NCBI GenBank assembly: GCA_020073265.1
Contig: JAIQFN010000026.1
Span: 1-64,000 of the forward strand
Source of the DNA: Terriglobia bacterium
Lineage (GTDB): Bacteria; Acidobacteriota; Terriglobia; Bryobacterales; Bryobacteraceae
Reading direction: 5' to 3'
Length of the DNA: 64,000 nt
Shown here: positions 1 through 64,000 of the stretch, piece after piece
Numbering within the stretch: position 1 is the first letter of the stretch
Layout of the letters: the number at the start of each line of letters is the position of its first letter
The notes under the pieces: generated by a model
What the model saw: the letters and a program-made list of their open reading frames with translations, nothing else
The model's database searches: none
Told to the model about the DNA's origin: nothing
Made by a program: the position numbers and the translations under genes

Positions 1-16
1 GGAAATCTATCGTCCG

Positions 17-616
17 ATGTGGTTCTCTTGCTGGCAAAGCTTGGGGGCGACTACGGCTGCCGCCCCCACCCATCGTCTCGATGAGTTTCCAGCCGGCTAT
101 TCCTCGGCGAGTTGCTCTCCAGCAGTGCCCGCTTCCGCTTCACCAGCCGGGCACCAGTATGCTGTAATGTCGTCTTGCCGGTCGAGCAGTTTTCATCGAA
201 CGGCGAACTGTGTCTTAACTATTTGTCCCAGCTCAGGGGGCCACCGCAACAACCAACTAGTACAGCTTCAGGACCTCCTGCTCGAAGCCCGAGGTGCCCT
301 GGTTGACGCCCAAAGTCATATCGAGGGTCTGGAGGCTGACCGTGCCAACCGAAAGGCAATCGAAGAACTGGCAAAGCTCATGGTCTATGGGCAGACCGTC
401 TATTGGAAGCGTACGGGTAATGGCGATGAGGTAGAGTCAGATCCGTATTGTACCGTGTGCTGGGAAAAGGAGCGGCGACTCTCGCACCTCCGTCCTGGCG
501 CGACAAAGGGAACCTATCGCTGTCAAGTTGACGGTACGACGTACGCAACAAGCGAATACAATCCGAAGCCGCAGACATTACAGCCACTCCGCCGCCGCAG
601 CGACTTCCTGCTTTAG
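17..616 (+). CDS. Hypothetical protein, only C-terminal half convincing
   Basis: I do not recognise this gene with confidence. The frame is open from the window edge, so the 5' end may lie outside. From about codon 80 on it looks protein-like: a short heptad-rich helix (LQDLLLEARGALVDAQ), then a small domain with CTVCWEKE that may be half of a zinc ribbon, followed by a second possible half around YRCQVDG. The first 75 residues (Ser, Ala and Pro rich) look like non-coding translation. A frameshift or a wrong upstream start is therefore possible. Coiled-coil plus zinc-ribbon proteins of this kind are common beside phage and accessory genes, which fits the nuclease-rich neighbourhood. Confidence 0.3.
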   Translation: MWFSCWQSLGATTAAAPTHRLDEFPAGYSSASCSPAVPASASPAGHQYAVMSSCRSSSFHRTANCVLTICPSSGGHRNNQLVQLQDLLLEARGALVDAQSHIEGLEADRANRKAIEELAKLMVYGQTVYWKRTGNGDEVESDPYCTVCWEKERRLSHLRPGATKGTYRCQVDGTTYATSEYNPKPQTLQPLRRRSDFLL

Positions 617-754
617 CAGCGATACCCTGTGAGACAGACTTAAGGCTCGGGCTAGGCGGGCAGGCGTATGGGATATCTCTTGTCATTGTCGAAGCCAGCA
701 ACTGTCAGATGGCTAGATGCGTCAGAATGGCGTTCATGGCGCTGCCTTTTTCGA

Positions 755-1696
755 TCAGCGGCGCAGCACGAGCGAATCCTGTGCGCGAGAGCGCAAAGGT
801 TTCGTCGACCTACACTTCGGGTAGCTTGTGCAACCCCAGAACTCCCTTCCGTGCCACTTCACAAGACGCATAGGAGCTCCGCAGGTCTCGCAATACGGCA
901 CTTCTGCCTCCGCGAGTATGCGAAAGTCGGCGATCACTATGTTGCTCGTCACGGCGTGGCCGTTCCTGCATTGGGCGCTTGCTGGCAGAACGTCAACTGG
1001 GACCGTTGTAACTAATCCACATTCTCGACACATAACGGACGCTTCCGAGAAATCAGCTGATTCCGGGTACGCTTCGTTTACCAGAAAAGCCAGTCGACTC
1101 CAATCGTACAGCGTAATGTTGACTGCAGCGGCATACTCCTTAGCCGTACTTGTGAAGCTACCTGTCGTGACACAAAAGCCGCCGGCCGCCCCTTCTGCGT
1201 GCATTGCAGCGAACAAAATTTGAAGGTCCCTGCGGCCGACCCCCTGTGCAGGGCCATATCGCTTGCATTCGAGGAGGTACTTCTTTCCTCCTTTGCGGAG
1301 TATTGCATCTTTTCCACCGTCACGCGTGAACGGAGTTTGCTTTACCTTATAGCCAAGTCTTCGGAACAACTCAGCAACCGCATCTTCAAATTGTCGTGGA
1401 GGCATTTCCAAGTACGTGTTTGCGTTGCCGAGCCATGCTTCGGATAGTCGCTTAATCTCCCTTCCGCGGAGCTCTTTTGATGCTCGTTCGCGTTCCGCGG
1501 CGAGTTCCCATTGGTTCTGAAGGCGACGCTTTTCGGCCTCGCATTCCATGCAAGCGTGCTCGTGGGTAACACGCATACCATGGGCGCAGCGCTTCCCACG
1601 ATGCCGCCATTCCTCTAGACCCTGATTGATCGCAAAACCAACCAGTCCTACGATCCAAACAACGCAGAAAAACGCTACCGAATTCATAAAACGCAC
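755..1696 (-). CDS. Membrane-anchored Mrr-like endonuclease with topoisomerase-type zinc ribbon
   Basis: A 313-residue protein. Residues 5-24 form one hydrophobic segment. Residues 45-90 are a charged helix, and residues 98-205 are a Mrr_cat restriction-endonuclease fold: E104 in QFEDAV, D130 in DGGKD, then E143 and K145 in LECKRY, the PD-(D/E)XK core. Further on are a Cys/His pair set (C223, C226, C243, H247) and a C-terminal topoisomerase-style zinc ribbon (C269, C272, C289, C295). Mrr_cat proteins cleave DNA, often modified DNA. The single transmembrane helix would tether this one to the inner membrane with the nuclease in the cytoplasm, so it might act on incoming DNA; that role is inference. 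It has no methylase partner in view and lies alone on the minus strand. Confidence 0.8.
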   Translation of the reverse strand: MRFMNSVAFFCVVWIVGLVGFAINQGLEEWRHRGKRCAHGMRVTHEHACMECEAEKRRLQNQWELAAERERASKELRGREIKRLSEAWLGNANTYLEMPPRQFEDAVAELFRRLGYKVKQTPFTRDGGKDAILRKGGKKYLLECKRYGPAQGVGRRDLQILFAAMHAEGAAGGFCVTTGSFTSTAKEYAAAVNITLYDWSRLAFLVNEAYPESADFSEASVMCRECGLVTTVPVDVLPASAQCRNGHAVTSNIVIADFRILAEAEVPYCETCGAPMRLVKWHGREFWGCTSYPKCRSTKPLRSRAQDSLVLRR

Positions 1697-1784
1697 AACT
1701 CCAAAAACCCTACTTCTAATATTTTACGCCGCGACAACGACCGCCGTTGAAAGGTCAAACAAGCCTACTTCACTTCGACCGACT

Positions 1785-2087
1785 TCAGATAGGAACGGCT
1801 TCTCGCAGGACGCTGTCGCGAAGCAAGGGATGCAGTCCGCGCTCTGTTACGACTTCGACGTGCTTCCCAAGGAGCGCCTCCAGGTCCACAATCAGCCCTC
1901 CTGGAAACCAGGAACTGGTCACGGCGCCGACGTCGACCAGAAAATCCACGTCGCTGTCGGGCCTCGCTTCGCCCCGCGCCACCGAGCCGAAGACGCGAAC
2001 ATTCCGTGCCCCGTGCTTGGCTGCGATCTTGAGGATCTCTTCCCGTTTCAGCCGGATCAATTGAGCCGTATCCAGGACTTGGTCCAT
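1785..2087 (-). CDS. MNT-type nucleotidyltransferase (MntA-like antitoxin), solo
   Basis: A 100-residue minimal nucleotidyltransferase. The diagnostic motif GSVARGEARPDSDVDFLV is intact, with G34-S35 and the metal-binding pair D46 and D48. Members of this family usually sit directly before a HEPN ribonuclease and neutralise it by polyadenylylation (MntA-HepT). Here no HEPN gene follows: the next minus-strand gene, beginning 88 bases downstream, is the Mrr-like nuclease. It is therefore an orphan, or a partner of something non-canonical. The stretch lies antisense to a spurious upstream extension of the Uma2 frame, but the family motif settles the strand. Confidence 0.8.
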   Translation of the reverse strand: MDQVLDTAQLIRLKREEILKIAAKHGARNVRVFGSVARGEARPDSDVDFLVDVGAVTSSWFPGGLIVDLEALLGKHVEVVTERGLHPLLRDSVLREAVPI

Positions 2088-2129
2088 TTGATTCTATGTT
2101 ACAGCAGGCTCCGGGAGTATCATGAAGTC

Positions 2130-2660
2130 ATGAGTGCCCGAACGCTGCTGACTTTCGAGCAATTCGAGCAGCTCCACGACGATGGGCTGAAGCACGAACT
2201 CCTCCTGGGAGAGCACATCGTCTTGCCACCCGCCAAGTTCGACCACAACTCGCTGCTGCACAAGATCCTGCGGCTCCTGCAACCCTACATAGACAAACAC
2301 GAGCTGGGCGACGTTCGAATCGAATCCGGTTTCCAGCTGTCCTCAGATACCTGGCTGCAGCCCGATGTCAGCTTCATCCGGGACGCTCACATCCGGAAGC
2401 CCCGTCCGCGTGGATATATGGAAGGCTCTCCCGCCCTCGCCATCGAAGTCGCCTCCGAATCCAACACCGCCGCGCAGCTCGACATGAAAATGGAACAGTA
2501 TTTCGCGCACGGCGCCGAAGAAATCTGGGTCGTTTACCCGCAAACCCGGAGAATCCGGATTCATTTTCCCGACGGCTCCAGCCGCACCGCCGCAGACGAA
2601 CTCGCATCCGATCTGTTCCCCGGCTGGTCCGCCCCGCTGAGCGCGGTGTTCGAGGACTAG
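2130..2660 (+). CDS. Uma2 family PD-(D/E)XK nuclease-like protein
   Basis: A 176-residue Uma2 (DUF820) protein. I start it at the ATG at 2130 (MSARTLLTFEQF), because everything further upstream in this frame is antisense to the nucleotidyltransferase. The fold signature is present: PDVSF, then AIEVASES, then the KMEQYF helix and EEIWVVYP. These are the acidic and lysine positions expected of the restriction-endonuclease-like core. The cellular role of Uma2 proteins is largely unknown; they are abundant in cyanobacteria and acidobacteria and occur as scattered paralogues. It ends 76 bases before the next plus-strand gene and need not be part of an operon. Confidence 0.8.
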   Translation: MSARTLLTFEQFEQLHDDGLKHELLLGEHIVLPPAKFDHNSLLHKILRLLQPYIDKHELGDVRIESGFQLSSDTWLQPDVSFIRDAHIRKPRPRGYMEGSPALAIEVASESNTAAQLDMKMEQYFAHGAEEIWVVYPQTRRIRIHFPDGSSRTAADELASDLFPGWSAPLSAVFED

Positions 2661-2736
2661 GCCACTTCGCAGTACCATAATAGATTGGTTCCGCGGGCGC
2701 TCCGGCATGGAAGCGCTCGCTGTGAAGGAGGGCACC

Positions 2737-4284
2737 ATGAAGTCCATTCGTCACGCCATCGCCGCCGCTGCTCTGGCATTGTTCGCCGCGCCGGCATTTC
2801 CGCAAGCGCTGCCTAATCTCGCGCTCGCACGCCTCGGCTACACCGTTCGGAAACGCACCGTGAATCCCCAGGGCGAGCTGAAACAGAAAATCGACGCCAA
2901 CGACCAGGCCCTGGCCGAAGCCACGCAGAAGGGCCAGATCGGCGAGGTCCGCCGCCTGATCGCAAAAGGCATGGCGCTGCTCAACGGCAACGACTGGACC
3001 GGCGCGCTCGACTTCGCCAATTCGCTCGCGCTGCGCTCCGATCACACCTTCGTCGATTCCTCGCGCCCGTACACCGTGCGGATCGAACAGATCTACAGTC
3101 CGGCCATCGATCTCCCAGCCTCGCTGCGCGCCAAGGTTTCGCTCGAGAAGCCGCGTACTCCGCCCAATGGCCGCGGCGGCAATGGCGCGGCTGCTCAGCC
3201 GCCCGAGTTCGTGAAGGATCTGGGCACGCACGACGAAGTGAGCCGCGACCTGCGCGAGTCGCCCTACCTCATGCATCTCGATCTCGCCAACGTCCCCGAC
3301 GGGAACTATCAGATCCGCGCCGAGGTCTTCGACGGCGAACGCTCGCTCGGATCGTGCAGCCTGCGCATCGTGGCGGAAAAAGGTCTGGACGCGTCGCTCC
3401 AGCGCCTGGAAACCGAAGCCGCCCTCGCGCCCGAGTCGGTGAAAGCCGACGTCGCCTATCCGCTGGATTACGTCCGCAAGGTGAATCTCGGCCTGATCGA
3501 TCGCGGCGCCTTCGACGTCGCCAAGGAAATCGCCACCGCCGAAGAAACGCTGTCCGCCGCCCAGGGAGGCAAAGATCCGTTCGCCGGACGCACCGGCGAC
3601 TTCAAGCGCCACTACTATCTGAAGGACGCCGGCGAGATCATGCCCTATCGCCTCTACATCCCGCCGTCCTACAATGGCTCGCGCGCGTATCCGATGGTGC
3701 TGGCGCTGCACGGCCTGGGAGGCACCGAAGACGGCTTCTTCGGACCCAACTACCGCGCGCTCGACGAAGCCGAGAAGCGCGGCTACATCCTGGTGGCTCC
3801 GCTCGGCTATCGCATCGACGGCGGCTACGGCGGACGCGGCGCCGTCCACACCCGGAGCCAGCAGTTCAGCGAGCAGGACGTCATGGAAGTGCTGCGGCTG
3901 GTCCGCGAGCGCTACAAGATCGATGACAACCGCATCTACCTGCTGGGACACTCGATGGGCGCCATCGGCACCTGGCTGCTCGGCCCGAAGTATCCGAACA
4001 TCTGGGCCGTGCTCGCGCCCATCTCCGGCGCGGGCGATCCGGCCAGCGTCGAGAAGACCCGCGACATCCCGGAGATCGTGGTCCATGGCGACGCCGACAA
4101 CGTCGTGCCGGTGAATTCCTCGCGCGTCATGGTGGCGGCGATGAAGAAGCTGGGCGTCGAGGTGAAGTACATCGAAGTGCCCGGCGGAAGCCACGGCGAC
4201 GTAGCCGCTCCCAACATGAGCGCCATTTTCGATTTCTTCGACGCGCACCGCAAAGGCGTCAAATCGACCGCGTCAGCTCGGTAG
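2737..4284 (+). CDS. Secreted alpha/beta hydrolase (esterase/PHB-depolymerase-like)
   Basis: A 515-residue exported hydrolase. The start at 2737 is chosen because AAGGAGG lies 5 bases upstream and the protein then begins with a clean signal peptide (MKSIRHAIAAAALALFAAPAFPQA). Residues 30-270 are an all-purpose N-terminal region. The C-terminal 250 residues are an alpha/beta-hydrolase: oxyanion region LHGLGGTEDGFFG, nucleophile S406 in GHSMGAIG, an acid in HGDADNVVPV and the histidine in GGSHGD. The layout matches prolyl-oligopeptidase-like or feruloyl-esterase/PHB-depolymerase-type secreted enzymes. Substrate cannot be told. A hairpin repeat element follows its stop codon. Confidence 0.85.
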   Translation: MKSIRHAIAAAALALFAAPAFPQALPNLALARLGYTVRKRTVNPQGELKQKIDANDQALAEATQKGQIGEVRRLIAKGMALLNGNDWTGALDFANSLALRSDHTFVDSSRPYTVRIEQIYSPAIDLPASLRAKVSLEKPRTPPNGRGGNGAAAQPPEFVKDLGTHDEVSRDLRESPYLMHLDLANVPDGNYQIRAEVFDGERSLGSCSLRIVAEKGLDASLQRLETEAALAPESVKADVAYPLDYVRKVNLGLIDRGAFDVAKEIATAEETLSAAQGGKDPFAGRTGDFKRHYYLKDAGEIMPYRLYIPPSYNGSRAYPMVLALHGLGGTEDGFFGPNYRALDEAEKRGYILVAPLGYRIDGGYGGRGAVHTRSQQFSEQDVMEVLRLVRERYKIDDNRIYLLGHSMGAIGTWLLGPKYPNIWAVLAPISGAGDPASVEKTRDIPEIVVHGDADNVVPVNSSRVMVAAMKKLGVEVKYIEVPGGSHGDVAAPNMSAIFDFFDAHRKGVKSTASAR

Positions 4285-4291
4285 GCATCAT

Positions 4292-4339
4292 AGCGTCCCC
4301 ATGAGTGGGGACGCTGCACGCACGAGTGCGTGCGCCACG
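4292..4339. repeat. Modular hairpin repeat, copy 1
   Basis: Two adjacent hairpins. The first has 9-bp arms AGCGTCCCC / GGGGACGCT around ATGAGT. The second is GCACGCACGAGTGCGTGC, 8-bp arms around GA, followed by GCCACG. The second unit is identical, in inverse orientation, to units at 15849-15866 and (same orientation) at 53140-53157. It sits between two converging genes and may double as a transcription terminator. Confidence 0.8.
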
Positions 4340-4340
4340 G

Positions 4341-5105
4341 CTACTGCGCCCTCGCCGCCAACCGCCGCGCAATGGTGTCGTAAACCGACGGATTGAACGC
4401 CAGCCCGATATGCGTCCCCGGCACTTCGACATCCCTGGCCGGGTCATCGGTGATGCAGTACTGCCAGTCCACCACGCCGTCGCTCTTGGTGTAAATCGCG
4501 GTCTGGCGGATCGAATCAGGCAAATCGCGCCGCAACGAATCCAGGAAATTGCAGGTGCAGCGCCCGGTGTAGCAATCCGGCAGCACTCCCGGCCCGTGCG
4601 TATTCAGAATCCGATCGCGAACGATCTCCGCCGCCCGCAGCACCCGCGAATGCACCACCGTGCCGCGAAACGGCGACCCCATCGTGATCACGGACGCAAT
4701 GTCGTTGGGCCTCTGCGCCGCCGCCGATCGCGCGATGATCCCGCCCAGGCTATGACCGATCACGTGCACCGGGCGGCCAGTTTCGCCGCACGCCTGATCG
4801 ATGGTGTCGTTCAGCCGCCGCTTGATCAGCAGATTCGGACACTCGGCGTTCAGTCCGATCCCGGAAAAATAGGCGTGGTAACCGATGCGCCGCAGCCACG
4901 CGTACATCTCCATCAGATAAAGATCGGTGCCGAGAAAACCGGGGATCACCACCACGCCCGAGCCGTCGCCGCGCGGCACGCCCATTCCGTAATATGCCGG
5001 CGTGGCCCGCAGCAGCAGCACCTCGACGCCGAACAGCGCTTCCTGCCACATGGAAATGGGCGCTGCTGACTGATCTGAGCGAATCTGGTAGCGCCTCTCG
5101 GCCAT
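4341..5105 (-). CDS. Alpha/beta-fold lipase/esterase
   Basis: A 254-residue intracellular lipase-like protein, started at the ATG at 5105 (MAERRYQIRSDQ). The upstream frame continues but is antisense-like and unneeded. Features are the oxyanion region VVVIPGFLGTD, nucleophile S119 in GHSLGG, an acid in KSDGVVDW and a histidine in PGTHIGLAFN. A cysteine cluster CYTGRCTCNF at about residue 170 could form a disulfide or bind metal. It shares fold and orientation with the lipase ending 83 bases upstream and probably belongs to the same minus-strand transcript as the wax-ester synthase. No signal peptide is evident, so a role in mobilising stored neutral lipid is plausible but inferred. Confidence 0.8.
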   Translation of the reverse strand: MAERRYQIRSDQSAAPISMWQEALFGVEVLLLRATPAYYGMGVPRGDGSGVVVIPGFLGTDLYLMEMYAWLRRIGYHAYFSGIGLNAECPNLLIKRRLNDTIDQACGETGRPVHVIGHSLGGIIARSAAAQRPNDIASVITMGSPFRGTVVHSRVLRAAEIVRDRILNTHGPGVLPDCYTGRCTCNFLDSLRRDLPDSIRQTAIYTKSDGVVDWQYCITDDPARDVEVPGTHIGLAFNPSVYDTIARRLAARAQ

Positions 5106-5188
5106 TAGTCTCGTCGTGGAGCTCAATCCTTTGTACACCCTGAACCACGTCCTTGTAAAGCCGTTAACAGGGTGCCTGGTCTCAGTAC

Positions 5189-5986
5189 TCAGGGCGCTCG
5201 CTGAGCCAGCGCCGGGAACGATCCCGAAGTGGACACGCCCAGTGCCCGCTCCACCACCCTCACGATCGCACCCAGGTGATCGAAGCGCGGCCGCGACCTG
5301 GTGTGATCGAGATCGTAGCCCACTTCGGCGAGATGATCGGCCGGCCAAGGCGGCTCGGCCAGATGGTTGTCCGGCCACTGCGCGGAAGCCACGGAAACCA
5401 AGCCATCGTTCTGCCGTTCGTCAGCCGTCGCGCCCGCATGTTCAATCAGCCAGCCGCCTGGACGGAGCGCCGCCGAGTGTGGACCACATCCCGCATAGGC
5501 AAAGTATGTGACTCGATCGCAATCCAGGCACTGCTGGTTAAAGGTCATCGCGGAGCCGGTGGTAAGGCCGCCGAGCCCGCCGGTTGGAAGCCCGAGCCGC
5601 GCGATCGCGTCCTTGACGATGCCGTACACCAGACGCTGCGGACCGATCGGAGTCGGCCCGGCCAGAACATCGGCCACCGGGCTGCCGCGATGCGGAGTGG
5701 CGATGGTGGAAAGCGTCGCGACGCGGCCACTCAGGTTGCGCAGATTATTCGAGATGAGGAAGCGGGCATCCAGGCCGCCCATGCTGTGAGCGATGACATC
5801 GATGCGCCCGGTCGGGAACGCGGCTTCGATCTGTTCGGCAAGCTGGCTCGCTCGCACTGCCACGCTGCCGGTCACGTCCACGCGCGGGAACAGCGCTCCC
5901 GGATACTGCTGGGCGACGCCTCGAAAGTAGTCCAGCCCCTTGAGTCTCTGCGGGATCAGAAAACCGCTGGCGAATACAAGATTCAT
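5189..5986 (-). CDS. Triacylglycerol lipase-like alpha/beta hydrolase
   Basis: A 265-residue lipase. It starts immediately with strand beta-1 (MNLVFASGFLIPQR), so it is probably cytoplasmic. Motifs are nucleophile S68 in AHSMGGLDAR, then TIATPHRGSP, typical of bacterial lipases of the LipA/EstA type, then NDGLVSVASAQW containing the likely acid, and DHLAEVGYDLDH containing the histidine. It starts 37 bases after the wax-ester synthase gene, and the second lipase begins 83 bases further on. The three genes make a probable operon pairing synthesis and hydrolysis of neutral lipids. Confidence 0.85.
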   Translation of the reverse strand: MNLVFASGFLIPQRLKGLDYFRGVAQQYPGALFPRVDVTGSVAVRASQLAEQIEAAFPTGRIDVIAHSMGGLDARFLISNNLRNLSGRVATLSTIATPHRGSPVADVLAGPTPIGPQRLVYGIVKDAIARLGLPTGGLGGLTTGSAMTFNQQCLDCDRVTYFAYAGCGPHSAALRPGGWLIEHAGATADERQNDGLVSVASAQWPDNHLAEPPWPADHLAEVGYDLDHTRSRPRFDHLGAIVRVVERALGVSTSGSFPALAQRAP

Positions 5987-6023
5987 GCTGCTTCCTCCTC
6001 GCGGCCGCCAGGCGGCGGTCTCA

Positions 6024-7697
6024 TCAGTTTGCGCCCGGCGCCGCGCTCACCGGAATCGCGGGTTCATGCACCACCTCAGGCCCGGCTCCGTTGAGCGCCG
6101 GCGCTTCCAGTTCGATTCCCAGGACCGGTTGCTCGATTCCCACGAAGGGCTGCTCAGTTTCCACACTGGCCTGTGCATGTTCCACGCTGGGTTGCTCGAT
6201 TCTAGCGCCGGCCTGCTCGGCCATGGCAGGCGCCTCCTGGACCGCGGCCGGCCGAACCGCACGCGCCGGTCTTGGACGCCTGTGTGCCTTCGCAACGCCC
6301 ACGCCAGCCGCCTGGCGCAATTCCTGGAGAGCTTGATCCAGAAAGCGCTTCAGGCGATCGATATCCGGCACCACCGCAGCGTCGCCCGTCAGGCCGAAAT
6401 ACAGCTTGTGATTGTAACTTTGAATCGCGCAGCCCAACCCCATCTCGTTGCCGATCGGCACGTAAGGATAATACGTCAGCATCTCGCGTCCCAGCACGTA
6501 CAGCGGAGCCTGCGGCCCCGGCACGTTAGTGCAAACCAGATTGAAGGGCGGAACGGGCAGCAGGCTAGTGAGCGGATCGAGCAGCGCCTGCAGCGGCGCG
6601 GGCGTCGCTCCCACCCAGGTGGCCAGCAGATGGATCAGATCGGCCACGCGCGCCGTCTTCAATGCCTCGGTTCTTTGGCGGATGGCATCCAGCAACTTCA
6701 CCGGATCGCGCAGGTCCAAAGGAACGCTGACCGGAAGCATGGAAACGCGATTCCCCAGGCCGTTGGGCTCGCCTTCCCGCCGCAGGTTCACCGGAACCAT
6801 GAGCCGCAGCAGGCGATTCTTCACCGGCGCTCCGTGCAGTTCCGCGTAGCGCCGCACCGCGGAGGTGACCACCGTCAGCACTACATCGTTGAGCGTCCCT
6901 CCGCAGGCTTCCCGGACCTTTTTGACTTCCGGAATCGAGAATTCGCTCCAGGCTACTTTGCGCGGCCCGAGACACGCTTGATTGAACGGCAATCGCTCCA
7001 CCGGCGCCAGCAGCTCCGGCACCAGGCGCAGCAATTGATCCAGTCCCCGCAGCGCCTGATCGCTCATCAGCGACTGCACGATGTTCAGCGTGGCCGCCTG
7101 CGCCGACAGCATGCGCTCCACCATTTCCGAGTACGAGGTAGCCAGAGCATCCACCAGCGACGCGCTTGGACCGGGCAGGGGAGGCGCATGGTAGCGGTTC
7201 TTATGTCCGCTCTGCGGCTGCAGCGTCGGATCCAGCAGCACATTCAACAGCCCCACGCCCGACACGCCGTCCACCAGGCAATGATGCACTCTGGAAATCA
7301 GAACGCTCCGGCCGCCGCTCAGCCCGTCCACAATCGTCATGTCCCAGAGCGGTCTCGAGCGGTCCATCATCTGGGTGAACAGCCGGCCGGCGAAGTTGCG
7401 AAGCTCCGCGTCGGTGCCGCGCTTGAGCTGCGCGTGATGCACGTGATTGGAAATGTCGAAATCCGGGTCGGGCTCCCAGGTCGGATGCCCGACGTTCAGC
7501 GGCGGCGCCACGATCCGCTGGCGATAGCGGGGGATCAGCGGAAGCCGCGATTCGATGAACTCCCGGCACGCTTCGAACGGGATCGGGCCGTCGAAAACCG
7601 ACACGCTCCCGATGTGCAGCGGCATTTCTTTTCGTTCCAGATAAAGGAAAACGGCGTCTTCCGACGCCAACCGATCGCCCGGATACACACGTGCCAT
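6024..7697 (-). CDS. Wax-ester synthase/diacylglycerol acyltransferase (WS/DGAT)
   Basis: A 557-residue enzyme joining acyl-CoA to fatty alcohol or diacylglycerol to make storage wax esters or triacylglycerol. Start 7697 is supported by GGAGG 8 bases upstream and by the family N-terminus MARVYPGDRLASEDAVFLYL. The catalytic HHxxxDG motif is H138-H139-CLV-D143-G144. PLWDM and the C-terminal NVPGP region are also present. After about residue 455 comes a low-complexity tail unusual for the family, with Ala/Arg-rich and then degenerate IEQP-type repeats (EQPSVE, EQPFVGIEQPVLGIE). The tail could act in droplet targeting; that is a guess. Confidence 0.93.
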   Translation of the reverse strand: MARVYPGDRLASEDAVFLYLERKEMPLHIGSVSVFDGPIPFEACREFIESRLPLIPRYRQRIVAPPLNVGHPTWEPDPDFDISNHVHHAQLKRGTDAELRNFAGRLFTQMMDRSRPLWDMTIVDGLSGGRSVLISRVHHCLVDGVSGVGLLNVLLDPTLQPQSGHKNRYHAPPLPGPSASLVDALATSYSEMVERMLSAQAATLNIVQSLMSDQALRGLDQLLRLVPELLAPVERLPFNQACLGPRKVAWSEFSIPEVKKVREACGGTLNDVVLTVVTSAVRRYAELHGAPVKNRLLRLMVPVNLRREGEPNGLGNRVSMLPVSVPLDLRDPVKLLDAIRQRTEALKTARVADLIHLLATWVGATPAPLQALLDPLTSLLPVPPFNLVCTNVPGPQAPLYVLGREMLTYYPYVPIGNEMGLGCAIQSYNHKLYFGLTGDAAVVPDIDRLKRFLDQALQELRQAAGVGVAKAHRRPRPARAVRPAAVQEAPAMAEQAGARIEQPSVEHAQASVETEQPFVGIEQPVLGIELEAPALNGAGPEVVHEPAIPVSAAPGAN

Positions 7698-7863
7698 AAC
7701 ACCAACCTCCGCGTTCCTGGTAAGAGATGCACGTGACGTGCCGCCGGGCAAGCTAGCGGCACGCACGTGCTTTGCGGGTTGAATCAACGCTTAGACTCCA
7801 GCCTCATTTTCCCGATGAGCTAAGTCGAGTGACTTTGGGTGAGCGTCTTGCCCCAGCGGCTCC

Positions 7864-8787
7864 TCAGTGCACGTGCACCCGGCGGCTGGCCGGACGCGCT
7901 TTGGCGTGCACCACCGGATGAGCTGCCGCATGAAGGGGCGCGGCCGGACGCGGTCGCGTCATGACATCCAGGAGCGCCTTCTGCGCCGCCACGAAGCTTT
8001 CCACTCCCTGGCGCGTCAGATCCGCGAGGTTCGTGCCCGGAACGGGCGTGAACAAACCCATGGCCCGTCCGGCGACTTTCGTGTTCGCACGAATTTGCTC
8101 GCCGGCCGTATCGAGCAGCCGTTTCTGCGCGTCAATGAATGCGTCCACGCTTTCGCGCGCCAGTTCCGCCAGCTCGGTGGGCTTCTCCGCCTTCGCGGTT
8201 CCAACGCGCGGCTTGGCCGCTTTGGCGGCTTCCTCGGCCACTACGTCCAGAAACTTCTTCTGCGCTGCGACGAAATTCTCCATGCCTTCGCGCGCCAGCT
8301 CCGCCAGCCCCTCGCCGGTGAACGTCTTGCCGGTCTTGGCGGACTCCACCCAGGCGCCGGTCTGCTTGGCGGCCACGTCCAGGAAGTGCCTCTGGAGATC
8401 GATGAAGGTGTCCACGCTGCGGCGCAGCAGGTCGCTCATGGCGGCCGCCGGCGCCGAAATGCCCACCCGTTCCTTGACGCCCGACAGAACGATGTCGTTC
8501 TGCTTCTTGGCCAGATCCAGGAGAATCTTTTGCGCTGCAATAAAATTGGTCATGCCTTCGCCCGCCATTTCGGTCAGGGCGTTGGCCGCCGTGGGTCGCA
8601 TGGCCGTGAACCTTTCGCGGATCGTGTTCATCGCCATGGCGTTCTGCCGCATCACCAGATCCAGCAGAATCCGTTGGGTGGCGAAGAAGGTTTCGGTGCC
8701 TTGCTGGACCCATTCGGTAAATAAGGAAATCGGAGTAACAGCCCGGGCGGTTGCCTCGGGAAGCTCCGTCTTAACATTGCTTTTCAT
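7864..8787 (-). CDS. Phasin-like granule protein with six internal repeats
   Basis: A 307-residue protein started at 8787, with GGAGG 6 bases upstream. It consists almost wholly of six copies of an amphipathic module of about 27 residues spaced 44-48 residues apart: residues 23-49, 71-97, 118-144, 162-188, 206-232 and 254-280. The consensus is L-x-E-L-A-R-x-G-x-x-x-F-I/V-A-A-Q-K-x-L-L-D. That hydrophobic/charged pattern with FVAAQKKFLD recalls phasins, the proteins that coat polyhydroxyalkanoate granules. The divergent neighbour is a PhaR-type regulator and the gene downstream is a WS/DGAT, so a coat for PHA or neutral-lipid inclusions is likely. The C-terminus is Ala, His and Arg rich. Confidence 0.7.
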   Translation of the reverse strand: MKSNVKTELPEATARAVTPISLFTEWVQQGTETFFATQRILLDLVMRQNAMAMNTIRERFTAMRPTAANALTEMAGEGMTNFIAAQKILLDLAKKQNDIVLSGVKERVGISAPAAAMSDLLRRSVDTFIDLQRHFLDVAAKQTGAWVESAKTGKTFTGEGLAELAREGMENFVAAQKKFLDVVAEEAAKAAKPRVGTAKAEKPTELAELARESVDAFIDAQKRLLDTAGEQIRANTKVAGRAMGLFTPVPGTNLADLTRQGVESFVAAQKALLDVMTRPRPAAPLHAAAHPVVHAKARPASRRVHVH

Positions 8788-8800
8788 AACATCCTCCAGA

Positions 8801-8817
8801 ATGCTGCAGTGCAGCAT
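8801..8817. promoter_or_regulatory. Putative PhaR operator
   Basis: The perfect palindrome ATGCTGCAGTGCAGCAT contains CTGC-N3-GCAG, the half-site arrangement reported for PhaR repressors of PHA metabolism. It lies between the phasin ribosome-binding site and the -10 box, covering the predicted transcription start, where a bound repressor would block initiation. Confidence 0.65.
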
Positions 8818-8825
8818 CCAATTAG

Positions 8826-8854
8826 ACTGTACACCTGTGCCGCGGATGTGTCAA
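8826..8854 (-). promoter_or_regulatory. Sigma-70-type promoter of phasin-like gene
   Basis: On the minus strand TTGACA (8854-8849) is followed, after exactly 17 bases, by TACAGT (8831-8826). The predicted start is near 8819, at the edge of the palindromic operator. Confidence 0.7.
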
Positions 8855-8926
8855 GATGTGTCTGGGAGCCAGCCAGCGGCCCGCCCGGGATCTCCGGCGG
8901 CCGCATTGTGCGCTGCAACAAAAACC

Positions 8927-9463
8927 ATGAAAACAGGACAGATCATCATCAAGAAGTATGAAAATCGTCGGCTGTACGACACTTCCGCCAGCCGCTACGT
9001 CAACCTGGACGATCTGGCCGAAATGGTCCGCCAGGGCATCGACCTCAAAGTCGTCGACGCCAAGACCGGCGAGGACCTGACGCGCGTAACTCTGACGCAG
9101 ATCATCACCGAGGACGCCAAGGACCAGCCTGCCGGGCTCCCCCTGGAGCTGCTGCGCCAGCTCATCGTGGCCTCCGACCGCGCCCGCCAGGACTTCATCA
9201 TGTGGTATCTGAAATCCGCCTTCGACAACTACCAGAAGTTTCAAGATGCGGTCCAAGGGCAACTGAGCGGCGCGCGTTCGGCCGTCACCGCGCCGCTCGA
9301 ATCCATGCGGCGTTTTTTCACCGGCCCGCCACCCGCGGCTCCTCAGCCGGAAGAGAGCCCTGAACTGGCCGAGCTTCGCATCCGCATCGCGGAACTGGAG
9401 GGCCAGCTCAAAAGCAAGCCACGCACGCGCCCCAAGCGCAGCGCGCGCAAAAAGAAAACCTAA
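8927..9463 (+). CDS. phaR: PhaR-type polyhydroxyalkanoate synthesis regulator
   Basis: A 178-residue regulator. The N-terminal 65 residues are the PHA accumulation regulator DNA-binding domain: IIIKKYENRRLYDTSASRYVNL is followed by LKVVDAKTGEDLTR and LTQIITE. A helical middle and a Lys/Arg-rich tail (KPRTRPKRSARKKK) follow. Known PhaR proteins repress phasin genes and bind nascent PHB granules, which relieves repression. It is divergent from the phasin-like gene, with a matching palindrome in between, so control of that gene is the direct inference. I chose the ATG at 8927; an in-frame TTG at 8906 is less likely. No PHA synthase gene is in the window. Confidence 0.88.
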   Translation: MKTGQIIIKKYENRRLYDTSASRYVNLDDLAEMVRQGIDLKVVDAKTGEDLTRVTLTQIITEDAKDQPAGLPLELLRQLIVASDRARQDFIMWYLKSAFDNYQKFQDAVQGQLSGARSAVTAPLESMRRFFTGPPPAAPQPEESPELAELRIRIAELEGQLKSKPRTRPKRSARKKKT

Positions 9464-9481
9464 CGTCGCGCGCCGCCCCAC

Positions 9482-11029
9482 TCACTGCACCACCAGATCC
9501 CGTATCGCGCGCTTCAGGATCTTGGCGTTGCTGTTCTTCGGCAGCGCTGCCATGAACACAACTTTCGCCGGCAGCTTGAACTTGGTCACGTACTGGGCCA
9601 CATGCCGCCGCATCTCCTCCTCGGTGGCCTCCGCTCCCGGCTTCAACTGCACCACCGCGCAAACGTCCTCGCCGAAAACCGCATCCGGAATCCCGATCAC
9701 GGCCGCTTCCGCCACCGCCGGATGCAAGTACAGCGCCTCCTCGATCTCGCGCGGCGAGATGTTCTCGCCACCCTTGATGATCAGGTCCTTCTTGCGATCC
9801 GTGATGTACAGGTACCCGTCCTCATCCAGATAACCGATGTCGCCGGTTCGCAGCCATCCGCCGTCCAGCGCCCTCTGGGTGGCCTCGGGATCCTTCCAAT
9901 ATCCCGGGCTGATGTTGGCTCCGGCCAGACAGATCTCCCCCACGCTCCCCGCCGGCAACGGCTGGTCTTGATCGTCCAGAATGCGAATCTCGACCCCCGG
10001 CGTGGCCTGCCCCGCCGATCCCGCCCGGTACGGCGCCTCGATCGCATACCCGGTGGCCACCGCCGCCGTCTCCGAAAGCCCGTAGCCTTGATCGATGCGG
10101 CACCCGAACACGCGCTCCGTCTCCAGCCGCAGCCGATCCGGCAGCGGAGCTCCGCCGCTGGTAATCCGGAACAGGCTGGAGGTGTCGTAGCGCGCTCGTT
10201 CCGGGTGATTCAACAAATACACCAGCATGGTCGGAACCACCGGCAGGTAGCGCACGCGGTAGCGCTCAATCAGCTCCAGCACGCGCGTCGGCTCAAACTG
10301 CGGCAGCAGCACTGTAGCCAGGCCCCAACGGTTGGCGAGGAACTGGATGATCACTCCGTACACGTGCGTCAGCGGCAGAGTGTGCAGCATGGCGCCAGGT
10401 TCCATCTGCGGGTTTTGCCGGAGCGCACCCTCCAGCGCCGCCAGGAAATTTCCGTGCGTGAGCATCACGCCCTTGGGAGTCCCGGTGGTTCCCGACGTAT
10501 AAAGAAGGATCGCCAGGTCGGATGGCGACTGGTTGGCGGGCGTCTCGCGCGGAGGCGCCTCGGCGAGCAACGGCTCGATGTTGATCGCGCCCGCGGCTTC
10601 CGATTCTCCCAAAACCAGAAGATGCCGGAGCGTGCCCGCCGCCGCGCTGGCTTCCTTCAACCGTCCCGCCAATCGCGGCACCGTAACCGCCACGGTTGCG
10701 TCCGAATTCCGCAGGATGTCGGCCACTTCGGCGGCGGTCCACTGCGGTATCACCGGAACGATGGCCGCCCCCAGCATCCAGATCCCCGGGAAGGCCGCAG
10801 TCAACTCGGGCGAATTTGGCATCATCACCAGCACGCGATCGTCGCGGCTCACGCCAAAGTCTTCGAGCAACCGCGCCCAGGAGCCGGCTAACTGTAGCTC
10901 CTCAAGGTTGGTGTAACTGCGGCCTTCAAAATGGAGCCGGGTGTAAATTCCGAAGCGCTCCAGATTCTCCAGCTCCAGTCCGGCTAGATTCCCCAACGCA
11001 TCGGATCGAACAGTGGCGGCTTGCTTCAT
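9482..11029 (-). CDS. Acyl-CoA synthetase (AMP-forming)
   Basis: A 515-residue member of the ANL superfamily that activates carboxylic acids, probably long- or medium-chain fatty acids, to acyl-CoA through an acyl-adenylate. Started at 11029 (MKQAATVRSDAL). Motifs in order are the P-loop-like LLYTSGTTGTPKGVML, then GYGLSETAAV, WLRTGDIGYLDEDGYLYI and the C-terminal hinge DRKKDLIIKGGENISPREIE. The catalytic lysine lies in KNSNAKILKRAI. It converges with phaR, with 18 bases between stops. Placed beside WS/DGAT and lipases, it could recycle fatty acids released from stored lipid. Confidence 0.9.
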   Translation of the reverse strand: MKQAATVRSDALGNLAGLELENLERFGIYTRLHFEGRSYTNLEELQLAGSWARLLEDFGVSRDDRVLVMMPNSPELTAAFPGIWMLGAAIVPVIPQWTAAEVADILRNSDATVAVTVPRLAGRLKEASAAAGTLRHLLVLGESEAAGAINIEPLLAEAPPRETPANQSPSDLAILLYTSGTTGTPKGVMLTHGNFLAALEGALRQNPQMEPGAMLHTLPLTHVYGVIIQFLANRWGLATVLLPQFEPTRVLELIERYRVRYLPVVPTMLVYLLNHPERARYDTSSLFRITSGGAPLPDRLRLETERVFGCRIDQGYGLSETAAVATGYAIEAPYRAGSAGQATPGVEIRILDDQDQPLPAGSVGEICLAGANISPGYWKDPEATQRALDGGWLRTGDIGYLDEDGYLYITDRKKDLIIKGGENISPREIEEALYLHPAVAEAAVIGIPDAVFGEDVCAVVQLKPGAEATEEEMRRHVAQYVTKFKLPAKVVFMAALPKNSNAKILKRAIRDLVVQ

Positions 11030-11419
11030 GGCGAAACTCACGGAACCCGCGCAAACTCGGAGCGCGGAGCGAAGGTATACTAAAACGCTTTCGACTGGCA
11101 ATCCGGAGACCAAGCTTAGGCCCGTTTTGCGCTACTCGCTTCTCCATGCGATTCGGACCACCCGGCCGAAGCCTGCCAGCGTGAAATCACGATTAGTAGG
11201 GGCAATTCCCACAGCTCAGCAGCGCTATATTCCCAGCCGATCCAACAAAATCAACCTCAAAGCCCATTGGGCTACTCCGCCCTGCGGTTGGCAGCCGGCT
11301 TGCTCCCCTCTTGAACACTCCCAGGAGAGATCCTGAGTTTCGCTGTTGGAGCGCCGGCCGCCTAGGGCCTCGCTCTCAATCACTTATGCCAGCAGTCCGG
11401 CTGCGGACGAGGGGGTAAC
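11030..11419. other. Intergenic region before TonB receptor
   Basis: This 390-base stretch separates the divergent acyl-CoA synthetase and TonB-receptor genes and must hold both promoters. I see no convincing -35/-10 pair or gene. GAGGGGG near 11409-11415 is the ribosome-binding site of the receptor gene. Confidence 0.5.
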
Positions 11420-14400
11420 ATGAATCAAAAGTTCTTCAATTTGTTTGTCCTGGCGCTAGCGGTACTGTTCGCCTGTTTACCGCTGATGGCACAGGTTGAC
11501 GTTTCCACTGCCACTCTCAAGGGAACTGTGCTCGACCCGGTGGGCGCGGTTGTCCCGGGCGCCACCGTGACGGTTGCCAATGTAGACCGCGGCTTTACCA
11601 AAACCGTCACTAGCGGCGAGGACGGCATCTACCAAATCCCCCTGCTGCAACCTGGCATGTATCGCGTCGAGGTCGCCAGGGAAGGTTTTGAGAAAGCGGT
11701 CGCCAATCGCCTCGAGCTCACCATCGGCCAAAGCGTAATCTTCGACATCCATCTGGTGGTCGGCGCCGTGACCGAAGTCATGCAAGTCACCGAGACCGCG
11801 CCGCTGATCGAAGTGGAAAGAACCCAGCAGGCCAACACACTCGGAACCAAGACCATCGACAACCTTCCGAACCTGAGCCGCAACTTCACCGATTCGGTAT
11901 TCACGCTGCCGGGTGTGTCCAACTCCGATGCGCCGCGCCTGCAGAACCCCGGTTATACCGGATTCTTGACTTCCGGCTTCTCCATCGGCGGCAGCAACGG
12001 CCGCAATAACCTGGTCACCTTCGACGGTGGCGAGAACGACTACGGCTCCGGACAGCTCCGCACGCCCAACGTCAGTGTCGAATCCGTCCAGGAGTTCCAG
12101 GTCAACCGAAATGCCTTCGCGGCCGAGTTCGGATTTACCGCGGGCACGGCGCTGAATGTCGTCACCAAGAGCGGCACCAACGATTTTCATGGCAGCGCTT
12201 ATGCCTTCTTCCGCGACCAGCACACCGGCGCCAGGAATTACTTCGATACCACCACCACGCGGGCGCTGGATCAGAACTTCTCTCCCGGAGCCACGCTCGG
12301 AGGGCCGATCGTCAAGGACAAACTCTTCTTCTTCAGCTCCTACGAATTCCGCAAGGTGGACACGCCGCGCTTCAAGAACTATCTGAACACGCCCGACGCG
12401 CAGGGCTTGAACGGAAATCCGGCCCAGCTCGCCTACGTGAACCAGCTCGCCAACTCGGGCGATCCGACGCTGCAGGGCATCGCAGGCCTCTTCCAGAAGG
12501 CCCTGGTTCCCATGAACAATCCCAACGTGGCCCAGCTGCTGGGCGCCAATGACGGCGTGTTCCCGGACGTCAGCCGGGCGAATGATTGGGTAACCCGCAT
12601 GGACTACCAGCCCACGCAAAACGACACCATCACGGTCCGCGCTTCCCTGATGCACTGGAATTACACGCTCATCGGGTCGAACAACCTGTATGCGGCCAGC
12701 GACGCCGGTTACGTGCACAACCAGGATTTCGGCATCCTCGGGAGCTGGAATCACATCTTTGGGCCGCAGCTCATCAACCAGCTTCGCGTGCAAGTTGTGC
12801 CGTACAACCACGTCAATGAGCCGTCTTTAGCTACCGGGTCAACGGAATTGTCCATCGGCAGCCTGGGCGTCTTCAACCGTAGCTATCAGTTCCCCTACAA
12901 CTCGCAACAGCAGCGCTACCAGTTCGAAGACAATCTCACCTGGATGAAAGGCAACCATACTCTCAAGTTTGGAGGCTCCTACCGGCCCGTCAACTATACC
13001 GTCCAGAACGACCTGTGGTTCGGCGGCGAGTTCGATTTTTATGACGGCACGCTACCGTTGATCTCCATCGTGCCGGCGGCATCGCAAGGCGCCCTGGCAG
13101 GCTTCAATCTGGGGCACGGCTATCCGGTCAACGGACCGGCCAATACCTACCTCACCGCGCTCGAGTCGTTCTCCTTGAACCTTCCGATCACTTACCGGCA
13201 GGGATTCAACAATTCGAAGTGGCAGGACTGGGCGCACTACCTCGGCATGTTCGCCCAGGATACCTGGAAGCTTCACCCCAGGTTCACACTGAGCTACGGC
13301 GTCCGGTTCGACTACGACGCCGAGCCCTCGCCGCTCCAGCACAATGGCTATTTCTCGCCGCGCGTCGGATTCGCCTGGGATCCGTTCGGCGACCAGAAGA
13401 CCGTCATCCGCGCCGGCAGCGGGATCTTCGTCGCGCCGGTCAATTTCCAGGTCGACTACCTGGTGAACATCCTGAACGACAGCGGCAACTACATCAACCA
13501 GATTTTCAAGACCATCAGTTCGGCCGGCGTCAACGCCGCCACCATTTATGGGTACGGCTTGCAACAGGGCAAGCTGCCCTTCGGAGAGGTCACCCAAGCC
13601 GACCTGAGCGCGCTCGGTCTCACCGTGGGACCTGGCGGCGCCGGCCGGGTGATCTTCAACATCGGGCCGAACTACAAGAACACCTACTCCATCCAGGCCA
13701 GCCTGAGCATCGCCCGGGAATTGAGCCACAGCATGTCGCTCGAAGTCGGGTATCAGATGTACAAGGGCGTGCACATTCAATTGGACCAGGAGACCAACTT
13801 TTACGAGACTGGCGTGATCAGTCCGGAGTGGGGGCCGCAGTATGCTCCCATCAATCCCAGCATCACCCAGAGCAACAGCTACTCGTCCATCGGCAACTCG
13901 ATCTATCACGGCCTGACCGTGTCGTTGACCAAGCGCTACGCCAAAAATTTCCAGGGCCAAGTCAACTATACCTTCAGCAAGGCCATCGACGACAACACCG
14001 ACTTCAATTCGCAGTTCGCGTCGTTCTTCCCCACTCGCCTGAATCTCGAGCGGGGCATCTCGGCCTACAACGTCCCGCATAACTTCGTGGCGAACCTGGT
14101 CTACAACACCCCGTTCAAAGCGGGTTCCGGCGAGCCGTTCTGGTCGCGCCTGTTTGCCGACATGGGCTTCGCGCCCATCCTGCATATGCGCAGCGGCATC
14201 CCCTTCTCGATCCGCGTTCCCGGCGCCGCCAACGGCACCCTGGGGCACAATCTCTACGCTCGCCCCTGGTATGTCGAGCGCAACACCGGCATCGGGCCGA
14301 ACTTCTACGATTTCGACGCGCGGCTGACCAAGTCGTTCTACATCAACCGCGACAACGGTTTCAAGTGCGACTTCATCGCCGAAGCAACCAACCTGCTCAA

Positions 14401-14572
14401 CCACACCAACTTCAGTTCGGTGAACGACCAGTTCTCGGTGGGCGATCCGTTCCTGTTGACCGGTCCGTTCAACGTCACCGGCAACAAGAGCCTCGGCCCC
14501 ACTTCGCCGCTCGGGTACACGTCCGCCTTCGCGGGGCGGCAGATTCAGTTGGGCCTGAGACTGGCCTGGTAG
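11420..14572 (+). CDS. Oar-like TonB-dependent outer-membrane receptor
   Basis: A 1050-residue outer-membrane protein. Residues 1-25 are a signal peptide (ending PLMAQ). Residues 30-115 are a carboxypeptidase-regulatory-like beta-sandwich (TLKGTVLDPVGAVVPGATVTV). Residues about 120-235 are the TonB plug (TIDNLPNLSRNFTD, FDGGENDYGSG, ESVQEFQVNRNAFAAEFG). The rest is a 22-strand-type barrel ending in an aromatic residue (LGLRLAW). This architecture is heavily expanded in Acidobacteria, where substrates are mostly unknown and carbohydrates are suspected. No SusD-like partner accompanies it. A strong terminator hairpin follows at 14588. Confidence 0.92.
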   Translation: MNQKFFNLFVLALAVLFACLPLMAQVDVSTATLKGTVLDPVGAVVPGATVTVANVDRGFTKTVTSGEDGIYQIPLLQPGMYRVEVAREGFEKAVANRLELTIGQSVIFDIHLVVGAVTEVMQVTETAPLIEVERTQQANTLGTKTIDNLPNLSRNFTDSVFTLPGVSNSDAPRLQNPGYTGFLTSGFSIGGSNGRNNLVTFDGGENDYGSGQLRTPNVSVESVQEFQVNRNAFAAEFGFTAGTALNVVTKSGTNDFHGSAYAFFRDQHTGARNYFDTTTTRALDQNFSPGATLGGPIVKDKLFFFSSYEFRKVDTPRFKNYLNTPDAQGLNGNPAQLAYVNQLANSGDPTLQGIAGLFQKALVPMNNPNVAQLLGANDGVFPDVSRANDWVTRMDYQPTQNDTITVRASLMHWNYTLIGSNNLYAASDAGYVHNQDFGILGSWNHIFGPQLINQLRVQVVPYNHVNEPSLATGSTELSIGSLGVFNRSYQFPYNSQQQRYQFEDNLTWMKGNHTLKFGGSYRPVNYTVQNDLWFGGEFDFYDGTLPLISIVPAASQGALAGFNLGHGYPVNGPANTYLTALESFSLNLPITYRQGFNNSKWQDWAHYLGMFAQDTWKLHPRFTLSYGVRFDYDAEPSPLQHNGYFSPRVGFAWDPFGDQKTVIRAGSGIFVAPVNFQVDYLVNILNDSGNYINQIFKTISSAGVNAATIYGYGLQQGKLPFGEVTQADLSALGLTVGPGGAGRVIFNIGPNYKNTYSIQASLSIARELSHSMSLEVGYQMYKGVHIQLDQETNFYETGVISPEWGPQYAPINPSITQSNSYSSIGNSIYHGLTVSLTKRYAKNFQGQVNYTFSKAIDDNTDFNSQFASFFPTRLNLERGISAYNVPHNFVANLVYNTPFKAGSGEPFWSRLFADMGFAPILHMRSGIPFSIRVPGAANGTLGHNLYARPWYVERNTGIGPNFYDFDARLTKSFYINRDNGFKCDFIAEATNLLNHTNFSSVNDQFSVGDPFLLTGPFNVTGNKSLGPTSPLGYTSAFAGRQIQLGLRLAW

Positions 14573-14587
14573 TTTTGACCGGGAACA

Positions 14588-14628
14588 CCGTCAGGCGCCC
14601 CAGGCGTGGGTGCCTGACGGTCCTTTCT
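14588..14628 (+). terminator. Rho-independent terminator after TonB receptor
   Basis: Arms CCGTCAGGCGCCC and GGGTGCCTGACGG pair almost perfectly (one mismatch-type position) around CAGGCGT, and TCCTTTCT follows. It separates the receptor gene from the HMG-CoA reductase gene. Confidence 0.8.
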
Positions 14629-14648
14629 ATTAGCGAAGGAGTCACAGC

Positions 14649-15842
14649 ATGAAGGCCGGGGAAGTCACGGGCGATCGGCTGCGGGTGCCGCGCGACAACG
14701 ACAACGACTACACCCACGTGATGGCGGCCATTCGCCGCGACTTCGTCCAGGAGCAAACTGGCGCCGAGCTGTCGCACGTGGCGCAGTATTCCTTCGACCC
14801 TTCCGTGCTTCCCGGCAACATCGAAAATTTCATGGGCGTGGCGCAAGTGCCCATCGGCGTCGCCGGACCGCTTCGCATTCATGGCGAACACGCCCAAGGC
14901 GATTTCTTCGTCCCGCTCGCCACCACCGAGGGCACTCTGGTCGCCAGCTACAACCGCGGCATGCGCCTGCTCACCGAGTGCGGCGGAGTGAAAGCCACGG
15001 TGGTCGAAGAGTGCATGCAGCGGGCGCCGGTCTTCATCTTTCCCGATGCGGTCCAGGCTCGCGAGTTCGGCCACTGGGTCGCCGGGAACTTCGACGCCAT
15101 CCGGCAGGCGGCCGAATCCACCACCCACCTGGGCAAGCTCATCAACATCGGCCAGTATCAGGTCGGCCCGCTGCGCTATCTGCGCTTCAACTACACCACC
15201 GGCGACGCAGCCGGACAGAACATGACCGGCAAGGCCACTTCAGCAGCCTGCGAGTGGATCAAGAAGACTTATCCCGGCGATCCGGACTACTATCTTTCCG
15301 GCGGCATCGACACCGACAAAAAACATTCCCACTTGAACATGCTTTTGACCCGCGGCAAGCGCGTCGTGGCCGAAGCAGTGATTCGCAAGGACCTGCTGAA
15401 GCAGATCATGGGCGTCGAGACTCGAGATCTGTTCCGCTTCCGCCAGGTCCAGATGACCGGCGCCTTTCTGGCGGCCTCCGCCAACAACGGAGCGCACGCT
15501 GCCAACGCGCTGGCGGCTCTGTTCATCGCCACCGGCCAGGACGTGGCCGACATCTCCGAATCGCACGCCGCCATCAGCTACAGCCAGCTTCTCGATAACG
15601 GCGACTACTACTGGTCCATTACGCTCACCTCGCTGATCGTGGCGACCTACGGCGGCGGAACCGGCCTCCCCACCCAGCGGCAATGTCTCGAGATGCTGGG
15701 TTGCTACGGAGCCCATCACGCCAGCAAGTTCGCCGAAATCTGCGCCGCGGTGGTGTTGGCCGGCGAGACCTCGCTGGCTTGCGCCGTCCTGCACGGCGAC
15801 TGGGTAACCAGCCACGAACGCCTGGGCCGCAATCGCCCCTGA
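14649..15842 (+). CDS. Hydroxymethylglutaryl-CoA reductase
   Basis: A 397-residue enzyme making mevalonate from HMG-CoA. AAGGAG precedes the ATG. The family motifs are intact: ENFMGVAQVPIGVAGP at 59-74, the ATTEGT loop with catalytic E94, GDAAGQNM at 185-192 (the usual form is DAMGMN), TDKK with K224/K225, GQD with D298, GGGTGLPTQ at 335-343, and the C-terminal catalytic H389 in VTSHERLGRNRP. The full Glu-Lys-Asp-His set means it should be active. The HMG-binding ENxxG and the missing N-terminal membrane domain give a soluble bacterial form with eukaryote-like motifs. No other mevalonate-pathway gene is present here. Confidence 0.92.
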   Translation: MKAGEVTGDRLRVPRDNDNDYTHVMAAIRRDFVQEQTGAELSHVAQYSFDPSVLPGNIENFMGVAQVPIGVAGPLRIHGEHAQGDFFVPLATTEGTLVASYNRGMRLLTECGGVKATVVEECMQRAPVFIFPDAVQAREFGHWVAGNFDAIRQAAESTTHLGKLINIGQYQVGPLRYLRFNYTTGDAAGQNMTGKATSAACEWIKKTYPGDPDYYLSGGIDTDKKHSHLNMLLTRGKRVVAEAVIRKDLLKQIMGVETRDLFRFRQVQMTGAFLAASANNGAHAANALAALFIATGQDVADISESHAAISYSQLLDNGDYYWSITLTSLIVATYGGGTGLPTQRQCLEMLGCYGAHHASKFAEICAAVVLAGETSLACAVLHGDWVTSHERLGRNRP

Positions 15843-15843
15843 T

Positions 15844-15889
15844 GTGGCGCACGCACTCGTGCGTGCCGCGTTCACACTCGTGTGAACGC
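15844..15889. repeat. Modular hairpin repeat, copy 2
   Basis: Directly after the reductase stop codon come GTGGC, the hairpin GCACGCACTCGTGCGTGC (15849-15866, loop TC) and a second hairpin with arms GCGTTCACAC / GTGTGAACGC around TC (15868-15889). The whole 46 bases are repeated exactly, in inverse orientation, at 53117-53162. Confidence 0.9.
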
Positions 15890-15896
15890 AGTTATT

Positions 15897-16376
15897 ATGA
15901 AACCAATGAGACCAGCAGCGCTATTGTGCCTGTGCTTTGCAGTTCCCTCCGACGCACAGACCCCGCTGCCCGCCGGCGAAGGCCGCGAAATCGTCGAGCG
16001 CGTCTGCTCGCCCTGCCACGGCGTCGACCCGCTCACGCACCGCCGTCTCGACCAAGCCGGCTGGCAGCGCACCGTCGACAGCATGGTCGCGCGCGGCGCG
16101 GCGGCTAGCGACGACGATCTCAAGAAGGTGGTTCAATACCTGGCCGCGACTTTCAACATCCCGGATTCCGAGAAAATGAACCCGGACAAGGTCAACGTCA
16201 ACAAGGCTTCTTCCATTCGCCTCACCAACGCCCTGAAGCTGTTCCCCGAAGAAGCCGAAGCCATCGTCGCCTGGCGCGAGAAAAACGGAGACTTCAAAAC
16301 CTGGCAGGATCTCAAGCAGGTCCCCGGCCTGGATTGGAAGAAGATCGAGCAGCGCAAGGACCACATCACGTTTTGA
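15897..16376 (+). CDS. Cytochrome c-like protein fused to helix-hairpin-helix domain
   Basis: A 159-residue exported protein. It has a short signal peptide (residues 1-20, ending SDAQ), one haem-binding motif C37-SP-C40-H41 with M63 as a possible sixth ligand, and from residue 98 a ComEA-type helix-hairpin-helix domain (VNVNKASSIRLTNALKLFPEEAEAIVAWREKNG). ComEA HhH domains bind double-stranded DNA, whereas cytochrome c domains carry electrons; the pairing recurs in acidobacterial proteins of unknown role. The ATG at 15897 is preferred to the GTG at 15882, which lies inside the hairpin repeat. It converges with the MetE-like gene with one base between stops. Confidence 0.75.
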   Translation: MKPMRPAALLCLCFAVPSDAQTPLPAGEGREIVERVCSPCHGVDPLTHRRLDQAGWQRTVDSMVARGAAASDDDLKKVVQYLAATFNIPDSEKMNPDKVNVNKASSIRLTNALKLFPEEAEAIVAWREKNGDFKTWQDLKQVPGLDWKKIEQRKDHITF

Positions 16377-16377
16377 G

Positions 16378-17487
16378 CTAGTCCTCTCCCCAAACCTCGG
16401 CGGCCGTCTCGACGATCTTGGAAAGCTTGGCCCACTGCTCGTCTTCGGTCAGCACGTTGCCTTCTTCGGTGCTGGCGAAACCGCACTGCGGGCTCAGACA
16501 CAGCTGATCCAGGTCCAGATAGTGCGACGCCTCCCGCAGCCGGCATTTCAGAAAATCCTTGTTCTCGAGAACGCCGGTCTTCGAGCTCACCAGCCCCAGC
16601 ACCACGATCTTGTCTTTCGGAACCAGCCGCAGCGGCTCGAATCCACCGGCGCGCTCGGTATCGTACTCCAGGAAGTAACCGTCCACGCCGATGCTATGGA
16701 ACAGGATCTCCGCCACCGGTTCGTAGCCGCCCTGCGCGATCCACATCGATCGGAAGTTGCCGCGGCACAAGTGCATGGTGATGCGCATGTCCGCGGGCCG
16801 GTAATGGATCGCCGAGTTGATCATGTTCGCGTAGATCTCCGGCAGCTTGCCCGGATCGTCGCCGCGATCCTGCAACATCTGGCGCTGCTCGGGATCGCAG
16901 AGGTAAGCGAAGTTGACCTCGTCCAACTGCAGATAGCGGCAACCCGCGGCGGCGAAATCCGCGATCACTTCGCGATATGCCAGGCCGAGGTCGCGGTAGA
17001 ACTCGCCCATGTCCGGATAGACCCGCGGGTCGACCGCCGTCCGGCCGCCCCGGAAGTGCAGGACGCTCGGCGACGGCAGCGTCATCTTGGCCGTCGCGCG
17101 AGTGTGATCCTTCAGAAACTGGAAGTGGTCGAGCATAGGATGCCTGGCCGGAGCGCCGATCTTTCCGGTGACGCGCAGACCCTTGGGCTTGGTCTGGCCC
17201 CCGCCCTTGAACTGGATGCCCTGCGGAGCCTCAAATGACTCGACGCCGTCCAGCCCCTCCAGGAAATCGAAGTGCCAGAAGGCCCGCCGGAATTCGCCGT
17301 CCGTTACGCCGCGAAGGCCGATGGCCTCCTGCTTTTGTATGACCGCCGCGATGGCTTGATCTTCGGCATCCCTCAACTTCTCGGCGGAGATCTCGCCGCG
17401 CTCCCGTTGCGCGCGCGCTTGCCGCAACGCCTCCGGTCGCAGCAAACTGCCCACGTGATCGGCCCGAAAAGGCGGCACGGTTCTCAT
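16378..17487 (-). CDS. MetE-like cobalamin-independent methionine synthase family protein
   Basis: A 369-residue protein equivalent to the C-terminal catalytic half of MetE (the YxjG/YxjH type). Start chosen at the ATG at 17487, where FRADHVGSLLRP begins the family. Visible motifs are RGVTDGEFRRAFWHFDF, the substrate-loop LQLDEVNFAYLCDP, and zinc-ligand candidates H and C in MHLCRGN and C in LSPQCGFAST. It lacks the N-terminal folate domain of true MetE, so the methyl donor may differ from methyltetrahydropteroyltriglutamate. It is followed upstream on the same strand by two VWFA genes, 35 bases away, but shared function is not evident. Confidence 0.85.
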   Translation of the reverse strand: MRTVPPFRADHVGSLLRPEALRQARAQRERGEISAEKLRDAEDQAIAAVIQKQEAIGLRGVTDGEFRRAFWHFDFLEGLDGVESFEAPQGIQFKGGGQTKPKGLRVTGKIGAPARHPMLDHFQFLKDHTRATAKMTLPSPSVLHFRGGRTAVDPRVYPDMGEFYRDLGLAYREVIADFAAAGCRYLQLDEVNFAYLCDPEQRQMLQDRGDDPGKLPEIYANMINSAIHYRPADMRITMHLCRGNFRSMWIAQGGYEPVAEILFHSIGVDGYFLEYDTERAGGFEPLRLVPKDKIVVLGLVSSKTGVLENKDFLKCRLREASHYLDLDQLCLSPQCGFASTEEGNVLTEDEQWAKLSKIVETAAEVWGED

Positions 17488-17522
17488 AGTCGACCCCAAA
17501 CCACCTTTGCACGTCCGCGGAA

Positions 17523-19844
17523 TTATTGCAGGTCGAAATCGGCCCAGCGCTGGAACGATTTGCCGGTGCTGTCCACCGCGCTCATCACCAGACGGTAGGA
17601 TCCCGGTTTCAGCTCGTCCACCGGTACCTTCGAGCCGGTCGCCAAAACGGGACTGCCACCTTTCTCCGGAAGCGGAATCCGATACAGCCCGGTATCCACC
17701 TTCTGCTCGCCGGTCTTGGTGTCCAGCACGCGAAGCTGCAGCGCCACGGCCAGATCCTTGGGGGGGTCCGCGGAAGCCAGCAGCGGCTCGTACACCTCCA
17801 TGTAGAGCACGGGTTTCTCGCTGGTCTTGAACCGATTGGAGCCGTACGGAGTCATCTGGATGCCCTGCGTAACCAGCGGCACGCGGTCTTCGATCAGCGC
17901 CGCGTCCAGCTCGGTGCCCATGCTGGACGCCGGGCGATAGCTAGTGCTGAAGGCAATGGCGCTAAGTCTGAATGCGGTTCCGTCATAAGCGTCGATCGAC
18001 AGCGGCTTCTCCACCTTGCCGAAGCTTTGGCCGCCCGAACTGAACACCACCTTGAACCGGTATTGACCGGGCGCCAGATCGAACTGGTTCTCGTAGTGGA
18101 AGGGTTTCTCGTTGAAGGCTTCCACGTCCTTCTTGGTCTCGAAGTCGAGCTTCACGGTATCGCTGAAGCGCGCGCGCACCGAACCGTCCGGAAGGTAGGC
18201 CATCCCCAGAATGTTCATTTCCGAGTGCAGCTTGCCTTTTTCCTTTTCGAATTTCATGATGCGCGGCTCGATCTCCATGGCGACATTGACGCGCGCGACG
18301 TTGGGCTCGGTGTAGAAAAACGGAAGCTGTACCGAAGCCGTGATGTCACCGGCCTGCTCGGCCGCGGCCCGGTTCTCCAGCTCTTTTTCGGCGGGCTTCT
18401 GAGCCAGCATGTCATGCGACCGGACGTTGCAATATCCGGAGCGCGCCCGGGCGTTGATTCCGCCGCGGTCCACCTTCACCCGCAGGGCATGGCAGCTTCC
18501 CTCGTCCGAATCGGGTGGCGTGTAGGCGAGCAGATAATACTCGTTCAACTCCCGGCCGATCTTTTCCAGTCCGGAGAGCAGGTCGTTGGTGTTGATAATC
18601 ACGAAGCCGCCGGTGCCGTCGGCCAGCATGTGCAGCACTTCCTGATCCCGGTCGATGTTGTCGGGAAATTTGGGAAGCAGGATGCGCGACTGATTCATCA
18701 GGTTGGCCGGCATGCCCATGGGAGATGTCATGGCGCCGGGCGGCATACGAGTCGGGTTGCCGCCGCCAGCGTTGGGAAAGCCGGTGCCGCCAGGGCGTCC
18801 AACTGCGCCGCCACCTGGCATCGGCCGGCCACCTCCTCCTCCGGGCGAAACCGGTGTTCCTCCGCCGCCGATCGGCGCTCCACCGCGTCCACCGCCGCCA
18901 ACCCCCGGCGTTCCACCGCCGCCGCCCGGAGCTCCACCACCGCCGCCCGGCGTTCCACCGCCGCGCCCCACCTGCGGCGGCGCGAAGAAAGCCATCGATC
19001 CCAGGTTGAGCAAAGCGGGGTTCAAAAACGCCGCGATCCCGGGTACGCGCAAGGAAGGCGGCGCCATCAGCAGAGCCCCATTCGGAGCGCCTCCCACCAA
19101 CCCGCGCACGTCGATCGGATAGATGGCGACATTGGCCTTGTTGCAGGCGTCAATGGTCGCGGTCACTTCGGAGAGTTCTTCCGGCGTGACCCGAAATCCG
19201 CCCGTCAGGAAGATCAGGGTCTTGCGGCCCTGAATAGCGGCCAGGTTGCGGGCCAGGCTTCGCAGCGCCAGAACTACATCGCGAACGCCGAAGTCGGCGG
19301 CGGCCCTGGCCAGGCGCGGGGCTCCCAGGCTGGCGTCCAAGGTAGGAGTCACCGAGGAAAACTTGATTCCGGACACCACCGCTTTCAACCGTTCCGTGTC
19401 GGCCGTGAAGTTCTGGGCGATCTGGATGGAGCCGCCGTAGTTCACGATGGCCATCAGGCGATTGGGTCCGGCGTTCTTTTCGATGAACTGCGCGGCGGCC
19501 TTGCGCGCCAGGGCCTGGTCGCCGAAATTCACAGTCGAGTTGTCGAAGAACAGCACCAGGTAGCGCGGCTGTGAGTTGGTTGGGGAGGCGGGGTCGGCTT
19601 CAAATGAAAAATTCTTGACGGTCTGTTCCTTGTTGTCTTCCCAGACGCGAAAATCCTTGGCCGTGAGATCGCGGACGTAGTTTCCCTTCTTGTCGGTGGC
19701 CACGACGTCCACCAGCACCAGGCGCGTCTCAGTGCGGATGACGGCCCCCGAATCAGCCTGCGGCTTGGCGTTCTGCTGCGCGCGCGACGCGCCCGCCGCC
19801 AGACAAAGGAGTGCCGCCAGAATTTGAATGCGCTGAAGTCTCAC
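17523..19844 (-). CDS. VWFA-related acidobacterial protein with Gly-rich insert
   Basis: A 773-residue secreted protein, signal peptide 1-22. Residues 38-240 match the VWFA-related domain that is nearly restricted to Acidobacteria: RLVLVDVVATDKKGNYVRDLTAKDFRVWEDN, then YLVLFFDNST with a MIDAS-like DxS, and IFLTGGF. Residues 292-372 are a low-complexity run almost entirely of Gly, Pro, Ala, Thr and Arg. It interrupts the domain before DLLSGLEKIGRELNEYYLLAYTPP. The C-terminal 300 residues are beta-rich. It sits 12 bases after a second VWFA gene and is presumably cotranscribed. Function unknown; protein-protein adhesion outside the membrane is likely. Confidence 0.85.
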   Translation of the reverse strand: MRLQRIQILAALLCLAAGASRAQQNAKPQADSGAVIRTETRLVLVDVVATDKKGNYVRDLTAKDFRVWEDNKEQTVKNFSFEADPASPTNSQPRYLVLFFDNSTVNFGDQALARKAAAQFIEKNAGPNRLMAIVNYGGSIQIAQNFTADTERLKAVVSGIKFSSVTPTLDASLGAPRLARAAADFGVRDVVLALRSLARNLAAIQGRKTLIFLTGGFRVTPEELSEVTATIDACNKANVAIYPIDVRGLVGGAPNGALLMAPPSLRVPGIAAFLNPALLNLGSMAFFAPPQVGRGGGTPGGGGGAPGGGGGTPGVGGGGRGGAPIGGGGTPVSPGGGGGRPMPGGGAVGRPGGTGFPNAGGGNPTRMPPGAMTSPMGMPANLMNQSRILLPKFPDNIDRDQEVLHMLADGTGGFVIINTNDLLSGLEKIGRELNEYYLLAYTPPDSDEGSCHALRVKVDRGGINARARSGYCNVRSHDMLAQKPAEKELENRAAAEQAGDITASVQLPFFYTEPNVARVNVAMEIEPRIMKFEKEKGKLHSEMNILGMAYLPDGSVRARFSDTVKLDFETKKDVEAFNEKPFHYENQFDLAPGQYRFKVVFSSGGQSFGKVEKPLSIDAYDGTAFRLSAIAFSTSYRPASSMGTELDAALIEDRVPLVTQGIQMTPYGSNRFKTSEKPVLYMEVYEPLLASADPPKDLAVALQLRVLDTKTGEQKVDTGLYRIPLPEKGGSPVLATGSKVPVDELKPGSYRLVMSAVDSTGKSFQRWADFDLQ

Positions 19845-19856
19845 GATCCTACCCCC

Positions 19857-21593
19857 TCATGGAATCTCGATGACGCCGTTGCGCGCCGCCATCAACTGCC
19901 CTTCTTGATCTCTGATCACCACTCGAATCACATAGCTTCCCGGAGTCACGTCGAAGTTGGTCTTCAGGGCGATCCCCGATCCCACCCGCTTTTCCAGCGT
20001 TTCATCCCGCAGCCGCATCTCGACGCGCTTCTCGATCGCATTGATGAGGTTGCCGTTGCGGTCGAATACGCCGGAGACCACCATCAGAGTATCGTTGTTG
20101 CGGCCATCCGCCTTCTGAAAGTGCAGACGTCTCACGTCCACTTTGGCCACCACTGCCAGCCGGGCGCTCACGTCGCTCGATTTGAAGAACTGGGTCTCGA
20201 CGTCCAGCGGTATGTCCGACATTTCCTCGCGCGAGAACACCGCCTCTCGAATCTCCTCTTTGGCCTGCTCGGCCGGATCGATGGCGTGCTTGGGTGCGTA
20301 GTAGCCTCGGCGCGCCTGAGAGGTAAGGCCGGCCGAGCTCTTCAGGGTCACCTTCAAGGCGTGAAAGCTGCCGTCCAGCTTCAGATTCTGCGGCGAGAAT
20401 CCCAGCAGATAGACAAACTCGGGCGGCGCGGCGAGGAGCTGAAAGCCCAGTTTCAGATCATTGTTATTGTGGAAGAACGTTCCGCCGGTGCCGTCGGCGA
20501 GTTCGCCCAGTGTGTCGGCGCCGGCGAGGTCGCTCTGGCGCCGGTACAAGTCCCTTTCCACCGCGGTGGCCGCATTGGATGGCGGCGCACTGATGTCTCC
20601 GCCCGGCATGCTGACGTACAGCCCGCGCGCATCCAGAGTGCTGATGGTCACGTTGGCCCGGATAGCGCGATCCATGACGTCGATTTCATCCGGCCGGTAA
20701 TCGTTGGTCAGATAGAATCCAGGCGAGACCAGCACGATGCTGCGCTGGCCGGGCGCGGCGGACATCCGGCGGATCACGTCCTTCAGCACGCTCAGAGCCA
20801 GCTTGCTGTCATTCTCTCCCAGGCTGAGCACGCGCGAGGCGGCGCTTCGAGCCAAGGGCTCCGCCTGCCGCATGGCCGCGTCCTGGCCTCCTCCACCCGG
20901 TCCCTGCGTGACCATGATGTCAGCGCAGATGATGGCATCCTGTTCGGCCACCGCCAGCGCCTGCCGGTCGTTCTTGTTCTGAATCAAGTCCGCCATGTAG
21001 TAGGTGACATCCGGGCAATCGGTGCCGGCCGGCATGGCTTTCCCTCGCGGCTGCATGCGCATCAGGGTTTCACGGATTTTCGCGAGATCGTCAGTGAAGT
21101 CCAGCATGTTCTGGCCGGAGGTGGTGTAGATCGCGGCGCGATCCGTGGGCTGAAGCTCTTCCAGATGCTTCACCGCGGCGTCGCGCGCCTGAGCCAGATC
21201 GCCGAACTCCAGGTGCACGTCGTCAAAAATGTAGGCTACGAAGCGGCTGGGCATGGTGGCCGGGTTGCCGGCCGGCGCCGCGCTACCGTTTTCAGTCGAA
21301 GATATAACCAGCGCTTTCGCTCGATCGGTGGATTTTTCGACCGAGAATTTCGAAATCGTCTGCGGCTTGCCCTTGTCGAAGAGCTGGAAATCCTCCTGCC
21401 GCAAGTTGCCGATGGCGTGCCCCTGGCGGTCGCGCACCACGACCGGGACCATCACCAGGTTCACGCGGGTGCTGAACGTGGTGGTGGCGTCGTGCGAACT
21501 GATCTCGGATGAATTCGCGGCGGTTTGGGCGTGATTGGATCGGCTGCCTGCGAACAGGGAGAGGACAGCCAGCGTCAATACGCGCGCCCGCAT
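19857..21593 (-). CDS. VWFA-related acidobacterial protein
   Basis: A 578-residue paralogue of the neighbouring protein, without the glycine-rich insert. It has a signal peptide (residues 1-23), the typical entry RVNLVMVPVVVRDRQGHAIGNLRQEDFQLFDKG, then FVAYIFDDVHLEFGDLAQARDAA replacing the usual MIDAS, GQRSIVLVSPGFYL, ISTLDARGLYV, and ELADGTGGTFFHNNNDLKLGFQLL followed by FVYLLGFSPQ and a C-terminal beta-domain. It is the first gene of the VWFA pair. An upstream promoter must lie in 21594-21688, where no clear box is seen. Confidence 0.85.
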   Translation of the reverse strand: MRARVLTLAVLSLFAGSRSNHAQTAANSSEISSHDATTTFSTRVNLVMVPVVVRDRQGHAIGNLRQEDFQLFDKGKPQTISKFSVEKSTDRAKALVISSTENGSAAPAGNPATMPSRFVAYIFDDVHLEFGDLAQARDAAVKHLEELQPTDRAAIYTTSGQNMLDFTDDLAKIRETLMRMQPRGKAMPAGTDCPDVTYYMADLIQNKNDRQALAVAEQDAIICADIMVTQGPGGGGQDAAMRQAEPLARSAASRVLSLGENDSKLALSVLKDVIRRMSAAPGQRSIVLVSPGFYLTNDYRPDEIDVMDRAIRANVTISTLDARGLYVSMPGGDISAPPSNAATAVERDLYRRQSDLAGADTLGELADGTGGTFFHNNNDLKLGFQLLAAPPEFVYLLGFSPQNLKLDGSFHALKVTLKSSAGLTSQARRGYYAPKHAIDPAEQAKEEIREAVFSREEMSDIPLDVETQFFKSSDVSARLAVVAKVDVRRLHFQKADGRNNDTLMVVSGVFDRNGNLINAIEKRVEMRLRDETLEKRVGSGIALKTNFDVTPGSYVIRVVIRDQEGQLMAARNGVIEIP

Positions 21594-21688
21594 ACCGTCA
21601 GACTATTTTACTCCTTCGGCAGGCGGGCGCTTGAAATGAAGCACTAATCGGCGGGATTTTCCGCCGAGTACAGCTTAGCTCCCGCGAG

Positions 21689-22357
21689 CTACTTGATTCC
21701 GGGATTGACGTAGCCGTGCTCCAGGACCTTGTTCATATCCGGCCGCACACTGAGGTAGTCCACGTGATCGGCGATGTTGGTCCAGCCGTGGGGCACGCCC
21801 TCCGGGATAATAACTACGTCGCCCACGGTCACATCCCGCTTCACCACGTCGTCGCCCGCGATTTGGCCGCTGCAGGACGGGCCGTTCAGGATTTTGGTTA
21901 CTTCAGATTCCGGCCCCGATCGCACGCCGTTCACGATGTGGCCACCGGTGACCAGTGTGCCGCCGCCCGAAACAATGATGTACGTTTCCGTAGTGTCGTC
22001 ATGCGCGATTCCGCCGACGCCGCCGGTGGCAGCGCCGGACGCCTGCTCGCCGCATCGCTGCACGTTCGCCGGCGTGCCGCGACCGGCTCCGCCACGACCC
22101 CGGCCCGCGCCCGCGCCGCGACCCGCGGCAGCCTGTCCGGTCGCACCGCGGTGAATGATGCCGACCGCGAGCTGGTACTTGCCCATGTCCACCACGCGAA
22201 GCTGCTGATCGACCGCTGGCGGCGTTCGCTGAGCGCCTTCTTTCTGGACTTCCTTGATTTGGGCATTCGTGATATCGATGGCCGCTTTGGGCTGCGCGAA
22301 CCCAACCACGGTTGAAACCGCAAACAGCGCTGCCAAACCTACGAGTGCTTTGTGCAT
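21689..22357 (-). CDS. Secreted cupin-domain protein
   Basis: A 222-residue exported single-cupin protein. Start 22357 has AAGGAGAGG upstream and a signal peptide ending GFAQ. Residues 85-105 are an Ala/Gly/Arg-rich spacer (AAGRGAGAGRGRGGAGRGT). The cupin motifs follow: GGIAHDDTTETYIIVSGGGT, with His and Glu ligands in the first motif, and DVVIIPEGVPHGWTN with the second histidine. Such proteins often bind a divalent metal; the reaction is not deducible. It is divergent from the CHRD/PQQ operon, which it could serve, as both are extracytoplasmic. Confidence 0.75.
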   Translation of the reverse strand: MHKALVGLAALFAVSTVVGFAQPKAAIDITNAQIKEVQKEGAQRTPPAVDQQLRVVDMGKYQLAVGIIHRGATGQAAAGRGAGAGRGRGGAGRGTPANVQRCGEQASGAATGGVGGIAHDDTTETYIIVSGGGTLVTGGHIVNGVRSGPESEVTKILNGPSCSGQIAGDDVVKRDVTVGDVVIIPEGVPHGWTNIADHVDYLSVRPDMNKVLEHGYVNPGIK

Positions 22358-22506
22358 GGTCCTCTCCTTGCCAGATGGCTTGTCTTGTCCTGGCCAAATG
22401 GTCTGACGTTCATTTCGCCACATGGCTCGGTTCATCATTATAGCCCCATACGGGCGTTCCGCAAGCGGCGGAGCGATGCTGCTCCAGCGGCGAACGGCTT
22501 CGACGC

Positions 22507-22537
22507 TATAATGCCTAGTGTCCTTTTTATAAAGGAC
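22507..22537 (+). promoter_or_regulatory. -10 box and 5'-end hairpin of CHRD/PQQ operon
   Basis: TATAAT at 22507-22512 is followed at the predicted start by a hairpin, GTCCTTT / AAAGGAC with loop TTAT (22520-22537). No good -35 box is seen, so an activator or an unusual -35 is likely. The hairpin could protect the mRNA 5' end or be an operator. Confidence 0.5.
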
Positions 22538-22550
22538 CAAGAGGCGAGCA

Positions 22551-22991
22551 ATGGCATTGAAGCGACGTATCGCGGCTGCGGCGATGGGACTGGGATTCTT
22601 GTGGCTGGGAGTTTCGCTGGCCGCTCCGCGTGATGAGAAGTTTCATACCCGGCTTGCGCCGGTGCCGATGGACGCGAGCATGCGGGCCACGGTGGCAGGC
22701 ACCGGCTCGGCGACCGCGGTGCTGACCGGCGCCAAACTCGCGATCAACGGAACTTTCGAAGGATTGCGCACGCCGGCCACGGCGGCTCATCTCCATCTCA
22801 GCCGCGTCGCAGGAGTGCGGGGGCCGGCGGTTTTCGAGCTGACCGTCGCGCACACCACCAGCGGCGCGGTCTCCGGTTCGTTCGACCTGAGCGCCGACCA
22901 GGTGGACAGCCTCAGGAAGGGTCGATTTTACATTCAGATTCAAAGCGAGAAAGCCCCGGACGGAAATCTGTGGGGCTGGTTGATGCACTAG
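22551..22991 (+). CDS. Secreted CHRD-domain protein
   Basis: A 146-residue protein with signal peptide 1-25 (ending SLAAP) and a single CHRD domain, the beta-rich module first defined in chordin: [54 protein letters not shown] and [23 protein letters not shown]. Bacterial CHRD proteins are secreted and poorly characterised. It is the first gene of a tight operon, 13 bases before the PQQ dehydrogenase, so it may assist or accompany that periplasmic enzyme; that link is positional only. Confidence 0.85.
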
Positions 22992-23004
22992 GAGGCGCGA
23001 TCGA

Positions 23005-25164
23005 ATGCGCGGTTTAAAGAGAAGTTCCATGCTGGTCCTTTCGGCGCTGGCCGCCATGGTTGTGGTGGCGCAGCAGCGGCCGGCGGCTGGACCATTCACC
23101 GCAGCGCAGGCCGCGGCCGGTCGAGCGGCCTATCAAGAGAACTGTTCGGGGTGCCATCTGGCGGATCTGGCGGGGCGGAACGAAGCGCCGCCGCTCGCGG
23201 GCGCGAATTTCATGAACACCTGGGGAGCCAGGACGACGCGCGAGCTGCTGGCGCTCATCCAGACCACCATGCCGCCCGGCAATCCCGGCGCGCTGGGTCC
23301 GGATGTGTACGCGGAGATCGGCGCATTCATTTTGCGGTCCAACGGCGCGGCTCCAGGCAACGAGCCTCTGACGGCGAACGCGAACGTGGTCATCAGCTCG
23401 GTGGCAAACGGTCAGGCGCCTCCCGCGGCTGCGGCACAGCCGGGCGGTGGCGGTCGAGGCGCGCAGGCAGGCGCCGGCGGAGGGCGAGGAGGGGTGCGGC
23501 CGGCCGCACCGCGCGGTCTCACGGTAACCGGGGAAGTGAAGAACTACACGCCGGTCACCGACGAGATGCTGCTGCATCCCGATCCAGCCGACTGGCTCAT
23601 GGTGCGCCGCAACTATCAGGCCTGGAGCTTCAGCCCGCTCGCGCAGGTGACCGCGAAAAATGTTCAGAACCTGCAGCTCGTCTGGGCGTGGGCGATGAAC
23701 GATGGCGGAGCCGCCGAGACTACGCCCATCGTCCACAACGGCGTCATCTATCTTTCCAACACCAGCAACACCGTGCAGGCTTTGGACGCGCGCACCGGCG
23801 ATTTGATTTGGGAGAACCGCGTCGGTCCGGAAGCCACCGTGGCTTACGGCGCGACTCGCAGTCTTGCCGTGTATCAGGACAAGGTATTCCTGCCGACCAC
23901 CGATGCGAAGATGATTGCGCTGGACGCGCGCACGGGCAAGATCGTCTGGCAGACGGTGATCGCAGACAACCGGAAAGGCTACAGCAACACCGGAGGCCCG
24001 ATCGTCATCCACGGCAAAGTTCTGCAGGGACTGATGGGTTGCGACCGCTTCAAGGAAGAGGGCTGCTACATCAGCGCCTACGACGCCAACGACGGCAAGC
24101 AGCTCTGGAAATTTTATACTGTGGCGCGCGAAGGGCAGCCCGGCGGCGACACCTGGAACGGTTTGCCGAATCTGCTGCGCGGCGGCGGCGACAACTGGAT
24201 CACCGGCAGCTACGATCCCGAGTTGAATCTGACCTACTGGGGCGTCGCGCAGGCCAAGCCCTGGATGCGCGCGAGCCGCGGAACAAAGTCGGAGAAGGCG
24301 TTGTACACCAGTTCGACGCTGGCGCTGAATCCCGACGATGGCAAACTGGCGTGGTACTTCCAACACATTCCCGGCGAGTCGCTGGATCTGGATGAAGTGT
24401 TCGAGCGCGTGCTGGTGGACAGCGGCGATCAGAAATGGGTCTTCACCATCGGCAAAGCGGGAATTCTCTGGAAGCTGGATCGCAAGACCGGCAAGTATCT
24501 GACGCATAAAGAGACCGTGTTCCAGAACGTGTTCGATCAGATCGATGCGAAGACCGGCGAGGTGACGTACCGCAGCGAGATCCTGGAGCAGGAAATCGGG
24601 AAATGGGTGCAGTCGTGTCCGAGCACGGAAGGCGGGCATAACTGGCAGGCCATGAGTTATCACCAGCCGACGGGACAATTGATTATTCCGCTGAGCCAGA
24701 GCTGCATGGAGATGTCCGGGCGCAAGGTGGAATTCAAAGACGGATCGGGCGGGACGGCGGCGGACCGGCGCTTCTACGAGATGCCCGGAACCGACGGCAA
24801 CATCGGCAGGCTGGCCGCGTTTGACGCCAAGACCATGAAGGAGACGTGGTCGTTCCAGCAGCGCGCGCCATTCTTGACGGGCGTGCTGTCGACCGCGGGC
24901 GGCGTCGCGTTCGTCGGCGATCTGGATCGGGTCTTCAAGGCGGTGGACGTGAAGACGGGGACGATACTTTGGAAGACTCGACTGGGGACTTCGGTGCAGG
25001 GCTACCCGGTATCGTTCAGCGCCGGCGGCCGGCAATACATCGCGGTGACCACGGGACTGGGCGGCGGCAGTCCGCGCCAGGTGCCCGCGACGATCGCTCC
25101 GGATATTCATCATCCGGCCAATGGCAACGCGCTGTACGTGTTCGCGCTTCCGGAGAAGCAATGA
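23005..25164 (+). CDS. PQQ-dependent dehydrogenase with N-terminal cytochrome c domain
   Basis: A 719-residue periplasmic quinohaemoprotein. After a signal peptide (residues 1-23) comes a cytochrome c domain with C47-SG-C50-H51 and axial ligand candidate M89 in TTMPPG. Then follow a Gly/Ala-rich linker and an eight-bladed PQQ propeller with repeated W-docking motifs ([59 protein letters not shown]). It oxidises an alcohol, aldehyde or sugar and passes electrons to the haem. Most quinohaemoprotein alcohol dehydrogenases carry the haem domain at the C-terminus, so this order is reversed. The stop codon overlaps the next start codon (ATGA). Confidence 0.9.
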
Positions 25165-26306
25165 TGCGTGCATTGCGCGTTCTTCCGTTGTTGATTGCGG
25201 TCGCAGCGCTCCCTCAGGAGCTGCCGCGCGGCGAGATCGTCGACAACGTGAAGTGCGCGGCGGATCAATCGCAGAGCTACGCGCTGTACGTTCCGTCGCA
25301 CTATTCCAAAGATCGGCAGTGGAGCTTGATTCTGGCGTTCGATGCGCGCGGACGCGGGCGCGCGCCGGTGGAGCAATACAAGGCGGCGGCCGAGAAATAC
25401 GGCTACATCGTGGCGGGGTCGAACAATTCGCGCAATGGTCCGCCGCAGGTGAGTCTGGCGGCGGCGCAGGCGATGTGGGAAGACGTGGTGAAGCGATTCT
25501 CGATCAATCCGAAGCGCATGTACACGGCGGGTCATTCGGGAGGCGCGCGCATCGCGATGAAGGTGGCGATCGATTCGAACCAGATTGCCGGCGTGTTCGC
25601 TTCCAGCGCCGGATTTCCGCCGGGACATCGCCGCAGCGAGCTGCAGTTCGCGGTTTTCGGAACGGCCGGGACCGAGGATTTCAATTATCTGGAGATGCGC
25701 CAGCTGGATCAGGAATTGAGCAGCCCGCATCGCGTGGTGGTTTTCCAGGGCGGCCACACCTGGCTGCCGAGCGAGCTGGCGGTGGAGGCGGTGGAGTGGA
25801 TGGAAGTCCAGGCCATGAAGTCCGGCCGGAGCGCGCGGGACGAAGCGTTGTTGCAGAAGATTCTTGCGGCGCGGGCCGCGCAAGCGTCGTCGCAGAAGGA
25901 TGAGGCCAGCGCGTGGGAGGCGCTCAACGCGCTGTCCACCGATTTTCAGGGGCTGACGGATGTATCGAAGTACGCAGCGCAGGCCCACGCGCTGCAGCAG
26001 AAGAAGAGCGTGCTGGATGCGCTGAACAAGGAGCACGAGGACCAGGAATTCGAGGCGCAGATCGGGATGGAGCTGGCCGATCTTCAGGAAGGACTCCTGG
26101 ACGGCCCGGAGGCGCGCGCGGCGAATTTCTCGCAGTTGAAGGACCGGCTGACGCGATTGTCCCAGCAGGCCAACGGCCCGGCGGATTCGTCCGAGCGGCG
26201 GATGGCGAGGCGGTTGATGAGCGGGATCTTCATCGACTCGCGCGGGGTGGACGATCAGGAGTATCAGAAATTCGTCGACGGGCTGCGGCCTCCGGTCCGG
26301 AACTGA
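25161..26306 (+). CDS. Secreted alpha/beta hydrolase with C-terminal helical extension
   Basis: A 381-residue protein started at 25161, overlapping the PQQ dehydrogenase stop by four bases, so translation is coupled. It has a short signal peptide (ending VAALPQ). The hydrolase domain spans about residues 20-215: [15 protein letters not shown], nucleophile serine in [10 protein letters not shown], an acid around GTAGTEDF and a histidine in GGHTWLP. Residues 220-381 are a long charged helical region, probably TPR-like or coiled, containing [27 protein letters not shown] dienelactone-hydrolase or feruloyl-esterase-like activity is likely, possibly making or processing the substrate of the PQQ enzyme. 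Confidence 0.8.
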
Positions 26307-26950
26307 TGAGCGCGAAGATCCGGCGCGCGACGCGCTCCGATGCGGACTTTCTGGCGTGGGTGATGCTGGCGTCATCGCGCAGTCACTTGTCGCGCGGCGC
26401 CTGGGACCTGGTGGTCGGCGCCGATGACGCCGGATGTCTGGATTACTTGAAGCGGCTGGCGGTGGCCGATCCGCGGTCGCTGTGTCACTACGACAGTTTC
26501 CTGGTGGCTGAAGTGGACGGGCGCCCGGCCGCGGGGCTGTGCACATTCAAGCCGGGCGACGGCGGATGGGCGGTGGTCGACCAAGCCATGTCGAACGTGC
26601 AACGCGACCTGGGCTGGACGGACGCGAACCTGGCGGGATCGCAACAACGCTTGGCTCCCATGCTGGCCTGCATGCCGCCCGAGGCGGGCGCGGATTGGGT
26701 CATCGAGTTTGTCGCGACGCTGCCGGAGTATCGCCGCCGCGGGTTGGTGGATGGGCTGATGCGCGAGGCGATCGGGCAAGGTGTTGAGTGCGGATGCTCG
26801 CTCGCGCAGATCATGATACTGATCGGAAATGACCCGGCGCAAGCGGCGTACGAGAAGGTGGGGTTCGCCGTGCATGACGACCACGGCTCGGCGGAACTTG
26901 ATGCCGCTATTGGCTCGCGGGGATTTCGGCGGTTGCTGCGGAAGCTGTAG
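26306..26950 (+). CDS. GNAT family N-acetyltransferase
   Basis: A 214-residue acetyltransferase started at 26306, where TGATG fuses the previous stop and this start. The GNAT core is recognisable: IRRATRSDADFLAWVM at the N-terminus, DSFLVAEVDGRPAAGLCTF (beta-4), and the acetyl-CoA-binding turn VIEFVATLPEYRRRGLVDGLMREAI (R/Q-x-x-G-x-G/A variant RRRGLV), then NDPAQAAYEKVGFAV. Acceptor unknown. It is the last gene of the CHRD/PQQ operon yet cytoplasmic, unlike its three exported neighbours, so it may act on a metabolite rather than on them. Confidence 0.82.
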   Translation: MSAKIRRATRSDADFLAWVMLASSRSHLSRGAWDLVVGADDAGCLDYLKRLAVADPRSLCHYDSFLVAEVDGRPAAGLCTFKPGDGGWAVVDQAMSNVQRDLGWTDANLAGSQQRLAPMLACMPPEAGADWVIEFVATLPEYRRRGLVDGLMREAIGQGVECGCSLAQIMILIGNDPAQAAYEKVGFAVHDDHGSAELDAAIGSRGFRRLLRKL

Positions 26951-27073
26951 ACACAGGGTCAAGATAGCAGCGGGGCGACGCGACTGCTCACGTCCGTTGT
27001 CATCTCAAGCGGCTTGGTTGGGGAGCCAATTACTCGAATATCAACGGCATGGAGGCGACTCGTCGCGGACACG

Positions 27074-27356
27074 TCACGCCGTTGGACGCTGTGATTGAGG
27101 ATTCCATAGCCTACTGCGTTCTGCTATCCCCTCAGCGACGTCCTTCATGAAGCCCTCATCCGGAACGGCGGTGGTGCCGCGTGCCTCAGCCAGGGTGACG
27201 CACTCTGACAAGAGACGGCCCTTGGGAAGCGCGGGCCGGATGACTGCCACGGGTCTGTGATCCTGCTCGACAACAACCTCGACGCCGTTCTGTACCTTAT
27301 CCGACGGAGTGCAGGTCGCGAGCCACTTCACTTTCCGTCATGCGGACTGTTGCCAT
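27074..27356 (-). pseudogene. Frameshifted Phd/YefM-like antitoxin
   Basis: From the ATG at 27356 the minus strand reads MATVRMTESEVARDLHSV and then stops in frame. In another frame it continues as DKVQNGVEVVVEQDHRPVAVIRPA through to 27074. Joined, these give the usual N-terminus and core of the antitoxin family whose members read M-x-T-V-R-M-x-E-x-E-L-A-R-D-x-x-x-V-L-x-K-V. Exactly two bases appear to be missing between GTC and GGATAAG, the place of the expected leucine codon. No toxin gene lies downstream, so this seems to be a decayed toxin-antitoxin remnant; a sequencing error is possible. Confidence 0.7.
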
Positions 27357-27436
27357 GTCTCGATCATAAGAAGGTGTTCCTAGACGATGTCAGATCCTAT
27401 GTTCGGTATCGCCTGTGCTAGAGTTTGCAATTGCTC

Positions 27437-28381
27437 TCATCCACGATTTGTTTGCCTGGGATTTCCCGGTTCCAAGTTTTCGAAATAGGTCTCGTCCAGT
27501 TGTTTCAGCCGGTAGGTCTTGGGCGGAGACACGTCGGTGACCCCAAGGTCGTTCTGGATCATGAACACTGCAAGTTGTTTCCCATCGATGAGGGCTATCT
27601 TCTGCTTCGGTAGTGTCGCCACGTATTCCCTCGCATCCCTAGAGAATTTCGACGACGTCACGAACACACCGCGGTCTGCGTTCTGTCCCATGAGTGCGCC
27701 GGAGAATTTCTGGATTTCTGACCTCCCGACAGGTTCCGACCACTGTTTTGCTTGAACGTAGATTCTGTCGAGCCCCAACTGATCTCGAACAATAACGCCA
27801 TCGATGCCGGCATCTCCGGGTTTGCCGACGACCTCCCCGGTCCCTTTGCTCATCCTCTCCACCAGGTGCACTGCGAGCTGCTCGAAGGCCTTGTCCGTAA
27901 CCTTCTGGATCTTATCCAATAAGTCACTGGCCAATGCCTCTTGAATCTGGCGGAAACTGCTATCGAGTTGCTCGTCTGGTGTCCCGTTCGCGTCCTCCAA
28001 CGGACCTTTCAGAATTTCTTGCACCGCGGGCGCGGAACCCACTTCCTTAAAGTCTCGGAACTCAGGGAACTGCTGGAGCATTCGTACCGTGATTCTTGAG
28101 GGATCTTGCTTCAGTAGGGAAAGGCCTCGATCAGTGATCTTGTAGACGCCACGTTTTACTGATTCCAAAATTCCAGACTCTTTGAGGTATTGCAGAGCCC
28201 ACCTTATTCTATGGGGGAAGATGACTTGCAAGCTGTCAGCGTAATGTTCGGCGAGTTCCGCGTCGGAGAGTCTCAGTTCGCGGGCGATCTGGCCTCTGAT
28301 TTCCACCAATGCGTGCTCCTTTCCGTCTGCGGTGAGGCGAAGCACGGGCAGCATCAGAGACTCAAAGCCAGGAATTGCCAT
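27437..28381 (-). CDS. mrr: Mrr-family type IV restriction endonuclease
   Basis: A 314-residue protein with both Mrr domains. Residues 5-92 are the winged-helix Mrr_N (LPVLRLTADGKEHALVEIRGQIA ... RIRWALQYLKESGILESVKRGVYKIT). Residues 160-275 are Mrr_cat: E167 in AFEQLAV, D194 in AGIDGVI, and Q210-A-K212 in YVQAKQW, the form in which Gln replaces the usual Glu. Full-length Mrr cleaves methylated DNA. GC content is lower than in its neighbours, which suggests acquisition. It stands alone between a broken antitoxin and the molybdenum hydroxylase operon, with 21 bases to the latter. Confidence 0.9.
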   Translation of the reverse strand: MAIPGFESLMLPVLRLTADGKEHALVEIRGQIARELRLSDAELAEHYADSLQVIFPHRIRWALQYLKESGILESVKRGVYKITDRGLSLLKQDPSRITVRMLQQFPEFRDFKEVGSAPAVQEILKGPLEDANGTPDEQLDSSFRQIQEALASDLLDKIQKVTDKAFEQLAVHLVERMSKGTGEVVGKPGDAGIDGVIVRDQLGLDRIYVQAKQWSEPVGRSEIQKFSGALMGQNADRGVFVTSSKFSRDAREYVATLPKQKIALIDGKQLAVFMIQNDLGVTDVSPPKTYRLKQLDETYFENLEPGNPRQTNRG

Positions 28382-28402
28382 CGTGTAAGCCTTCGCTCAC
28401 GC

Positions 28403-29398
28403 CTATGCGCGCTGGGCGAGTTGTAAGACGGTGCGGCGGACCACGGCTTTGGTCAGCGGGACTTTGTAGGCGTTTTTCGCTAGCGGCTTGGCTTCGGCTA
28501 CTGCGATTTCGCCGGCCTTGGCGGCTAGCTCTGGCGTGATGCGCTGGCCCGTCAGGACGCGCTCGGCGTCGGGGACGCGCCATGGGATCGGGGCGACGCC
28601 GCCCAGGACGATGCGCGCGGATCGGCAGACGTCCTTGTCCATATCCAGTACGATGGCCGCGCTCACTACCGCGTGAGTCCAGGCTTCGCGGTCCATCACT
28701 TTGTGATACGCGCTTCGGGTTCCGGGGTGCGCGGAAGGAATCGCAACCGCCACCAGCACTTCATCGGGGGCGAGCGAATTTTCGCGCGCGGCGTTCTGGC
28801 GCGGGAGCACGAAAAATTCCGACAGCGTCGCGGTGCGTTCACCCTTGGGGCCGGCGATGTGGAACTTCGCGTCCAATGCCACCAGCGCGGGGGCGGTGTC
28901 GGACGGATGCACGATGAAGCTCGGCCCGCCGCCGAAAATGGCGTGGAACTGATTTTCGCCGGTGATGGAGAAGCACTGATTGCCGCCCGCTTTGTAGCAC
29001 GGGAATCCGTTGCGGAAATACCAGCACCAGGGGCGCTGGCAGACGTTACCCGCGAGGGTGCCGACGTTGCGAATCTGCGGTGTCGCGACGCTATCGGCGG
29101 CCTCGGCGAGCACGGCGTACTGGCGTCGGATCACCTGATGGCGCGTGATGGAGTCCAGCGTGGCGAGCCCGCCGATTTTCAAACCGGGTCCGTGCTTGTA
29201 TGTAAAGATCTGGTCGAGTCCTTTGATCGCCTTCAAGTTGACGACGACGTCCGGCTCAACGATGCGTTCCTTGATCATGCCGAGCAGATCGCTGCCGCCG
29301 CCGGCGATGGAGGCGTGCTGGCCGCTGGAATGCGCCTGCTGAATCAGAGTGAGCGCGTGCGGGAGGTCCCGCGGATTGGCGTTGGTAAAGGCCTTCAT
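28403..29398 (-). CDS. Molybdenum hydroxylase FAD subunit with four-cysteine insert
   Basis: A 331-residue subunit with the CoxM/XdhB FAD fold. FAD-binding segments are ASIAGGGSDLLG at 29-40 and ATPQIRNVGTLAGNV at 105-119. Immediately after lies an insert with C120, C125, C134 and C142. A comparable insert holds a [4Fe-4S] cluster in the FAD subunits of E. coli PaoB and of 4-hydroxybenzoyl-CoA reductase, so an extra cluster is expected. The start codon overlaps the stop of the molybdenum subunit (ATGA). Electrons would pass from molybdenum through the 2Fe-2S centres to FAD. Confidence 0.88.
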   Translation of the reverse strand: MKAFTNANPRDLPHALTLIQQAHSSGQHASIAGGGSDLLGMIKERIVEPDVVVNLKAIKGLDQIFTYKHGPGLKIGGLATLDSITRHQVIRRQYAVLAEAADSVATPQIRNVGTLAGNVCQRPWCWYFRNGFPCYKAGGNQCFSITGENQFHAIFGGGPSFIVHPSDTAPALVALDAKFHIAGPKGERTATLSEFFVLPRQNAARENSLAPDEVLVAVAIPSAHPGTRSAYHKVMDREAWTHAVVSAAIVLDMDKDVCRSARIVLGGVAPIPWRVPDAERVLTGQRITPELAAKAGEIAVAEAKPLAKNAYKVPLTKAVVRRTVLQLAQRA

Positions 29399-31557
29399 GC
29401 CAGTGCTCCTATGATCTTGTCCTTGGTGATCGGCAGATCCTTCATGCGCTTGCCGATCGCGTTGAAGACGGCGTTGGCGACGGCGGCGACCGCGGGAACT
29501 TTGCTCGACTCGCCCATGCTTTTTGCGCCGTAGGGTCCGTAGCCGTCGTCGGATTCAATGAAAATGGTCTCGATGTCCGGCACGTCGCGGTGGGTGGAGA
29601 TGCGCGCGCCGTAGTAGCCGGCGGTGAGCGGCGCGCCGGAGGCACGGTCGTATACCAGGTCCTCGTGCAGCGCCATGCCGATGCCCATGATGGCGCCACC
29701 CTTGATCTGGCTGATAGCGGTGAGCGGGTTCATGACGCGGCCGCAGTCGTGCACGCACAGATACTTGGTGACGCGCGCGCGTCCGAGTTCGGTATCGACT
29801 TCCACTTCGACGAAGTGCGCGCCGAAGGTGTTGCGCACCTTGCCGCCTTCGACTCGAGGGTTGGGGCCGGCGGAGGCGGTGAGGAAGTCGCTGCCCTTGG
29901 GGAGTCCTTTTTCGGCGATCTGGCGTTTGAGATCGTGCGCGGCTTCCACCACGGCGTGCCCGGTCATGATGGTGGTGCGGCTGCCGGATTCGCCGACCGA
30001 ATAGGGACAGCGGTCGGTGTCGCCCCACACGACTTCGATTTGGGACAGCGGGACTTCGAGCGCCTCGGCGGCGATCAGGCCCATGGTGGTCTTGGCACCG
30101 GCGCCGACGTCGGTGACGCCGACGTGCACGCTGTAGCGTCCTTTCGAATCGACGCGCAGCACGGCGTTGCTGCGGCCGACTCCGGAGCGGAACGATAGGA
30201 AGGCGAACCCCGCGCCGCGCTTGATGGGACCGGGCTCAGAACCGGGCACCGGACGCCAGCGCTTCTTCCACTCGAAGGTCTCGACGCCGCGGCGGATGCA
30301 TTCCTCGAGAGTGTAGTTGGTGTACTCGGCCTGGTCGTTGGCCTTGCGCGTCATGTTCTTCAGCACGAAGTCCACCGGGTCCATCTTCATTTTGTAAGCG
30401 ACGTCGTCCATCATGGACTGGATGCCGAAGTAGCCTTGCGGGTACTCAGGGCCGCGGAAATTTCCCGAGACCGTCTTGTTGGTATAGACGGGAGAAATGA
30501 TGGTCTCGATGTTGGGGCACTGATAGCATTCGATGCCGCCGATGGCGCCGGAGTTTTTGCGATAGCCGCCCATGCCGCTGAAGCCGCGCAGTTGGATGGC
30601 TTTGAGCGTGCCGTCGTTCGCGACGCCGACCTTGTAGTACTGGACGGTGGGCCAGCGGCCGTGCATGCCGATGAAATCTTCCTTGCGCGAGAATTCCAGC
30701 TTGACGGGCGCGCCGGACATTTTGGCGAGCGTGGCGGCGATCAGGTCGGCATCCTGATTCTGGTTCTTGTTGCCGAAGTTGCCGCCCATGTACTGGCAGA
30801 CCACGCGCACGTTTTCGTCGGCGAGGCCAAGGTCGCGCGCAATATCGTGACGGCAGTTGGCGATGCCGCCGGTGGGAGTGTAGACGGTGAGCTTGTCGCC
30901 TTCCCAATGCGCGACGGCGGCGCGCGGTTCCATCTGGGCGTTGTGAACGAACGCGGTGCTGTAGCGATCCTCGAAGACGTGATCGGAAGCACGGAAGCCG
31001 TCCTCGACGTTGCCGCGCTTTTGTCCGATGGGTTGGGCTTCGTTGCGGGGATTGAGCGCCAGGTTTCCTTCGGGCCAGACTTGGGGAGCGCCGGGCTTGA
31101 GGGCTTCCTCGGGTTCGAGGACGTGCGGCAGCACCTCGTAGTCGACCGCGATCAGATGGAGCGCGTCTTCGGCGATGTGACGATCGGTGGCCGCGACGGC
31201 CGCGACTGGGTCGCCGATGAAGCGGACCGGGTTGTTGAACGCGTAGCGCCGCTGCTTGGTGTTCTTCTTTATGTCGTCGTTATATTGGATGCCGCCCGCG
31301 ACCGAGCCGGCGCCCCACACCACCTTGCAGTTATCGTGCGTGATCACGGCTTTGACGCCAGGGAGCGCCTGCGCCTTGGAAACATCGATGCCGCGGATGC
31401 GCGCGTGGGCGTGCGGGCTGCGGAGCACGCGGGCGTAGAGCATGCCGGGCAGTTTCACATCGCCAGTGTAGTGGGCGCGGCCGGTGACGCGCTCGAGGGC
31501 ATCGATGCGCGGGGTGGGATGGCCGACGGTCTTGAGAGGCTTCATGGTTTCGCTCAT
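29395..31557 (-). CDS. Molybdenum hydroxylase catalytic subunit (aldehyde/xanthine oxidase family)
   Basis: A 720-residue molybdopterin subunit started at 31557 (MSETMKPLKTVG), whose ATG overlaps the preceding stop. The entry segment PRIDALERVTGRAHYTGDV is typical. Cofactor and substrate motifs include GGNFGNKNQ at 258-266 and RGPEYPQGYF at 368-377. The catalytic base is E683 in GESSKVP. There is no signal peptide, so export would rely on the Tat signal of the partner subunit. The substrate (aldehyde, purine or N-heterocycle) cannot be decided. No maturation chaperone of the PaoD/XdhC type is adjacent. Confidence 0.9.
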   Translation of the reverse strand: MSETMKPLKTVGHPTPRIDALERVTGRAHYTGDVKLPGMLYARVLRSPHAHARIRGIDVSKAQALPGVKAVITHDNCKVVWGAGSVAGGIQYNDDIKKNTKQRRYAFNNPVRFIGDPVAAVAATDRHIAEDALHLIAVDYEVLPHVLEPEEALKPGAPQVWPEGNLALNPRNEAQPIGQKRGNVEDGFRASDHVFEDRYSTAFVHNAQMEPRAAVAHWEGDKLTVYTPTGGIANCRHDIARDLGLADENVRVVCQYMGGNFGNKNQNQDADLIAATLAKMSGAPVKLEFSRKEDFIGMHGRWPTVQYYKVGVANDGTLKAIQLRGFSGMGGYRKNSGAIGGIECYQCPNIETIISPVYTNKTVSGNFRGPEYPQGYFGIQSMMDDVAYKMKMDPVDFVLKNMTRKANDQAEYTNYTLEECIRRGVETFEWKKRWRPVPGSEPGPIKRGAGFAFLSFRSGVGRSNAVLRVDSKGRYSVHVGVTDVGAGAKTTMGLIAAEALEVPLSQIEVVWGDTDRCPYSVGESGSRTTIMTGHAVVEAAHDLKRQIAEKGLPKGSDFLTASAGPNPRVEGGKVRNTFGAHFVEVEVDTELGRARVTKYLCVHDCGRVMNPLTAISQIKGGAIMGIGMALHEDLVYDRASGAPLTAGYYGARISTHRDVPDIETIFIESDDGYGPYGAKSMGESSKVPAVAAVANAVFNAIGKRMKDLPITKDKIIGALA

Positions 31558-32207
31558 GACAGGCCTCCTTGCGCTGCGCGTTTGCGATTCGCGGCGGTGG
31601 ATTTTCTCCCGGCGGGCGCTGACGCGGCGAGCACCGCTTCGACGTAGCGATTGTAGTTGGAGCAGCGGCAGATGTTGCCGGTCATGGCGGCCTGCACTTC
31701 GTCGTGCGTGGGATGCGGGTTGGAGTTGAGCAGCGCCTTGGCGGCCATGAGCTGGCCGGAAGTGCAGAAGCCGCACTGTGGCGCGTCGTGTTCGATGAAG
31801 GCGTGCTGGAGCGGGTCGAGCTGGTTGCCGTGCGACAGGCCCTCGACGGTCTGGATGGTGCGGCCGTCGGCCCAGACCGCGAGATTGCTGCAGGAGTAGA
31901 CCGGCTTGCCGTCCAGCAGCACGGTGCAGGCGCCGCACTCGCCGCGGTCGCAACCGATCTTGGTGCCGGTGAGTCCGAGATGATCGCGCAGCATTTCGGC
32001 GATCGACCAGCGGTCTTCGACATCGATGCGTTGGACTTTGCCGTTGACCGTGACGCGGATAGTGCTGTGCGGCACGCCCGGCGCGATTTGAGTTTCCTGT
32101 GTCTGGGCTTGGATGGCGGGAGCGGCGGTGGCGGCGACGACCGCGACTCCGGTGCCTTCCATGAACTTGCGGCGTGAAATCCGGCCCTTGGCCTTGATCT
32201 TCGGCAT
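31554..32207 (-). CDS. Tat-exported 2Fe-2S subunit of molybdenum hydroxylase
   Basis: A 217-residue subunit, first gene of the three-gene operon. The ATG at 32207 has GGAGG 8 bases upstream. Residues 1-35 contain a twin-arginine signal (ISRRKFMEGTG, then a hydrophobic stretch and AIQAQ). Two 2Fe-2S clusters are evident: the plant-ferredoxin type in GCDRGECGACTVLLDG and the helical type in QCGFCTSGQ plus NICRCSNY. Tat signals on this subunit in PaoABC-type enzymes carry the folded complex to the periplasm. The C-terminus (GRKSTAANRKRAAQ) is basic. Confidence 0.92.
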   Translation of the reverse strand: MPKIKAKGRISRRKFMEGTGVAVVAATAAPAIQAQTQETQIAPGVPHSTIRVTVNGKVQRIDVEDRWSIAEMLRDHLGLTGTKIGCDRGECGACTVLLDGKPVYSCSNLAVWADGRTIQTVEGLSHGNQLDPLQHAFIEHDAPQCGFCTSGQLMAAKALLNSNPHPTHDEVQAAMTGNICRCSNYNRYVEAVLAASAPAGRKSTAANRKRAAQGGLS

Positions 32208-32216
32208 ACGCAGCAC

Positions 32217-32530
32217 CTCCGGCGCGCTGAATTGAACTGATTATAAGCGATTCGGGGCGCGGGTGGCCGGGAGTATCGAGTGCGACGGTACCCAGGTGCG
32301 CCGGTGTCCTGGTGCGAGGCGATGCGATTGTTGCGCACAGGGCGCGCGATGTTTTTTGAAAAAACGAAGCCAGTTGCGACGGTCAAAGTAGAAAAGTTGC
32401 GGTTTGGCTGTTGTGGTGCGCCCGGCATGGTTCAAAGTGATCCTAAACCGCTGGACTGCCGGCTGGGCACGCTAGGATGGGCAAGGTCTGGATGGGGAAG
32501 GTGAAATAAAACGCCGAGGGGCGTCAGTAT
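32217..32530. other. Intergenic region before molybdenum hydroxylase operon
   Basis: About 314 bases without a convincing gene. It should contain the promoter of the Tat/2Fe-2S gene. The perfect palindrome GTTTTTTGAAAAAAC (32351-32365) is notable for its A/T content in a GC-rich setting. The far end holds a terminator for the gene at 32531-32998. Confidence 0.5.
32503..32524 (-). terminator. Rho-independent terminator
   Basis: On the minus strand ACGCC-CCTC-GGCGT is followed by TTTATTTC. The short stem lies six bases after the stop of the secreted-protein gene. Confidence 0.6.
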
Positions 32531-32998
32531 TCAGTTCTTGACAGTCAGGGCGGCCGAGTCAAGAGCCTTCTTGCCCGTTACGCCTTCCAGGCCAGTCAAG
32601 ACGCCGCGGTAGTCGTTCTTGTCGCACTGTATCGCCAGACCGCCCTTCTGGTCCGCGTTGGCCCAGGTCAATCCGATGAAATGTTTCTTGGACTTGGTGA
32701 GGGCCATCAACGCTCCTACGCCAAGAGTGACAACGCCAATGCCAATAGCGGCTCCCACGCGACGGTGAACGTCCTGACCATAACTGATCTCCGTCACCGC
32801 TGAGGCGGGAATTGTTACCACATCCGTTTTGTCTCTTACCAGCCGAATCTGGTTAGGCTCGATGTATAGCTTCAAGTCGACTCCAGCCTTGAGATCGGGG
32901 ACCGACCCGCCATCATATGCGACCTTGTAACCGTTGTCTGCAGCGAAGACAGCGGTTGGAACTAGCATGCAAAGGACGGCCGCGAGTATGCGCTTCAT
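32531..32998 (-). CDS. Secreted or lipid-facing hypothetical protein with glycine-rich hydrophobic segment
   Basis: A 155-residue protein with signal peptide 1-19 (ending VFAAD). The middle contains SYGQDVHRRVGAAIGIGVVTLGVGALMAL, a Gly/Ala/Val-rich hydrophobic helix of the glycine-zipper kind that could sit in a membrane. Around it are beta-like segments (VDLKLYIEPNQIRLVRDKTDVVTIPASAVTEI and KKHFIGLTWANADQKGGLAIQCDKNDYRGVLTGLEGVTG). Similar proteins are common in Acidobacteria but their role is unknown to me. It is a single-gene unit with its own terminator. Confidence 0.7.
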   Translation of the reverse strand: MKRILAAVLCMLVPTAVFAADNGYKVAYDGGSVPDLKAGVDLKLYIEPNQIRLVRDKTDVVTIPASAVTEISYGQDVHRRVGAAIGIGVVTLGVGALMALTKSKKHFIGLTWANADQKGGLAIQCDKNDYRGVLTGLEGVTGKKALDSAALTVKN

Positions 32999-33407
32999 AT
33001 TGTCTCCTGACGGATTGGATTCTTGGGTTCGTGGCTTTCAGAAATGTGCCACTCGGCTTCCGTCGCGACGAGCGTCCGGCGTGATGCTCTTACGGGACGC
33101 TCTAAGAAAGATGGTTAGGGATCTTAAGAATCGCCTTTGGCTGGATATTGCTGCACGCGGGGCACCATCCCGCTGACGCGAGGAAGATGGTGCTCTTCAA
33201 AGCCCGTTCAAAGGTTTATCTCTCAGGTATGGCTTATTTTGCTCACCTAATTGGGTGCGAGTCCGGTTGTCTCGCCGCTGGTGATAGCGACAACAGGACT
33301 GGGACTCACGCATGAAGCGAAGGCATGGATTCAGTCAGACAAACGTAAACGGCGGGCCGGCCAGTTCGCAGCTCTGGCCGTGACGTTGGCCGGCGACCGC
33401 CTTAGAG
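32999..33407. other. Intergenic stretch with no recognisable gene
   Basis: 409 bases between the secreted-protein gene and a PIN toxin gene. Short open frames on both strands have no familiar motifs. I see no hairpin followed by T's and no repeat. It may hold decayed accessory sequence. Confidence 0.4.
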
Positions 33408-33887
33408 TTAGGGATGAGGGAGGCGATCCAGAATCCCTTTCAGCAATGCAGGAGAGTATCGGAAGTTGGTTTTCGTAAGGCGGTCGATGGCCGTTGTCAG
33501 ATCAACGAGCCCCTGCAAGGAGGCTGCGGCGAGCACGGCCAATGTGCCCGCTACGCGCAGGCCTCGGTCGGTGGCAACACGGCGTGCTGACTTCTCGTCG
33601 AGCAGGATTACATCAGCACTGGCCGATTGTGCCAGAAGTATCGCCGCCTTTTCTCCAGACTGCAGCTTCTCCATGCCGGTCTCCGCGCCGCGTGGGTCCT
33701 CTTGGACGGCGATCCAAGTCGGGAGGTTGGCCGCCCAATCGCGAACAGCATCTGGAGCATCGTCGTAGCGAAGTTCAGCAAGCACGGCCCGCGGCAACAG
33801 GACTTGATCAAACAGCTTGGGAAGAAGATCAATATCGCCGATTAGAACGAGATAGCAGATCGGTGACGTATCCGAGACGGCGATCAT
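33408..33887 (-). CDS. PIN-domain toxin (DUF3368 type)
   Basis: A 159-residue PIN-fold ribonuclease. Acidic active-site residues are D6 in VSDTSPICYL, the glutamate in AVLAELRYDD, and the aspartate in VILLDEKSARRVA. ERKAIL-like SGEKAAILLAQ carries the further acidic helix typical of DUF3368. These toxins degrade RNA (often tRNA or rRNA). The start overlaps the stop of the upstream antitoxin gene by four bases (ATGA), so the pair is translationally coupled, antitoxin first. Confidence 0.85.
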   Translation of the reverse strand: MIAVSDTSPICYLVLIGDIDLLPKLFDQVLLPRAVLAELRYDDAPDAVRDWAANLPTWIAVQEDPRGAETGMEKLQSGEKAAILLAQSASADVILLDEKSARRVATDRGLRVAGTLAVLAAASLQGLVDLTTAIDRLTKTNFRYSPALLKGILDRLPHP

Positions 33888-34150
33888 CGCCGGGATGCGT
33901 CACGAATTGCCGCCATATCCCGTTCCAGGTCGTCCATCGTGTAATCGTGATACGCGCCGGCGTGCCGCAGGAGCGCTTCCGTCTCCCAGCGGGAGCGCAG
34001 CCCGAGCATCTGCTGCACCTGGGCAGGCGTGATGGTTCCGGAGCGATAGGCTTCGACGGCGACAGCCTCGAGCACGGCCCGAGATACGTCACCGGCGTGG
34101 GCGCCCAGCGCGCGCCCGATTTCGTCCGGGATCTCAATGGCGACGTTCAC
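33884..34150 (-). CDS. UPF0175 antitoxin
   Basis: An 88-residue UPF0175 protein (MNVAIEIPDEIGRALGAHAGDVSRAVLEAVAVEAYRSGTITPAQVQQMLGL). The N-terminal half would form a strand and helix that dimerises. The part from SGTITPAQVQQMLGLRSRWETEALLRHAG is the conserved small helical domain. It is the upstream partner of a PIN toxin, so toxin neutralisation and autoregulation are the expected roles. AAGGG-like purine sequence precedes the ATG. Confidence 0.85.
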   Translation of the reverse strand: MNVAIEIPDEIGRALGAHAGDVSRAVLEAVAVEAYRSGTITPAQVQQMLGLRSRWETEALLRHAGAYHDYTMDDLERDMAAIRDASRR

Positions 34151-34230
34151 AGCGGCCCTTCCTATACTCTAGCGGAAACGTCTGACGTGGGTCGCCGGGA
34201 ACTATTTGGATGGGGAAAAGACGAACAATC

Positions 34231-34325
34231 TGGCGGAAGCTAGTGGGAGTCGAACCCACCTGCGACACAAAGTACCGCACGCTGGTTTTGAAGACCAGGC
34301 CCAGCACCGGCCAAGACTAGCTCCC
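34231..34325 (-). tRNA. selC: tRNA-Sec (anticodon TCA)
   Basis: A 95-nt minus-strand tRNA with an encoded CCA end. The anticodon stem-loop is CTGGT-CTTCAAA-ACCAG, giving anticodon TCA that reads UGA. The acceptor stem has 8 pairs (GGGAGCTA with TAGCTTCC) and there is a long variable arm; both are marks of selenocysteine tRNA. The T-arm is GTGGGTTCGACTCCCAC. Its presence implies UGA recoding in this genome, although selA, selB and selD are not in the window. Confidence 0.92.
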
Positions 34326-34380
34326 AGGCGTGATTCTAGCACCTCCGCGCGCTGGTTCCGCAAAATCCGGCGCGCGCGGA

Positions 34381-34965
34381 TCAGCCTGCGGCGCTTGCGG
34401 ACGGCTGCGTTCCGGCCAGACCCAGGTCGGCGGCGCGCTCGCGCATGGCCTGGATGCAGAACTCGATGTGCTGGTCGAGGTCGACCTCGAGCGCGGCGGC
34501 GCCGTTCAGAATATCGTCGCGGTTCACCGAGCGCGCGAAGGCTTTGTCCTTGAGTTTCTTCCGCACCGACTTGACGTCCACCTCATGGATGCTGCGGTTG
34601 GGCTTGACGTAGGAGCAGGCGGTCAGGAAGCCGGCCAGCTCGTCGCAGGCGAACAGAGTTTTCTCGAGGCGCGACTCGCGCGGGACGCCGGTGAAATCGG
34701 CATGCGACAGAATCGCGCGCCGGATCTCGGCATCCACGCCGCGCTCGGCCAGGATCGGCTCGCCCTTGGTGGGATGGTCCGGCAGTTGGGGATGGATCTC
34801 CCAGTCGAAGTCGTGCAGCAGCGCCGTCACCGACCATTTGCTCTCGTCTTCAGTGAACTTGCGCGCGTATGCGGTGACGCAGGCTTCCACGGCTAGCGCG
34901 TGCCGGCGCAGACCGTCGGACTTAGTGAATTCGCACAGCAGTTCCCAGGCTTGTTCGCGGTCCAT
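34381..34965 (-). CDS. HD-domain phosphohydrolase-like protein
   Basis: A 194-residue HD-superfamily protein (MDREQAWELLCEFTKSDGLRRHALAVEACVTAYA). Metal-binding motifs are H at RRHALAVE and the HD pair in LLHDFDWEIHPQ, followed by HPTKGEPILAERG and ILSHADFTGVP with further histidines. Such proteins hydrolyse phosphate esters or nucleotides; this short predicted type is often annotated as hydrolase with unknown substrate. It lies 55 bases upstream of tRNA-Sec on the same strand and just before tRNA-Ala on the opposite one. I would not infer a tRNA-processing role from that alone. Confidence 0.8.
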   Translation of the reverse strand: MDREQAWELLCEFTKSDGLRRHALAVEACVTAYARKFTEDESKWSVTALLHDFDWEIHPQLPDHPTKGEPILAERGVDAEIRRAILSHADFTGVPRESRLEKTLFACDELAGFLTACSYVKPNRSIHEVDVKSVRKKLKDKAFARSVNRDDILNGAAALEVDLDQHIEFCIQAMRERAADLGLAGTQPSASAAG

Positions 34966-35030
34966 GCTCGCTCCGTCTGGACCATGGTAACGAAATCGCC
35001 GTGATATAGTGTGAACAGCACCTCTGGCGT

Positions 35031-35106
35031 GGGCCTGTGGCGCAGTTGGGAGCGCGCTTCCATGGCATGGAAGAGGTCGTGAGTTCGAATCTCACCAGGT
35101 CCACCA
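35031..35106 (+). tRNA. tRNA-Ala (anticodon GGC)
   Basis: A 76-nt tRNA with encoded CCA. The anticodon arm is CTTCC-ATGGCAT-GGAAG, and the acceptor stem has the G3:U70 pair that defines alanine identity. The T-loop is GTTCGAATC. Its last 45 bases, plus the next base, recur at 39089 and 40410, marking it as an integration target. Confidence 0.97.
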
Positions 35107-35186
35107 ATCCAGGCGTCAGTCCGGCGAACAGGTCCGCGGCGTCGAGGGTGAACTCCCCAAATTCGCATACTTCCCGCCCCGTCATA

Positions 35187-35215
35187 GAATCTTAAGCGAA
35201 TCTTAGCAGAATCTT
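35187..35215 (+). promoter_or_regulatory. Three GAATCTT repeats with 11-bp phasing
   Basis: GAATCTT starts at 35187, 35198 and 35209. An 11-bp period places all copies on one face of the helix. Direct repeats with this spacing are typical binding sites of OmpR/PhoB-type response regulators. The site is about 65-95 bases upstream of the start at 35281. Confidence 0.5.
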
Positions 35216-35280
35216 CAGGACGGGCCCGTGTGTCTGCGGTTACTGCACACAAGAAGTCATGACAAACAGGAGGCAAAATC

Positions 35281-35691
35281 ATGCAGGACCCATTCATCGG
35301 AACATGGACGCTCAATGTTGAGAAGTCGCAATTCGACGCGAACCATCGGCCCCGGGCGGGCACTATCGCTCTTGAAGTCGACCAGGAAGGTTACTATGTG
35401 CAGAAGGCTGAAGGTGTGAACGAAAAAGGGGAGAACGTTGCTGAGCGCCCGCAACGATACATCGCGGACGGCCAGTACCATCCGATCCAGGGTTTTCCCG
35501 AGCTGAGTTCCCGGGCGACCCGGGTGGACGCAAACACGATGATAACCGAGGCCAAAAGAGAGGATGGATCGATTGTCGGCGGCGCCACTAAGATCGTATC
35601 CGCGGATGGAAAGTCGATAACGATCGATAACTTTGGCTACGACTCGCAACTTCGGCAATTCAAGATGCGTACAGTGTGGGATCGCCAGTAG
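35281..35691 (+). CDS. Lipocalin-like hypothetical protein
   Basis: A 136-residue protein, cytoplasmic by its lack of a signal peptide. MQDPFIGTWTLNVEKSQFDANH resembles the first strand of lipocalin-like domains, where G-T-W is conserved, and the remainder alternates short strands (GTIALEVDQEGYYVQKAEG, SIVGGATKIVSADGKSITIDNFG). AGGAGG is 6 bases upstream. It lies inside the first putative tRNA-Ala insertion together with the kinase gene. Ligand unknown. Confidence 0.65.
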   Translation: MQDPFIGTWTLNVEKSQFDANHRPRAGTIALEVDQEGYYVQKAEGVNEKGENVAERPQRYIADGQYHPIQGFPELSSRATRVDANTMITEAKREDGSIVGGATKIVSADGKSITIDNFGYDSQLRQFKMRTVWDRQ

Positions 35692-35734
35692 ACCGGAAAT
35701 GAGACCGCATTTCCGATCCGCCGATGTCCGTAGG

Positions 35735-35787
35735 ACCTAGGACGAACGGCATATGCCTCACTGAAGCTCGCGTGAGATCGAGGATCA
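35735..35787 (+). pseudogene. Relic copy of the kinase gene 5' end
   Basis: CCTA-G-GACGAACGGCATATG and the following bases through GAGATCGAGGATC match the true kinase start region at 35886-35940 at most positions, 151 bases upstream. The relic reads MPH, then a stop, then REIED, versus [13 protein letters not shown] in the gene. It looks like the leftover of a duplication or replacement of a related kinase gene. Confidence 0.55.
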
Positions 35788-35903
35788 CGGTCATCGTGAA
35801 TTTGGCTGGCGGGATTTGAAGAAAATGATCGGGCCCGGAACAGGCGTGCATCCCCCGCCGTCCTGCAACCCGCTATGATGGAAGAACCTAAGCCGAACGG
35901 CAC

Positions 35904-38900
35904 ATGTCCCCCCAGCGTTGGCGCGAGATCGAGGATCTCTATCACGCGGCTCTCGACTGCGAGCCAGCCGCACGGGCGGCCCTTCTCGCCGGGACCGACC
36001 AAGAAACGCGGGACGAGGTCGAATCGCTGCTAGCCCAGGATTCGTCAAAGACAGGCGCACTCGATCGGCCTGCTTGGGCTGGCGCGCCCGGGCTCACCGT
36101 CACGAATGCAACGGGGGCGGTGCTGGCCCCGGGAACACAACTGGGACCCTACAAGATCGAAGCGCCGATCGGCAAGGGCGGGATGGGCGAGGTGTATCGG
36201 GCACGCGATACGCGGCTACAGCGTGATGTAGCTGTCAAGGTTCTGCCTCGATCCTTTTCCACCGAGGCCGCGCGGGAGCGTTTCCTACGTGAGGCACGGG
36301 CCGCTTCGGCGCTAAATCATCCCCATATTTGCGCGGTTCACGACATCGGTGAAGCGGCAGGCCATCCATTCCTGGTGATGGAGCTGCTCAAGGGCAAGAC
36401 CCTTCGTGAGCTGATCGGAGGTAAGCCTCTGGATATGCCTGCTGCGCTGGCTCTGAGTATCCAGGTGGCGGAGGCCCTGGAGGCAGCCCACCACGAAGGG
36501 ATCGTTCATCGCGACATTAAGCCGGCCAATATCTTTGTGAGCGAACGCGGCCAGGCCAAAGTGCTCGATTTCGGCTTGGCCAAGCAAAGCCAGCATGCGG
36601 ACACGGAAGCGCTGACCGAGGCAATGCTAACCGAGCCGGGCTCGGCGATGGGCACCATCGCCTACATGTCGCCGGAGCAGGCTCGCGGCGAGAACGTAGA
36701 TGCGCGCAGCGACCTGTGGTCGTTCGGCGTGGTGCTGTACGAAATGGTGACGGGGTCGCTGCCGTTCGAGGGCCCGACGGCGCCGATGATCTTCGAAGCG
36801 CTCCTGAGCAGGACGCCCCCACTAGTTCGCGAGCGGAACCGGCAAGTTCCGGTCGAGCTGGAGCGGATCATCGGCAAGCTGCTCGAAAAGGATCGCGTGT
36901 TGCGCTACCAAACCGCCGCGGACCTGCGCGGCGATCTGGAACGGTTGCAAGGGGGCCGAAGCTCGGTAGCGCGAACCGGAACACGCCGTCCTCTGGTGAA
37001 ATACGGAATCGCCGCCGCCGCGACCCTTGTTGTGGCCGCGGGTGGACTCTTCCTGTGGCAGCAGCGCGGCCGTGCAACGCCGCTCACGGACAGGGACACG
37101 ATTGTCCTTGCTGATTTTGATAACAAGACCGGCGATTCCGTATTCGACGACACTCTGCGCCAGGGTCTGATTTTTCAATTGCAGCAGTCGCCGTACTTGA
37201 GCCTCATTCCGGATCAGAAGATCCACGAAACGCTCAAACTGATGGGCAAGCCGGCTGAATCCGCTCTGGCCGGAGAGACGGCGCGAGAGGTCTGCGAGCG
37301 CGTGGGAGCAAGAGCGATGGTCACGGGAACGATCGCGAGCCTCGGCAGCCACTATGTCATGAGTCTGCGCGCCGAAGGTTGCGCCAACGGCGAAGCGCTG
37401 GACAATCAGCAGGCGCAGGCATCTGGCAAAGACCAGGTTCTCAATACGTTGGGCGACATGGCAGGTCAGTTTCGCGCCCGCGCGGGCGAATCGCTGGCCG
37501 CGATTCGCGAACATAACGTTCCTTTGGAGGAGGCAACCACTCCGTCGCTCGAAGCGTTGAAGGCGTACACCGCGGCAATCACTGTAAGCGGTGACGCAGC
37601 GACCAATCAGCTCCGGCGCGCCACGGAACTGGATCCGGAATTCGCAGCCGCGTGGAGCTTGCTCGCAATCCAATACAGCGGTCTGGGTGAGACCGCCCTT
37701 TCGCGGCAGAGCGCCATCCGGGCCTATCAGGCACGGGAACGGGCCAGTGGACCGGAAAAGTTCAACATCGAATATTCTTACCACCGCAACGTCACCGGAA
37801 ACCTCGAGAAGGCGTGGCAGTCCATCTCGCTGTGGCGGCAGACTTATCCGCGAGATCCCAAGGCATTCAGCCTGTCGGGAGGCTACGCTGCGAACGGGAC
37901 CGGACGATTGGAGCAAGTGGTGGAGATGTCGGCGAAGTCCGTGGAGCTCGAACCTGACCAGTTGTATGGATACACGAATCAGGCCGGCGCCCTTTTTTAT
38001 CTGGGGCGATTTGAAGAAGCGGAAAGAGCGTTTGCCGTGGCTGCCGCACATCACGCGACGGGGCAGGGGCCGGACGTGCTAGCGCTCCGCTACCGTCTTG
38101 CATTGTTGAAAGGTGATAAGGCGGGCATGGAGAGATCACTGGCGGAGAGCCGGGAGAATTACGACAGCGAATTGTTGCTGACGGAGGTTCAGGCTCTTGC
38201 CGCGGCGCGCGATGGCCGCCTGAGCGAAGCGGAGCGGTACTCCCGCAGTGCCGTTGAGATGGCCCTACGCGCCGGGCTCCGGGAGCGAACTGCTGTCTTA
38301 CAGGCGACACCGGCCGTGTGGAACGCGCTTTACGAGAACAAAGGTGTCGCGCGGGGAACAGCGCAGAGCGCGCTCAGAACCTTTGAAGGGCGCGAAGTCG
38401 CCTACGCCGCCGGATTTGCTTTAGCGCTGGGGGGCGAGACGGCAAAAGCCGAAGCTCTCGCGGACAAGCTCGACAAAGAATACCCGGAAGACACCCAGGT
38501 CCAGGCGACTTATGTACCGACGCTGCGGGCTCTCGTGGCTCTGGACAAGAGCGACCCGCGCAAAGCGATCGATCTGCTGGAGGCGAACCGGCCCTACGAA
38601 TTCGGTATTCCTCCGCTCGCGTTCATCCATTTCTACGGCAACATGTACCCGATCTACGTTCGCGGCCTTGCGTATCTGGCCCTGCATAAGCCCGAGGAAG
38701 CAGCGGTTGAGTTCGGCAGGCTGTTGGCGCACCCCGGCTTGGCGGCGGGCGATCCGGTCGAGGCCGCGGCTCGGCGGCAGTTGGCACGAGCCTTGGGAAT
38801 GGCCGGAGATCAAGCAAAAGCAAGAGCCGCCTACCAGGACTTTTTTGCATCTTGGAAAGACGCCTTCCCATCAGACATCCCGATTCTCAAGCAAGCTCGG

Positions 38901-38924
38901 GCGGAATACGCCAATCTACAATGA
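35904..38924 (+). CDS. Membrane serine/threonine kinase with periplasmic TPR region
   Basis: A 1006-residue protein. Residues 1-45 resemble the short sigma-regulator-like helical start of acidobacterial kinases. Residues 83-345 are a Hanks-type kinase: glycine loop [11 protein letters not shown] at 90-100, catalytic K112 in VAVKVL, H202-R203-D204 in HRDIKPANI and DFG 222-224, with SPEQAR for APE. Residues 367-385 are the transmembrane helix. The 600 residues beyond hold a TolB-like ATP-independent region ([25 protein letters not shown]) and several TPRs. The kinase is complete and should be active. It lies between repeats of the tRNA-Ala end, so it is probably part of an inserted segment. Confidence 0.92.
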
Positions 38925-38964
38925 GCGGCTGCACTTCGCGCCCCTCGATCATTGGTGAGGAGTC

Positions 38965-39023
38965 TGGAGTCCACGTGGAGTCCAAACGCGGTCGAAAGCC
39001 TCCTATGGCGTCCATTGGCGTCC
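38965..39023 (+). repeat. TGG(A/C)GTCC direct repeats near attachment site B
   Basis: TGGAGTCC at 38965 and 38976, and TGGCGTCC at 39006 and 39016: two pairs at 11- and 10-bp spacing. A similar set lies at the same distance before the next core copy, so these may be arm-type recombinase-binding sites. Confidence 0.6.
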
Positions 39024-39088
39024 AGAACGCGCCCCGCTAAGTTTTTTGTTGCTGGTCAGAATGCCTGTAAGTGATTGATATTTCTTAA

Positions 39089-39134
39089 ATGGCATGGAAG
39101 AAATCGTGAGTTCGAATCTCACCAGGTCCACCAA
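39089..39134 (+). repeat. tRNA-Ala 3' end copy B (attachment-site scar)
   Basis: 46 bases equal to 35062-35107 except for two positions (GG to AA). The preceding 24 bases, CTGTAAGTGATTGATATTTC and TTAA, are shared with copy C but not with the tRNA gene. It contains no start of a tRNA, so it is a partial duplicate created by site-specific insertion. Confidence 0.85.
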
Positions 39135-39385
39135 AACAAAACCCAACGACTCCCGACGACAAGGTGGATGAGGAAGGTGTTTGGAGTGACGGGCCGCTAT
39201 GGAACGACTTCGGCCACCGTGCCGCTGTCCTCGGCATGACGTGGTCGCGAGGGGAGGAGGTGTTGCCATTCCTGGTGCGAACGGCGAATTCTCTTGGCCT
39301 AACCGTTTTCGACTGGGGCGGCCCTACAATCTGTCGGCCGGGAAGCGCGCCACGTCCTTCCTGACGTAGGATTTATTGCCGTGAC

Positions 39386-39718
39386 CTATGCCGAACGCCG
39401 GATCGGTACAAAACGGATCTCGACCCGCTGATTCAACGCGCCCGCTATCCTGCGCAACATTGCCAGGGAGTGGCCTTCGTAATCGGCATCCTCAAGGCGG
39501 CAGATGACCGAGGCGGTGGTGCCTATGAGCTTGGCAAGCTGAGTTTGGGTGAGGGCCGCCGCTGCCCTCAGTTCCTGGATTTTGCGGGCGATCTCTTCAT
39601 TCGCGCGCGCCTCTTCCAGGTTCTTCAGCCGGGCCGGCTTGCCTTCGTAGAGCCGGCGGTGAAGGATCTCCACCGCGTCGCTGGTCGGTTTCAGCGTCTT
39701 TGCTTTGTTATCTGACAT
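39386..39718 (-). CDS. higA: HigA-type helix-turn-helix antitoxin
   Basis: A 110-residue Xre-family antitoxin. Start at the ATG at 39718, supported by GGAGG 7 bases upstream. The HTH spans about residues 52-105: RKIQELRAAAALTQTQLAKLIGTTASVICRLEDADYEGHSLAMLRRIAGAL. The N-terminal part is charged and may be the toxin-binding arm. The upstream toxin gene ends two bases away. Toxin-first order is typical of HigBA. It lies within the 1.3-kb tRNA-bounded cassette. Confidence 0.85.
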   Translation of the reverse strand: MSDNKAKTLKPTSDAVEILHRRLYEGKPARLKNLEEARANEEIARKIQELRAAAALTQTQLAKLIGTTASVICRLEDADYEGHSLAMLRRIAGALNQRVEIRFVPIRRSA

Positions 39719-39720
39719 GG

Positions 39721-40110
39721 TCAAGCCTCCTCATAAGTGTGCTTCGCAGGATTCGCCTCAAACCGCTTCTTGCGTTCGACGGCCCGATCGATCTCTTTCG
39801 GCGGGACCACCCGCTCCTTCGCAAGACCGTGAGAGACCACGGCCGCCACCGCGCCGTGGAAGAAGTACAGGATCCGGTAATGAACGCCTCCCAGGCTGGC
39901 GCGCAGTTCGTAGATGCCGTCTCGCAGAAAGTCCGCTTCGGGCCGACGCAGTTCGTGGCCCATCTCGCGCAGGCGCTCCAACCGGAGGTAGCACTTGTCC
40001 TGCACTTTCGCCGGTAACTTGTCGAACCACTCGATGAACGGGCATGATCCGTCTTCCTCCCGGTAGAGGGCGACTCTGGTCTTGGACACTCGACCCCAGT
40101 CTATTCGCAA
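39721..40110 (-). CDS. higB: HigB/RelE-superfamily toxin
   Basis: A 129-residue toxin of the phage-Gp49-like HigB family: VALYREEDGSCPFIEWFDKLPAKVQDKCYLRLERLREMGHELRRPEADFLRDGIYELRASLGGVHYRILYFFHGAVAAVVSHGLAKE. The core strands and the basic/Tyr residues needed for ribosome-dependent mRNA cleavage are present. The open frame begins with TTG at 40110, but that lies within the predicted promoter spacer; GTG at 40089, giving a leaderless or nearly leaderless message, fits better. Partner antitoxin follows directly. Confidence 0.85.
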   Translation of the reverse strand: MRIDWGRVSKTRVALYREEDGSCPFIEWFDKLPAKVQDKCYLRLERLREMGHELRRPEADFLRDGIYELRASLGGVHYRILYFFHGAVAAVVSHGLAKERVVPPKEIDRAVERKKRFEANPAKHTYEEA

Positions 40111-40126
40111 TATTGCGAAAACGCAA
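40098..40126 (-). promoter_or_regulatory. higBA promoter with palindromic operator
   Basis: On the minus strand TTGCGT (40126-40121) and TAGACT (40103-40098) are 17 bases apart. The spacer contains the perfect palindrome TTCGCAATATTGCGAA (40104-40119). This is the expected place for HigA autorepression. Confidence 0.6.
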
Positions 40127-40277
40127 GTTTGGCTCCGCGAAGCCGGGAAGGCGGGCGCTGCTCCACATGGGCATCATCCGTATAGGGGAAACCGATTGTT
40201 GTCTCCTTCGGAAGACCACAAATAGAGCAGCCCGCAACCGCGCGCGCAGGAAAGCACGCCACGTGCCAGCCCGTGCG

Positions 40278-40344
40278 TGGAGTCCTGGAGTCCGCGTTGG
40301 AGTCCGGACGGCAAAAAGCCGCCCTGTGGCGTCCACCGGAGTCC
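40278..40344 (+). repeat. TGG(A/C)GTCC direct repeats near attachment site C
   Basis: TGGAGTCC at 40278, 40286 and 40298, TGGCGTCC at 40327 and CGGAGTCC at 40337. The arrangement resembles that before copy B. I read them as candidate arm-type sites. Confidence 0.6.
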
Positions 40345-40409
40345 ACGTCGCCTCTTGCTAAGTCTTTTGCTTCGCGCCAAACTGTCTGTAAGTGATTGAT
40401 ATTTCTTAA

Positions 40410-40455
40410 ATGGCATGGAAGAGGTCGTGAGTTCGAATCTCACCAGGTCCACCAA
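40410..40455 (+). repeat. tRNA-Ala 3' end copy C (attachment-site scar)
   Basis: 46 bases identical to the tRNA segment 35062-35107, preceded by the same CTGTAAGTGATTGATATTTC context as copy B. It forms the far boundary of the HigBA cassette. Confidence 0.88.
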
Positions 40456-40473
40456 AACAAAGTCAGATTTTAC

Positions 40474-41439
40474 TTACGTGGACCGTCTCTTTCTAAACCT
40501 CAGCAGACCGATCCCCGCTAAGGCGCATATCAAGAGCGGCAGACTGGCGGGCTCCGGAACCGCACTGGTGTTCTCGACTCCGAGAAACTGATTGTTGACG
40601 ATCAGCCCTTCCGCTGAATTGACGGTGTAGCCGGACGGAAGATCGAATACGAATCCTGAAAACGGAAAGCTGACCGTGTCGGCGAAGTTGGCGCCACCCG
40701 TTGCGTTGGCAGAACCCGTGCCATTTACGTAGCCGGCGACACCCGCGTTCGTATCTAGGGTGATCTGCAGCGTCAGGGGGACACCCACGGGCACGTCAAA
40801 CTGGTCGGTGCCAGCGGTGGTGCCCACCGATTCTACCGGCGACCCACAGCCTGCAATGTCGCCCAAGAGCCCGCTCCTAGAGAAGCAGGACGTGCCGGAG
40901 ACGAAGTTCCCGTTCCACTGATCGTTGGCCATGCTTCCGCCAAACCCAAAATAGAATTGGTCATTATCGGTGAGGTAACCACTGAAGCTGACAGTCGCTG
41001 CACCCTCCGCTCCGTACTGAAAGTTTCCGCTCGCCGATGCGGTGGCACTCATGGAGCCGGCCAACGCCAGATTGAGCGCGGTGGTGATGGAATCGGTCGG
41101 CCCCGAAAAAATAACGTCGTCCAGCGTGAACTGGGCCTCTGACCCTACGCTCCAACCACAAAAGCCCCCTGGGCAACTACCCGCGAAGCCGGTCAGCGTT
41201 GCACCCGACACGGCCCCAACAATGCCGGGGGACGCCGACGCACCGCCTGTCAGTTGCAAGAGCAGTCCGCCGCTGCCATTGAGGTCGCCAGAAGTGGAAA
41301 CCGGGGTCGATCCCGAGTTGGTCGGGCCGTAGGTGGTCGTGACGTAATAGATCGCGTCAGCCTTTATCGGCCCGCCACTGATGACCATCACCGCCAGCGC
41401 AACCGCCATGCGAACGCCTTTGATCGTATTGGTTCTCAT
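40474..41439 (-). CDS. PEP-CTERM sorted exported protein
   Basis: A 321-residue protein started at 41439 with AGGAG upstream. Residues 1-26 are a signal peptide (MRTNTIKGVRMAVALAVMVISG, ending IKADA). The middle is Ser, Gly and Thr rich with few charged residues, as in matrix or surface proteins. The C-terminus has the sorting signal VPEPASLPLLICALAGIGLLRFRKRR: the VPEP motif, a transmembrane helix and a basic tail, recognised by an exosortase. Surface or extracellular-matrix location is likely. It follows the last attachment scar. Confidence 0.88.
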   Translation of the reverse strand: MRTNTIKGVRMAVALAVMVISGGPIKADAIYYVTTTYGPTNSGSTPVSTSGDLNGSGGLLLQLTGGASASPGIVGAVSGATLTGFAGSCPGGFCGWSVGSEAQFTLDDVIFSGPTDSITTALNLALAGSMSATASASGNFQYGAEGAATVSFSGYLTDNDQFYFGFGGSMANDQWNGNFVSGTSCFSRSGLLGDIAGCGSPVESVGTTAGTDQFDVPVGVPLTLQITLDTNAGVAGYVNGTGSANATGGANFADTVSFPFSGFVFDLPSGYTVNSAEGLIVNNQFLGVENTSAVPEPASLPLLICALAGIGLLRFRKRRST

Positions 41440-41635
41440 GATCGCTCCTGTAAGAATGCATCTGTCTATCACTCGGATTCTTGCTCTGGCGAGGCCCGCC
41501 GAATCGGGCGGAAGATCGCCATGTGTTCAGTTAGCGCGCAAAATCGGGATAAACGAGCTCAGCCCAGGCCAACGGGGAGCGCGGCTTCCGTACCAGTACT
41601 CACCGATCGGGGAATGAACGATACACTACACTTGA

Positions 41636-42202
41636 ATGGAGATGCTCCAGCCGGACGAACTCGCAGGGTCGTCGTTCCTGAAAAACGGCAACCAGGAAGC
41701 GCTGGGCGCCTGGGTCACGGCCCTCTACACGGAACTGCGGCGGCTGGCGGCGCATTATATGGACCGGGAGCGCGAGAATCACACCTTGCAGACCACCGCG
41801 CTGGTGCATGAGGCGTATCTTCGCTTAGTGGAGCAGCGCGAGGTGCAATGGGAGAGCCGGAGCCAGGTGATCGGCATCGCGGCACAACTGATGCGCCGTA
41901 TTCTGCTGGATTACAGCCGGGGCCACCGGTCCGCGAAGCGCGGCGGGAAAGTGCGCAAGATCTATTTGCAGGAAGCCTCGCTGGTCTCAAAGGACCGTAG
42001 CGCGGATGTGCTGGCTGTCGACGAAGCGCTGACGCGTCTGGCGACCGTCGATCCGCAACATGCGCGCGTGGTGGAGCTGCGCTTCTTCGGAGGGCTCAGC
42101 GTGGAGGAGACCGCCGGAGTGCTGGGGGTTTCGTCCGCCACGGTGAAGCGCAACTGGAGCGTCGCCAAGGCGTGGCTGGCGCGCGAACTGAAGACGGGGT
42201 AG
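41636..42202 (+). CDS. ECF-type RNA polymerase sigma factor
   Basis: A 188-residue sigma factor of the large acidobacterial ECF group that accompanies kinase-TPR genes. Region 2: NQEALGAWVTALYTELRRLAAHYMDRERENHTLQTTALVHEAYLRL, followed by WESRSQVIGIAAQLMRRILLDYSRGH. Region 4: LTRLATVDPQHARVVELRFFGGLSVEETAGVLGVSSATVKRNWSVAKAWL. No anti-sigma gene is seen. The kinase gene begins 7 bases after its stop, so the two are cotranscribed and phosphorylation of, or by, the kinase is a reasonable model for control. Confidence 0.9.
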   Translation: MEMLQPDELAGSSFLKNGNQEALGAWVTALYTELRRLAAHYMDRERENHTLQTTALVHEAYLRLVEQREVQWESRSQVIGIAAQLMRRILLDYSRGHRSAKRGGKVRKIYLQEASLVSKDRSADVLAVDEALTRLATVDPQHARVVELRFFGGLSVEETAGVLGVSSATVKRNWSVAKAWLARELKTG

Positions 42203-42209
42203 GCCCGCG

Positions 42210-45200
42210 ATGGATTTGTGGAACCAGGCGAAAGACATTCTGGCGCTCGCCCTGGAGCAGGCTCCGGAGGCCCGCGACGATTTTGTCCGCCAGGTTTGCG
42301 GCGATAACCACGAACTGCGCGAAGAAGTCCAGTCGCTGCTCTTGTATCACGATCAAGCCGACACGCTGCTGGAGACTCCGGCCGCGCTCCACGTTCTGGA
42401 TCGATCGCCGGGCGCGATACCCGGCGGGCGTGTGGGCGCCTATCGCATCACGCGCGAAATCGGCCAGGGCGGCATGGCGGCGGTCTATCTGGGCGAACGC
42501 GACGACGGGCAATTCCGCATGCGCGCGGCCATCAAGATGTTGAAGCCCGGCGTCTACAGCGAAGAAATCCTGCAGCGATTCGGAAACGAGCGCCAGACGC
42601 TGGCGGCGCTCGATCACCCCAACATCGTCAGGCTTCTGGATGGCGGCAGCACGGCCGAGGGCTGGCCCTACCTGATCATGGAATACGTCGAGGGCGCGCC
42701 CATCGTGAAGTCTTGCGATGACCGGCAGCTTGCGGTGAGAGAACGCCTGGAGTTGTTTCTGAATGTCTGTGCGGCGGTGGAGTACGCGCATCGCAACCAG
42801 GTGATCCATCGCGATCTCAAGCCCGCCAACATTCTGATCACCAAGGATGGGATTCCCCGTCTGCTCGACTTCGGGATCGCCAAGCTGCTGAATTCGGAAT
42901 TGCAGCAGACCCCGTTGGCCACCAGCACGGGCTGGCGTCCCATGACGCTGGAATACGCGAGCCCGGAGCAGGTGCAGGGTCGAGCGGTGACGTGTGCGTC
43001 GGACATCTATTCTCTGGGCGTGCTGCTTTACGAATTGCTGACGGGGCAGAGGCCGTTTGAGAGCGAGCGCCGCTCCCGGCAGGAGCTGGAGCGGATGATT
43101 TGCGAGCAGGACCCGGAACGGCCCAGCAGCGTCGTTCGTCGCTTGGGCGGCAGTGCGAGAGTGAGCCGCGATCTGGACACCATCGTCTTAAAAGCGCTGT
43201 GCAAGCAGCCTGAAGATCGCTACGCCTCGGTGGCCGACTTTGCCGAAGACATCCAGCGGCACCTTTCTGGTAAGCCGATCAAAGCGCGAAAGCCCGCGCT
43301 GCTGTATCGCGCCACGCGCTTCGCTCGCCGGCACAGAGAATCCGTGGCTACGGCGCTGGCTGTTCTAGTTGTGGCCGCTGGGGCCGCCGGGTGGTGGATC
43401 CACAGTTTGCGAAAAGACGCCGTTGAGAAATCGCGCGCGGCGCCGCTCATCCACACGCGGCGCTCGATTGCGGTGTGGGGCTTTCAGAATCTCTCCGGCC
43501 GTCCGGACACGGCGTGGCTCTCGCATGCATTGTCGGAAACGCTGTCGGCTCAACTGGCCGCCGGCGAAGAGCTGCGCATCACGCCCGCCGAGACGGTCGC
43601 GCGAACCAAGGCCGACCTGGCTATGCCGGACGCCGAGACCATTCCGCGATCCGCGCTCGAGCGCGTTCGAAGGAATCTGGGCAGCGATTGGATCGTACTC
43701 GGATCATATCGGGACTCGGGACCGGATCAGCACGGCGAGACGCGGCTGGATGTTCACATGGAGAACGCGGCGACCGGGGAGAGCACGGCCGCGGTCTCGG
43801 AAACGGGCAACGATCGCGAGGTGGTCGAGCTAGCGTTGCGGGCCGGCGCGCGGCTGCGGTCGCGCTTCGGGGTCTCGGAGACGTCCGCGGTGGAGACTCA
43901 GCAGATCCGCGCGGCGTTTCCATCGAGTCCCGAGGCGATGCGGCTATATTCGGAGGCTCGAGCGCGCCTGGAAGCTTTCGACGCGCTGGGCGCGCGCGAT
44001 TTGCTGGCCCGCGCAGCGGCGATCGATCCATCCGCTCCGCTGACCCATGCTGCGTTGTCGTCGGCCTGGAGAACGCTGGGCTACGGGGCGAAAGCCGGCG
44101 AAGAAGCCAGACTCGCCCTGGATCGGGCGGCGTTGGTTTCGCGCGAAAATCACCTGCTGGTGGAAGCCGGCTGGTACGAAGCCAGCAGCAACTGGGCGCA
44201 AGCGATGGCGACGTACCAGTTGTTGACGGGCCTGTTCCCCGACAGCCTGGAGTACGCGCTGGAGCTCGCGGGCGCCGAGAGTCTGGGCGGCCACGGCAAG
44301 CAAGCCTTGGAGACACTCGCCGCGCTGTCGCGGTCGAGCGAGGGCGCTTCGGACGATCCTCGCATCGATATGGCGGTCGCGACCGCTGCTGCCGTCCTGG
44401 GCGACAGCAAGCTTCGCCGGGATGCGGCCGAGCGCGCTGCGGTCAAGGCCGATCAACAAGGCGCCAGGCTGCTCGCGGCCCGCGCCCGAACCCTGGAATG
44501 CCGGGCGCTCGCGAATCTGGGAGAAAACGAACGGGCCGCGGTGGTGTGTGAAGCGGCGCATCGTGGTTTTGTCGAGGCTGGCGATCGCGGAGGAATCGCG
44601 CGCGCGCTGCACGCCACGGCGGAGGTGCCTCTGAATCAGGGCGACTTTCTTCGGGCGGGCGAGCTGTATCGGCAGGCGCTCGCCATCATGCGCGAAATCG
44701 GCGACCGCCAGGGAACCGCCACCGAGCTGGTGAATCTCGGTCTGGTTCAGGTGAAGCAGGGGAATTTCGCCGCTGCGCACCAGCTGTACGCCGAGTCGCT
44801 CGCGAATTACACCGCGGCGGGCGACCAGAACGGGATCGCGGCGGTGACCGGCAATCAGGGGAATCTTTATCGCGCGGAGGGCAGGCTGCCGGAGGCGCTG
44901 TCGAATTACCAACGCGTGTTGGCTCTCTCGAACCAATTGGGGCATCGCAGTTCGGCCGCGCTGGCGATGGCGGCCATCGGAGATGTGTTGATGGATGAGG
45001 GCGATCTTTCCGGCGCCGACAAGATGTACCAGCAGTCGCTTGGCATCGAGCGGGAGATCGGAGAAAAAAGCTACGCCGCCGAGCGGATGGCGAGCATCGG
45101 CGAACTGCTGGCGCAGCAAGGGCAGACGGATCGTGCCGTCCAGATTCTTCAGGAAGCCCTTCAGCAGCAGGAGCAACTGGGCAAGCGGGGCAGCGCGGCG

Positions 45201-45695
45201 GAGACGCGGTTGGTTTTGGGCGAGGTGGACTGCGATCTCGGACGTTTCCAGGAAGCCGAACAGCTGGCCCGATCGGCGCTGGCTGTATTCCAGGAGCAGC
45301 GCGAACCGAACCAGGAGATTTCGGCGCGTGCGCTGCTGTGCCGGTCGCTACTGCTGCAAGGAAAGAAAGATGAGGCGACAGAGGTTTTGAGCGGCGCGCT
45401 GGAGCTCGCAAAAAACAGCTCGAAAGTGATAACCCGCCGGCTGCTCGCTCTCGATTACGCCCGGCTGCTGGCTGCGACCAATCATCCTGCCCGCGCGGAA
45501 CAGACTGCGCGACAGGTGATGTCGGAGGCCGGCAAATCGATGGTGTGGCTGCGTCTGGAGGCGCAACTGGTTCTGGGACAGATCGATCTCCAGCGCAAGC
45601 CGGCCGCGGGCCGCGCCGAGCTCGACCAGGTAGTCAAGGCCGCGCGAGAAAAAGGTTTCGAGCGGATCGCGCGCCAGGCTTCAGCGTCGCTGTAA
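42210..45695 (+). CDS. Serine/threonine kinase with large TPR region
   Basis: A 1161-residue kinase. Kinase domain at residues 78-350: GQGGMAAVYLG 85-95, K109 in AAIKMLK, H200-R201-D202 in HRDLKPANIL and DFG 220-222, with SPEQVQG for APE. A transmembrane helix follows at about 385-405 (ESVATALAVLVVAAGAAGWWIHS). The rest (residues 420-1161) has a TolB-like segment (RRSIAVWGFQNLSGRPDTAWLSHAL) and at least ten TPRs. The kinase motifs are intact. It shares a promoter with the upstream sigma factor. It is a paralogue of the kinase at 35904 and differs mainly in the periplasmic repeats. Confidence 0.92.
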   Translation: MDLWNQAKDILALALEQAPEARDDFVRQVCGDNHELREEVQSLLLYHDQADTLLETPAALHVLDRSPGAIPGGRVGAYRITREIGQGGMAAVYLGERDDGQFRMRAAIKMLKPGVYSEEILQRFGNERQTLAALDHPNIVRLLDGGSTAEGWPYLIMEYVEGAPIVKSCDDRQLAVRERLELFLNVCAAVEYAHRNQVIHRDLKPANILITKDGIPRLLDFGIAKLLNSELQQTPLATSTGWRPMTLEYASPEQVQGRAVTCASDIYSLGVLLYELLTGQRPFESERRSRQELERMICEQDPERPSSVVRRLGGSARVSRDLDTIVLKALCKQPEDRYASVADFAEDIQRHLSGKPIKARKPALLYRATRFARRHRESVATALAVLVVAAGAAGWWIHSLRKDAVEKSRAAPLIHTRRSIAVWGFQNLSGRPDTAWLSHALSETLSAQLAAGEELRITPAETVARTKADLAMPDAETIPRSALERVRRNLGSDWIVLGSYRDSGPDQHGETRLDVHMENAATGESTAAVSETGNDREVVELALRAGARLRSRFGVSETSAVETQQIRAAFPSSPEAMRLYSEARARLEAFDALGARDLLARAAAIDPSAPLTHAALSSAWRTLGYGAKAGEEARLALDRAALVSRENHLLVEAGWYEASSNWAQAMATYQLLTGLFPDSLEYALELAGAESLGGHGKQALETLAALSRSSEGASDDPRIDMAVATAAAVLGDSKLRRDAAERAAVKADQQGARLLAARARTLECRALANLGENERAAVVCEAAHRGFVEAGDRGGIARALHATAEVPLNQGDFLRAGELYRQALAIMREIGDRQGTATELVNLGLVQVKQGNFAAAHQLYAESLANYTAAGDQNGIAAVTGNQGNLYRAEGRLPEALSNYQRVLALSNQLGHRSSAALAMAAIGDVLMDEGDLSGADKMYQQSLGIEREIGEKSYAAERMASIGELLAQQGQTDRAVQILQEALQQQEQLGKRGSAAETRLVLGEVDCDLGRFQEAEQLARSALAVFQEQREPNQEISARALLCRSLLLQGKKDEATEVLSGALELAKNSSKVITRRLLALDYARLLAATNHPARAEQTARQVMSEAGKSMVWLRLEAQLVLGQIDLQRKPAAGRAELDQVVKAAREKGFERIARQASASL

Positions 45696-45708
45696 ACTCG
45701 TTCCCGGG

Positions 45709-48120
45709 CTAATCGACAACCCTCGCAGGCATTACGAAACCAGCCAGCAGATAGCAGCCGGCGCCAGTGAGGACGCAGGCGTGGATGCTCGAGTCCATCG
45801 AGACCACCATCGCGACGAAGCTGCCCAGCGCTCCAGCGGCGCCGTTCAGCGCCCACATCCACGGCAGGTTCTGATCCTGCCGCAGAACATTCATCCAGCG
45901 CATGCCCACGGGAAAGCAGAAGCCGAGCAGGAATCCGCAGGGCAGCACCAGGGCCAGAGAGATCGCGATACGCTGCCAAAGAACGCCCGCGGTGTAGGCA
46001 TGCGCGACGGGCAGGACCGCTAAAGAATAAACGACGATGACGAGCGATGCCGCGATGGCCGGAGTACGGCTGTGCCATCCGGAACTTAATGGCAGCTTGT
46101 CGGACGCCAGGCTGCCGATCCCGGTGGAGAAAACCAAGCCGGCCAGGACCACCGCCAGCGAGTAGATGGGGTGGCCGAGGAAGATTGACAACTGCTGCAT
46201 CATGGCCATTTCCACGAACATGAAACCGAGTCCGATGGCGACGAAGTAGCCGACCGCTCCGGCCGGGGGAGCCGCTGCGCCGCGTCTCCTTCTTAGCAGC
46301 AACGCCGGAAGAACGATGGTGGAGATCACCAGGATGATCGCGGCCAGCATGAAGGCCAGCAGAAACAAAATCGCGCGCAGGTTCGATCCATGGCCGCCGG
46401 TCCGGAGCAGAGCGGGCAGGCGCGAGAGGTGCACGGCGTTGAAGAAATAAGGAGACGAATCGAAGACCGGCGAGTAGTCCATCGCGTCCGCGCCGCGCAA
46501 CGCCGCCATTTCGCCGAGGCTGCGGGCGGACAGGATCGCGTTCAACTCCGGCGCGCTGGGGGATTCGCCGGGCAAGTAGAGCCGCGTGAACGCCAGTGCG
46601 TTCGAAATCTCGCGCAGTTTGCGCAGGTCCGATTCGGAGAAGGGTTGGTTGCTCGCCAGCAGCGTGGCCACTCGATCGGAACCGATCAAGGCGAGGTTGC
46701 GCTCCGGATTCGCGACGCCTTCGGCCATCAGCATGGCTTTGGCCACCGAGAACAAGCGGTAGGTTTGCCCTTTCTCCGGCCCGGAAAACCAGCGGCTGAA
46801 GGTGATGATGCCGCCCGGTTTCAGACTGTGGTAGAAAACGCGCCAGCCGTCCACGGTGTAGAGCGCGTTCTCGGAAAGGGTGAGCGCGCCGGCCGAGGTG
46901 GCGGCCCAGGTGTCCACCAGCGAGGCCTGCACCAGGTCGAAGCGCTCGGGGGATCGTGTGAGGTAGCTGCGGCCTTCGTCGTAGTGCAGCTCGAAGCCGG
47001 GGATTTTGCTGAAGCCGGAGAACCACTCGAGTTTGTGCAGCGTGAGATCCACGATGGCGCTGTTCACTTCGATTCCCACGATGCGGTGGATGCCGTTGAC
47101 CGCGCAGTTGAGCACATCGCGGCCGCCGCCAACGCCAATCACCGCCGCGCTCGCCGCGTCGCGCCGCAACTGGGCGCCGATGGAAGTGACGTCGTAGCGG
47201 AGGAATTCGAACGGCTTCAGGTCCCCACGGAAGCGGCTGATCGGCGTGAATGCGTCGCTGTCGATATTCAACTCGATCTGCTCGACGTCGATGTACGGCA
47301 TCCTGGCGCTCCGCCCCCACATCGTTGGAGGCGCGACCGTCGGCTGGTTCGCCCGGACCCTCGAAATCGGATTCCAGCGCTCCGTGAGAATGTCGGTGCG
47401 AGTGTCGAGGGCGCCTTTCGTCCAGGTGGGCTGGATGCCATACAGGGTGGAGGCGTTGAGGCCGGCGAGAATCAGCATGGCGGACGCGCAGAGTCCAGTT
47501 ATCGTGGCGCGGCGATTTTCCTGCGCGTAAACCGAATACAGGGCGCTGCTCGTGAACAGCAACGCGGAGACCACAAAGATCGCACTGGGCGCGTCGATCA
47601 GGCCCAGCAGCGCGATCGACCCGGCGCATCCCAGCGCCGCGCCGGTCATGTCGGCGAAGTAGATGCGTCCCATCGGGAACGGCATGCGCGTGAGCGACAG
47701 GCACACGGCGATCCCGGAAAAGAAGAACGGTACTGAGATGATGGCCGAAAACAGCAGGAAGGTGTAAACGGTCTGGGCCGCCAGCGAGACATCCAGCGGC
47801 ACCGACAGCATGGACATCAAGGCCAGGGGCATGGAGATGGCGGTGGCGAGCGTGGCTTGAACTATTCGCCGCGGAATGAGCGCGGGCGTGAACAGCGTAG
47901 GTCGAAACTGGACCGCGAGCGCGCCGGCCGTCATGCCGAACATCGCCATCGAAATCGAGACGAAGGCCAGATAGTACCAGCACACCACGCTCAGAAGGCG
48001 CGTCAGGACGATTTCATACATCAAGGTGCTGGCGCACAGAAGAACGAGGCCCGAGAAAAAGGCGGCCGGGCGTAGGCGAGCCGGTGTGGTCGCGGAAGGG
48101 TTCGCGAGGTTCGAAACCAT
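45709..48120 (-). CDS. Spermidine synthase-like polytopic membrane protein
   Basis: An 803-residue protein started at the ATG at 48120. About residues 20-235 hold six to seven transmembrane helices (GLVLLCASTLMYEIVLTRLLSVVCWYYLAF ...). Then comes a methyltransferase-type Rossmann domain, with AVIGVGGGRDVLNCAVNGIHRIVGIEVNSAIVDL as the S-adenosyl-binding glycine loop, YDEGRSYLTRSPERFDLVQASLVDTWAATSAGA and FSRWF. A second block of transmembrane helices follows from about residue 540. This is the MFS/spermidine-synthase fusion type whose product is uncertain. It converges on the kinase gene. Confidence 0.8.
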   Translation of the reverse strand: MVSNLANPSATTPARLRPAAFFSGLVLLCASTLMYEIVLTRLLSVVCWYYLAFVSISMAMFGMTAGALAVQFRPTLFTPALIPRRIVQATLATAISMPLALMSMLSVPLDVSLAAQTVYTFLLFSAIISVPFFFSGIAVCLSLTRMPFPMGRIYFADMTGAALGCAGSIALLGLIDAPSAIFVVSALLFTSSALYSVYAQENRRATITGLCASAMLILAGLNASTLYGIQPTWTKGALDTRTDILTERWNPISRVRANQPTVAPPTMWGRSARMPYIDVEQIELNIDSDAFTPISRFRGDLKPFEFLRYDVTSIGAQLRRDAASAAVIGVGGGRDVLNCAVNGIHRIVGIEVNSAIVDLTLHKLEWFSGFSKIPGFELHYDEGRSYLTRSPERFDLVQASLVDTWAATSAGALTLSENALYTVDGWRVFYHSLKPGGIITFSRWFSGPEKGQTYRLFSVAKAMLMAEGVANPERNLALIGSDRVATLLASNQPFSESDLRKLREISNALAFTRLYLPGESPSAPELNAILSARSLGEMAALRGADAMDYSPVFDSSPYFFNAVHLSRLPALLRTGGHGSNLRAILFLLAFMLAAIILVISTIVLPALLLRRRRGAAAPPAGAVGYFVAIGLGFMFVEMAMMQQLSIFLGHPIYSLAVVLAGLVFSTGIGSLASDKLPLSSGWHSRTPAIAASLVIVVYSLAVLPVAHAYTAGVLWQRIAISLALVLPCGFLLGFCFPVGMRWMNVLRQDQNLPWMWALNGAAGALGSFVAMVVSMDSSIHACVLTGAGCYLLAGFVMPARVVD

Positions 48121-48287
48121 TTGCAACGCGGATGATAGCAAATACTTCCCGCCCGATGAGGGGCCAGTAACGGCGTAGCTTTCGAGCAGGTCAAATACTG
48201 GACTGGAAGAGTGGAAATCGCCCCAGGGAGAGTGTCCAAACTGCTCGCCCGAGAAGCCCAGTCGTCGTCACGGAGGCTTCCGCCGAC

Positions 48288-48500
48288 CTATTGTTGGATG
48301 CCTCCACCAGGGCGTTGGCCAGCGACGTAGCCAATCAGACCGTTGAGCTTGTCGGTAATTTCAGCCAGGTTTTGCTCGGTCCTGTGTTGAAACTGACGCA
48401 GGTCCCGGATGTGTTCACTCTGCTGCTTTTCTAGGTGAGCCATTACGACCATGGCGTCTTGCAGCTCCTTGATGGCTGCCTGCATGTGCTCGTTGTTCAT
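48288..48500 (-). CDS. Small coiled-coil hypothetical protein
   Basis: A 70-residue protein, almost wholly helical by heptads: MNNEHMQAAIKELQDAMVVMAHLEKQQSEHIRDLRQFQHRTEQNLAEITDKLNGLIGYVAGQ with a Gly/Gln tail. No clear ribosome-binding site is visible. I do not recognise a function. It is the only gene in the 445 bases between the spermidine-synthase-like and S9-peptidase genes. Confidence 0.5.
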   Translation of the reverse strand: MNNEHMQAAIKELQDAMVVMAHLEKQQSEHIRDLRQFQHRTEQNLAEITDKLNGLIGYVAGQRPGGGIQQ

Positions 48501-48585
48501 GGGCCCAAAACCATATTAGCGCGAGGGCTGCGCCTGAGATTGTCTCCAAGCGCGGGCCATTGCATTGTACAATCGCAAAAGCCAT

Positions 48586-50568
48586 ATGAGAACCCTCGCG
48601 CTTGCTCTGATTTTGCTGGCACCCGTCGCCGCGCAAACGCCGCGCCCCATGACTACCGGCGACGTGCTGGCCGTCCAGTCGGTCGGCGGAGTGAAAATTT
48701 CGCCGGACGGAAAGCTGGTTCTGTATGAGGTGGCCTATCCGGATCTGGCCGATGACCGCGGGCACACCGAAATCTGGCTGGCGCCGGCCAGCGGCTCACC
48801 GGCGGGAATCAAGGCGCGGCGGTTCACCAGCGGGCGCGAGGATAAGGCCGCGGAGTGGTCGCCCGACGGCCAATGGGTGGCGTTTCTCAGAACGTCGCGC
48901 GACAATGGCGCTCCGGCGGGCGAGACGCCGCGCGCACAGATCTACGTGATGCCTGCGTTCGGTGGGGAAGCCGATCCACTGACCGAGGGCAAGGGTGGCG
49001 TTACCGCGTTCGCCTGGTCGCCCGATTCCAAGCGCATCGCTTTCGTGGCGGGTGTGCCGCTCACCGAGGCGCAGGAAAAGGACCAGAAGGACAAGAACGA
49101 CACGCGCGTGATCGATGGCGATTACCGCTTTTCGCATCTGTGGGTGATCGACGTCGCATCGAAGAAGGCCGGCGAGGTCGTCAAGATCGACGGCGTTCTG
49201 GCGGACCCGCAGTGGTCGCCCGACGGCTCGCGCCTGGCTTACGTTTCGCGCCCCACGCCCAAGGCCGACGATGGCACGATATCGGACATTTATGTCGTCG
49301 CGTCTGCCGCCGGCTCCGCCTCGCCGCGCAAGATTTTTGAGAACGAAGGACCCGACGACAGCCCGCGCTGGTCGCCGGACGGCAAATGGATCGCGTTCAA
49401 CTCGCGCGACAATCGGCACGGCGTGCTGGGAGTGCAGCATCTGATGGTGATGGGATCCGATGGCGGATCGCCGCGCGACTTGACGCCCGATCCGGCCTCG
49501 ACAGCTTCGGACATCCGCTGGTCGCCCGACGGGTCCTCGCTTTACTACCGCTCCGCGCTGCACACCACCGCGCAGATTTTCCGCGTTGCGCTGAAGGGCG
49601 GCGCTCCGGAGGCGCTGACGCATGACGAGGCGGTGATCAACAGCTTCAGTCTTTCGCATGCCGCCGATCGCGTCGCCTTCGCCCGCAGCGACCTGCAGCA
49701 TGCGCCGGAACTGTACGTTTCGGCGTTTCCGAAACTGGACGCGCAGCGCGTCACCGACCACAACGCGCTGGTTCGCGACCTGGCTCTCGGCAAGAGCGAG
49801 GTGGTGCACTGGCGCGGCAAGGACGGCCTGGACCTCGAAGGCATCCTGATTTATCCCGCCGGCTACCAGACCGGGAAAAAGGTGCCGCTGATCGCGTCCA
49901 TCCACGGCGGACCCAGTGGCGCGTGGTCGCAGGCCTTCCCGCACAGCGGCAACGGTTATGCACAGGTTTGGGCGGGCAAAGGCTGGGCGGTGTTCCTTCC
50001 GAACATCCGCGGCAGCTCGGGCTACGGCGAAAAATTCCAGCTCGCCAATCTCAAGGACTGGGGCGGCATGGACTATCAGGACATCCAGTCCGGCCTGGAC
50101 GAGCTGGTGCGCCGGGGCATCGCCGATCCCGACCGCATGGTGCAGAGCGGCTGGAGCTACGGCGGCTACATGACCGCGTGGACGCTGACACAGACCAACC
50201 GCTTCAAGGCGGTGGTGGTGGGCGCGGGCTTGACCGATATGTTTTCGATGTACTCGACCAACGATCTGCAGCGCGTGCTGGAAGGCTACTTCGGCGACGC
50301 GCCCTGGAACGATCTGGAAAGTTACCGGCGAGCGTCCGCGATGACGTTCATCAAGCAGGCCAAGACGCCCACGTTGATCATGCACGGCGCCGCCGACACG
50401 CGCGTGCCGGTCGGACAGGCGCAGGAACTGTACATGGGGCTGCGCAAGAACAACGTGCCGGTGGAGATGGTGGTGTTCCCGCGCGAGAACCACGGTTTCA
50501 TCGAGCCGCGGCACATTCTGGATAAGATGCAGCGCGAGACCGCGTTCATCGAAAAATACCTGAAGTAG
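48586..50568 (+). CDS. S9 family prolyl-oligopeptidase-like peptidase
   Basis: A 660-residue secreted peptidase, started at 48586 with signal peptide 1-15 (MRTLALALILLAPVAAQ). N-terminal propeller repeats (SPDGKLVLYEVAY, WSPDGQWVAFLRT, WSPDSKRIAFVAG, WSPDGSRLAYVSR, WSPDGKWIAFNSR, WSPDGSSLYYRS) precede the hydrolase domain. The triad is S524 in GWSYGGYM, D604 in GAADTRVPV and H636 in ENHGFIEP. It cleaves peptides, probably in the periplasm or outside. A second S9 protein is encoded at 54379. Confidence 0.92.
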   Translation: MRTLALALILLAPVAAQTPRPMTTGDVLAVQSVGGVKISPDGKLVLYEVAYPDLADDRGHTEIWLAPASGSPAGIKARRFTSGREDKAAEWSPDGQWVAFLRTSRDNGAPAGETPRAQIYVMPAFGGEADPLTEGKGGVTAFAWSPDSKRIAFVAGVPLTEAQEKDQKDKNDTRVIDGDYRFSHLWVIDVASKKAGEVVKIDGVLADPQWSPDGSRLAYVSRPTPKADDGTISDIYVVASAAGSASPRKIFENEGPDDSPRWSPDGKWIAFNSRDNRHGVLGVQHLMVMGSDGGSPRDLTPDPASTASDIRWSPDGSSLYYRSALHTTAQIFRVALKGGAPEALTHDEAVINSFSLSHAADRVAFARSDLQHAPELYVSAFPKLDAQRVTDHNALVRDLALGKSEVVHWRGKDGLDLEGILIYPAGYQTGKKVPLIASIHGGPSGAWSQAFPHSGNGYAQVWAGKGWAVFLPNIRGSSGYGEKFQLANLKDWGGMDYQDIQSGLDELVRRGIADPDRMVQSGWSYGGYMTAWTLTQTNRFKAVVVGAGLTDMFSMYSTNDLQRVLEGYFGDAPWNDLESYRRASAMTFIKQAKTPTLIMHGAADTRVPVGQAQELYMGLRKNNVPVEMVVFPRENHGFIEPRHILDKMQRETAFIEKYLK

Positions 50569-50588
50569 CGTTGTGGTATTTTGTCGGC

Positions 50589-51134
50589 ATGCACAAGCTT
50601 GCCGCAGCGTTTCTCGTGTTATTCGGATCGGCCATCGCGCCCGCCCAAACCGTCGGCGGCGTCCGGCCGCAACAGGATCAATCCAAACCGCGCCCGGTTC
50701 GCAACGACGTGGCGCAGCCCGGACAAGAGATCATCACCATCCGCTATTTCCGCATCAAGAAGCGCACATTCGATCAGTTTCTGAAGGCCAGCCAGGAGGA
50801 TGTCTGGCCGTATTTCGACAAGATCGGCGCGCGCGTGATCGGGATGTGGAAAGTATTCGAAGCCGAAGGCGTGGAAGGCCAGACCAAGTCGAGCAACGAT
50901 TACGACGAAGTGTATCTGTCGACGCGCTACGCGAACCTCGATCACTGGAAAGCGACACGCAATCCCACCGCGCTCGGAGGCAACGGTCCGGATTGGGAAA
51001 AATGCCAGCGCGGGCTCGCGCTCAGGCGGAGCCTGACCATCTCCACGAATCTCATGTTTCTGCAGGGCGCGATGGCGGCCAACCAGCCGCTCTACATGCC
51101 CGGTTTGAATGAGAGCTACGAAAAGAAACCCTGA
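50589..51134 (+). CDS. Secreted hypothetical protein
   Basis: A 181-residue protein with signal peptide 1-20 (MHKLAAAFLVLFGSAIAPAQ). The middle reads ITIRYFRIKKRTFDQFLKASQEDVWPYFDKIGARVIGMWKVFEA, a ferredoxin-like half-repeat as seen in NIPSNAP and related dimeric barrels. The C-terminus contains RSLTISTNLMFLQGAMAANQPLYMPGLNES. I assign no reaction. The start at the second methionine gives the signal peptide directly. Confidence 0.7.
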   Translation: MHKLAAAFLVLFGSAIAPAQTVGGVRPQQDQSKPRPVRNDVAQPGQEIITIRYFRIKKRTFDQFLKASQEDVWPYFDKIGARVIGMWKVFEAEGVEGQTKSSNDYDEVYLSTRYANLDHWKATRNPTALGGNGPDWEKCQRGLALRRSLTISTNLMFLQGAMAANQPLYMPGLNESYEKKP

Positions 51135-51156
51135 GCCGGCCCTCTATCATTAGTAC

Positions 51157-52107
51157 ATGCCCAACTGGCGCGAATTGCTGGATCTGAAATTCTACCTGCC
51201 GGTGCTCTCCAACCTGGTCCGGATCGTTTTCATTCTGCTGTTCGCCTACGTTTGCACCCGAGCACTCGGGCGCGTGCTGCGGGCGCTGCGCGACTATGCC
51301 GTCAAGGTGATGCGCGAGCGCGGGGGCGTGCCGGAATATGAACTCGCAAAGCGCGCCGAGACAATCTGCAATCTGGCGCGGAAAGCGCTGTTCGCCGTGA
51401 TCTGGGTGGTGGCCGGATTGATGATCCTCAAGGAGATGAACTTCGACGTCCGGCCGCTGCTGGCGGGCGCCGGGATCGTGGGCGTGGCGGTGGGCTTCGG
51501 CGCGCAGAATATCATCAAGGACGTCCTGGGCGGGCTGTCGATGATGCTGGAGAATCAGGTGCGGGTGAACGACATCGCAATCATCAACGGCAAGGGCGGG
51601 CTGGTGGAGGAGATCAACCTGCGGACCACGGTGCTGCGCGGCGAGGACGGCGCGGTCCACATTTTTTCGAACGGGAATATCCAGAGCCTGTCGAATCTGA
51701 CGCGGGAGTTCTCGTTCTACGTTTTCGACATCTCGGTCTCCTATCAAGACGACACCGATGCGGCGGTCGCGATACTCCGCGAGATCGGCAGCCAGCTCTC
51801 GGGCGAGGAGCCGTATCAGTCGGCTATTCTCGCGCCGCTCGAGATCTGGGGCGTGGACAAACTGGGCGAATCCGGAGTGACGATCAAGGCGCGCTTCAAG
51901 ACGCTGCCGGGCAAGCAATGGCTGGTGGGGCGCGAAATGAACCGCCGGATCAAGAAGCATTTCCAGGAAGCCGCGATCGATATTCCGTTTCCCACGCAGA
52001 CTATTTATATGACGCCTGTGCTGTCGCCGGAACTGCGTAACGAACTCAAGCAGGTGGTGCGCGAGGTGCTGCAGGAAGGCGGGGCGGGGAATCCTCGCAA
52101 GGCCTGA
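51157..52107 (+). CDS. MscS-family mechanosensitive channel
   Basis: A 316-residue channel protein. Transmembrane helices lie at about residues 14-37, 70-95 and the pore helix 104-130 (AGIVGVAVGFGAQNIIKDVLGGL, with the Gly/Ala pattern of MscS TM3). The beta domain follows (SMMLENQVRVNDIAIINGKGGLVEEINLRTTVLRGEDGAVHIFSNGNI), and the C-terminal mixed domain ends with FPTQTIYMTP. It opens on membrane tension and releases solutes on hypo-osmotic shock. A hairpin repeat element follows its stop. Confidence 0.9.
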   Translation: MPNWRELLDLKFYLPVLSNLVRIVFILLFAYVCTRALGRVLRALRDYAVKVMRERGGVPEYELAKRAETICNLARKALFAVIWVVAGLMILKEMNFDVRPLLAGAGIVGVAVGFGAQNIIKDVLGGLSMMLENQVRVNDIAIINGKGGLVEEINLRTTVLRGEDGAVHIFSNGNIQSLSNLTREFSFYVFDISVSYQDDTDAAVAILREIGSQLSGEEPYQSAILAPLEIWGVDKLGESGVTIKARFKTLPGKQWLVGREMNRRIKKHFQEAAIDIPFPTQTIYMTPVLSPELRNELKQVVREVLQEGGAGNPRKA

Positions 52108-52112
52108 GCCAA

Positions 52113-52204
52113 GTGGGGCAGCCTTTCCAGGCTGCAGCCGGCTTTTAGCCGGCCTTAGGTTCGCCGGCCGGAAGGCCGGCTGCGGCCAGGATTGGCCGCC
52201 CCAC
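52113..52204. repeat. Four-hairpin palindromic element
   Basis: Flanks GTGGGGC and GCCCCAC are inverted repeats. Between them are four hairpins: GCAGCCT-TTCC-AGGCTGC, GCCGGCT-TTT-AGCCGGC, GCCGGCC-GGAA-GGCCGGC and GCGGCCA-GGAT-TGGCCGC. All arms are 7 bp. It sits between converging stops of the channel and NicO genes and could terminate both. Confidence 0.9.
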
Positions 52205-52208
52205 AATG

Positions 52209-53027
52209 CTAGCCGGCGATCCAGGACGGCTGGATCCAGCCCAGCGAAACGCCGGTCATCACCACTCCCAACGCCAGCACGATGGCGGCTGACGCCACGG
52301 GCATCCAGCGGAAGAACGGATTGCCGCTCCCGGCGTCCGCGGGCAGCAGGTGCTTGGCGTAGATGACGAGCACGCCGATTCCCATCAGGACGATCGCCAG
52401 CCCCAGGCTGAAGGACACCAGCAACAGCAGGCCCAGCGCGACGCGGCCGAGCGCCACCGCCGTCAGCAGCAGCACCAGGGCCGATTCGCACGGCACCAGT
52501 CCGCCGCTCGCTCCCAGCGCCACCAGGCTGGACCACGAAATTTCGTCGGGCATGTGGCTGTGGCCGTGCTCATGCTCGTGATGGTGATGATGATCGTGGT
52601 CGTGGTCGTGGTGATGGTGGTGGTCATGATCGTGGCGGGGAGCATGCGTGTGCGAATGCGCGTGGGCTGGAGCGCGCAGGCGCTTGTAAAGCATCCAGGC
52701 GCCGATGGCGACGATCGACAGTCCGGAAACCGCGCCCAGAACGCGCGTCACTTTTTCCTGGACTACATATTGAAACAGGAACAAGGTCGCCATTCCCAGC
52801 AGGAAGACCGTCACGGTGTGCGTGAACGTGACCATGGCGCCAAGAAAAGCCGCGTGCTTGACGGTGCCGCGCGATCCGACCAGGTACGCCGCGACGATGG
52901 TCTTGCCGTGGCCTGGAGTCAACGCGTGCGCGGCGCCCAATGCGAACGCTACTCCGATGGCCGCCGCCATCATCCAGGGAGTGAGCGACTGCTGGTGCAG
53001 CAGGCGGGATAAGGCGTCCGGGTTCAT
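52209..53027 (-). CDS. NicO/RcnA-type nickel or cobalt transporter
   Basis: A 272-residue inner-membrane protein with about six to seven transmembrane helices. Start at 53027 (MNPDALSRLLHQQS). The family motifs GAAHALTPGHGKTIVAAYLVG and GGLVPCESALVLLL (second half) are present, and between the halves lies a cytoplasmic or periplasmic histidine-rich loop (residues about 118-155, over 20 His), which should bind metal. RcnA-type members export nickel or cobalt; NicO members may import. The direction is not decidable from sequence. The His loop is encoded by a CAT/CAC/GAC-rich tract at 52555-52655. Confidence 0.85.
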   Translation of the reverse strand: MNPDALSRLLHQQSLTPWMMAAAIGVAFALGAAHALTPGHGKTIVAAYLVGSRGTVKHAAFLGAMVTFTHTVTVFLLGMATLFLFQYVVQEKVTRVLGAVSGLSIVAIGAWMLYKRLRAPAHAHSHTHAPRHDHDHHHHHDHDHDHHHHHEHEHGHSHMPDEISWSSLVALGASGGLVPCESALVLLLTAVALGRVALGLLLLVSFSLGLAIVLMGIGVLVIYAKHLLPADAGSGNPFFRWMPVASAAIVLALGVVMTGVSLGWIQPSWIAG

Positions 53028-53053
53028 TGCTAACTGGCATTCTACCGCTGATC

Positions 53054-53162
53054 GTGGCGCACGCACTCATGGGTGCCGCGACGCCACTCATGGCGACGCT
53101 TGGTCCGCCTCTTACGGCGTTCACACGAGTGTGAACGCGGCACGCACGAGTGCGTGCGCCAC
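53054..53162. repeat. Modular hairpin repeat, copy 3 (four units)
   Basis: Units in order: GCACGCACTCATGGGTGC (imperfect), CGCCACTCATGGCG, then arms GCGTTCACAC / GTGTGAACGC around GA at 53117-53138, and GCACGCACGAGTGCGTGC at 53140-53157, then GCCAC. The last two units are the exact inverse of copy 2. All share ACTC or GAGT at the loop. Confidence 0.9.
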
Positions 53163-53188
53163 GTTGGCCACGTGATTTAATTGGATGG

Positions 53189-53857
53189 ATGTGGAAACTG
53201 CTGTGCATCGCGGCTTGTCTTCCGGCCTTCAGCCAGGATTGGGCGCGCGAACGCCTCGACAAATCGACGCGGCACCAGGAATGGCTCTACCTCAAGCACG
53301 ACGGCCGCACCGTAGACACGTTCATCGTCTACCCGGAGGTCAGCCAGAAGACGCCGGTGATTCTCATCATCCATGATGGCCAGGGGCTGACCGAGTGGGC
53401 GCAGAGCCTCGCCGACGCGGTGGCCGAGGCGGGCTACATCGCTCTTGCGCCCGACCTGCTTTCGGGAATGGGGCCCAAGGGCGGCGGCAGCATCGACTTT
53501 GCGCCTGGAACCGTCGCGCAGGGGATCGCCAAGCTTCCGCCGGAGCAGATCGCAGCCTACCTCGACGCGGTGGCCGACTACGCCCGCAAAATTCCGGCGG
53601 CCAACGGCAAAGTCGCTATCGCCGGGTTCGGCTGGGGCGCGTCACAAGCGCTGCGTTTCGCCGCCAGCCATGCGGATCTCGCCGCGGTGTACTTGTTCGG
53701 CGCGCAGGAACGCCCGCCGTCGACGCCATCGGTCTTCGACTTTCCCGGACCCGCCGACTTCATGCGGCTCGGCGACGCTCCCAACGCTTCAGGTCCCGCC
53801 AAGAAAGCGCGCGACGACGCCTGGGAACAGTGGAAGAAGCTGCTCGCGAAGCTGTAA
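53189..53857 (+). CDS. Dienelactone hydrolase family protein lacking catalytic residues
   Basis: A 222-residue exported protein (signal peptide 1-16, ending AFSQ). The fold is that of dienelactone hydrolase: ILIIHDGQGLTEWAQSLADAVAEAGYIALAPDLLSG, and AIAGFGWGASQALRFAA. The nucleophile position in the family motif G-F-C-x-G-G is glycine here (G148), and the C-terminal region where the histidine is expected reads GPADFMRLGD. No Asp element is recognisable either, and the protein is shorter than family members. It may bind a ligand without cleaving it. Start at 53189 is chosen for the signal peptide; 53185 is also ATG, but in another frame. Confidence 0.7.
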   Translation: MWKLLCIAACLPAFSQDWARERLDKSTRHQEWLYLKHDGRTVDTFIVYPEVSQKTPVILIIHDGQGLTEWAQSLADAVAEAGYIALAPDLLSGMGPKGGGSIDFAPGTVAQGIAKLPPEQIAAYLDAVADYARKIPAANGKVAIAGFGWGASQALRFAASHADLAAVYLFGAQERPPSTPSVFDFPGPADFMRLGDAPNASGPAKKARDDAWEQWKKLLAKL

Positions 53858-53864
53858 CGCTGGT

Positions 53865-54262
53865 TCAGTCTTCGCGCAAAGCGGTCAGCGGATCGATCCG
53901 GATCGCCCGGCGCGCCGGAAAATAGCTCGCCGCCACGCCGGTCGACAACAGCAGCGACGCCACGGCCGTCATGGTCACGGCATCATGACCGGTCACGCCG
54001 AACAGCAAGGACGAGATGAGCCGCGTGACGCCGAACGCGCCTGCTAGTCCGAATCGCAGTTGAGACGCACGCCCCAGATGGCCAGCAGCCGGTTGGAATC
54101 GGCGAACGGCAGCGGACGCAGCAACACGGCGTTCACCACGCTGAAGATCGCGGCGTTCGCGCCGATGCCCAGCGCCAGCGTCAAAATAGCGGTGGCGGTG
54201 AAACCACGGCTCTTCGCCATGGCTCGAAAAGTTCCACGGATGTCTTGCGCAAGGCCGGTCAT
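53865..54262 (-). pseudogene. ADOP-type ABC transporter permease remnant with large internal deletion
   Basis: The N-terminal part (from 54262) reads [64 protein letters not shown], the signature start of ADOP permeases. From near 54058 a second frame reads [62 protein letters not shown] and stops at 53865, the signature end. About 700 of the usual 800-890 residues are missing and the junction is out of frame. It is clearly non-functional. Confidence 0.88.
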
Positions 54263-54378
54263 ATCGCTATTGGATTTAGTGTAAGGTCCGGGCGATGCAG
54301 GTTACTGGCGCTGATCGGACGCCAAATGCGCTGAGGAAGTCATATTGGCTGGATAGCGAAGCGATACAATGCTTATCG

Positions 54379-56505
54379 ATGACTCGCTCCTTGCCGGCCT
54401 CCATTCTCGCGGCCGCGCTCTGCATCGCCGGTTCGCTTCCGGCCGCCGAGCGCCGCCCCATCGCGGAAACAGACCTGTATTCCTTCCACTGGATCGCCAA
54501 CCCGCGCATCTCACCTGACGGGTCGCGCATCGTCTACACGCACGTCACCGTAAACCAGAAGCACGACGGCTACGAAACCGCGCTGTGGATCATCGCCTCG
54601 GCGGGAGGGCCGGCGCGCCAGTTGACCAGCGGTCCGCGCGATTCGTCTCCGCAGTGGTCGCCCGACGGCAAGCTGCTGGCGTTCGTCCGTGCCGCGGAAA
54701 AAGACGGCAAGACGCAGCCGGCCCAGCTCTACCTGCTCGCGATGGATGGCGGCGAGGCGCGCGCGATCACCGATCTGCCGAAAGGCGCGAGCGGCCCGGT
54801 GTGGTCGCCCGACGGCCGCACCATCGCGTTCTCTTCGACCACCGTGGCGGCCGATTCCGAAAAGAAGAAGGACGGCGAGGAGAAGAGCGACGTGCGCGTG
54901 ATCGTCAAAGCCACGTACCGCTCCAATGGCGCCGGCTATCTGGAACCGGACCGGCCCGCGCACATCTGGACGTTGGAAGTTCCGAAGGCGCCTGTCGCCG
55001 AAAACAAACCCAAGCAAGTGACGTCCGGAGAATTCAGCGAGAACGACATTGTGTTCTCGCGCGATGGCTCGCAGATTTATTTCACTTCGCGTCGCGTCGT
55101 GGAGCCCTACTACGAGACTCCGCACACGGACCTGTATGTCGTCAACGCCGCCGGCGGCGACAGCACCAAGATCGCGGGCCTGGAAGGACCCATCCAGCAA
55201 ATGGCGCTCAGCCCGGACGGCACGCGCATGGCGTTCGCGGGCGAAATCGAAGTGGGCAATGACGGCGTGGAGCGATCCTACAGCCAGCCGGACCTGTTCA
55301 TCACTTCGCTCCAGCCCGGCTCCACGCCCAAGAACCTGAGCGCGAATTACGACTACGACATCGCGAGCGGCGTGGGCGGCGACCAGGGGCCTCCGCGCGG
55401 AAGCGGGCCATCGAAACCGTTCTGGAGCAAGGACGGGCGCTTCGTCTACATCGCTTCCGCCGAGCAAGGCCGCGGGAACTTGAAGCGCATCGATGCGGAA
55501 ACCGGCAAGGTGGAGCCGCTGACGGAAGGCGATCACGACGTCTTCGCCTACCACGCCACTCCGGACGCTTCCCAGGCAGCGGTGTTGATTTCGACTCCCA
55601 CCAACATCGGCGACCTGTACATTCTGGACGTGGCGTCGCGCCAGATGCGCCGGCTCACGCACATCAACGACGAGCTGTTCTCCAAGCTCAATCTCAGCGA
55701 GCCGGCCATGATCTGGTACCAGAGCTTCGACGGCAAGCGCATCCAGGCCTGGGTGCAGCGTCCGCCCGATTTTCAGGAGGGCAAGAAGTACCCGCTCATC
55801 CTGAACATCCACGGCGGCCCGCACGCGGCTTACGGCTACACTTTCGATTACGAGATCCAGTGGATGGCGGCCAAAGGCTACGTGGTGCTGTATCCGAATC
55901 CGCGCGGCAGCACCAGCTACGGCCAGGATTTCGGAAACGTGATCCAGTATCATTATCCGGGCGACGACTACAAAGATCTGATGGCGGGCGTGGACTCGCT
56001 CATCGCGCGCGGCTGGGTGGATCCCGAGAAGCTCGGCGTCACGGGCGGCTCCGGCGGCGGCTTGCTGACCAATTGGGTGGTCGGCCAGACCACGCGTTTC
56101 AAAGCGGCCGTGTCGCAGCGCTCCATCGCCGATTGGTCGGATTTCTGGTACACCGCCGACTTCACGCTGTTCACCCCGAGTTGGTTCCGCGGCGCGCCCT
56201 GGGAGCAGCAGGCCGACTTCAAGGCCCGCTCGCCGATCACCTATATCGATCGGGTGCAGACGCCGCTGATGCTGATCGAAGGCGAAGCCGACTACCGCAC
56301 GCCGCCCACTTCAGGAGGCGAGCAGATGTTCCGCGCGCTCAAGTACCGCAAGATTCCGACCGCGATGGTGCGCTTCCCCGGCGAATCGCACGAGCTGTCG
56401 CGCTCCGGCATGCCGCGCCATCGCGTCGAGCGCCTGGAGCACATCGTGGCGTGGTTCGACAAGTATCTTCAAGGCAAAGAGATCCACACCTACGACGTGA
56501 AGTAA
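54379..56505 (+). CDS. S9 family peptidase (acylaminoacyl-peptidase-like)
   Basis: A 708-residue secreted peptidase with signal peptide 1-23 ([24 protein letters not shown]). Propeller blades again carry SPDG motifs ([42 protein letters not shown]). The hydrolase triad is S558 in [12 protein letters not shown]638 in GEADYRTPP and H671 in GESHELS. The nucleophile elbow has Gly in place of the common Tyr after Ser (GGSGGG, not GGSYGG), as in some S9C members. Start 54379 gives the signal peptide. It stands downstream of the ADOP remnant, in opposite orientation. Confidence 0.9.
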
Positions 56506-56536
56506 CCGGCGCACCGCGGTACGACGGCGTTTAGAA

Positions 56537-56983
56537 TCAAGCCAGCCGCTCATCCAAGCGGTGTTCGTGCACGCGAATGATTTTTAGGCGCGCGCTTTCG
56601 GAATGGCTCGGGTTGACCAGCACGTTCCATGTGGCCGCCGCCACCACGGAAGGCACGCGGAGCAGCGCTGTGCGGCCAGACCGCAACCACTCGTCGCCGA
56701 TTCGACGCGTTCGAGCGGCGTGGACCGGCCAATCCGATCCCAACATGTTCAGGTCCGCGGCGTCCGCTGCGATATCATCCGGCGCATTGATTTCTAGGTA
56801 GCGGAACGCAACGGGAACGTCGGCGACATCGATTTCAGCGTGCACCAGAACCTCGAGTAGCGCTGTGGCCGGATTCGGCGCGCAATAGACGATCGATCGG
56901 CCGCCTGTGTGCCAGCGCCCCGACGCTCGCAAGCCGCCTGTCCCTTCGACCGAAGGATGGTTGCTGACTCGCTAGTGGATCAC
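56537..56983 (-). pseudogene. RES-domain toxin with early amber codon
   Basis: The gene should start at GTG 56983, overlapping the antitoxin stop (GTGA). It reads MIH, then TAG at 56974-56972, then RVSNHPSVEGTGGLRASGRWHTGGRSIVYCAPN and on to 56537 uninterrupted. Where relatives have W-R-V/I-S-N, this has a stop, so one change TGG to TAG accounts for it. RES toxins (NAD-degrading ADP-ribosyltransferase fold) need R, Y and E residues, seen in GRW, IVYCAPN and ALLEVLVH. Initiation inside the frame would drop strand one. Probably inactive; a readthrough or nonstandard start cannot be excluded. Confidence 0.75.
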
Positions 56984-57462
56984 GCCGCCATGCCGTCGTC
57001 GATTTGGATCAGCAGCTCCTCCACGATGCGCGCGCCGGCCCCGGTGGCCAGCAGATCAATCGGCGACCTCCCGCGGAATTGACGCTTGGGCTTGCGCAGC
57101 CAGCGCCACGCGCGGTCGCTCTCGGCGAAAACCTCCTCCGCCAGCGACGCGACCCAGGCCACGCGAACCGCCCGGTCTGATTCTTCCGTGGAAAGATCCT
57201 GATGCTTCGCCAGCCGGTGAGCCAGCGTTCTGCGCGCCACGATCAGGTTGTAGATCTCGCCGCTGGAAAAGCCGCCTCGCATCAACGCACGGATCGCGCG
57301 GGCCGGAAGGCGTTTCTCGATCAACGCCACCACGTCGCGCTCGGAACGAATCCGCGAAACTCCGAGCTTCCCGCGCAATCGGGCGTAGAAGTCATCCTGT
57401 GCGGGTTGGGTGCTCTCAGTCTGCGTTGGCAATCTGCCTTCACTATAGGGGCAAGTTGCCAA
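56980..57462 (-). CDS. Xre/MbcA/ParS-type antitoxin of RES toxin
   Basis: A 160-residue antitoxin at most. The C-terminal DUF2384 region is clear: LSTEESDRAVRVAWVASLAEEVFAESDRAWRWLRKPKRQFRGRSPIDLLATGAGARIVEELLIQIDDGMAA. The N-terminal helices (SERDVVALIEKRLPARAIRALMRGGFSSGEIYNLIVARRTLAHRLAK) form the HTH. The start is unsure: TTG 57462 lies inside the promoter, TTG 57432 follows it. It overlaps the toxin frame by four bases. The toxin is broken while the antitoxin is intact, the safe order of decay. Confidence 0.8.
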   Translation of the reverse strand: MATCPYSEGRLPTQTESTQPAQDDFYARLRGKLGVSRIRSERDVVALIEKRLPARAIRALMRGGFSSGEIYNLIVARRTLAHRLAKHQDLSTEESDRAVRVAWVASLAEEVFAESDRAWRWLRKPKRQFRGRSPIDLLATGAGARIVEELLIQIDDGMAA

Positions 57463-57472
57463 AGGGGCAACT
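57442..57472 (-). promoter_or_regulatory. Xre-RES promoter with inverted repeat
   Basis: On the minus strand TTGCCC (57470-57465) and TATAGT (57447-57442) are 17 bases apart. AGTTGCC-N5-GGCAACT (57454-57472) covers the -35 box and spacer. It is a candidate operator for antitoxin autoregulation. Confidence 0.5.
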
Positions 57473-57577
57473 GAGCTGTTTCCGGGGAGGAGCCGTCAAG
57501 TCAGCATTGACCGTTACCGGCGATGCAACGCCCGAGCTGCAGGCGCATAATAAAGATGCAAGAAGTAACGCGGACCC

Positions 57578-57586
57578 TGTTATAAT
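57578..57586 (+). promoter_or_regulatory. Extended -10 promoter of CHAT operon
   Basis: TGTTATAAT at 57578-57586 is a perfect extended -10 element (TGnTATAAT). No -35 box is evident, consistent with extended -10 promoters. Predicted start near 57593, about 60 bases before the CHAT start codon. Confidence 0.6.
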
Positions 57587-57653
57587 CGCCGCAGCACTGT
57601 AAGTACCAACCTTCGTCCAACGCTGCTTGGACATTTTCATTGCTTTTCTAACG

Positions 57654-59048
57654 ATGCCCAGGCGTGTGTCTGTAGTCTTCTTAATCTTGTTGTGTCTCGC
57701 GACTTCGGCCAGGTCCCCCAGGAAACAGGTCTGGCTGGAGCAATCCTCACGGGGTGGAACCGCATCCGCTGGCCAATTGCGCGCTTCTACTCAAGCCCAG
57801 GCAGTCGAGGCGCTGCTGGCGCGAAATCCTCCAGCCGTCACTGAAGCATTCCTTACTGTCGAACGCGATCGCAGCTTCGATTTTGGGGAAACGAACCCAA
57901 CTTCACGCACCACGCCGGAGAGTTTCGCCCACATCGCGCTGCCGAATATTCAGCACGGCATCAGTCCTGACGAAGCCGTGCTCAGCCTGTATCTCGGCAC
58001 GCAGTCTTCCTGCTTGTGGGCGGTCACGCAAGAAGGCTTTGAATTTCATCGTCTCGCCGCGCCAACGCAATTGGCTGCTTTAGCACATGAATTTCGGAAC
58101 GCGGTGGAATCGAATTCGCCGCATAGGGATGTACTCGGGCAAAGGCTATACCGGGAGTTGTTTGGAGAATTAAGTGCTGGCGTTAGGCGGAAGCCTCAGT
58201 GGTTAGTCATCGCCGATGACACGTTGTTCGACGTGCCATTCCCAACCCTCGTCGCAGGAAATCAGAAAGGCAATCCCGTGTACCTGGTGGAAGAGCACAG
58301 CACGCAGCGAATTTCCAGCGCTCTCACGCTCGTTCAACCCGTCCACAGGGCGGCCCGCGGCGCGTTCCTGGGTATCGGCGACGGAATCTACAATACGGCG
58401 GACCCGCGCTGGACCAGCCGGCATGGCCGAATCTCCAGTGAACTAAGAGACTCCACCTTTCAGTTGACACGACTGCCTGCCAGCGGAACCGAGTTGGCGT
58501 CCAGCGCCCGCGAATGGCGCGGCAACACCAACGTCCTGTTGACCGGCCTCGGAGCTTCCAGCGCTTCCTTCCAAGCCAGTCTGAAGATGCGGCCGCGCGT
58601 GATCCACATCGCCGCACACGTGATTCAACCGGACGGCAATGCCGGGCAGGCCTTGATCTATCTGGGCCTTTCAGAGAACGGCCGGCCCCAGACCCTGACG
58701 CAGAACGAGATTGCCAAACTGAACGTCTCCGGTTCCACCGTGGTGATGAGCGGGTGCAGTTCGGCCGGCTTGCAGTCCGTAGAGGGCGCGGCCATCCTGG
58801 GGCTCACGCGCGCGTGGTTGTTGGCGGGAGCGCGCGCCGTGGTGGGCAGCCGTTGGGCTACCCCCGACGACACCGGCGAGTTGTTTCAGGTTTTCTACAG
58901 AGATCTGCGGGACCGTTGCGACCGCGGCGCTGACGGTCGTGTCATAGGCGCATCTCTCCAGCAGGCGCAGCAAGCCATGCTGCGTTCCTCGACGTGGCGT
59001 TCCAACCCTAGCTATTGGGGCGCTCTTTACGCGGTCGGAAAGGAGTAG
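57654..59048 (+). CDS. CHAT-domain caspase-like protease
   Basis: A 464-residue protein from the ATG at 57654 (TTG 57627 is an alternative). Residues 1-20 (MPRRVSVVFLILLCLATSAR) look like a signal peptide or membrane anchor. Residues 95-464 form a CHAT domain (caspase fold): SLYLGTQSSCLWAVT, WLVIADDTLFDVPFPTLV, FLGIGDGIYN, and then catalytic H322 in IHIAAHVI and C368 in VVMSGCSSAG, followed by GARAVVGSRWATPDDT. The dyad is intact, so proteolysis is expected. Unlike most CHAT proteins there are no TPRs. It is first in an operon with a sigma factor 8 bases downstream and a membrane anti-sigma protein, so cleavage of the latter is the natural hypothesis. Confidence 0.88.
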   Translation: MPRRVSVVFLILLCLATSARSPRKQVWLEQSSRGGTASAGQLRASTQAQAVEALLARNPPAVTEAFLTVERDRSFDFGETNPTSRTTPESFAHIALPNIQHGISPDEAVLSLYLGTQSSCLWAVTQEGFEFHRLAAPTQLAALAHEFRNAVESNSPHRDVLGQRLYRELFGELSAGVRRKPQWLVIADDTLFDVPFPTLVAGNQKGNPVYLVEEHSTQRISSALTLVQPVHRAARGAFLGIGDGIYNTADPRWTSRHGRISSELRDSTFQLTRLPASGTELASSAREWRGNTNVLLTGLGASSASFQASLKMRPRVIHIAAHVIQPDGNAGQALIYLGLSENGRPQTLTQNEIAKLNVSGSTVVMSGCSSAGLQSVEGAAILGLTRAWLLAGARAVVGSRWATPDDTGELFQVFYRDLRDRCDRGADGRVIGASLQQAQQAMLRSSTWRSNPSYWGALYAVGKE

Positions 59049-59056
59049 TAACCGAC

Positions 59057-59788
59057 ATGCCTGCGACTATTGGAAAAACCGATCCCAGTACAACACTGGA
59101 GCAGACCGGAAATTGGCCGGCCGGCGACTCCGCGGACGGCTCGGCCGTCGACGCGGAAACGCTCGAGACTCAAAGCCAGCCTTCCGCGCGCACTTCGGTG
59201 GATTGGGCTGAGCTGGTGGAACGCATCCAGCGCGGCGACGAGTCCGGAATGGAAGATCTCTACCGGCTGTTCGCCCGGGGCGTCCGCTTTTATCTGTGCC
59301 GTCAACTCGGATCCCAGGAACTCGAGGACAAGATTCACGATACGTTCCTGATCGTAGTTCAGGCCATCCGTCGCGGCGATCTGCGGGAGCCCGAGCGGCT
59401 GATGGGCTTCGTGCGGACGGTGGTGCGGCGTCAGGTGGCGGCGCACATCGATCACCTGGTGCACAGCCGCCGCGAGCGCTTGCACCTGGACCTGGGAGTT
59501 CGTATCGCGGATGTGCGCCGCAACCCCGAGCAAAATGCCGCGTTCCGGGAAAAGGTGGATCTCATGCTGGAGGTCCTGAAGGAGCTTTCAGAACGTGATC
59601 GCGACATCCTGACCCGTTTCTACCTGAATGAGCAGAGCCAGGAGCAGATCTGCGAGGAAATGAACCTTTCGGAGACCCAGTTCCGCCTGTTGAAATCCCG
59701 GGCCAAAGCCCGCTTCGGCGAACTGGGCCAAAAGAAACTGCGGCACAAACAGCCGCTTTCACTTTCTTTGAGAACTTCTGCCGGCTAG
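59057..59788 (+). CDS. Sigma-70 family RNA polymerase sigma factor (ECF-like)
   Basis: A 243-residue sigma factor started at the ATG at 59057, with AAAGGAG in the end of the CHAT gene, so translation is probably coupled. Residues 1-45 are polar and disordered. Region 2: VERIQRGDESGMEDLYRLFARGVRFYLCRQLGSQELEDKIHDTFLIVVQAI ... RLMGFVRTVVRRQVAAHID. Region 4: VLKELSERDRDILTRFYLNEQSQEQICEEMNLSETQFRLLKSRAKARF, an HTH. The long linker contains LHLDLGVRIADVRRNPEQNAAF. Target genes are unknown; the promoter of its own operon is of ordinary extended -10 type. Confidence 0.88.
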   Translation: MPATIGKTDPSTTLEQTGNWPAGDSADGSAVDAETLETQSQPSARTSVDWAELVERIQRGDESGMEDLYRLFARGVRFYLCRQLGSQELEDKIHDTFLIVVQAIRRGDLREPERLMGFVRTVVRRQVAAHIDHLVHSRRERLHLDLGVRIADVRRNPEQNAAFREKVDLMLEVLKELSERDRDILTRFYLNEQSQEQICEEMNLSETQFRLLKSRAKARFGELGQKKLRHKQPLSLSLRTSAG

Positions 59789-59881
59789 TCGCACTCCAAC
59801 CAATAGGATTCGTCGGCTAGCTTACAGCCGCTGGACCTGAGGAATCGATGGCCCCGGTCCGGTCATCGAGGAGTTCTTGCC

Positions 59882-60445
59882 ATGAACATCGGCACTGATT
59901 GTGACTTTCCGGATAACCTTCTGGAAAGATACGCCATGGGGAAACTTTCCGAACAGGAAAGCGCCCCCTTGGAAGAACATTTACTTGTTTGTCCCCCCTG
60001 CCAGCAGCGCCTCGACGAGTTGGATGAGTTTCTGGCCGTAACCAAAACCGCCCTGGCGGCAAAAACCCCGAGATCTCCGCAGCTCATGTGGGCGGCGGGT
60101 CTTGCCGCGGTGCTTCTCATTTTGATGGCGCCCTTGTACCACAACCCCATCACGGCAGTCACTCTGAACACCGAGCGCGGAGCAGCCGCGTTTCCACGGG
60201 TGCAGTCCGGCGGAGGCGTGCTGCTAAGAATCGACGTGACCCAGATCCCGCAACCAGATGGTTACCAGTTGGAAGTGGTGGATTCCGGAGGCCAGCCCGT
60301 GTGGCACGCGGCGGCGGAGGCTTTTCACGACGGAATCGTCACCACCGTTCCGAAGCGTCTCGCGCCAGGCAGATACTGGATCCGCCTCTACGACACCGGC
60401 AGTCCCTGGAACCTGCTGCGCGAGTACGGTCTGGACGTCGACTAG
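59882..60445 (+). CDS. Membrane zinc-finger anti-sigma factor
   Basis: A 187-residue protein with GAGGAG 8 bases upstream of its ATG. Residues 10-52 are a ZAS-type anti-sigma domain, DNLLERYAMGKLSEQESAPLEEHLLVCPPCQQRLDELDEF, with H33-x3-C37-x2-C40. Residues 68-86 are a transmembrane helix. Residues 90-187 are a periplasmic beta-domain (GVLLRIDVTQIPQPDGYQLEVVDSGGQPVWHAAAE ... APGRYWIRLYD). The design, cytoplasmic sigma-binding and periplasmic sensor, suits release by regulated cleavage. It is third in the CHAT operon, 93 bases after the sigma gene. Confidence 0.85.
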   Translation: MNIGTDCDFPDNLLERYAMGKLSEQESAPLEEHLLVCPPCQQRLDELDEFLAVTKTALAAKTPRSPQLMWAAGLAAVLLILMAPLYHNPITAVTLNTERGAAAFPRVQSGGGVLLRIDVTQIPQPDGYQLEVVDSGGQPVWHAAAEAFHDGIVTTVPKRLAPGRYWIRLYDTGSPWNLLREYGLDVD

Positions 60446-60448
60446 CTG

Positions 60449-60473
60449 GTGGCGCGCGCACTCTTGCGAACGC
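60449..60473. repeat. Degenerate modular hairpin repeat, copy 4
   Basis: GTGGCGCGCGCACTCTTGCG followed by AACGC resembles the unit at 15844, with the ACTC loop kept but the arms decayed to CGCA/TGCG. It lies between two converging genes. Confidence 0.5.
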
Positions 60474-60481
60474 TCAGGATC

Positions 60482-61138
60482 TTAGAACACCCGCCGGCTC
60501 AGCCTGTCCACCGTGAATTTCGCCGTGTCGGCCACCGCCATCACCGCCATCACGCCGGCCTGCACCGGATCGGTGACCACCAGGTCGGCTGCCTCGGGCA
60601 CACTGCCGGCCATGTTCAAGCTGATCACCAACAGGCCTTGCCGGCGCACTTCGCGCACGGCCTTCTCGATCTCGCCGCCCATCAACGAACCAGCCAGCAC
60701 CAATGCCCGCGCGCGCGGCAATCGCGCCACCGCCCGAACCGCATCCGCCAGCGGCTGCTCGCCCACCAGCGGAATGGTGTCCACCGAAATATGCTCGCCG
60801 CGAATGTTGTGCCGGTCGGCTTCCGAAATCGCCCCGATGGCCACCTGTCCCACCTGGGCGCCGCCGCCGACGATGATGATGCGCTTGCCGTAGATCTTCT
60901 GCAGCGTTTTGACGACCCCCACCTCTCGAACCCCGGCCAGCTTTTCGAGATCCGTCTGCAAAACGCCCGGGGAAACCGGCAAGTCGATTTCGAAATAGAT
61001 CCGCGACTCCGGGTGCTGTTCGATGATCTCCACCGAGGCGATGTCGCCATGATGCCGCGCGATGACGCCGGTCAACTCATGCAGCACGCCCGGCCCCGAC
61101 CGCGCCAGCACCACCACGCCAATGCGCTCGGCGTTCAT
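60482..61138 (-). CDS. ACT-domain protein of the DUF5612 type
   Basis: A 218-residue protein. Residues 1-80 are an ACT fold (IGVVVLARSGPGVLHELTGVIARHHGDIASVEII ... YFEIDLP). Residues 90-210 are a second domain (IYGKRIIIVGGGAQVGQVAIGAISEADRHNIRGEHISVDTIPLVGEQPLADAVRAV ... ALVLAGSLMGGEIEKAVREVRRQGLLVISLNMAGSVPEAADLVVTDPVQAGVMAVMAVADTAKF), close to the DUF5612 family. ACT domains bind amino acids and tune enzymes. Its start overlaps the end of kdsC by four bases, so the two are coupled; a link to carbohydrate or amino-acid sensing is possible but open. Confidence 0.75.
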   Translation of the reverse strand: MNAERIGVVVLARSGPGVLHELTGVIARHHGDIASVEIIEQHPESRIYFEIDLPVSPGVLQTDLEKLAGVREVGVVKTLQKIYGKRIIIVGGGAQVGQVAIGAISEADRHNIRGEHISVDTIPLVGEQPLADAVRAVARLPRARALVLAGSLMGGEIEKAVREVRRQGLLVISLNMAGSVPEAADLVVTDPVQAGVMAVMAVADTAKFTVDRLSRRVF

Positions 61139-61677
61139 CGGACTTCGTACTTTCGCAGGAGATCATCCCAGTGTCCTTGGGCTTTGAGCAGAAGCTCCGC
61201 GATCTCGCGCACCGCGCCCGAGCCGCCCGGCTTCTCGGTAACGTGCATGGCGCAGCGCTTCACTTCCGGCCGCGCGTTGGCCGTGGCGATGCTCAGCCCC
61301 ACCCGGTTCATCACCACCACGTCGGTCAGGTCGTCGCCCATGTACGCCACCTGGGACGCGGGAATGCCGGACTGCTTCAAGATCTCCTCCAGGATCGGGA
61401 TTTTTTCGATGTGCCCCTGATACACATACGTCATGTTGCACTGCTTGGCACGCGCTTCGGTGGCCGGCGACACGCGTCCGCTGATCAAGCCGGTCTTAAG
61501 ACCCTTCCAGGACAGCCACTGCAGCGAGATGCCGTCCTGGGTGTCGAAACCCTTGCTCTCCACCATGTTGCCGGCCGGGTCCGGCACGTTGTACAGTTTG
61601 CCGTCGGTCAGCACGCCGTCCACATCCATCAGCAGCAGACGGATCCCGGCGGCCAGCTCGGTGATCGATGCGGGCAT
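61135..61677 (-). CDS. kdsC: 3-deoxy-D-manno-octulosonate 8-phosphate phosphatase (KdsC)
   Basis: A 180-residue HAD phosphatase of the type C0 KdsC family, started at 61677 (MPASITELAAGIRLL). Motif I is LLMDVDGVLTDG with the nucleophile Asp and the DVDG acid. Motif II is the serine of LISGRVSPA, motif III the lysine of HIEKIPILEEIL, and motif IV MGDDLTDVVVM. VESKGFDTQDGISLQWLSWKG is the KdsC cap-less fingerprint. It releases phosphate from KDO-8-phosphate for lipopolysaccharide core synthesis. Genes kdsA and kpsF/kdsD are not adjacent here. Confidence 0.88.
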   Translation of the reverse strand: MPASITELAAGIRLLLMDVDGVLTDGKLYNVPDPAGNMVESKGFDTQDGISLQWLSWKGLKTGLISGRVSPATEARAKQCNMTYVYQGHIEKIPILEEILKQSGIPASQVAYMGDDLTDVVVMNRVGLSIATANARPEVKRCAMHVTEKPGGSGAVREIAELLLKAQGHWDDLLRKYEVR

Positions 61678-61699
61678 AGTTTTCCATGGTAACTCGCCG

Positions 61700-63082
61700 C
61701 TAGTAGAGACGAATGCCCAGTTCCTGCATTTTCCGCTGGGCGCCAGCCGTGCCTTGCGTAAGCGCCGCGCCGACGATGACGTACGGTTCCCAGGTCGGAC
61801 CAGCGGCGAACGTTCGACCAATGGGATTGTCTTTCCAATCCCACACGCGGCCTCTGGCGTTGTCCACCGGCACCGGCGTGTGGTCCCAATGGCCCTTCGG
61901 ATAGAAGTAGACTCCGACTGCCTGAATGAAAACGCAGTAAACCGCGACGGTCGCGAAGGCGCGCTTCACCCAGGGCCGTTCGAGAACCGGCGTTCCCACG
62001 GCCATGAAGATGACCAGCAGCGGCAGGATCTCCGTCAGGTACCGAGGCCCCCAGCAGTAGCCTCCCCACCAGAGCGTCACGCGCGCCATCACCACCGAGT
62101 GGAGCGCCGCGAAGACAATGGCGGCGGCGAGCAGCGGCGCATGCTTTCTTCGGGCCGCGGCAGCGGCGGGTGACAGCGCGCAGAGTGCGAACACAACGAT
62201 CGGCATATAGATCAGCAGCCCGCGCCCGGGGCTGAAGAACAACCCGGCCAAACCTTTCACAATCGATCCCGCCCACATCGGAAACTCATAGGTACCGGTG
62301 GGGAGGCGAAACAGGTAGAAGTTGTAGGCGAACACCGCCAGACCCAACGCGAGTGGAGCGATCGAAAAGCGCAGCCATTCGAGGACGCTGGCACGCGCCA
62401 GCAGCAACGCCGCTCCAAGCGCCGGCAACAGGATGATGTTGCTCGGCCGGATCATCAAAGCGCAGGCGGCGCAGAATCCGCACAGCCACAGCGCCCGCGC
62501 GGAGCCGCGATTCTGGTGCCAGATCTCGAGCGACAGCAGAGCGCCGACGATGGCGAGTTCGCCGGTGGTATGCTGCCACAGCGCCTGGCTCGCGATGGAC
62601 CAGGTCGCGGTCGCCAGCGCGTACACCCAGGTCAGCCGCCAGGCCCAGTAAGCGCTGGTGAGACGTTGGAGCAGCAGCAGCAGGATCACAGCCGAAAGAG
62701 CCGCGACGGTGGTGGCCGCGAACTTTTCCAGGATTCTGGCCAGCGCCACTAGCGATCCCGGCTCCCAATCGCGCAGTCCCGGAACCGCGACGAGCGGCAG
62801 GTACAGCGGCGTCACCAGCAACCCGCCTCCGATGGGATGGCCGCTGTAATAGTGCCCGTGCGAATGCCGCAGTACGGCGTGGGCGTAGGAAACATTCTTC
62901 AGAAGCCAGGGAGCGAAGCGATCGAGCTGCACGGTGTGGTCGAGCAAGACCGCCAGAGGGATCAGGGAGGTGCACAACGAATCGCCGGAAGGGATGGGAC
63001 GCAGGTTGGAATGATAAATGAGCGAAAGCCCGCCGAACAACAGAAGGTACGGCCGCGCGGTGCGGAATCTCTGACCCAACAC
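61700..63082 (-). CDS. Polytopic membrane protein, glycosyltransferase-C-like
   Basis: A 460-residue integral membrane protein with about ten to eleven hydrophobic helices (YLLLFGGLSLIYH, LEKFAATTVAALSAVILLLLL, AWRLTWVYALATATWS, LWLCGFCAACALMI, ... PLLVIFMAVGTPV). The first periplasmic loop holds GDSLCTSLIPLAVLLDH and SHGHYYSGHPIGGGLL, where D or H residues could be the catalytic acidic pair of GT-C enzymes. Whether it is a mannosyl- or arabinosyl-transferase-like enzyme is not certain. It precedes kdsC on the same strand by 22 bases, so surface-polysaccharide work is plausible. Confidence 0.7.
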   Translation of the reverse strand: MLGQRFRTARPYLLLFGGLSLIYHSNLRPIPSGDSLCTSLIPLAVLLDHTVQLDRFAPWLLKNVSYAHAVLRHSHGHYYSGHPIGGGLLVTPLYLPLVAVPGLRDWEPGSLVALARILEKFAATTVAALSAVILLLLLQRLTSAYWAWRLTWVYALATATWSIASQALWQHTTGELAIVGALLSLEIWHQNRGSARALWLCGFCAACALMIRPSNIILLPALGAALLLARASVLEWLRFSIAPLALGLAVFAYNFYLFRLPTGTYEFPMWAGSIVKGLAGLFFSPGRGLLIYMPIVVFALCALSPAAAAARRKHAPLLAAAIVFAALHSVVMARVTLWWGGYCWGPRYLTEILPLLVIFMAVGTPVLERPWVKRAFATVAVYCVFIQAVGVYFYPKGHWDHTPVPVDNARGRVWDWKDNPIGRTFAAGPTWEPYVIVGAALTQGTAGAQRKMQELGIRLY

Positions 63083-63196
63083 TTGAGTATAAGTTGCGGG
63101 CGGCGCCGAACAATACCGGGCGGGCGAGTGTTATGATTGAATCCAAAATCGACGATCCGTTTTCAAGCCACGTTTACGTCGAATAGGAGGAGATCT

Positions 63197-64000
63197 ATGA
63201 CACGTCAGTTCCGCCCTGTCGCGCTTGGAATGCTCACTTTATTCGCCGCCGCATCGCTGACGGTGACGTCGTTATTGGCTCAGGCGCGCCACCCGGCCAT
63301 TTCCGCCGCCGCCAAAGTGGCGGAGACGCATGCTCGGGATCTCGCGCCGGCGTCGGCCGAATCGGTCGGGATGTCCACGGAGCGGTTGCGCCGCGTGGAC
63401 GCCGCCATGAAGCACCTGGTGGACGACAAGCAGGTGGCCGGCCTGGTCACGCTCCTGGAGCGCCACGGCAAGGTGGTGGACTTCAACGCCGTCGGCGAGC
63501 TCGACGTGCGCAAGAGCGATCCGGTCCAAAAGGACTCGATCTTCCGCATCTACTCGATGAGCAAGCCGATCACCGGCGTGGCGATGATGATGTTGTACGA
63601 GGAAGGCAAGTGGCAGCTCAACGATCCGGTGTCGCGCTACATTCCGGAATTCGCTCGCTTGAAAGTCTACACGGGCAAGAACGAGGACGGCACGCCCAAG
63701 CTGGAGGACGCGCGGCGCTCGATGACCATGCGCGAGCTGATGACACACACCGCCGGACTCGGCTACGTCCTGAGCTCCAACAACCCGGTGGACAAGATGA
63801 TCATCGACCAGAACGTGCTGAACGCCGGCGCGCCGCTGCAGACCATGATCGACGGTTTGTCGAAGATCCCGCTGCTCGCGCAGCCCGGCACGCGCTGGTC
63901 CTACAGCATCGCGGTGGACGTGCAGGGCTACCTGATCGAGAAATTCTCGGGCCAACCGTTCGCGGAATTCGCGCGGACGCGAATCTTTGAACCGCTGGGG
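63197..64000 (+). CDS. Serine hydrolase of the beta-lactamase/PBP fold, partial
   Basis: The first 268 codons of a secreted serine hydrolase; the gene runs past the window end. AGGAGG precedes the ATG at 63197, and residues 1-28 are a signal peptide (ending SLLAQ). Class-C beta-lactamase-like motifs: SxxK as S-M-S-K in IYSMSKPITGVAM, and the Y-x-N equivalent at WSYSIAVDVQGYLI (Y-S-I). KTG, near the C-terminus, would be outside. Such proteins are often esterases or D-aminopeptidases of the EstB/DAP type, not true beta-lactamases. Substrate not deducible. Confidence 0.85.
   Translation, partial: MTRQFRPVALGMLTLFAAASLTVTSLLAQARHPAISAAAKVAETHARDLAPASAESVGMSTERLRRVDAAMKHLVDDKQVAGLVTLLERHGKVVDFNAVGELDVRKSDPVQKDSIFRIYSMSKPITGVAMMMLYEEGKWQLNDPVSRYIPEFARLKVYTGKNEDGTPKLEDARRSMTMRELMTHTAGLGYVLSSNNPVDKMIIDQNVLNAGAPLQTMIDGLSKIPLLAQPGTRWSYSIAVDVQGYLIEKFSGQPFAEFARTRIFEPLG

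Follow-up and report, generated by a model that had tools for sequence, protein, structure and literature searches.

Release of sigma factors by separase- and caspase-like enzymes has been described in CRISPR systems, where Craspase is the example. DdvA of Myxococcus is a fused anti-sigma version of such control: in the DdvA-DdvS pair of Myxococcus xanthus, DdvA reportedly carries a zinc finger, a helix, and a TPR-CHAT part in one chain, and its His-Cys site is said to be incomplete. Structures of the Myxococcus protein are recognizable by their PDB titles (8rot, 8rw5, and 8rlz). More distant parallels are RseA/DegS and RsiW, which are described as membrane anti-sigma factors destroyed stepwise by proteases; none of their site-1 enzymes is known to be caspase-fold. 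In CalpL-CalpT-CalpS of type III CRISPR, a protease is likewise described as freeing an ECF sigma factor through cleavage of an anti-sigma factor, but CalpL is presented as a Lon-type protease triggered by cA4, an enzyme unrelated to CHAT. ECF54 sigma factors, as described, have CHAT-domain proteins in their gene neighbourhood and have been proposed to be under proteolytic control; they are characterized as lacking an anti-sigma factor, whereas the operon considered here encodes one (ZAS).

This operon lies on one strand (+) of a soil bacterium's genome, within the 64-kb stretch of DNA that was analysed as a whole (the window). It comprises genes for a CHAT protease, an ECF sigma factor, and the ZAS anti-sigma factor, and every part of the three-gene layout was recovered where a preliminary description of the window had placed it:

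57573 to 57602 (+): possible worn remnant of an upstream peptide gene (..DPVIIAAAL-stop), with no clear start codon (sequence)
57654 to 59048 (+): CHAT protease gene, TPR-less copy, 464 aa (PF12770 profile)
57666 to 57710 (+): hydrophobic N-terminal segment of CHAT, a putative signal peptide or anchor (hydropathy)
58617 to 58619 (+): codon of catalytic His322 (invariant in 47/47 and 80/80 rows)
58755 to 58757 (+): codon of catalytic Cys368 (invariant in 47/47 and 80/80 rows)
59040 to 59045 (+): AAGGAG, ribosome-binding site of the sigma gene, abutting the CHAT stop codon (sequence)
59057 to 59788 (+): ECF sigma factor, 243 aa (TIGR02937, Sigma70_r4_2)
59882 to 60445 (+): ZAS anti-sigma factor, 187 aa (zf-HC2 profile; AlphaFold2 model)
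59918 to 60004 (+): zf-HC2 domain of ZAS, residues 13-41 (26.2 bits against a cut-off of 22.2)
60080 to 60139 (+): transmembrane helix of ZAS, residues about 67-86 (hydropathy; helix 67-86 in the AlphaFold2 model)
60143 to 60442 (+): predicted extracytoplasmic beta-sandwich of ZAS, residues 88-187 (AlphaFold2; profile A5)
60176 to 60178 (+): Arg99 of ZAS, candidate cut site in the loop past the first strand (conservation)

The CHAT-sigma-ZAS operon is the norm in Bryobacteraceae, an acidobacterial family. The question set beforehand was whether the three genes are rarely neighbours, and the proposed switch survives it: CHAT, sigma, and ZAS follow one another on one strand within at most 2.5 kb in 67 of 80 genome-contig loci, and 7 of the other 13 loci run out less than 1 kb past CHAT. 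A sister-family genome (G061) also carries the operon, on a cut contig (L113). The claim that no CRISPR accompanies the operon holds for the 64-kb window, which contains no CRISPR-like direct repeats or arrays; given this and the absence of any PADLOC match to CHAT, sigma, or ZAS, the suggested role in defence finds no support. Two more TPR-CHAT genes in the same genome lie with sigma-like and anti-sigma-like genes. G062 and G076 carry large ORFs with a zinc finger that might be DdvA-like fusions; the first 160 residues of each were considered.

The window CHAT protein matches Pfam PF12770 over residues 161-462 (E 2.3e-41, 142.6 bits against a cut-off of 24). Its model aligns best with Csx29 (7y9x, Z 25.4), followed by DdvA (8rw5, Z 22.4, rmsd 3.0 over 276 residues) and separase (5fc2, Z 22.4), and the CHAT profile finds DdvA 8rot at E 3.3e-10. 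Sequence and hydropathy bear out the intact H322/C368 dyad and the hydrophobic, exported-looking N-terminus of the preliminary description; the best 11 residues of the latter (5-15) have a mean hydropathy of 3.35. The exact start is uncertain, since no Shine-Dalgarno sequence precedes ATG 57654 and translation could alternatively begin at TTG 57627, which is in frame. By a home-made hydropathy score (an 11-mer of at least 2.0), an export-signal-like segment stands at the start of 86 of the 98 CHAT genes whose 5' end can be read; N-terminal hydropathy exceeds internal controls in 95/98, and lipobox-like motifs occur in 5/98. This set leaves out CHAT frames shorter than 700 aa, the window copy excepted. 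Two of the omitted frames (L067 and L078) lie within contigs and have TPR-like sequence 5' of a single in-frame stop.

The uncut CHAT frames of relatives span 759-903 aa from stop to stop. TPR profiles match above a Pfam cut-off in three of four relatives scanned and more weakly in the fourth (L204, best E 8e-5), and the window protein has no TPR match at E<=1. As far as these profiles and N-termini tell, the relatives encode signal-bearing TPR-CHAT proteins, and the TPR-less window copy is exceptional; the earlier statement that TPRs are missing is thus right for the window and wrong for the family. CHAT is probably exported across the inner membrane. Because CHAT genes mostly begin with export-signal-like segments, the protease and the ZAS ectodomain would share one side of the membrane.

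The sigma factor scores 54.2 bits against TIGR02937 (sigma70-ECF, cut-off 42.9) and matches Sigma70_r4_2 above the Pfam cut-off (E 3.8e-9), while its Sigma70_r2 match falls below threshold (20.9 bits, cut-off 24). Its ribosome-binding site does sit at the 3' end of CHAT, as had been pointed out. The anti-sigma factor also has the architecture ascribed to it, one membrane helix and a domain beyond: the AlphaFold2 model (mean pLDDT 89.6) places a beta-sandwich of about 100 residues past the helix. Ten of 67 ZAS rows do not reach the hydropathy threshold for the membrane helix. Of the zinc ligands H..HxxxCxxC, H33, C37, and C40 are kept in the window, and the first position is Asp8, adjoining Cys7; this position is His in 66 of the 67 rows, with Asp only in the window. 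Arg99 is invariant in 67/67 ZAS rows and in 46/46 of a second set that shares genomes with the first. Located 13 residues past the membrane helix, it is the most likely candidate for a CHAT cut site, and its conservation, like that of R168 and E181, may also be structural. No specific fold family stands out for the ectodomain, the best match (Z 9.3) being among unrelated beta-sandwiches. Among 237 family genomes, 201 match its profile A5, and a phylum-wide search (E<=1e-6) found it in 3 of 396 sampled genomes, all Bryobacteraceae.

The strongest evidence of a functional link is that CHAT and the ZAS ectodomain occur together and are lost together, which indicates, at the level of gene content, that CHAT acts jointly with the outer portion of ZAS. 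Of the 237 family genomes, 212 have a sigma match at E<=1e-45, and these comprise 189 CHAT-positive genomes, 22 CHAT-negative genomes, and one unresolved case. The ectodomain is present in 188 of the 189 CHAT-positive genomes; in the sole exception (G185), the sigma gene lies 330 bases from a contig end. Of the 22 CHAT-negative genomes, 19 have no ectodomain match anywhere and 16 have a truncated, ectodomain-less ZAS beside sigma. Fisher tests, all of which ignore shared descent, give p 6e-23 by profile matches (188/189 vs 3/22), p 1e-26 by ZAS adjoining sigma (188/189 vs 1/22), and p 2.6e-14 by raw cut-offs with zero reassignments (174/176 vs 18/36). For the reassigned counts, 14 genomes with split or contig-edge CHAT matches (G016, G047, and twelve others) were scored as positive, among them G111, whose fragment was counted irrespective of sigma position; a CHAT match in G219 (E 1e-31) was scored as a paralogue because its contig differs from that of sigma. 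The CHAT-less and ectodomain-less sets were partly complements of the positive lists and were rechecked in a recount.

Four genera (g1, g25, g37, and g47) each hold both CHAT-positive and CHAT-negative species with a visible ZAS. In six genomes ZAS lies apart from CHAT-sigma, and all six keep the ectodomain; in G057 it is CHAT that is located apart from sigma-ZAS. A counter-example is G271, which has sigma and a full ZAS and in which no CHAT orthologue was found, so that its genus (g102) breaks the rule. Divergence follows the same pattern: the partial correlation of CHAT with the ectodomain given sigma is 0.48 (Mantel p 0.0005), and that of sigma with the ectodomain given CHAT is -0.07. The best sigma tree implies six changes of CHAT state, with only two independent pairs on well-supported branches; the tree is too weakly resolved for losses to be firmly counted.

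Gene order, dyad conservation, and the joint presence, loss, and co-divergence of CHAT and the ectodomain are directly established. We propose, with a probability of about 0.6, that the operon is a switch across the inner membrane in which CHAT acts as an extracytoplasmic caspase-fold site-1 protease that cuts ZAS and frees sigma. The zinc-finger end of ZAS would tether sigma to the membrane, and the C-terminal beta-sandwich would stand outside, where an exported or membrane-anchored CHAT would sit. Once activated by a signal, in relatives probably via the TPR domain, CHAT would cut the ectodomain, most likely in the Arg99 loop, after which a putative intramembrane protease would complete the breakdown of ZAS and release sigma. 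The preliminary description had already proposed a switch of this kind, and it is the best-supported reading because of gene adjacency, an ectodomain that tracks CHAT, and export-like CHAT N-termini; what we infer is the export of CHAT, the cutting of ZAS and its site, the second protease, and the signal. DdvA, identified by its PDB titles and reportedly a one-chain protein, lends independent support.

Joint loss and co-divergence would suit any direct partnership, and CHAT and the ectodomain could instead form a stable sensing or braking complex in which ZAS is not cut, for example a securin-like restraint on a CHAT that cuts something else. The ectodomain is an ordinary beta-sandwich, and separase is described as being restrained by securin. 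The dyad invariant in 80/80 rows and the invariant arginine in a membrane-near loop suit cutting, although both are compatible with a complex, which we regard as unlikely but the most serious of the rivals to ZAS cleavage outside the membrane. Far less probable is a cytoplasmic CHAT that cuts ZAS or another protein there. Craspase is described as acting in this way on Csx30, an inhibitor of an ECF sigma factor, but the hydrophobic N-termini (86/98), the lipobox-like motifs (5/98), and the extracytoplasmic nature of the co-lost ZAS domain speak against it.

The region 5' of CHAT contains, in many relatives, an extended -10-like box (TCTGGTATGAT) as well as a long inverted repeat that scores at least 12 in 47/89 loci and in 0/88 simple shuffles. 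Together with the shared operon, these elements could mean that CHAT is a mere output enzyme under sigma control, with no ZAS contact. The box, however, looks like a housekeeping promoter, and such an arrangement leaves unexplained why the ectodomain is lost alongside CHAT while sigma and the zinc finger stay; we give it very little weight. A search for shared bipartite motifs 5' of 98 CHAT genes, as expected of an autoregulated ECF promoter, yielded no ECF-type signature, so we make no claim of self-regulation by sigma.

Many relatives also have, 5' of TPR-CHAT, a tiny gene for a conserved peptide (M..[D/E]PIIII..); the window lacks its fixed motif. Ile codons with hairpins after them prompted an attenuator reading, which is made less likely by the variety of codons that the 46 peptides carrying the D/E-P motif use at their D, E, P, and V positions and by a second free-standing peptide copy with a ribosome-binding site, away from CHAT, in G009. 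The peptide gene could supply the missing signal of the switch. Speculatively, and with low expectation, the switch would have four parts: the short peptide would be read or processed by the TPR part, and the extracytoplasmic TPR-CHAT would cut ZAS at Arg99 and free the ECF sigma. The window would then be what is left after joint loss of peptide and TPR, a bare exported CHAT with sigma and anti-sigma factor.

Whatever the family mechanism, the window operon may itself be a decaying remnant, which is compatible with the site-1 protease reading and which we consider a real but minority possibility. Its TPR domain is lost, its peptide gene lost or worn, the first zinc ligand changed from H8 to D (1 of 67 ZAS rows), and Ala380 replaces a Gly found in 79/79 other CHAT rows, a change that raised our estimate slightly. 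A RES/Xre toxin-antitoxin pair now lies on the operon's 5' side, and in G001-G004, the four congeners searched, ZAS is short and a CHAT orthologue is absent. The missing peptide gene and altered conserved residues therefore make decay possible, and with the TPR loss they mean that this copy may not work; without its TPR part the protease would lack regulation, be regulated in another way, or be failing. Against decay, none of the three reading frames is interrupted, the window retains 30 of the 31 CHAT columns with at least 95% conservation among the other 79 rows, the sigma and ZAS ribosome-binding sites appear intact, and CHAT and the signal-like segment share a frame.

As described, the Craspase system (Csx29-Csx30-CASP-sigma of type III-E CRISPR) shares with this operon a caspase-fold TPR-CHAT, a sigma inhibitor as substrate, and an ECF sigma factor. 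Craspase is, however, RNA-guided and CRISPR-encoded, whereas the 64-kb window lacks a CRISPR-like array and the operon pairs an export-signal-like N-terminus with a zinc-finger membrane anti-sigma factor. With DdvA-DdvS, it shares an ECF sigma factor held by a membrane anti-sigma factor that is coupled to an extracytoplasmic TPR-CHAT. Here, in contrast, protease and anti-sigma factor are separate proteins, in the window and in 67/80 loci, the His-Cys dyad is complete, and ZAS brings a beta-sandwich of its own. In our judgement, the operon is a split relative of the DdvA logic. It appears from genome comparison as a family-wide operon whose protease and anti-sigma factor are separate genes gained and lost together. 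This would suggest a more general bacterial route for signalling across the envelope, would bear on the origin of the fused (DdvA) and CRISPR versions, and reduces the test of cleavage to a simple one with two proteins, in which the cysteine and the arginine of interest are already specified.

The window carries the CHAT, sigma factor and anti-sigma factor genes on one strand, flanked by genes that lie outside the operon because they are on the opposite strand:

57654-59048, forward strand, CHAT protease (464 aa; Pfam CHAT, E 2.3e-41)
59057-59788, forward strand, ECF sigma factor (243 aa; TIGR02937 above cut-off)
59882-60445, forward strand, ZAS, the zinc-finger membrane anti-sigma factor (187 aa; zf-HC2 above cut-off)
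56537-56932, reverse strand, RES toxin, upstream of the CHAT operon
56980-57462, reverse strand, Xre/ParS antitoxin, upstream of the CHAT operon
Downstream of ZAS, reverse strand, DUF5612/ACT protein and HAD phosphatase

The catalytic dyad named in the preliminary description (H322 and C368) is present, as is the sigma ribosome-binding site at the CHAT 3' end, where AAGGAG adjoins the stop codon. The exact CHAT start is uncertain because no Shine-Dalgarno sequence precedes the start codon. PADLOC returned no match for the CHAT, sigma or ZAS protein of the window.

We searched 101 genomes with the CHAT protein and read gene order in wider flanks using profiles of the window proteins, taking the relatives' family to be Bryobacteraceae (members are mostly named Bryobacterales, Bryobacteraceae, or Solibacter). 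The operon is real and family-wide. Gene adjacency, set beforehand as a test of the proposed switch, holds: CHAT, sigma, and ZAS follow each other on one strand within 2.5 kb in 67 of 80 named loci, which are the best 80 of 153 by CHAT similarity and thus speak to adjacency rather than prevalence; seven of the remaining 13 stop less than 1 kb past CHAT. In six genomes (G008, G018, G033, G047, G048, and G050), CHAT and sigma are adjacent and a ZAS with its ectodomain, the extracytoplasmic domain that follows the membrane helix, is sited elsewhere; in G057, CHAT is separated from sigma-ZAS. These split operons keep the ectodomain, so CHAT is linked to this domain beyond mere position. A literature search by title and abstract, with most subscription papers outside its scope, found no paper on a CHAT-sigma-ZAS operon in Acidobacteria.

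CHAT and the ZAS ectodomain are also lost together. Among 237 family genomes, 212 matched sigma (E<=1e-45), 185 CHAT (E<=1e-30), and 201 the ectodomain (E<=1e-3). Doubtful genomes were rechecked and the sets recounted by script, after which the 212 sigma-positive genomes comprised 189 with CHAT (14 counted from CHAT fragments), 22 without, and one (G261) cut at a contig edge. Of the 189 with CHAT, 188 yielded the ectodomain; the exception, G185, is 58% complete and has its sigma gene 330 bases from a contig end. The ectodomain profile found no match in 19 of the 22 CHAT-less genomes, and in 16 of the 22 the ZAS adjoining sigma ends before the ectodomain (G001, G002, G003, G004, G005, G011, G024, G042, G103, G188, G189, G219, G229, G250, G253, and G256). 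Within this group, the G004 gene is also interrupted, the G005 protein keeps the membrane helix and ends right after it, and the G256 protein is weakly hydrophobic over a stretch close to its end; G250 and G256 gave weak profile matches (5.6e-4 and 4.7e-5) despite the short ZAS beside sigma. ZAS is cut at a contig edge in G190, and no ZAS was found near sigma in G101, G191, G192, and G193. G271 is a counter-example, with a complete ZAS though no CHAT orthologue was found. Ignoring descent, Fisher p values for CHAT versus ectodomain are 6e-23 (profile matches) and 1e-26 (ZAS beside sigma); raw cut-offs without reassignment give 174/176 versus 18/36 (p 2.6e-14, descent likewise ignored). CHAT-positive and CHAT-less species with a visible ZAS coexist in four genera (g1, g25, g37, and g47); in g54, also mixed for CHAT, the CHAT-less member showed no ZAS. 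The sigma tree implies six changes of CHAT state, but just two pairs lie on well-supported branches.

Over the 67 loci with the full gene order, CHAT distances correlated with ectodomain distances at 0.48 (partial correlation given sigma; Mantel p 0.0005), compared with 0.39 for CHAT and the zinc-finger part given sigma and -0.07 for sigma and ectodomain given CHAT. Because CHAT tracks the rest of ZAS too, co-divergence supports the ectodomain as partner without isolating it. Strong comparative evidence indicates that CHAT and the ZAS ectodomain act together. The partnership within the proteolytic sigma switch of the preliminary description stands on this basis; cleavage itself, as yet unproven, is the likeliest mechanism linking the two proteins.

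The absence of TPRs noted earlier applies to the window CHAT and not to the family, whose members encode TPR-CHAT proteins: uncut frames span 759-903 aa from stop to stop, and TPR matches exceed the Pfam cut-off in three of four scanned relatives, with weaker ones in the fourth. An in-house score (frames below 700 aa dropped, the window excepted) was applied to the N-termini encoded by the 98 CHAT genes whose 5' end could be read: 86 start with a strongly hydrophobic segment, 95 outscore internal controls, and five have a lipobox-like motif. The window protein retains such a segment, which runs into the CHAT end with no TPRs in between. The His-Cys dyad is invariant in 47/47 and 80/80 rows, the latter collected by a motif that excludes the dyad. 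AlphaFold2 (80 rows) modeled the window CHAT confidently from about residue 91 (mean pLDDT 83.5), and the best VIA-align match was Csx29, of the type III-E CRISPR protease system (7y9x: Z 25.4, rmsd 3.3, 320 aligned), followed by the Myxococcus anti-sigma factor DdvA (8rw5: Z 22.4, rmsd 3.0, 276 aligned), separase (5fc2: Z 22.4, rmsd 3.4, 293 aligned), SAVED-CHAT (8tl0: Z 16.7), and caspases (Z about 12). In two loci, L067 (ORF 2951-4372; G027) and L078 (ORF 5376-7007; G019), a single in-frame stop splits TPR from CHAT, a break that a sequencing error, decay, or a protein made in two parts could explain.

The ZAS model (67 rows, pLDDT 89.6) comprises a helical N-terminal domain, a helix at 67-86, and a beta-sandwich at 90-186, in agreement with the predicted membrane helix and outer domain; a structure search gave generic matches only (best Z 9.3). 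Arg99 is invariant in 67/67 and 46/46 rows (the two sets share genomes) and lies 13 residues past the helix, within the stretch 96-111 between strands 1 and 2. The structural matches of the CHAT model include separases and gingipains, which cleave after basic residues. We predict Arg99 to be the CHAT cut site; R168 and E181 are likewise invariant, and conservation of all three residues could be structural. Craspase cleaves Csx30 within a small flexible loop (PMC10028731).

The most novel element of the system is a tiny ORF upstream of TPR-CHAT in many relatives, e.g., MEPIIIIPPVLWL or MPTDPIIIIFRTVD, with the consensus M..[D/E]PIIII.. (e.g., L045, L064, L165, and L193); the 46 peptides with the D/E-P motif have 10-23 aa (median 15). 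Of 90 upstream regions, 53 match a fixed pattern and 37, that of the window included, do not; the reverse strand gave 0/90, and 20 dinucleotide shuffles gave 0/90 in 19 and 1/90 in one. A strict pattern matches 60 sites directly ahead of CHAT and none elsewhere in the 1.52 Mb of locus sequence, which includes some overlapping loci. Over 61 whole genomes, the DNA pattern was found at 10 places in nine genomes, eight of them 73-248 bases before a CHAT frame; the ninth is a second G009 copy, MSENDPIIIIIPPFID (L251, contig 471, ~2093, reverse strand), away from any CHAT found and with a good ribosome-binding site of its own, and the tenth (G023) falls within a longer frame. Neither the region ahead of sigma in the eight CHAT-less genomes first seen nor that ahead of the tested CHAT paralogues gave a match to the pattern. 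All four codons are used at P and V and both at D and E, suggesting that the peptide is under selection. The peptide resembles streptococcal SHP pheromones (e.g., DIIIIVGG) in sequence, with no relation claimed; SHP pheromones act on TPR-type regulators. The upstream peptide may be a ligand, a substrate, or a leader peptide. Between the peptide gene and CHAT of relatives lies an extended -10-like box, TCTGGTATGAT, with a long inverted repeat immediately downstream (e.g., L056:4287-4355 and L203:4545-4612). The repeat scores at least 12 in 47 of 89 loci, its arms co-vary by eye, and it may be an operator or an mRNA hairpin.

The window operon has neither TPRs nor a clear peptide gene, with a possible remnant, DPVIIAAAL, at 57573-57602, and may be either a pared-down functional form or at an early point of decay. 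Its CHAT keeps 30 of 31 strongly conserved columns and has Ala380 where 79/79 other rows have Gly; its ZAS has Asp8 at the first zinc ligand, which is His in 66 of 67 rows. That the copy is a decaying remnant of the family operon is unlikely, if slightly less so because of Ala380, and these were the sole odds altered on checking. Four searched congeners (G001-G004) yielded no CHAT orthologue and no ectodomain; G001 and G002 instead carry a CHAT-sigma-ZAS cluster (L086 and L087) paralogous to the window operon. The source genome has two further paralogous clusters, in which TPR-CHAT genes stand beside sigma-like and anti-sigma-like genes: L091 (contig 123; CHAT of 937 aa; matches below cut-off to Sigma70_r2, 21.9 bits, and zf-HC2, 17.9 bits) and L092 (contig 57; CHAT of 1099 aa; sigma of 246 aa above cut-off; a third protein of 481 aa with a hydrophobic stretch and TPRs and no zf-HC2 match). 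The RES/Xre-ParS pair (56537-57462, reverse strand) sits where the window operon lacks the TPR part and the peptide gene, and the arrival of this toxin-antitoxin pair may have deleted both.

Among known systems, DdvA is fused, with an anti-sigma part and TPR-CHAT in one chain. DdvA chains were matched by our CHAT profile (E 3.3e-10) and, weakly, by our ZAS profile (0.086), which together with the PDB titles agrees with this architecture. Published work also describes a defence island under DdvS control (PMC12288465), CalpL/T/S (PMC11417357), ECF54 with CHAT neighbours and without an anti-sigma factor (PMC8999054), and Craspase, the type III-E CRISPR protease (PMC10028731, PMC9729208). The window-type operon would resemble both DdvA and Craspase in its action, yet it is distinct from each of them.
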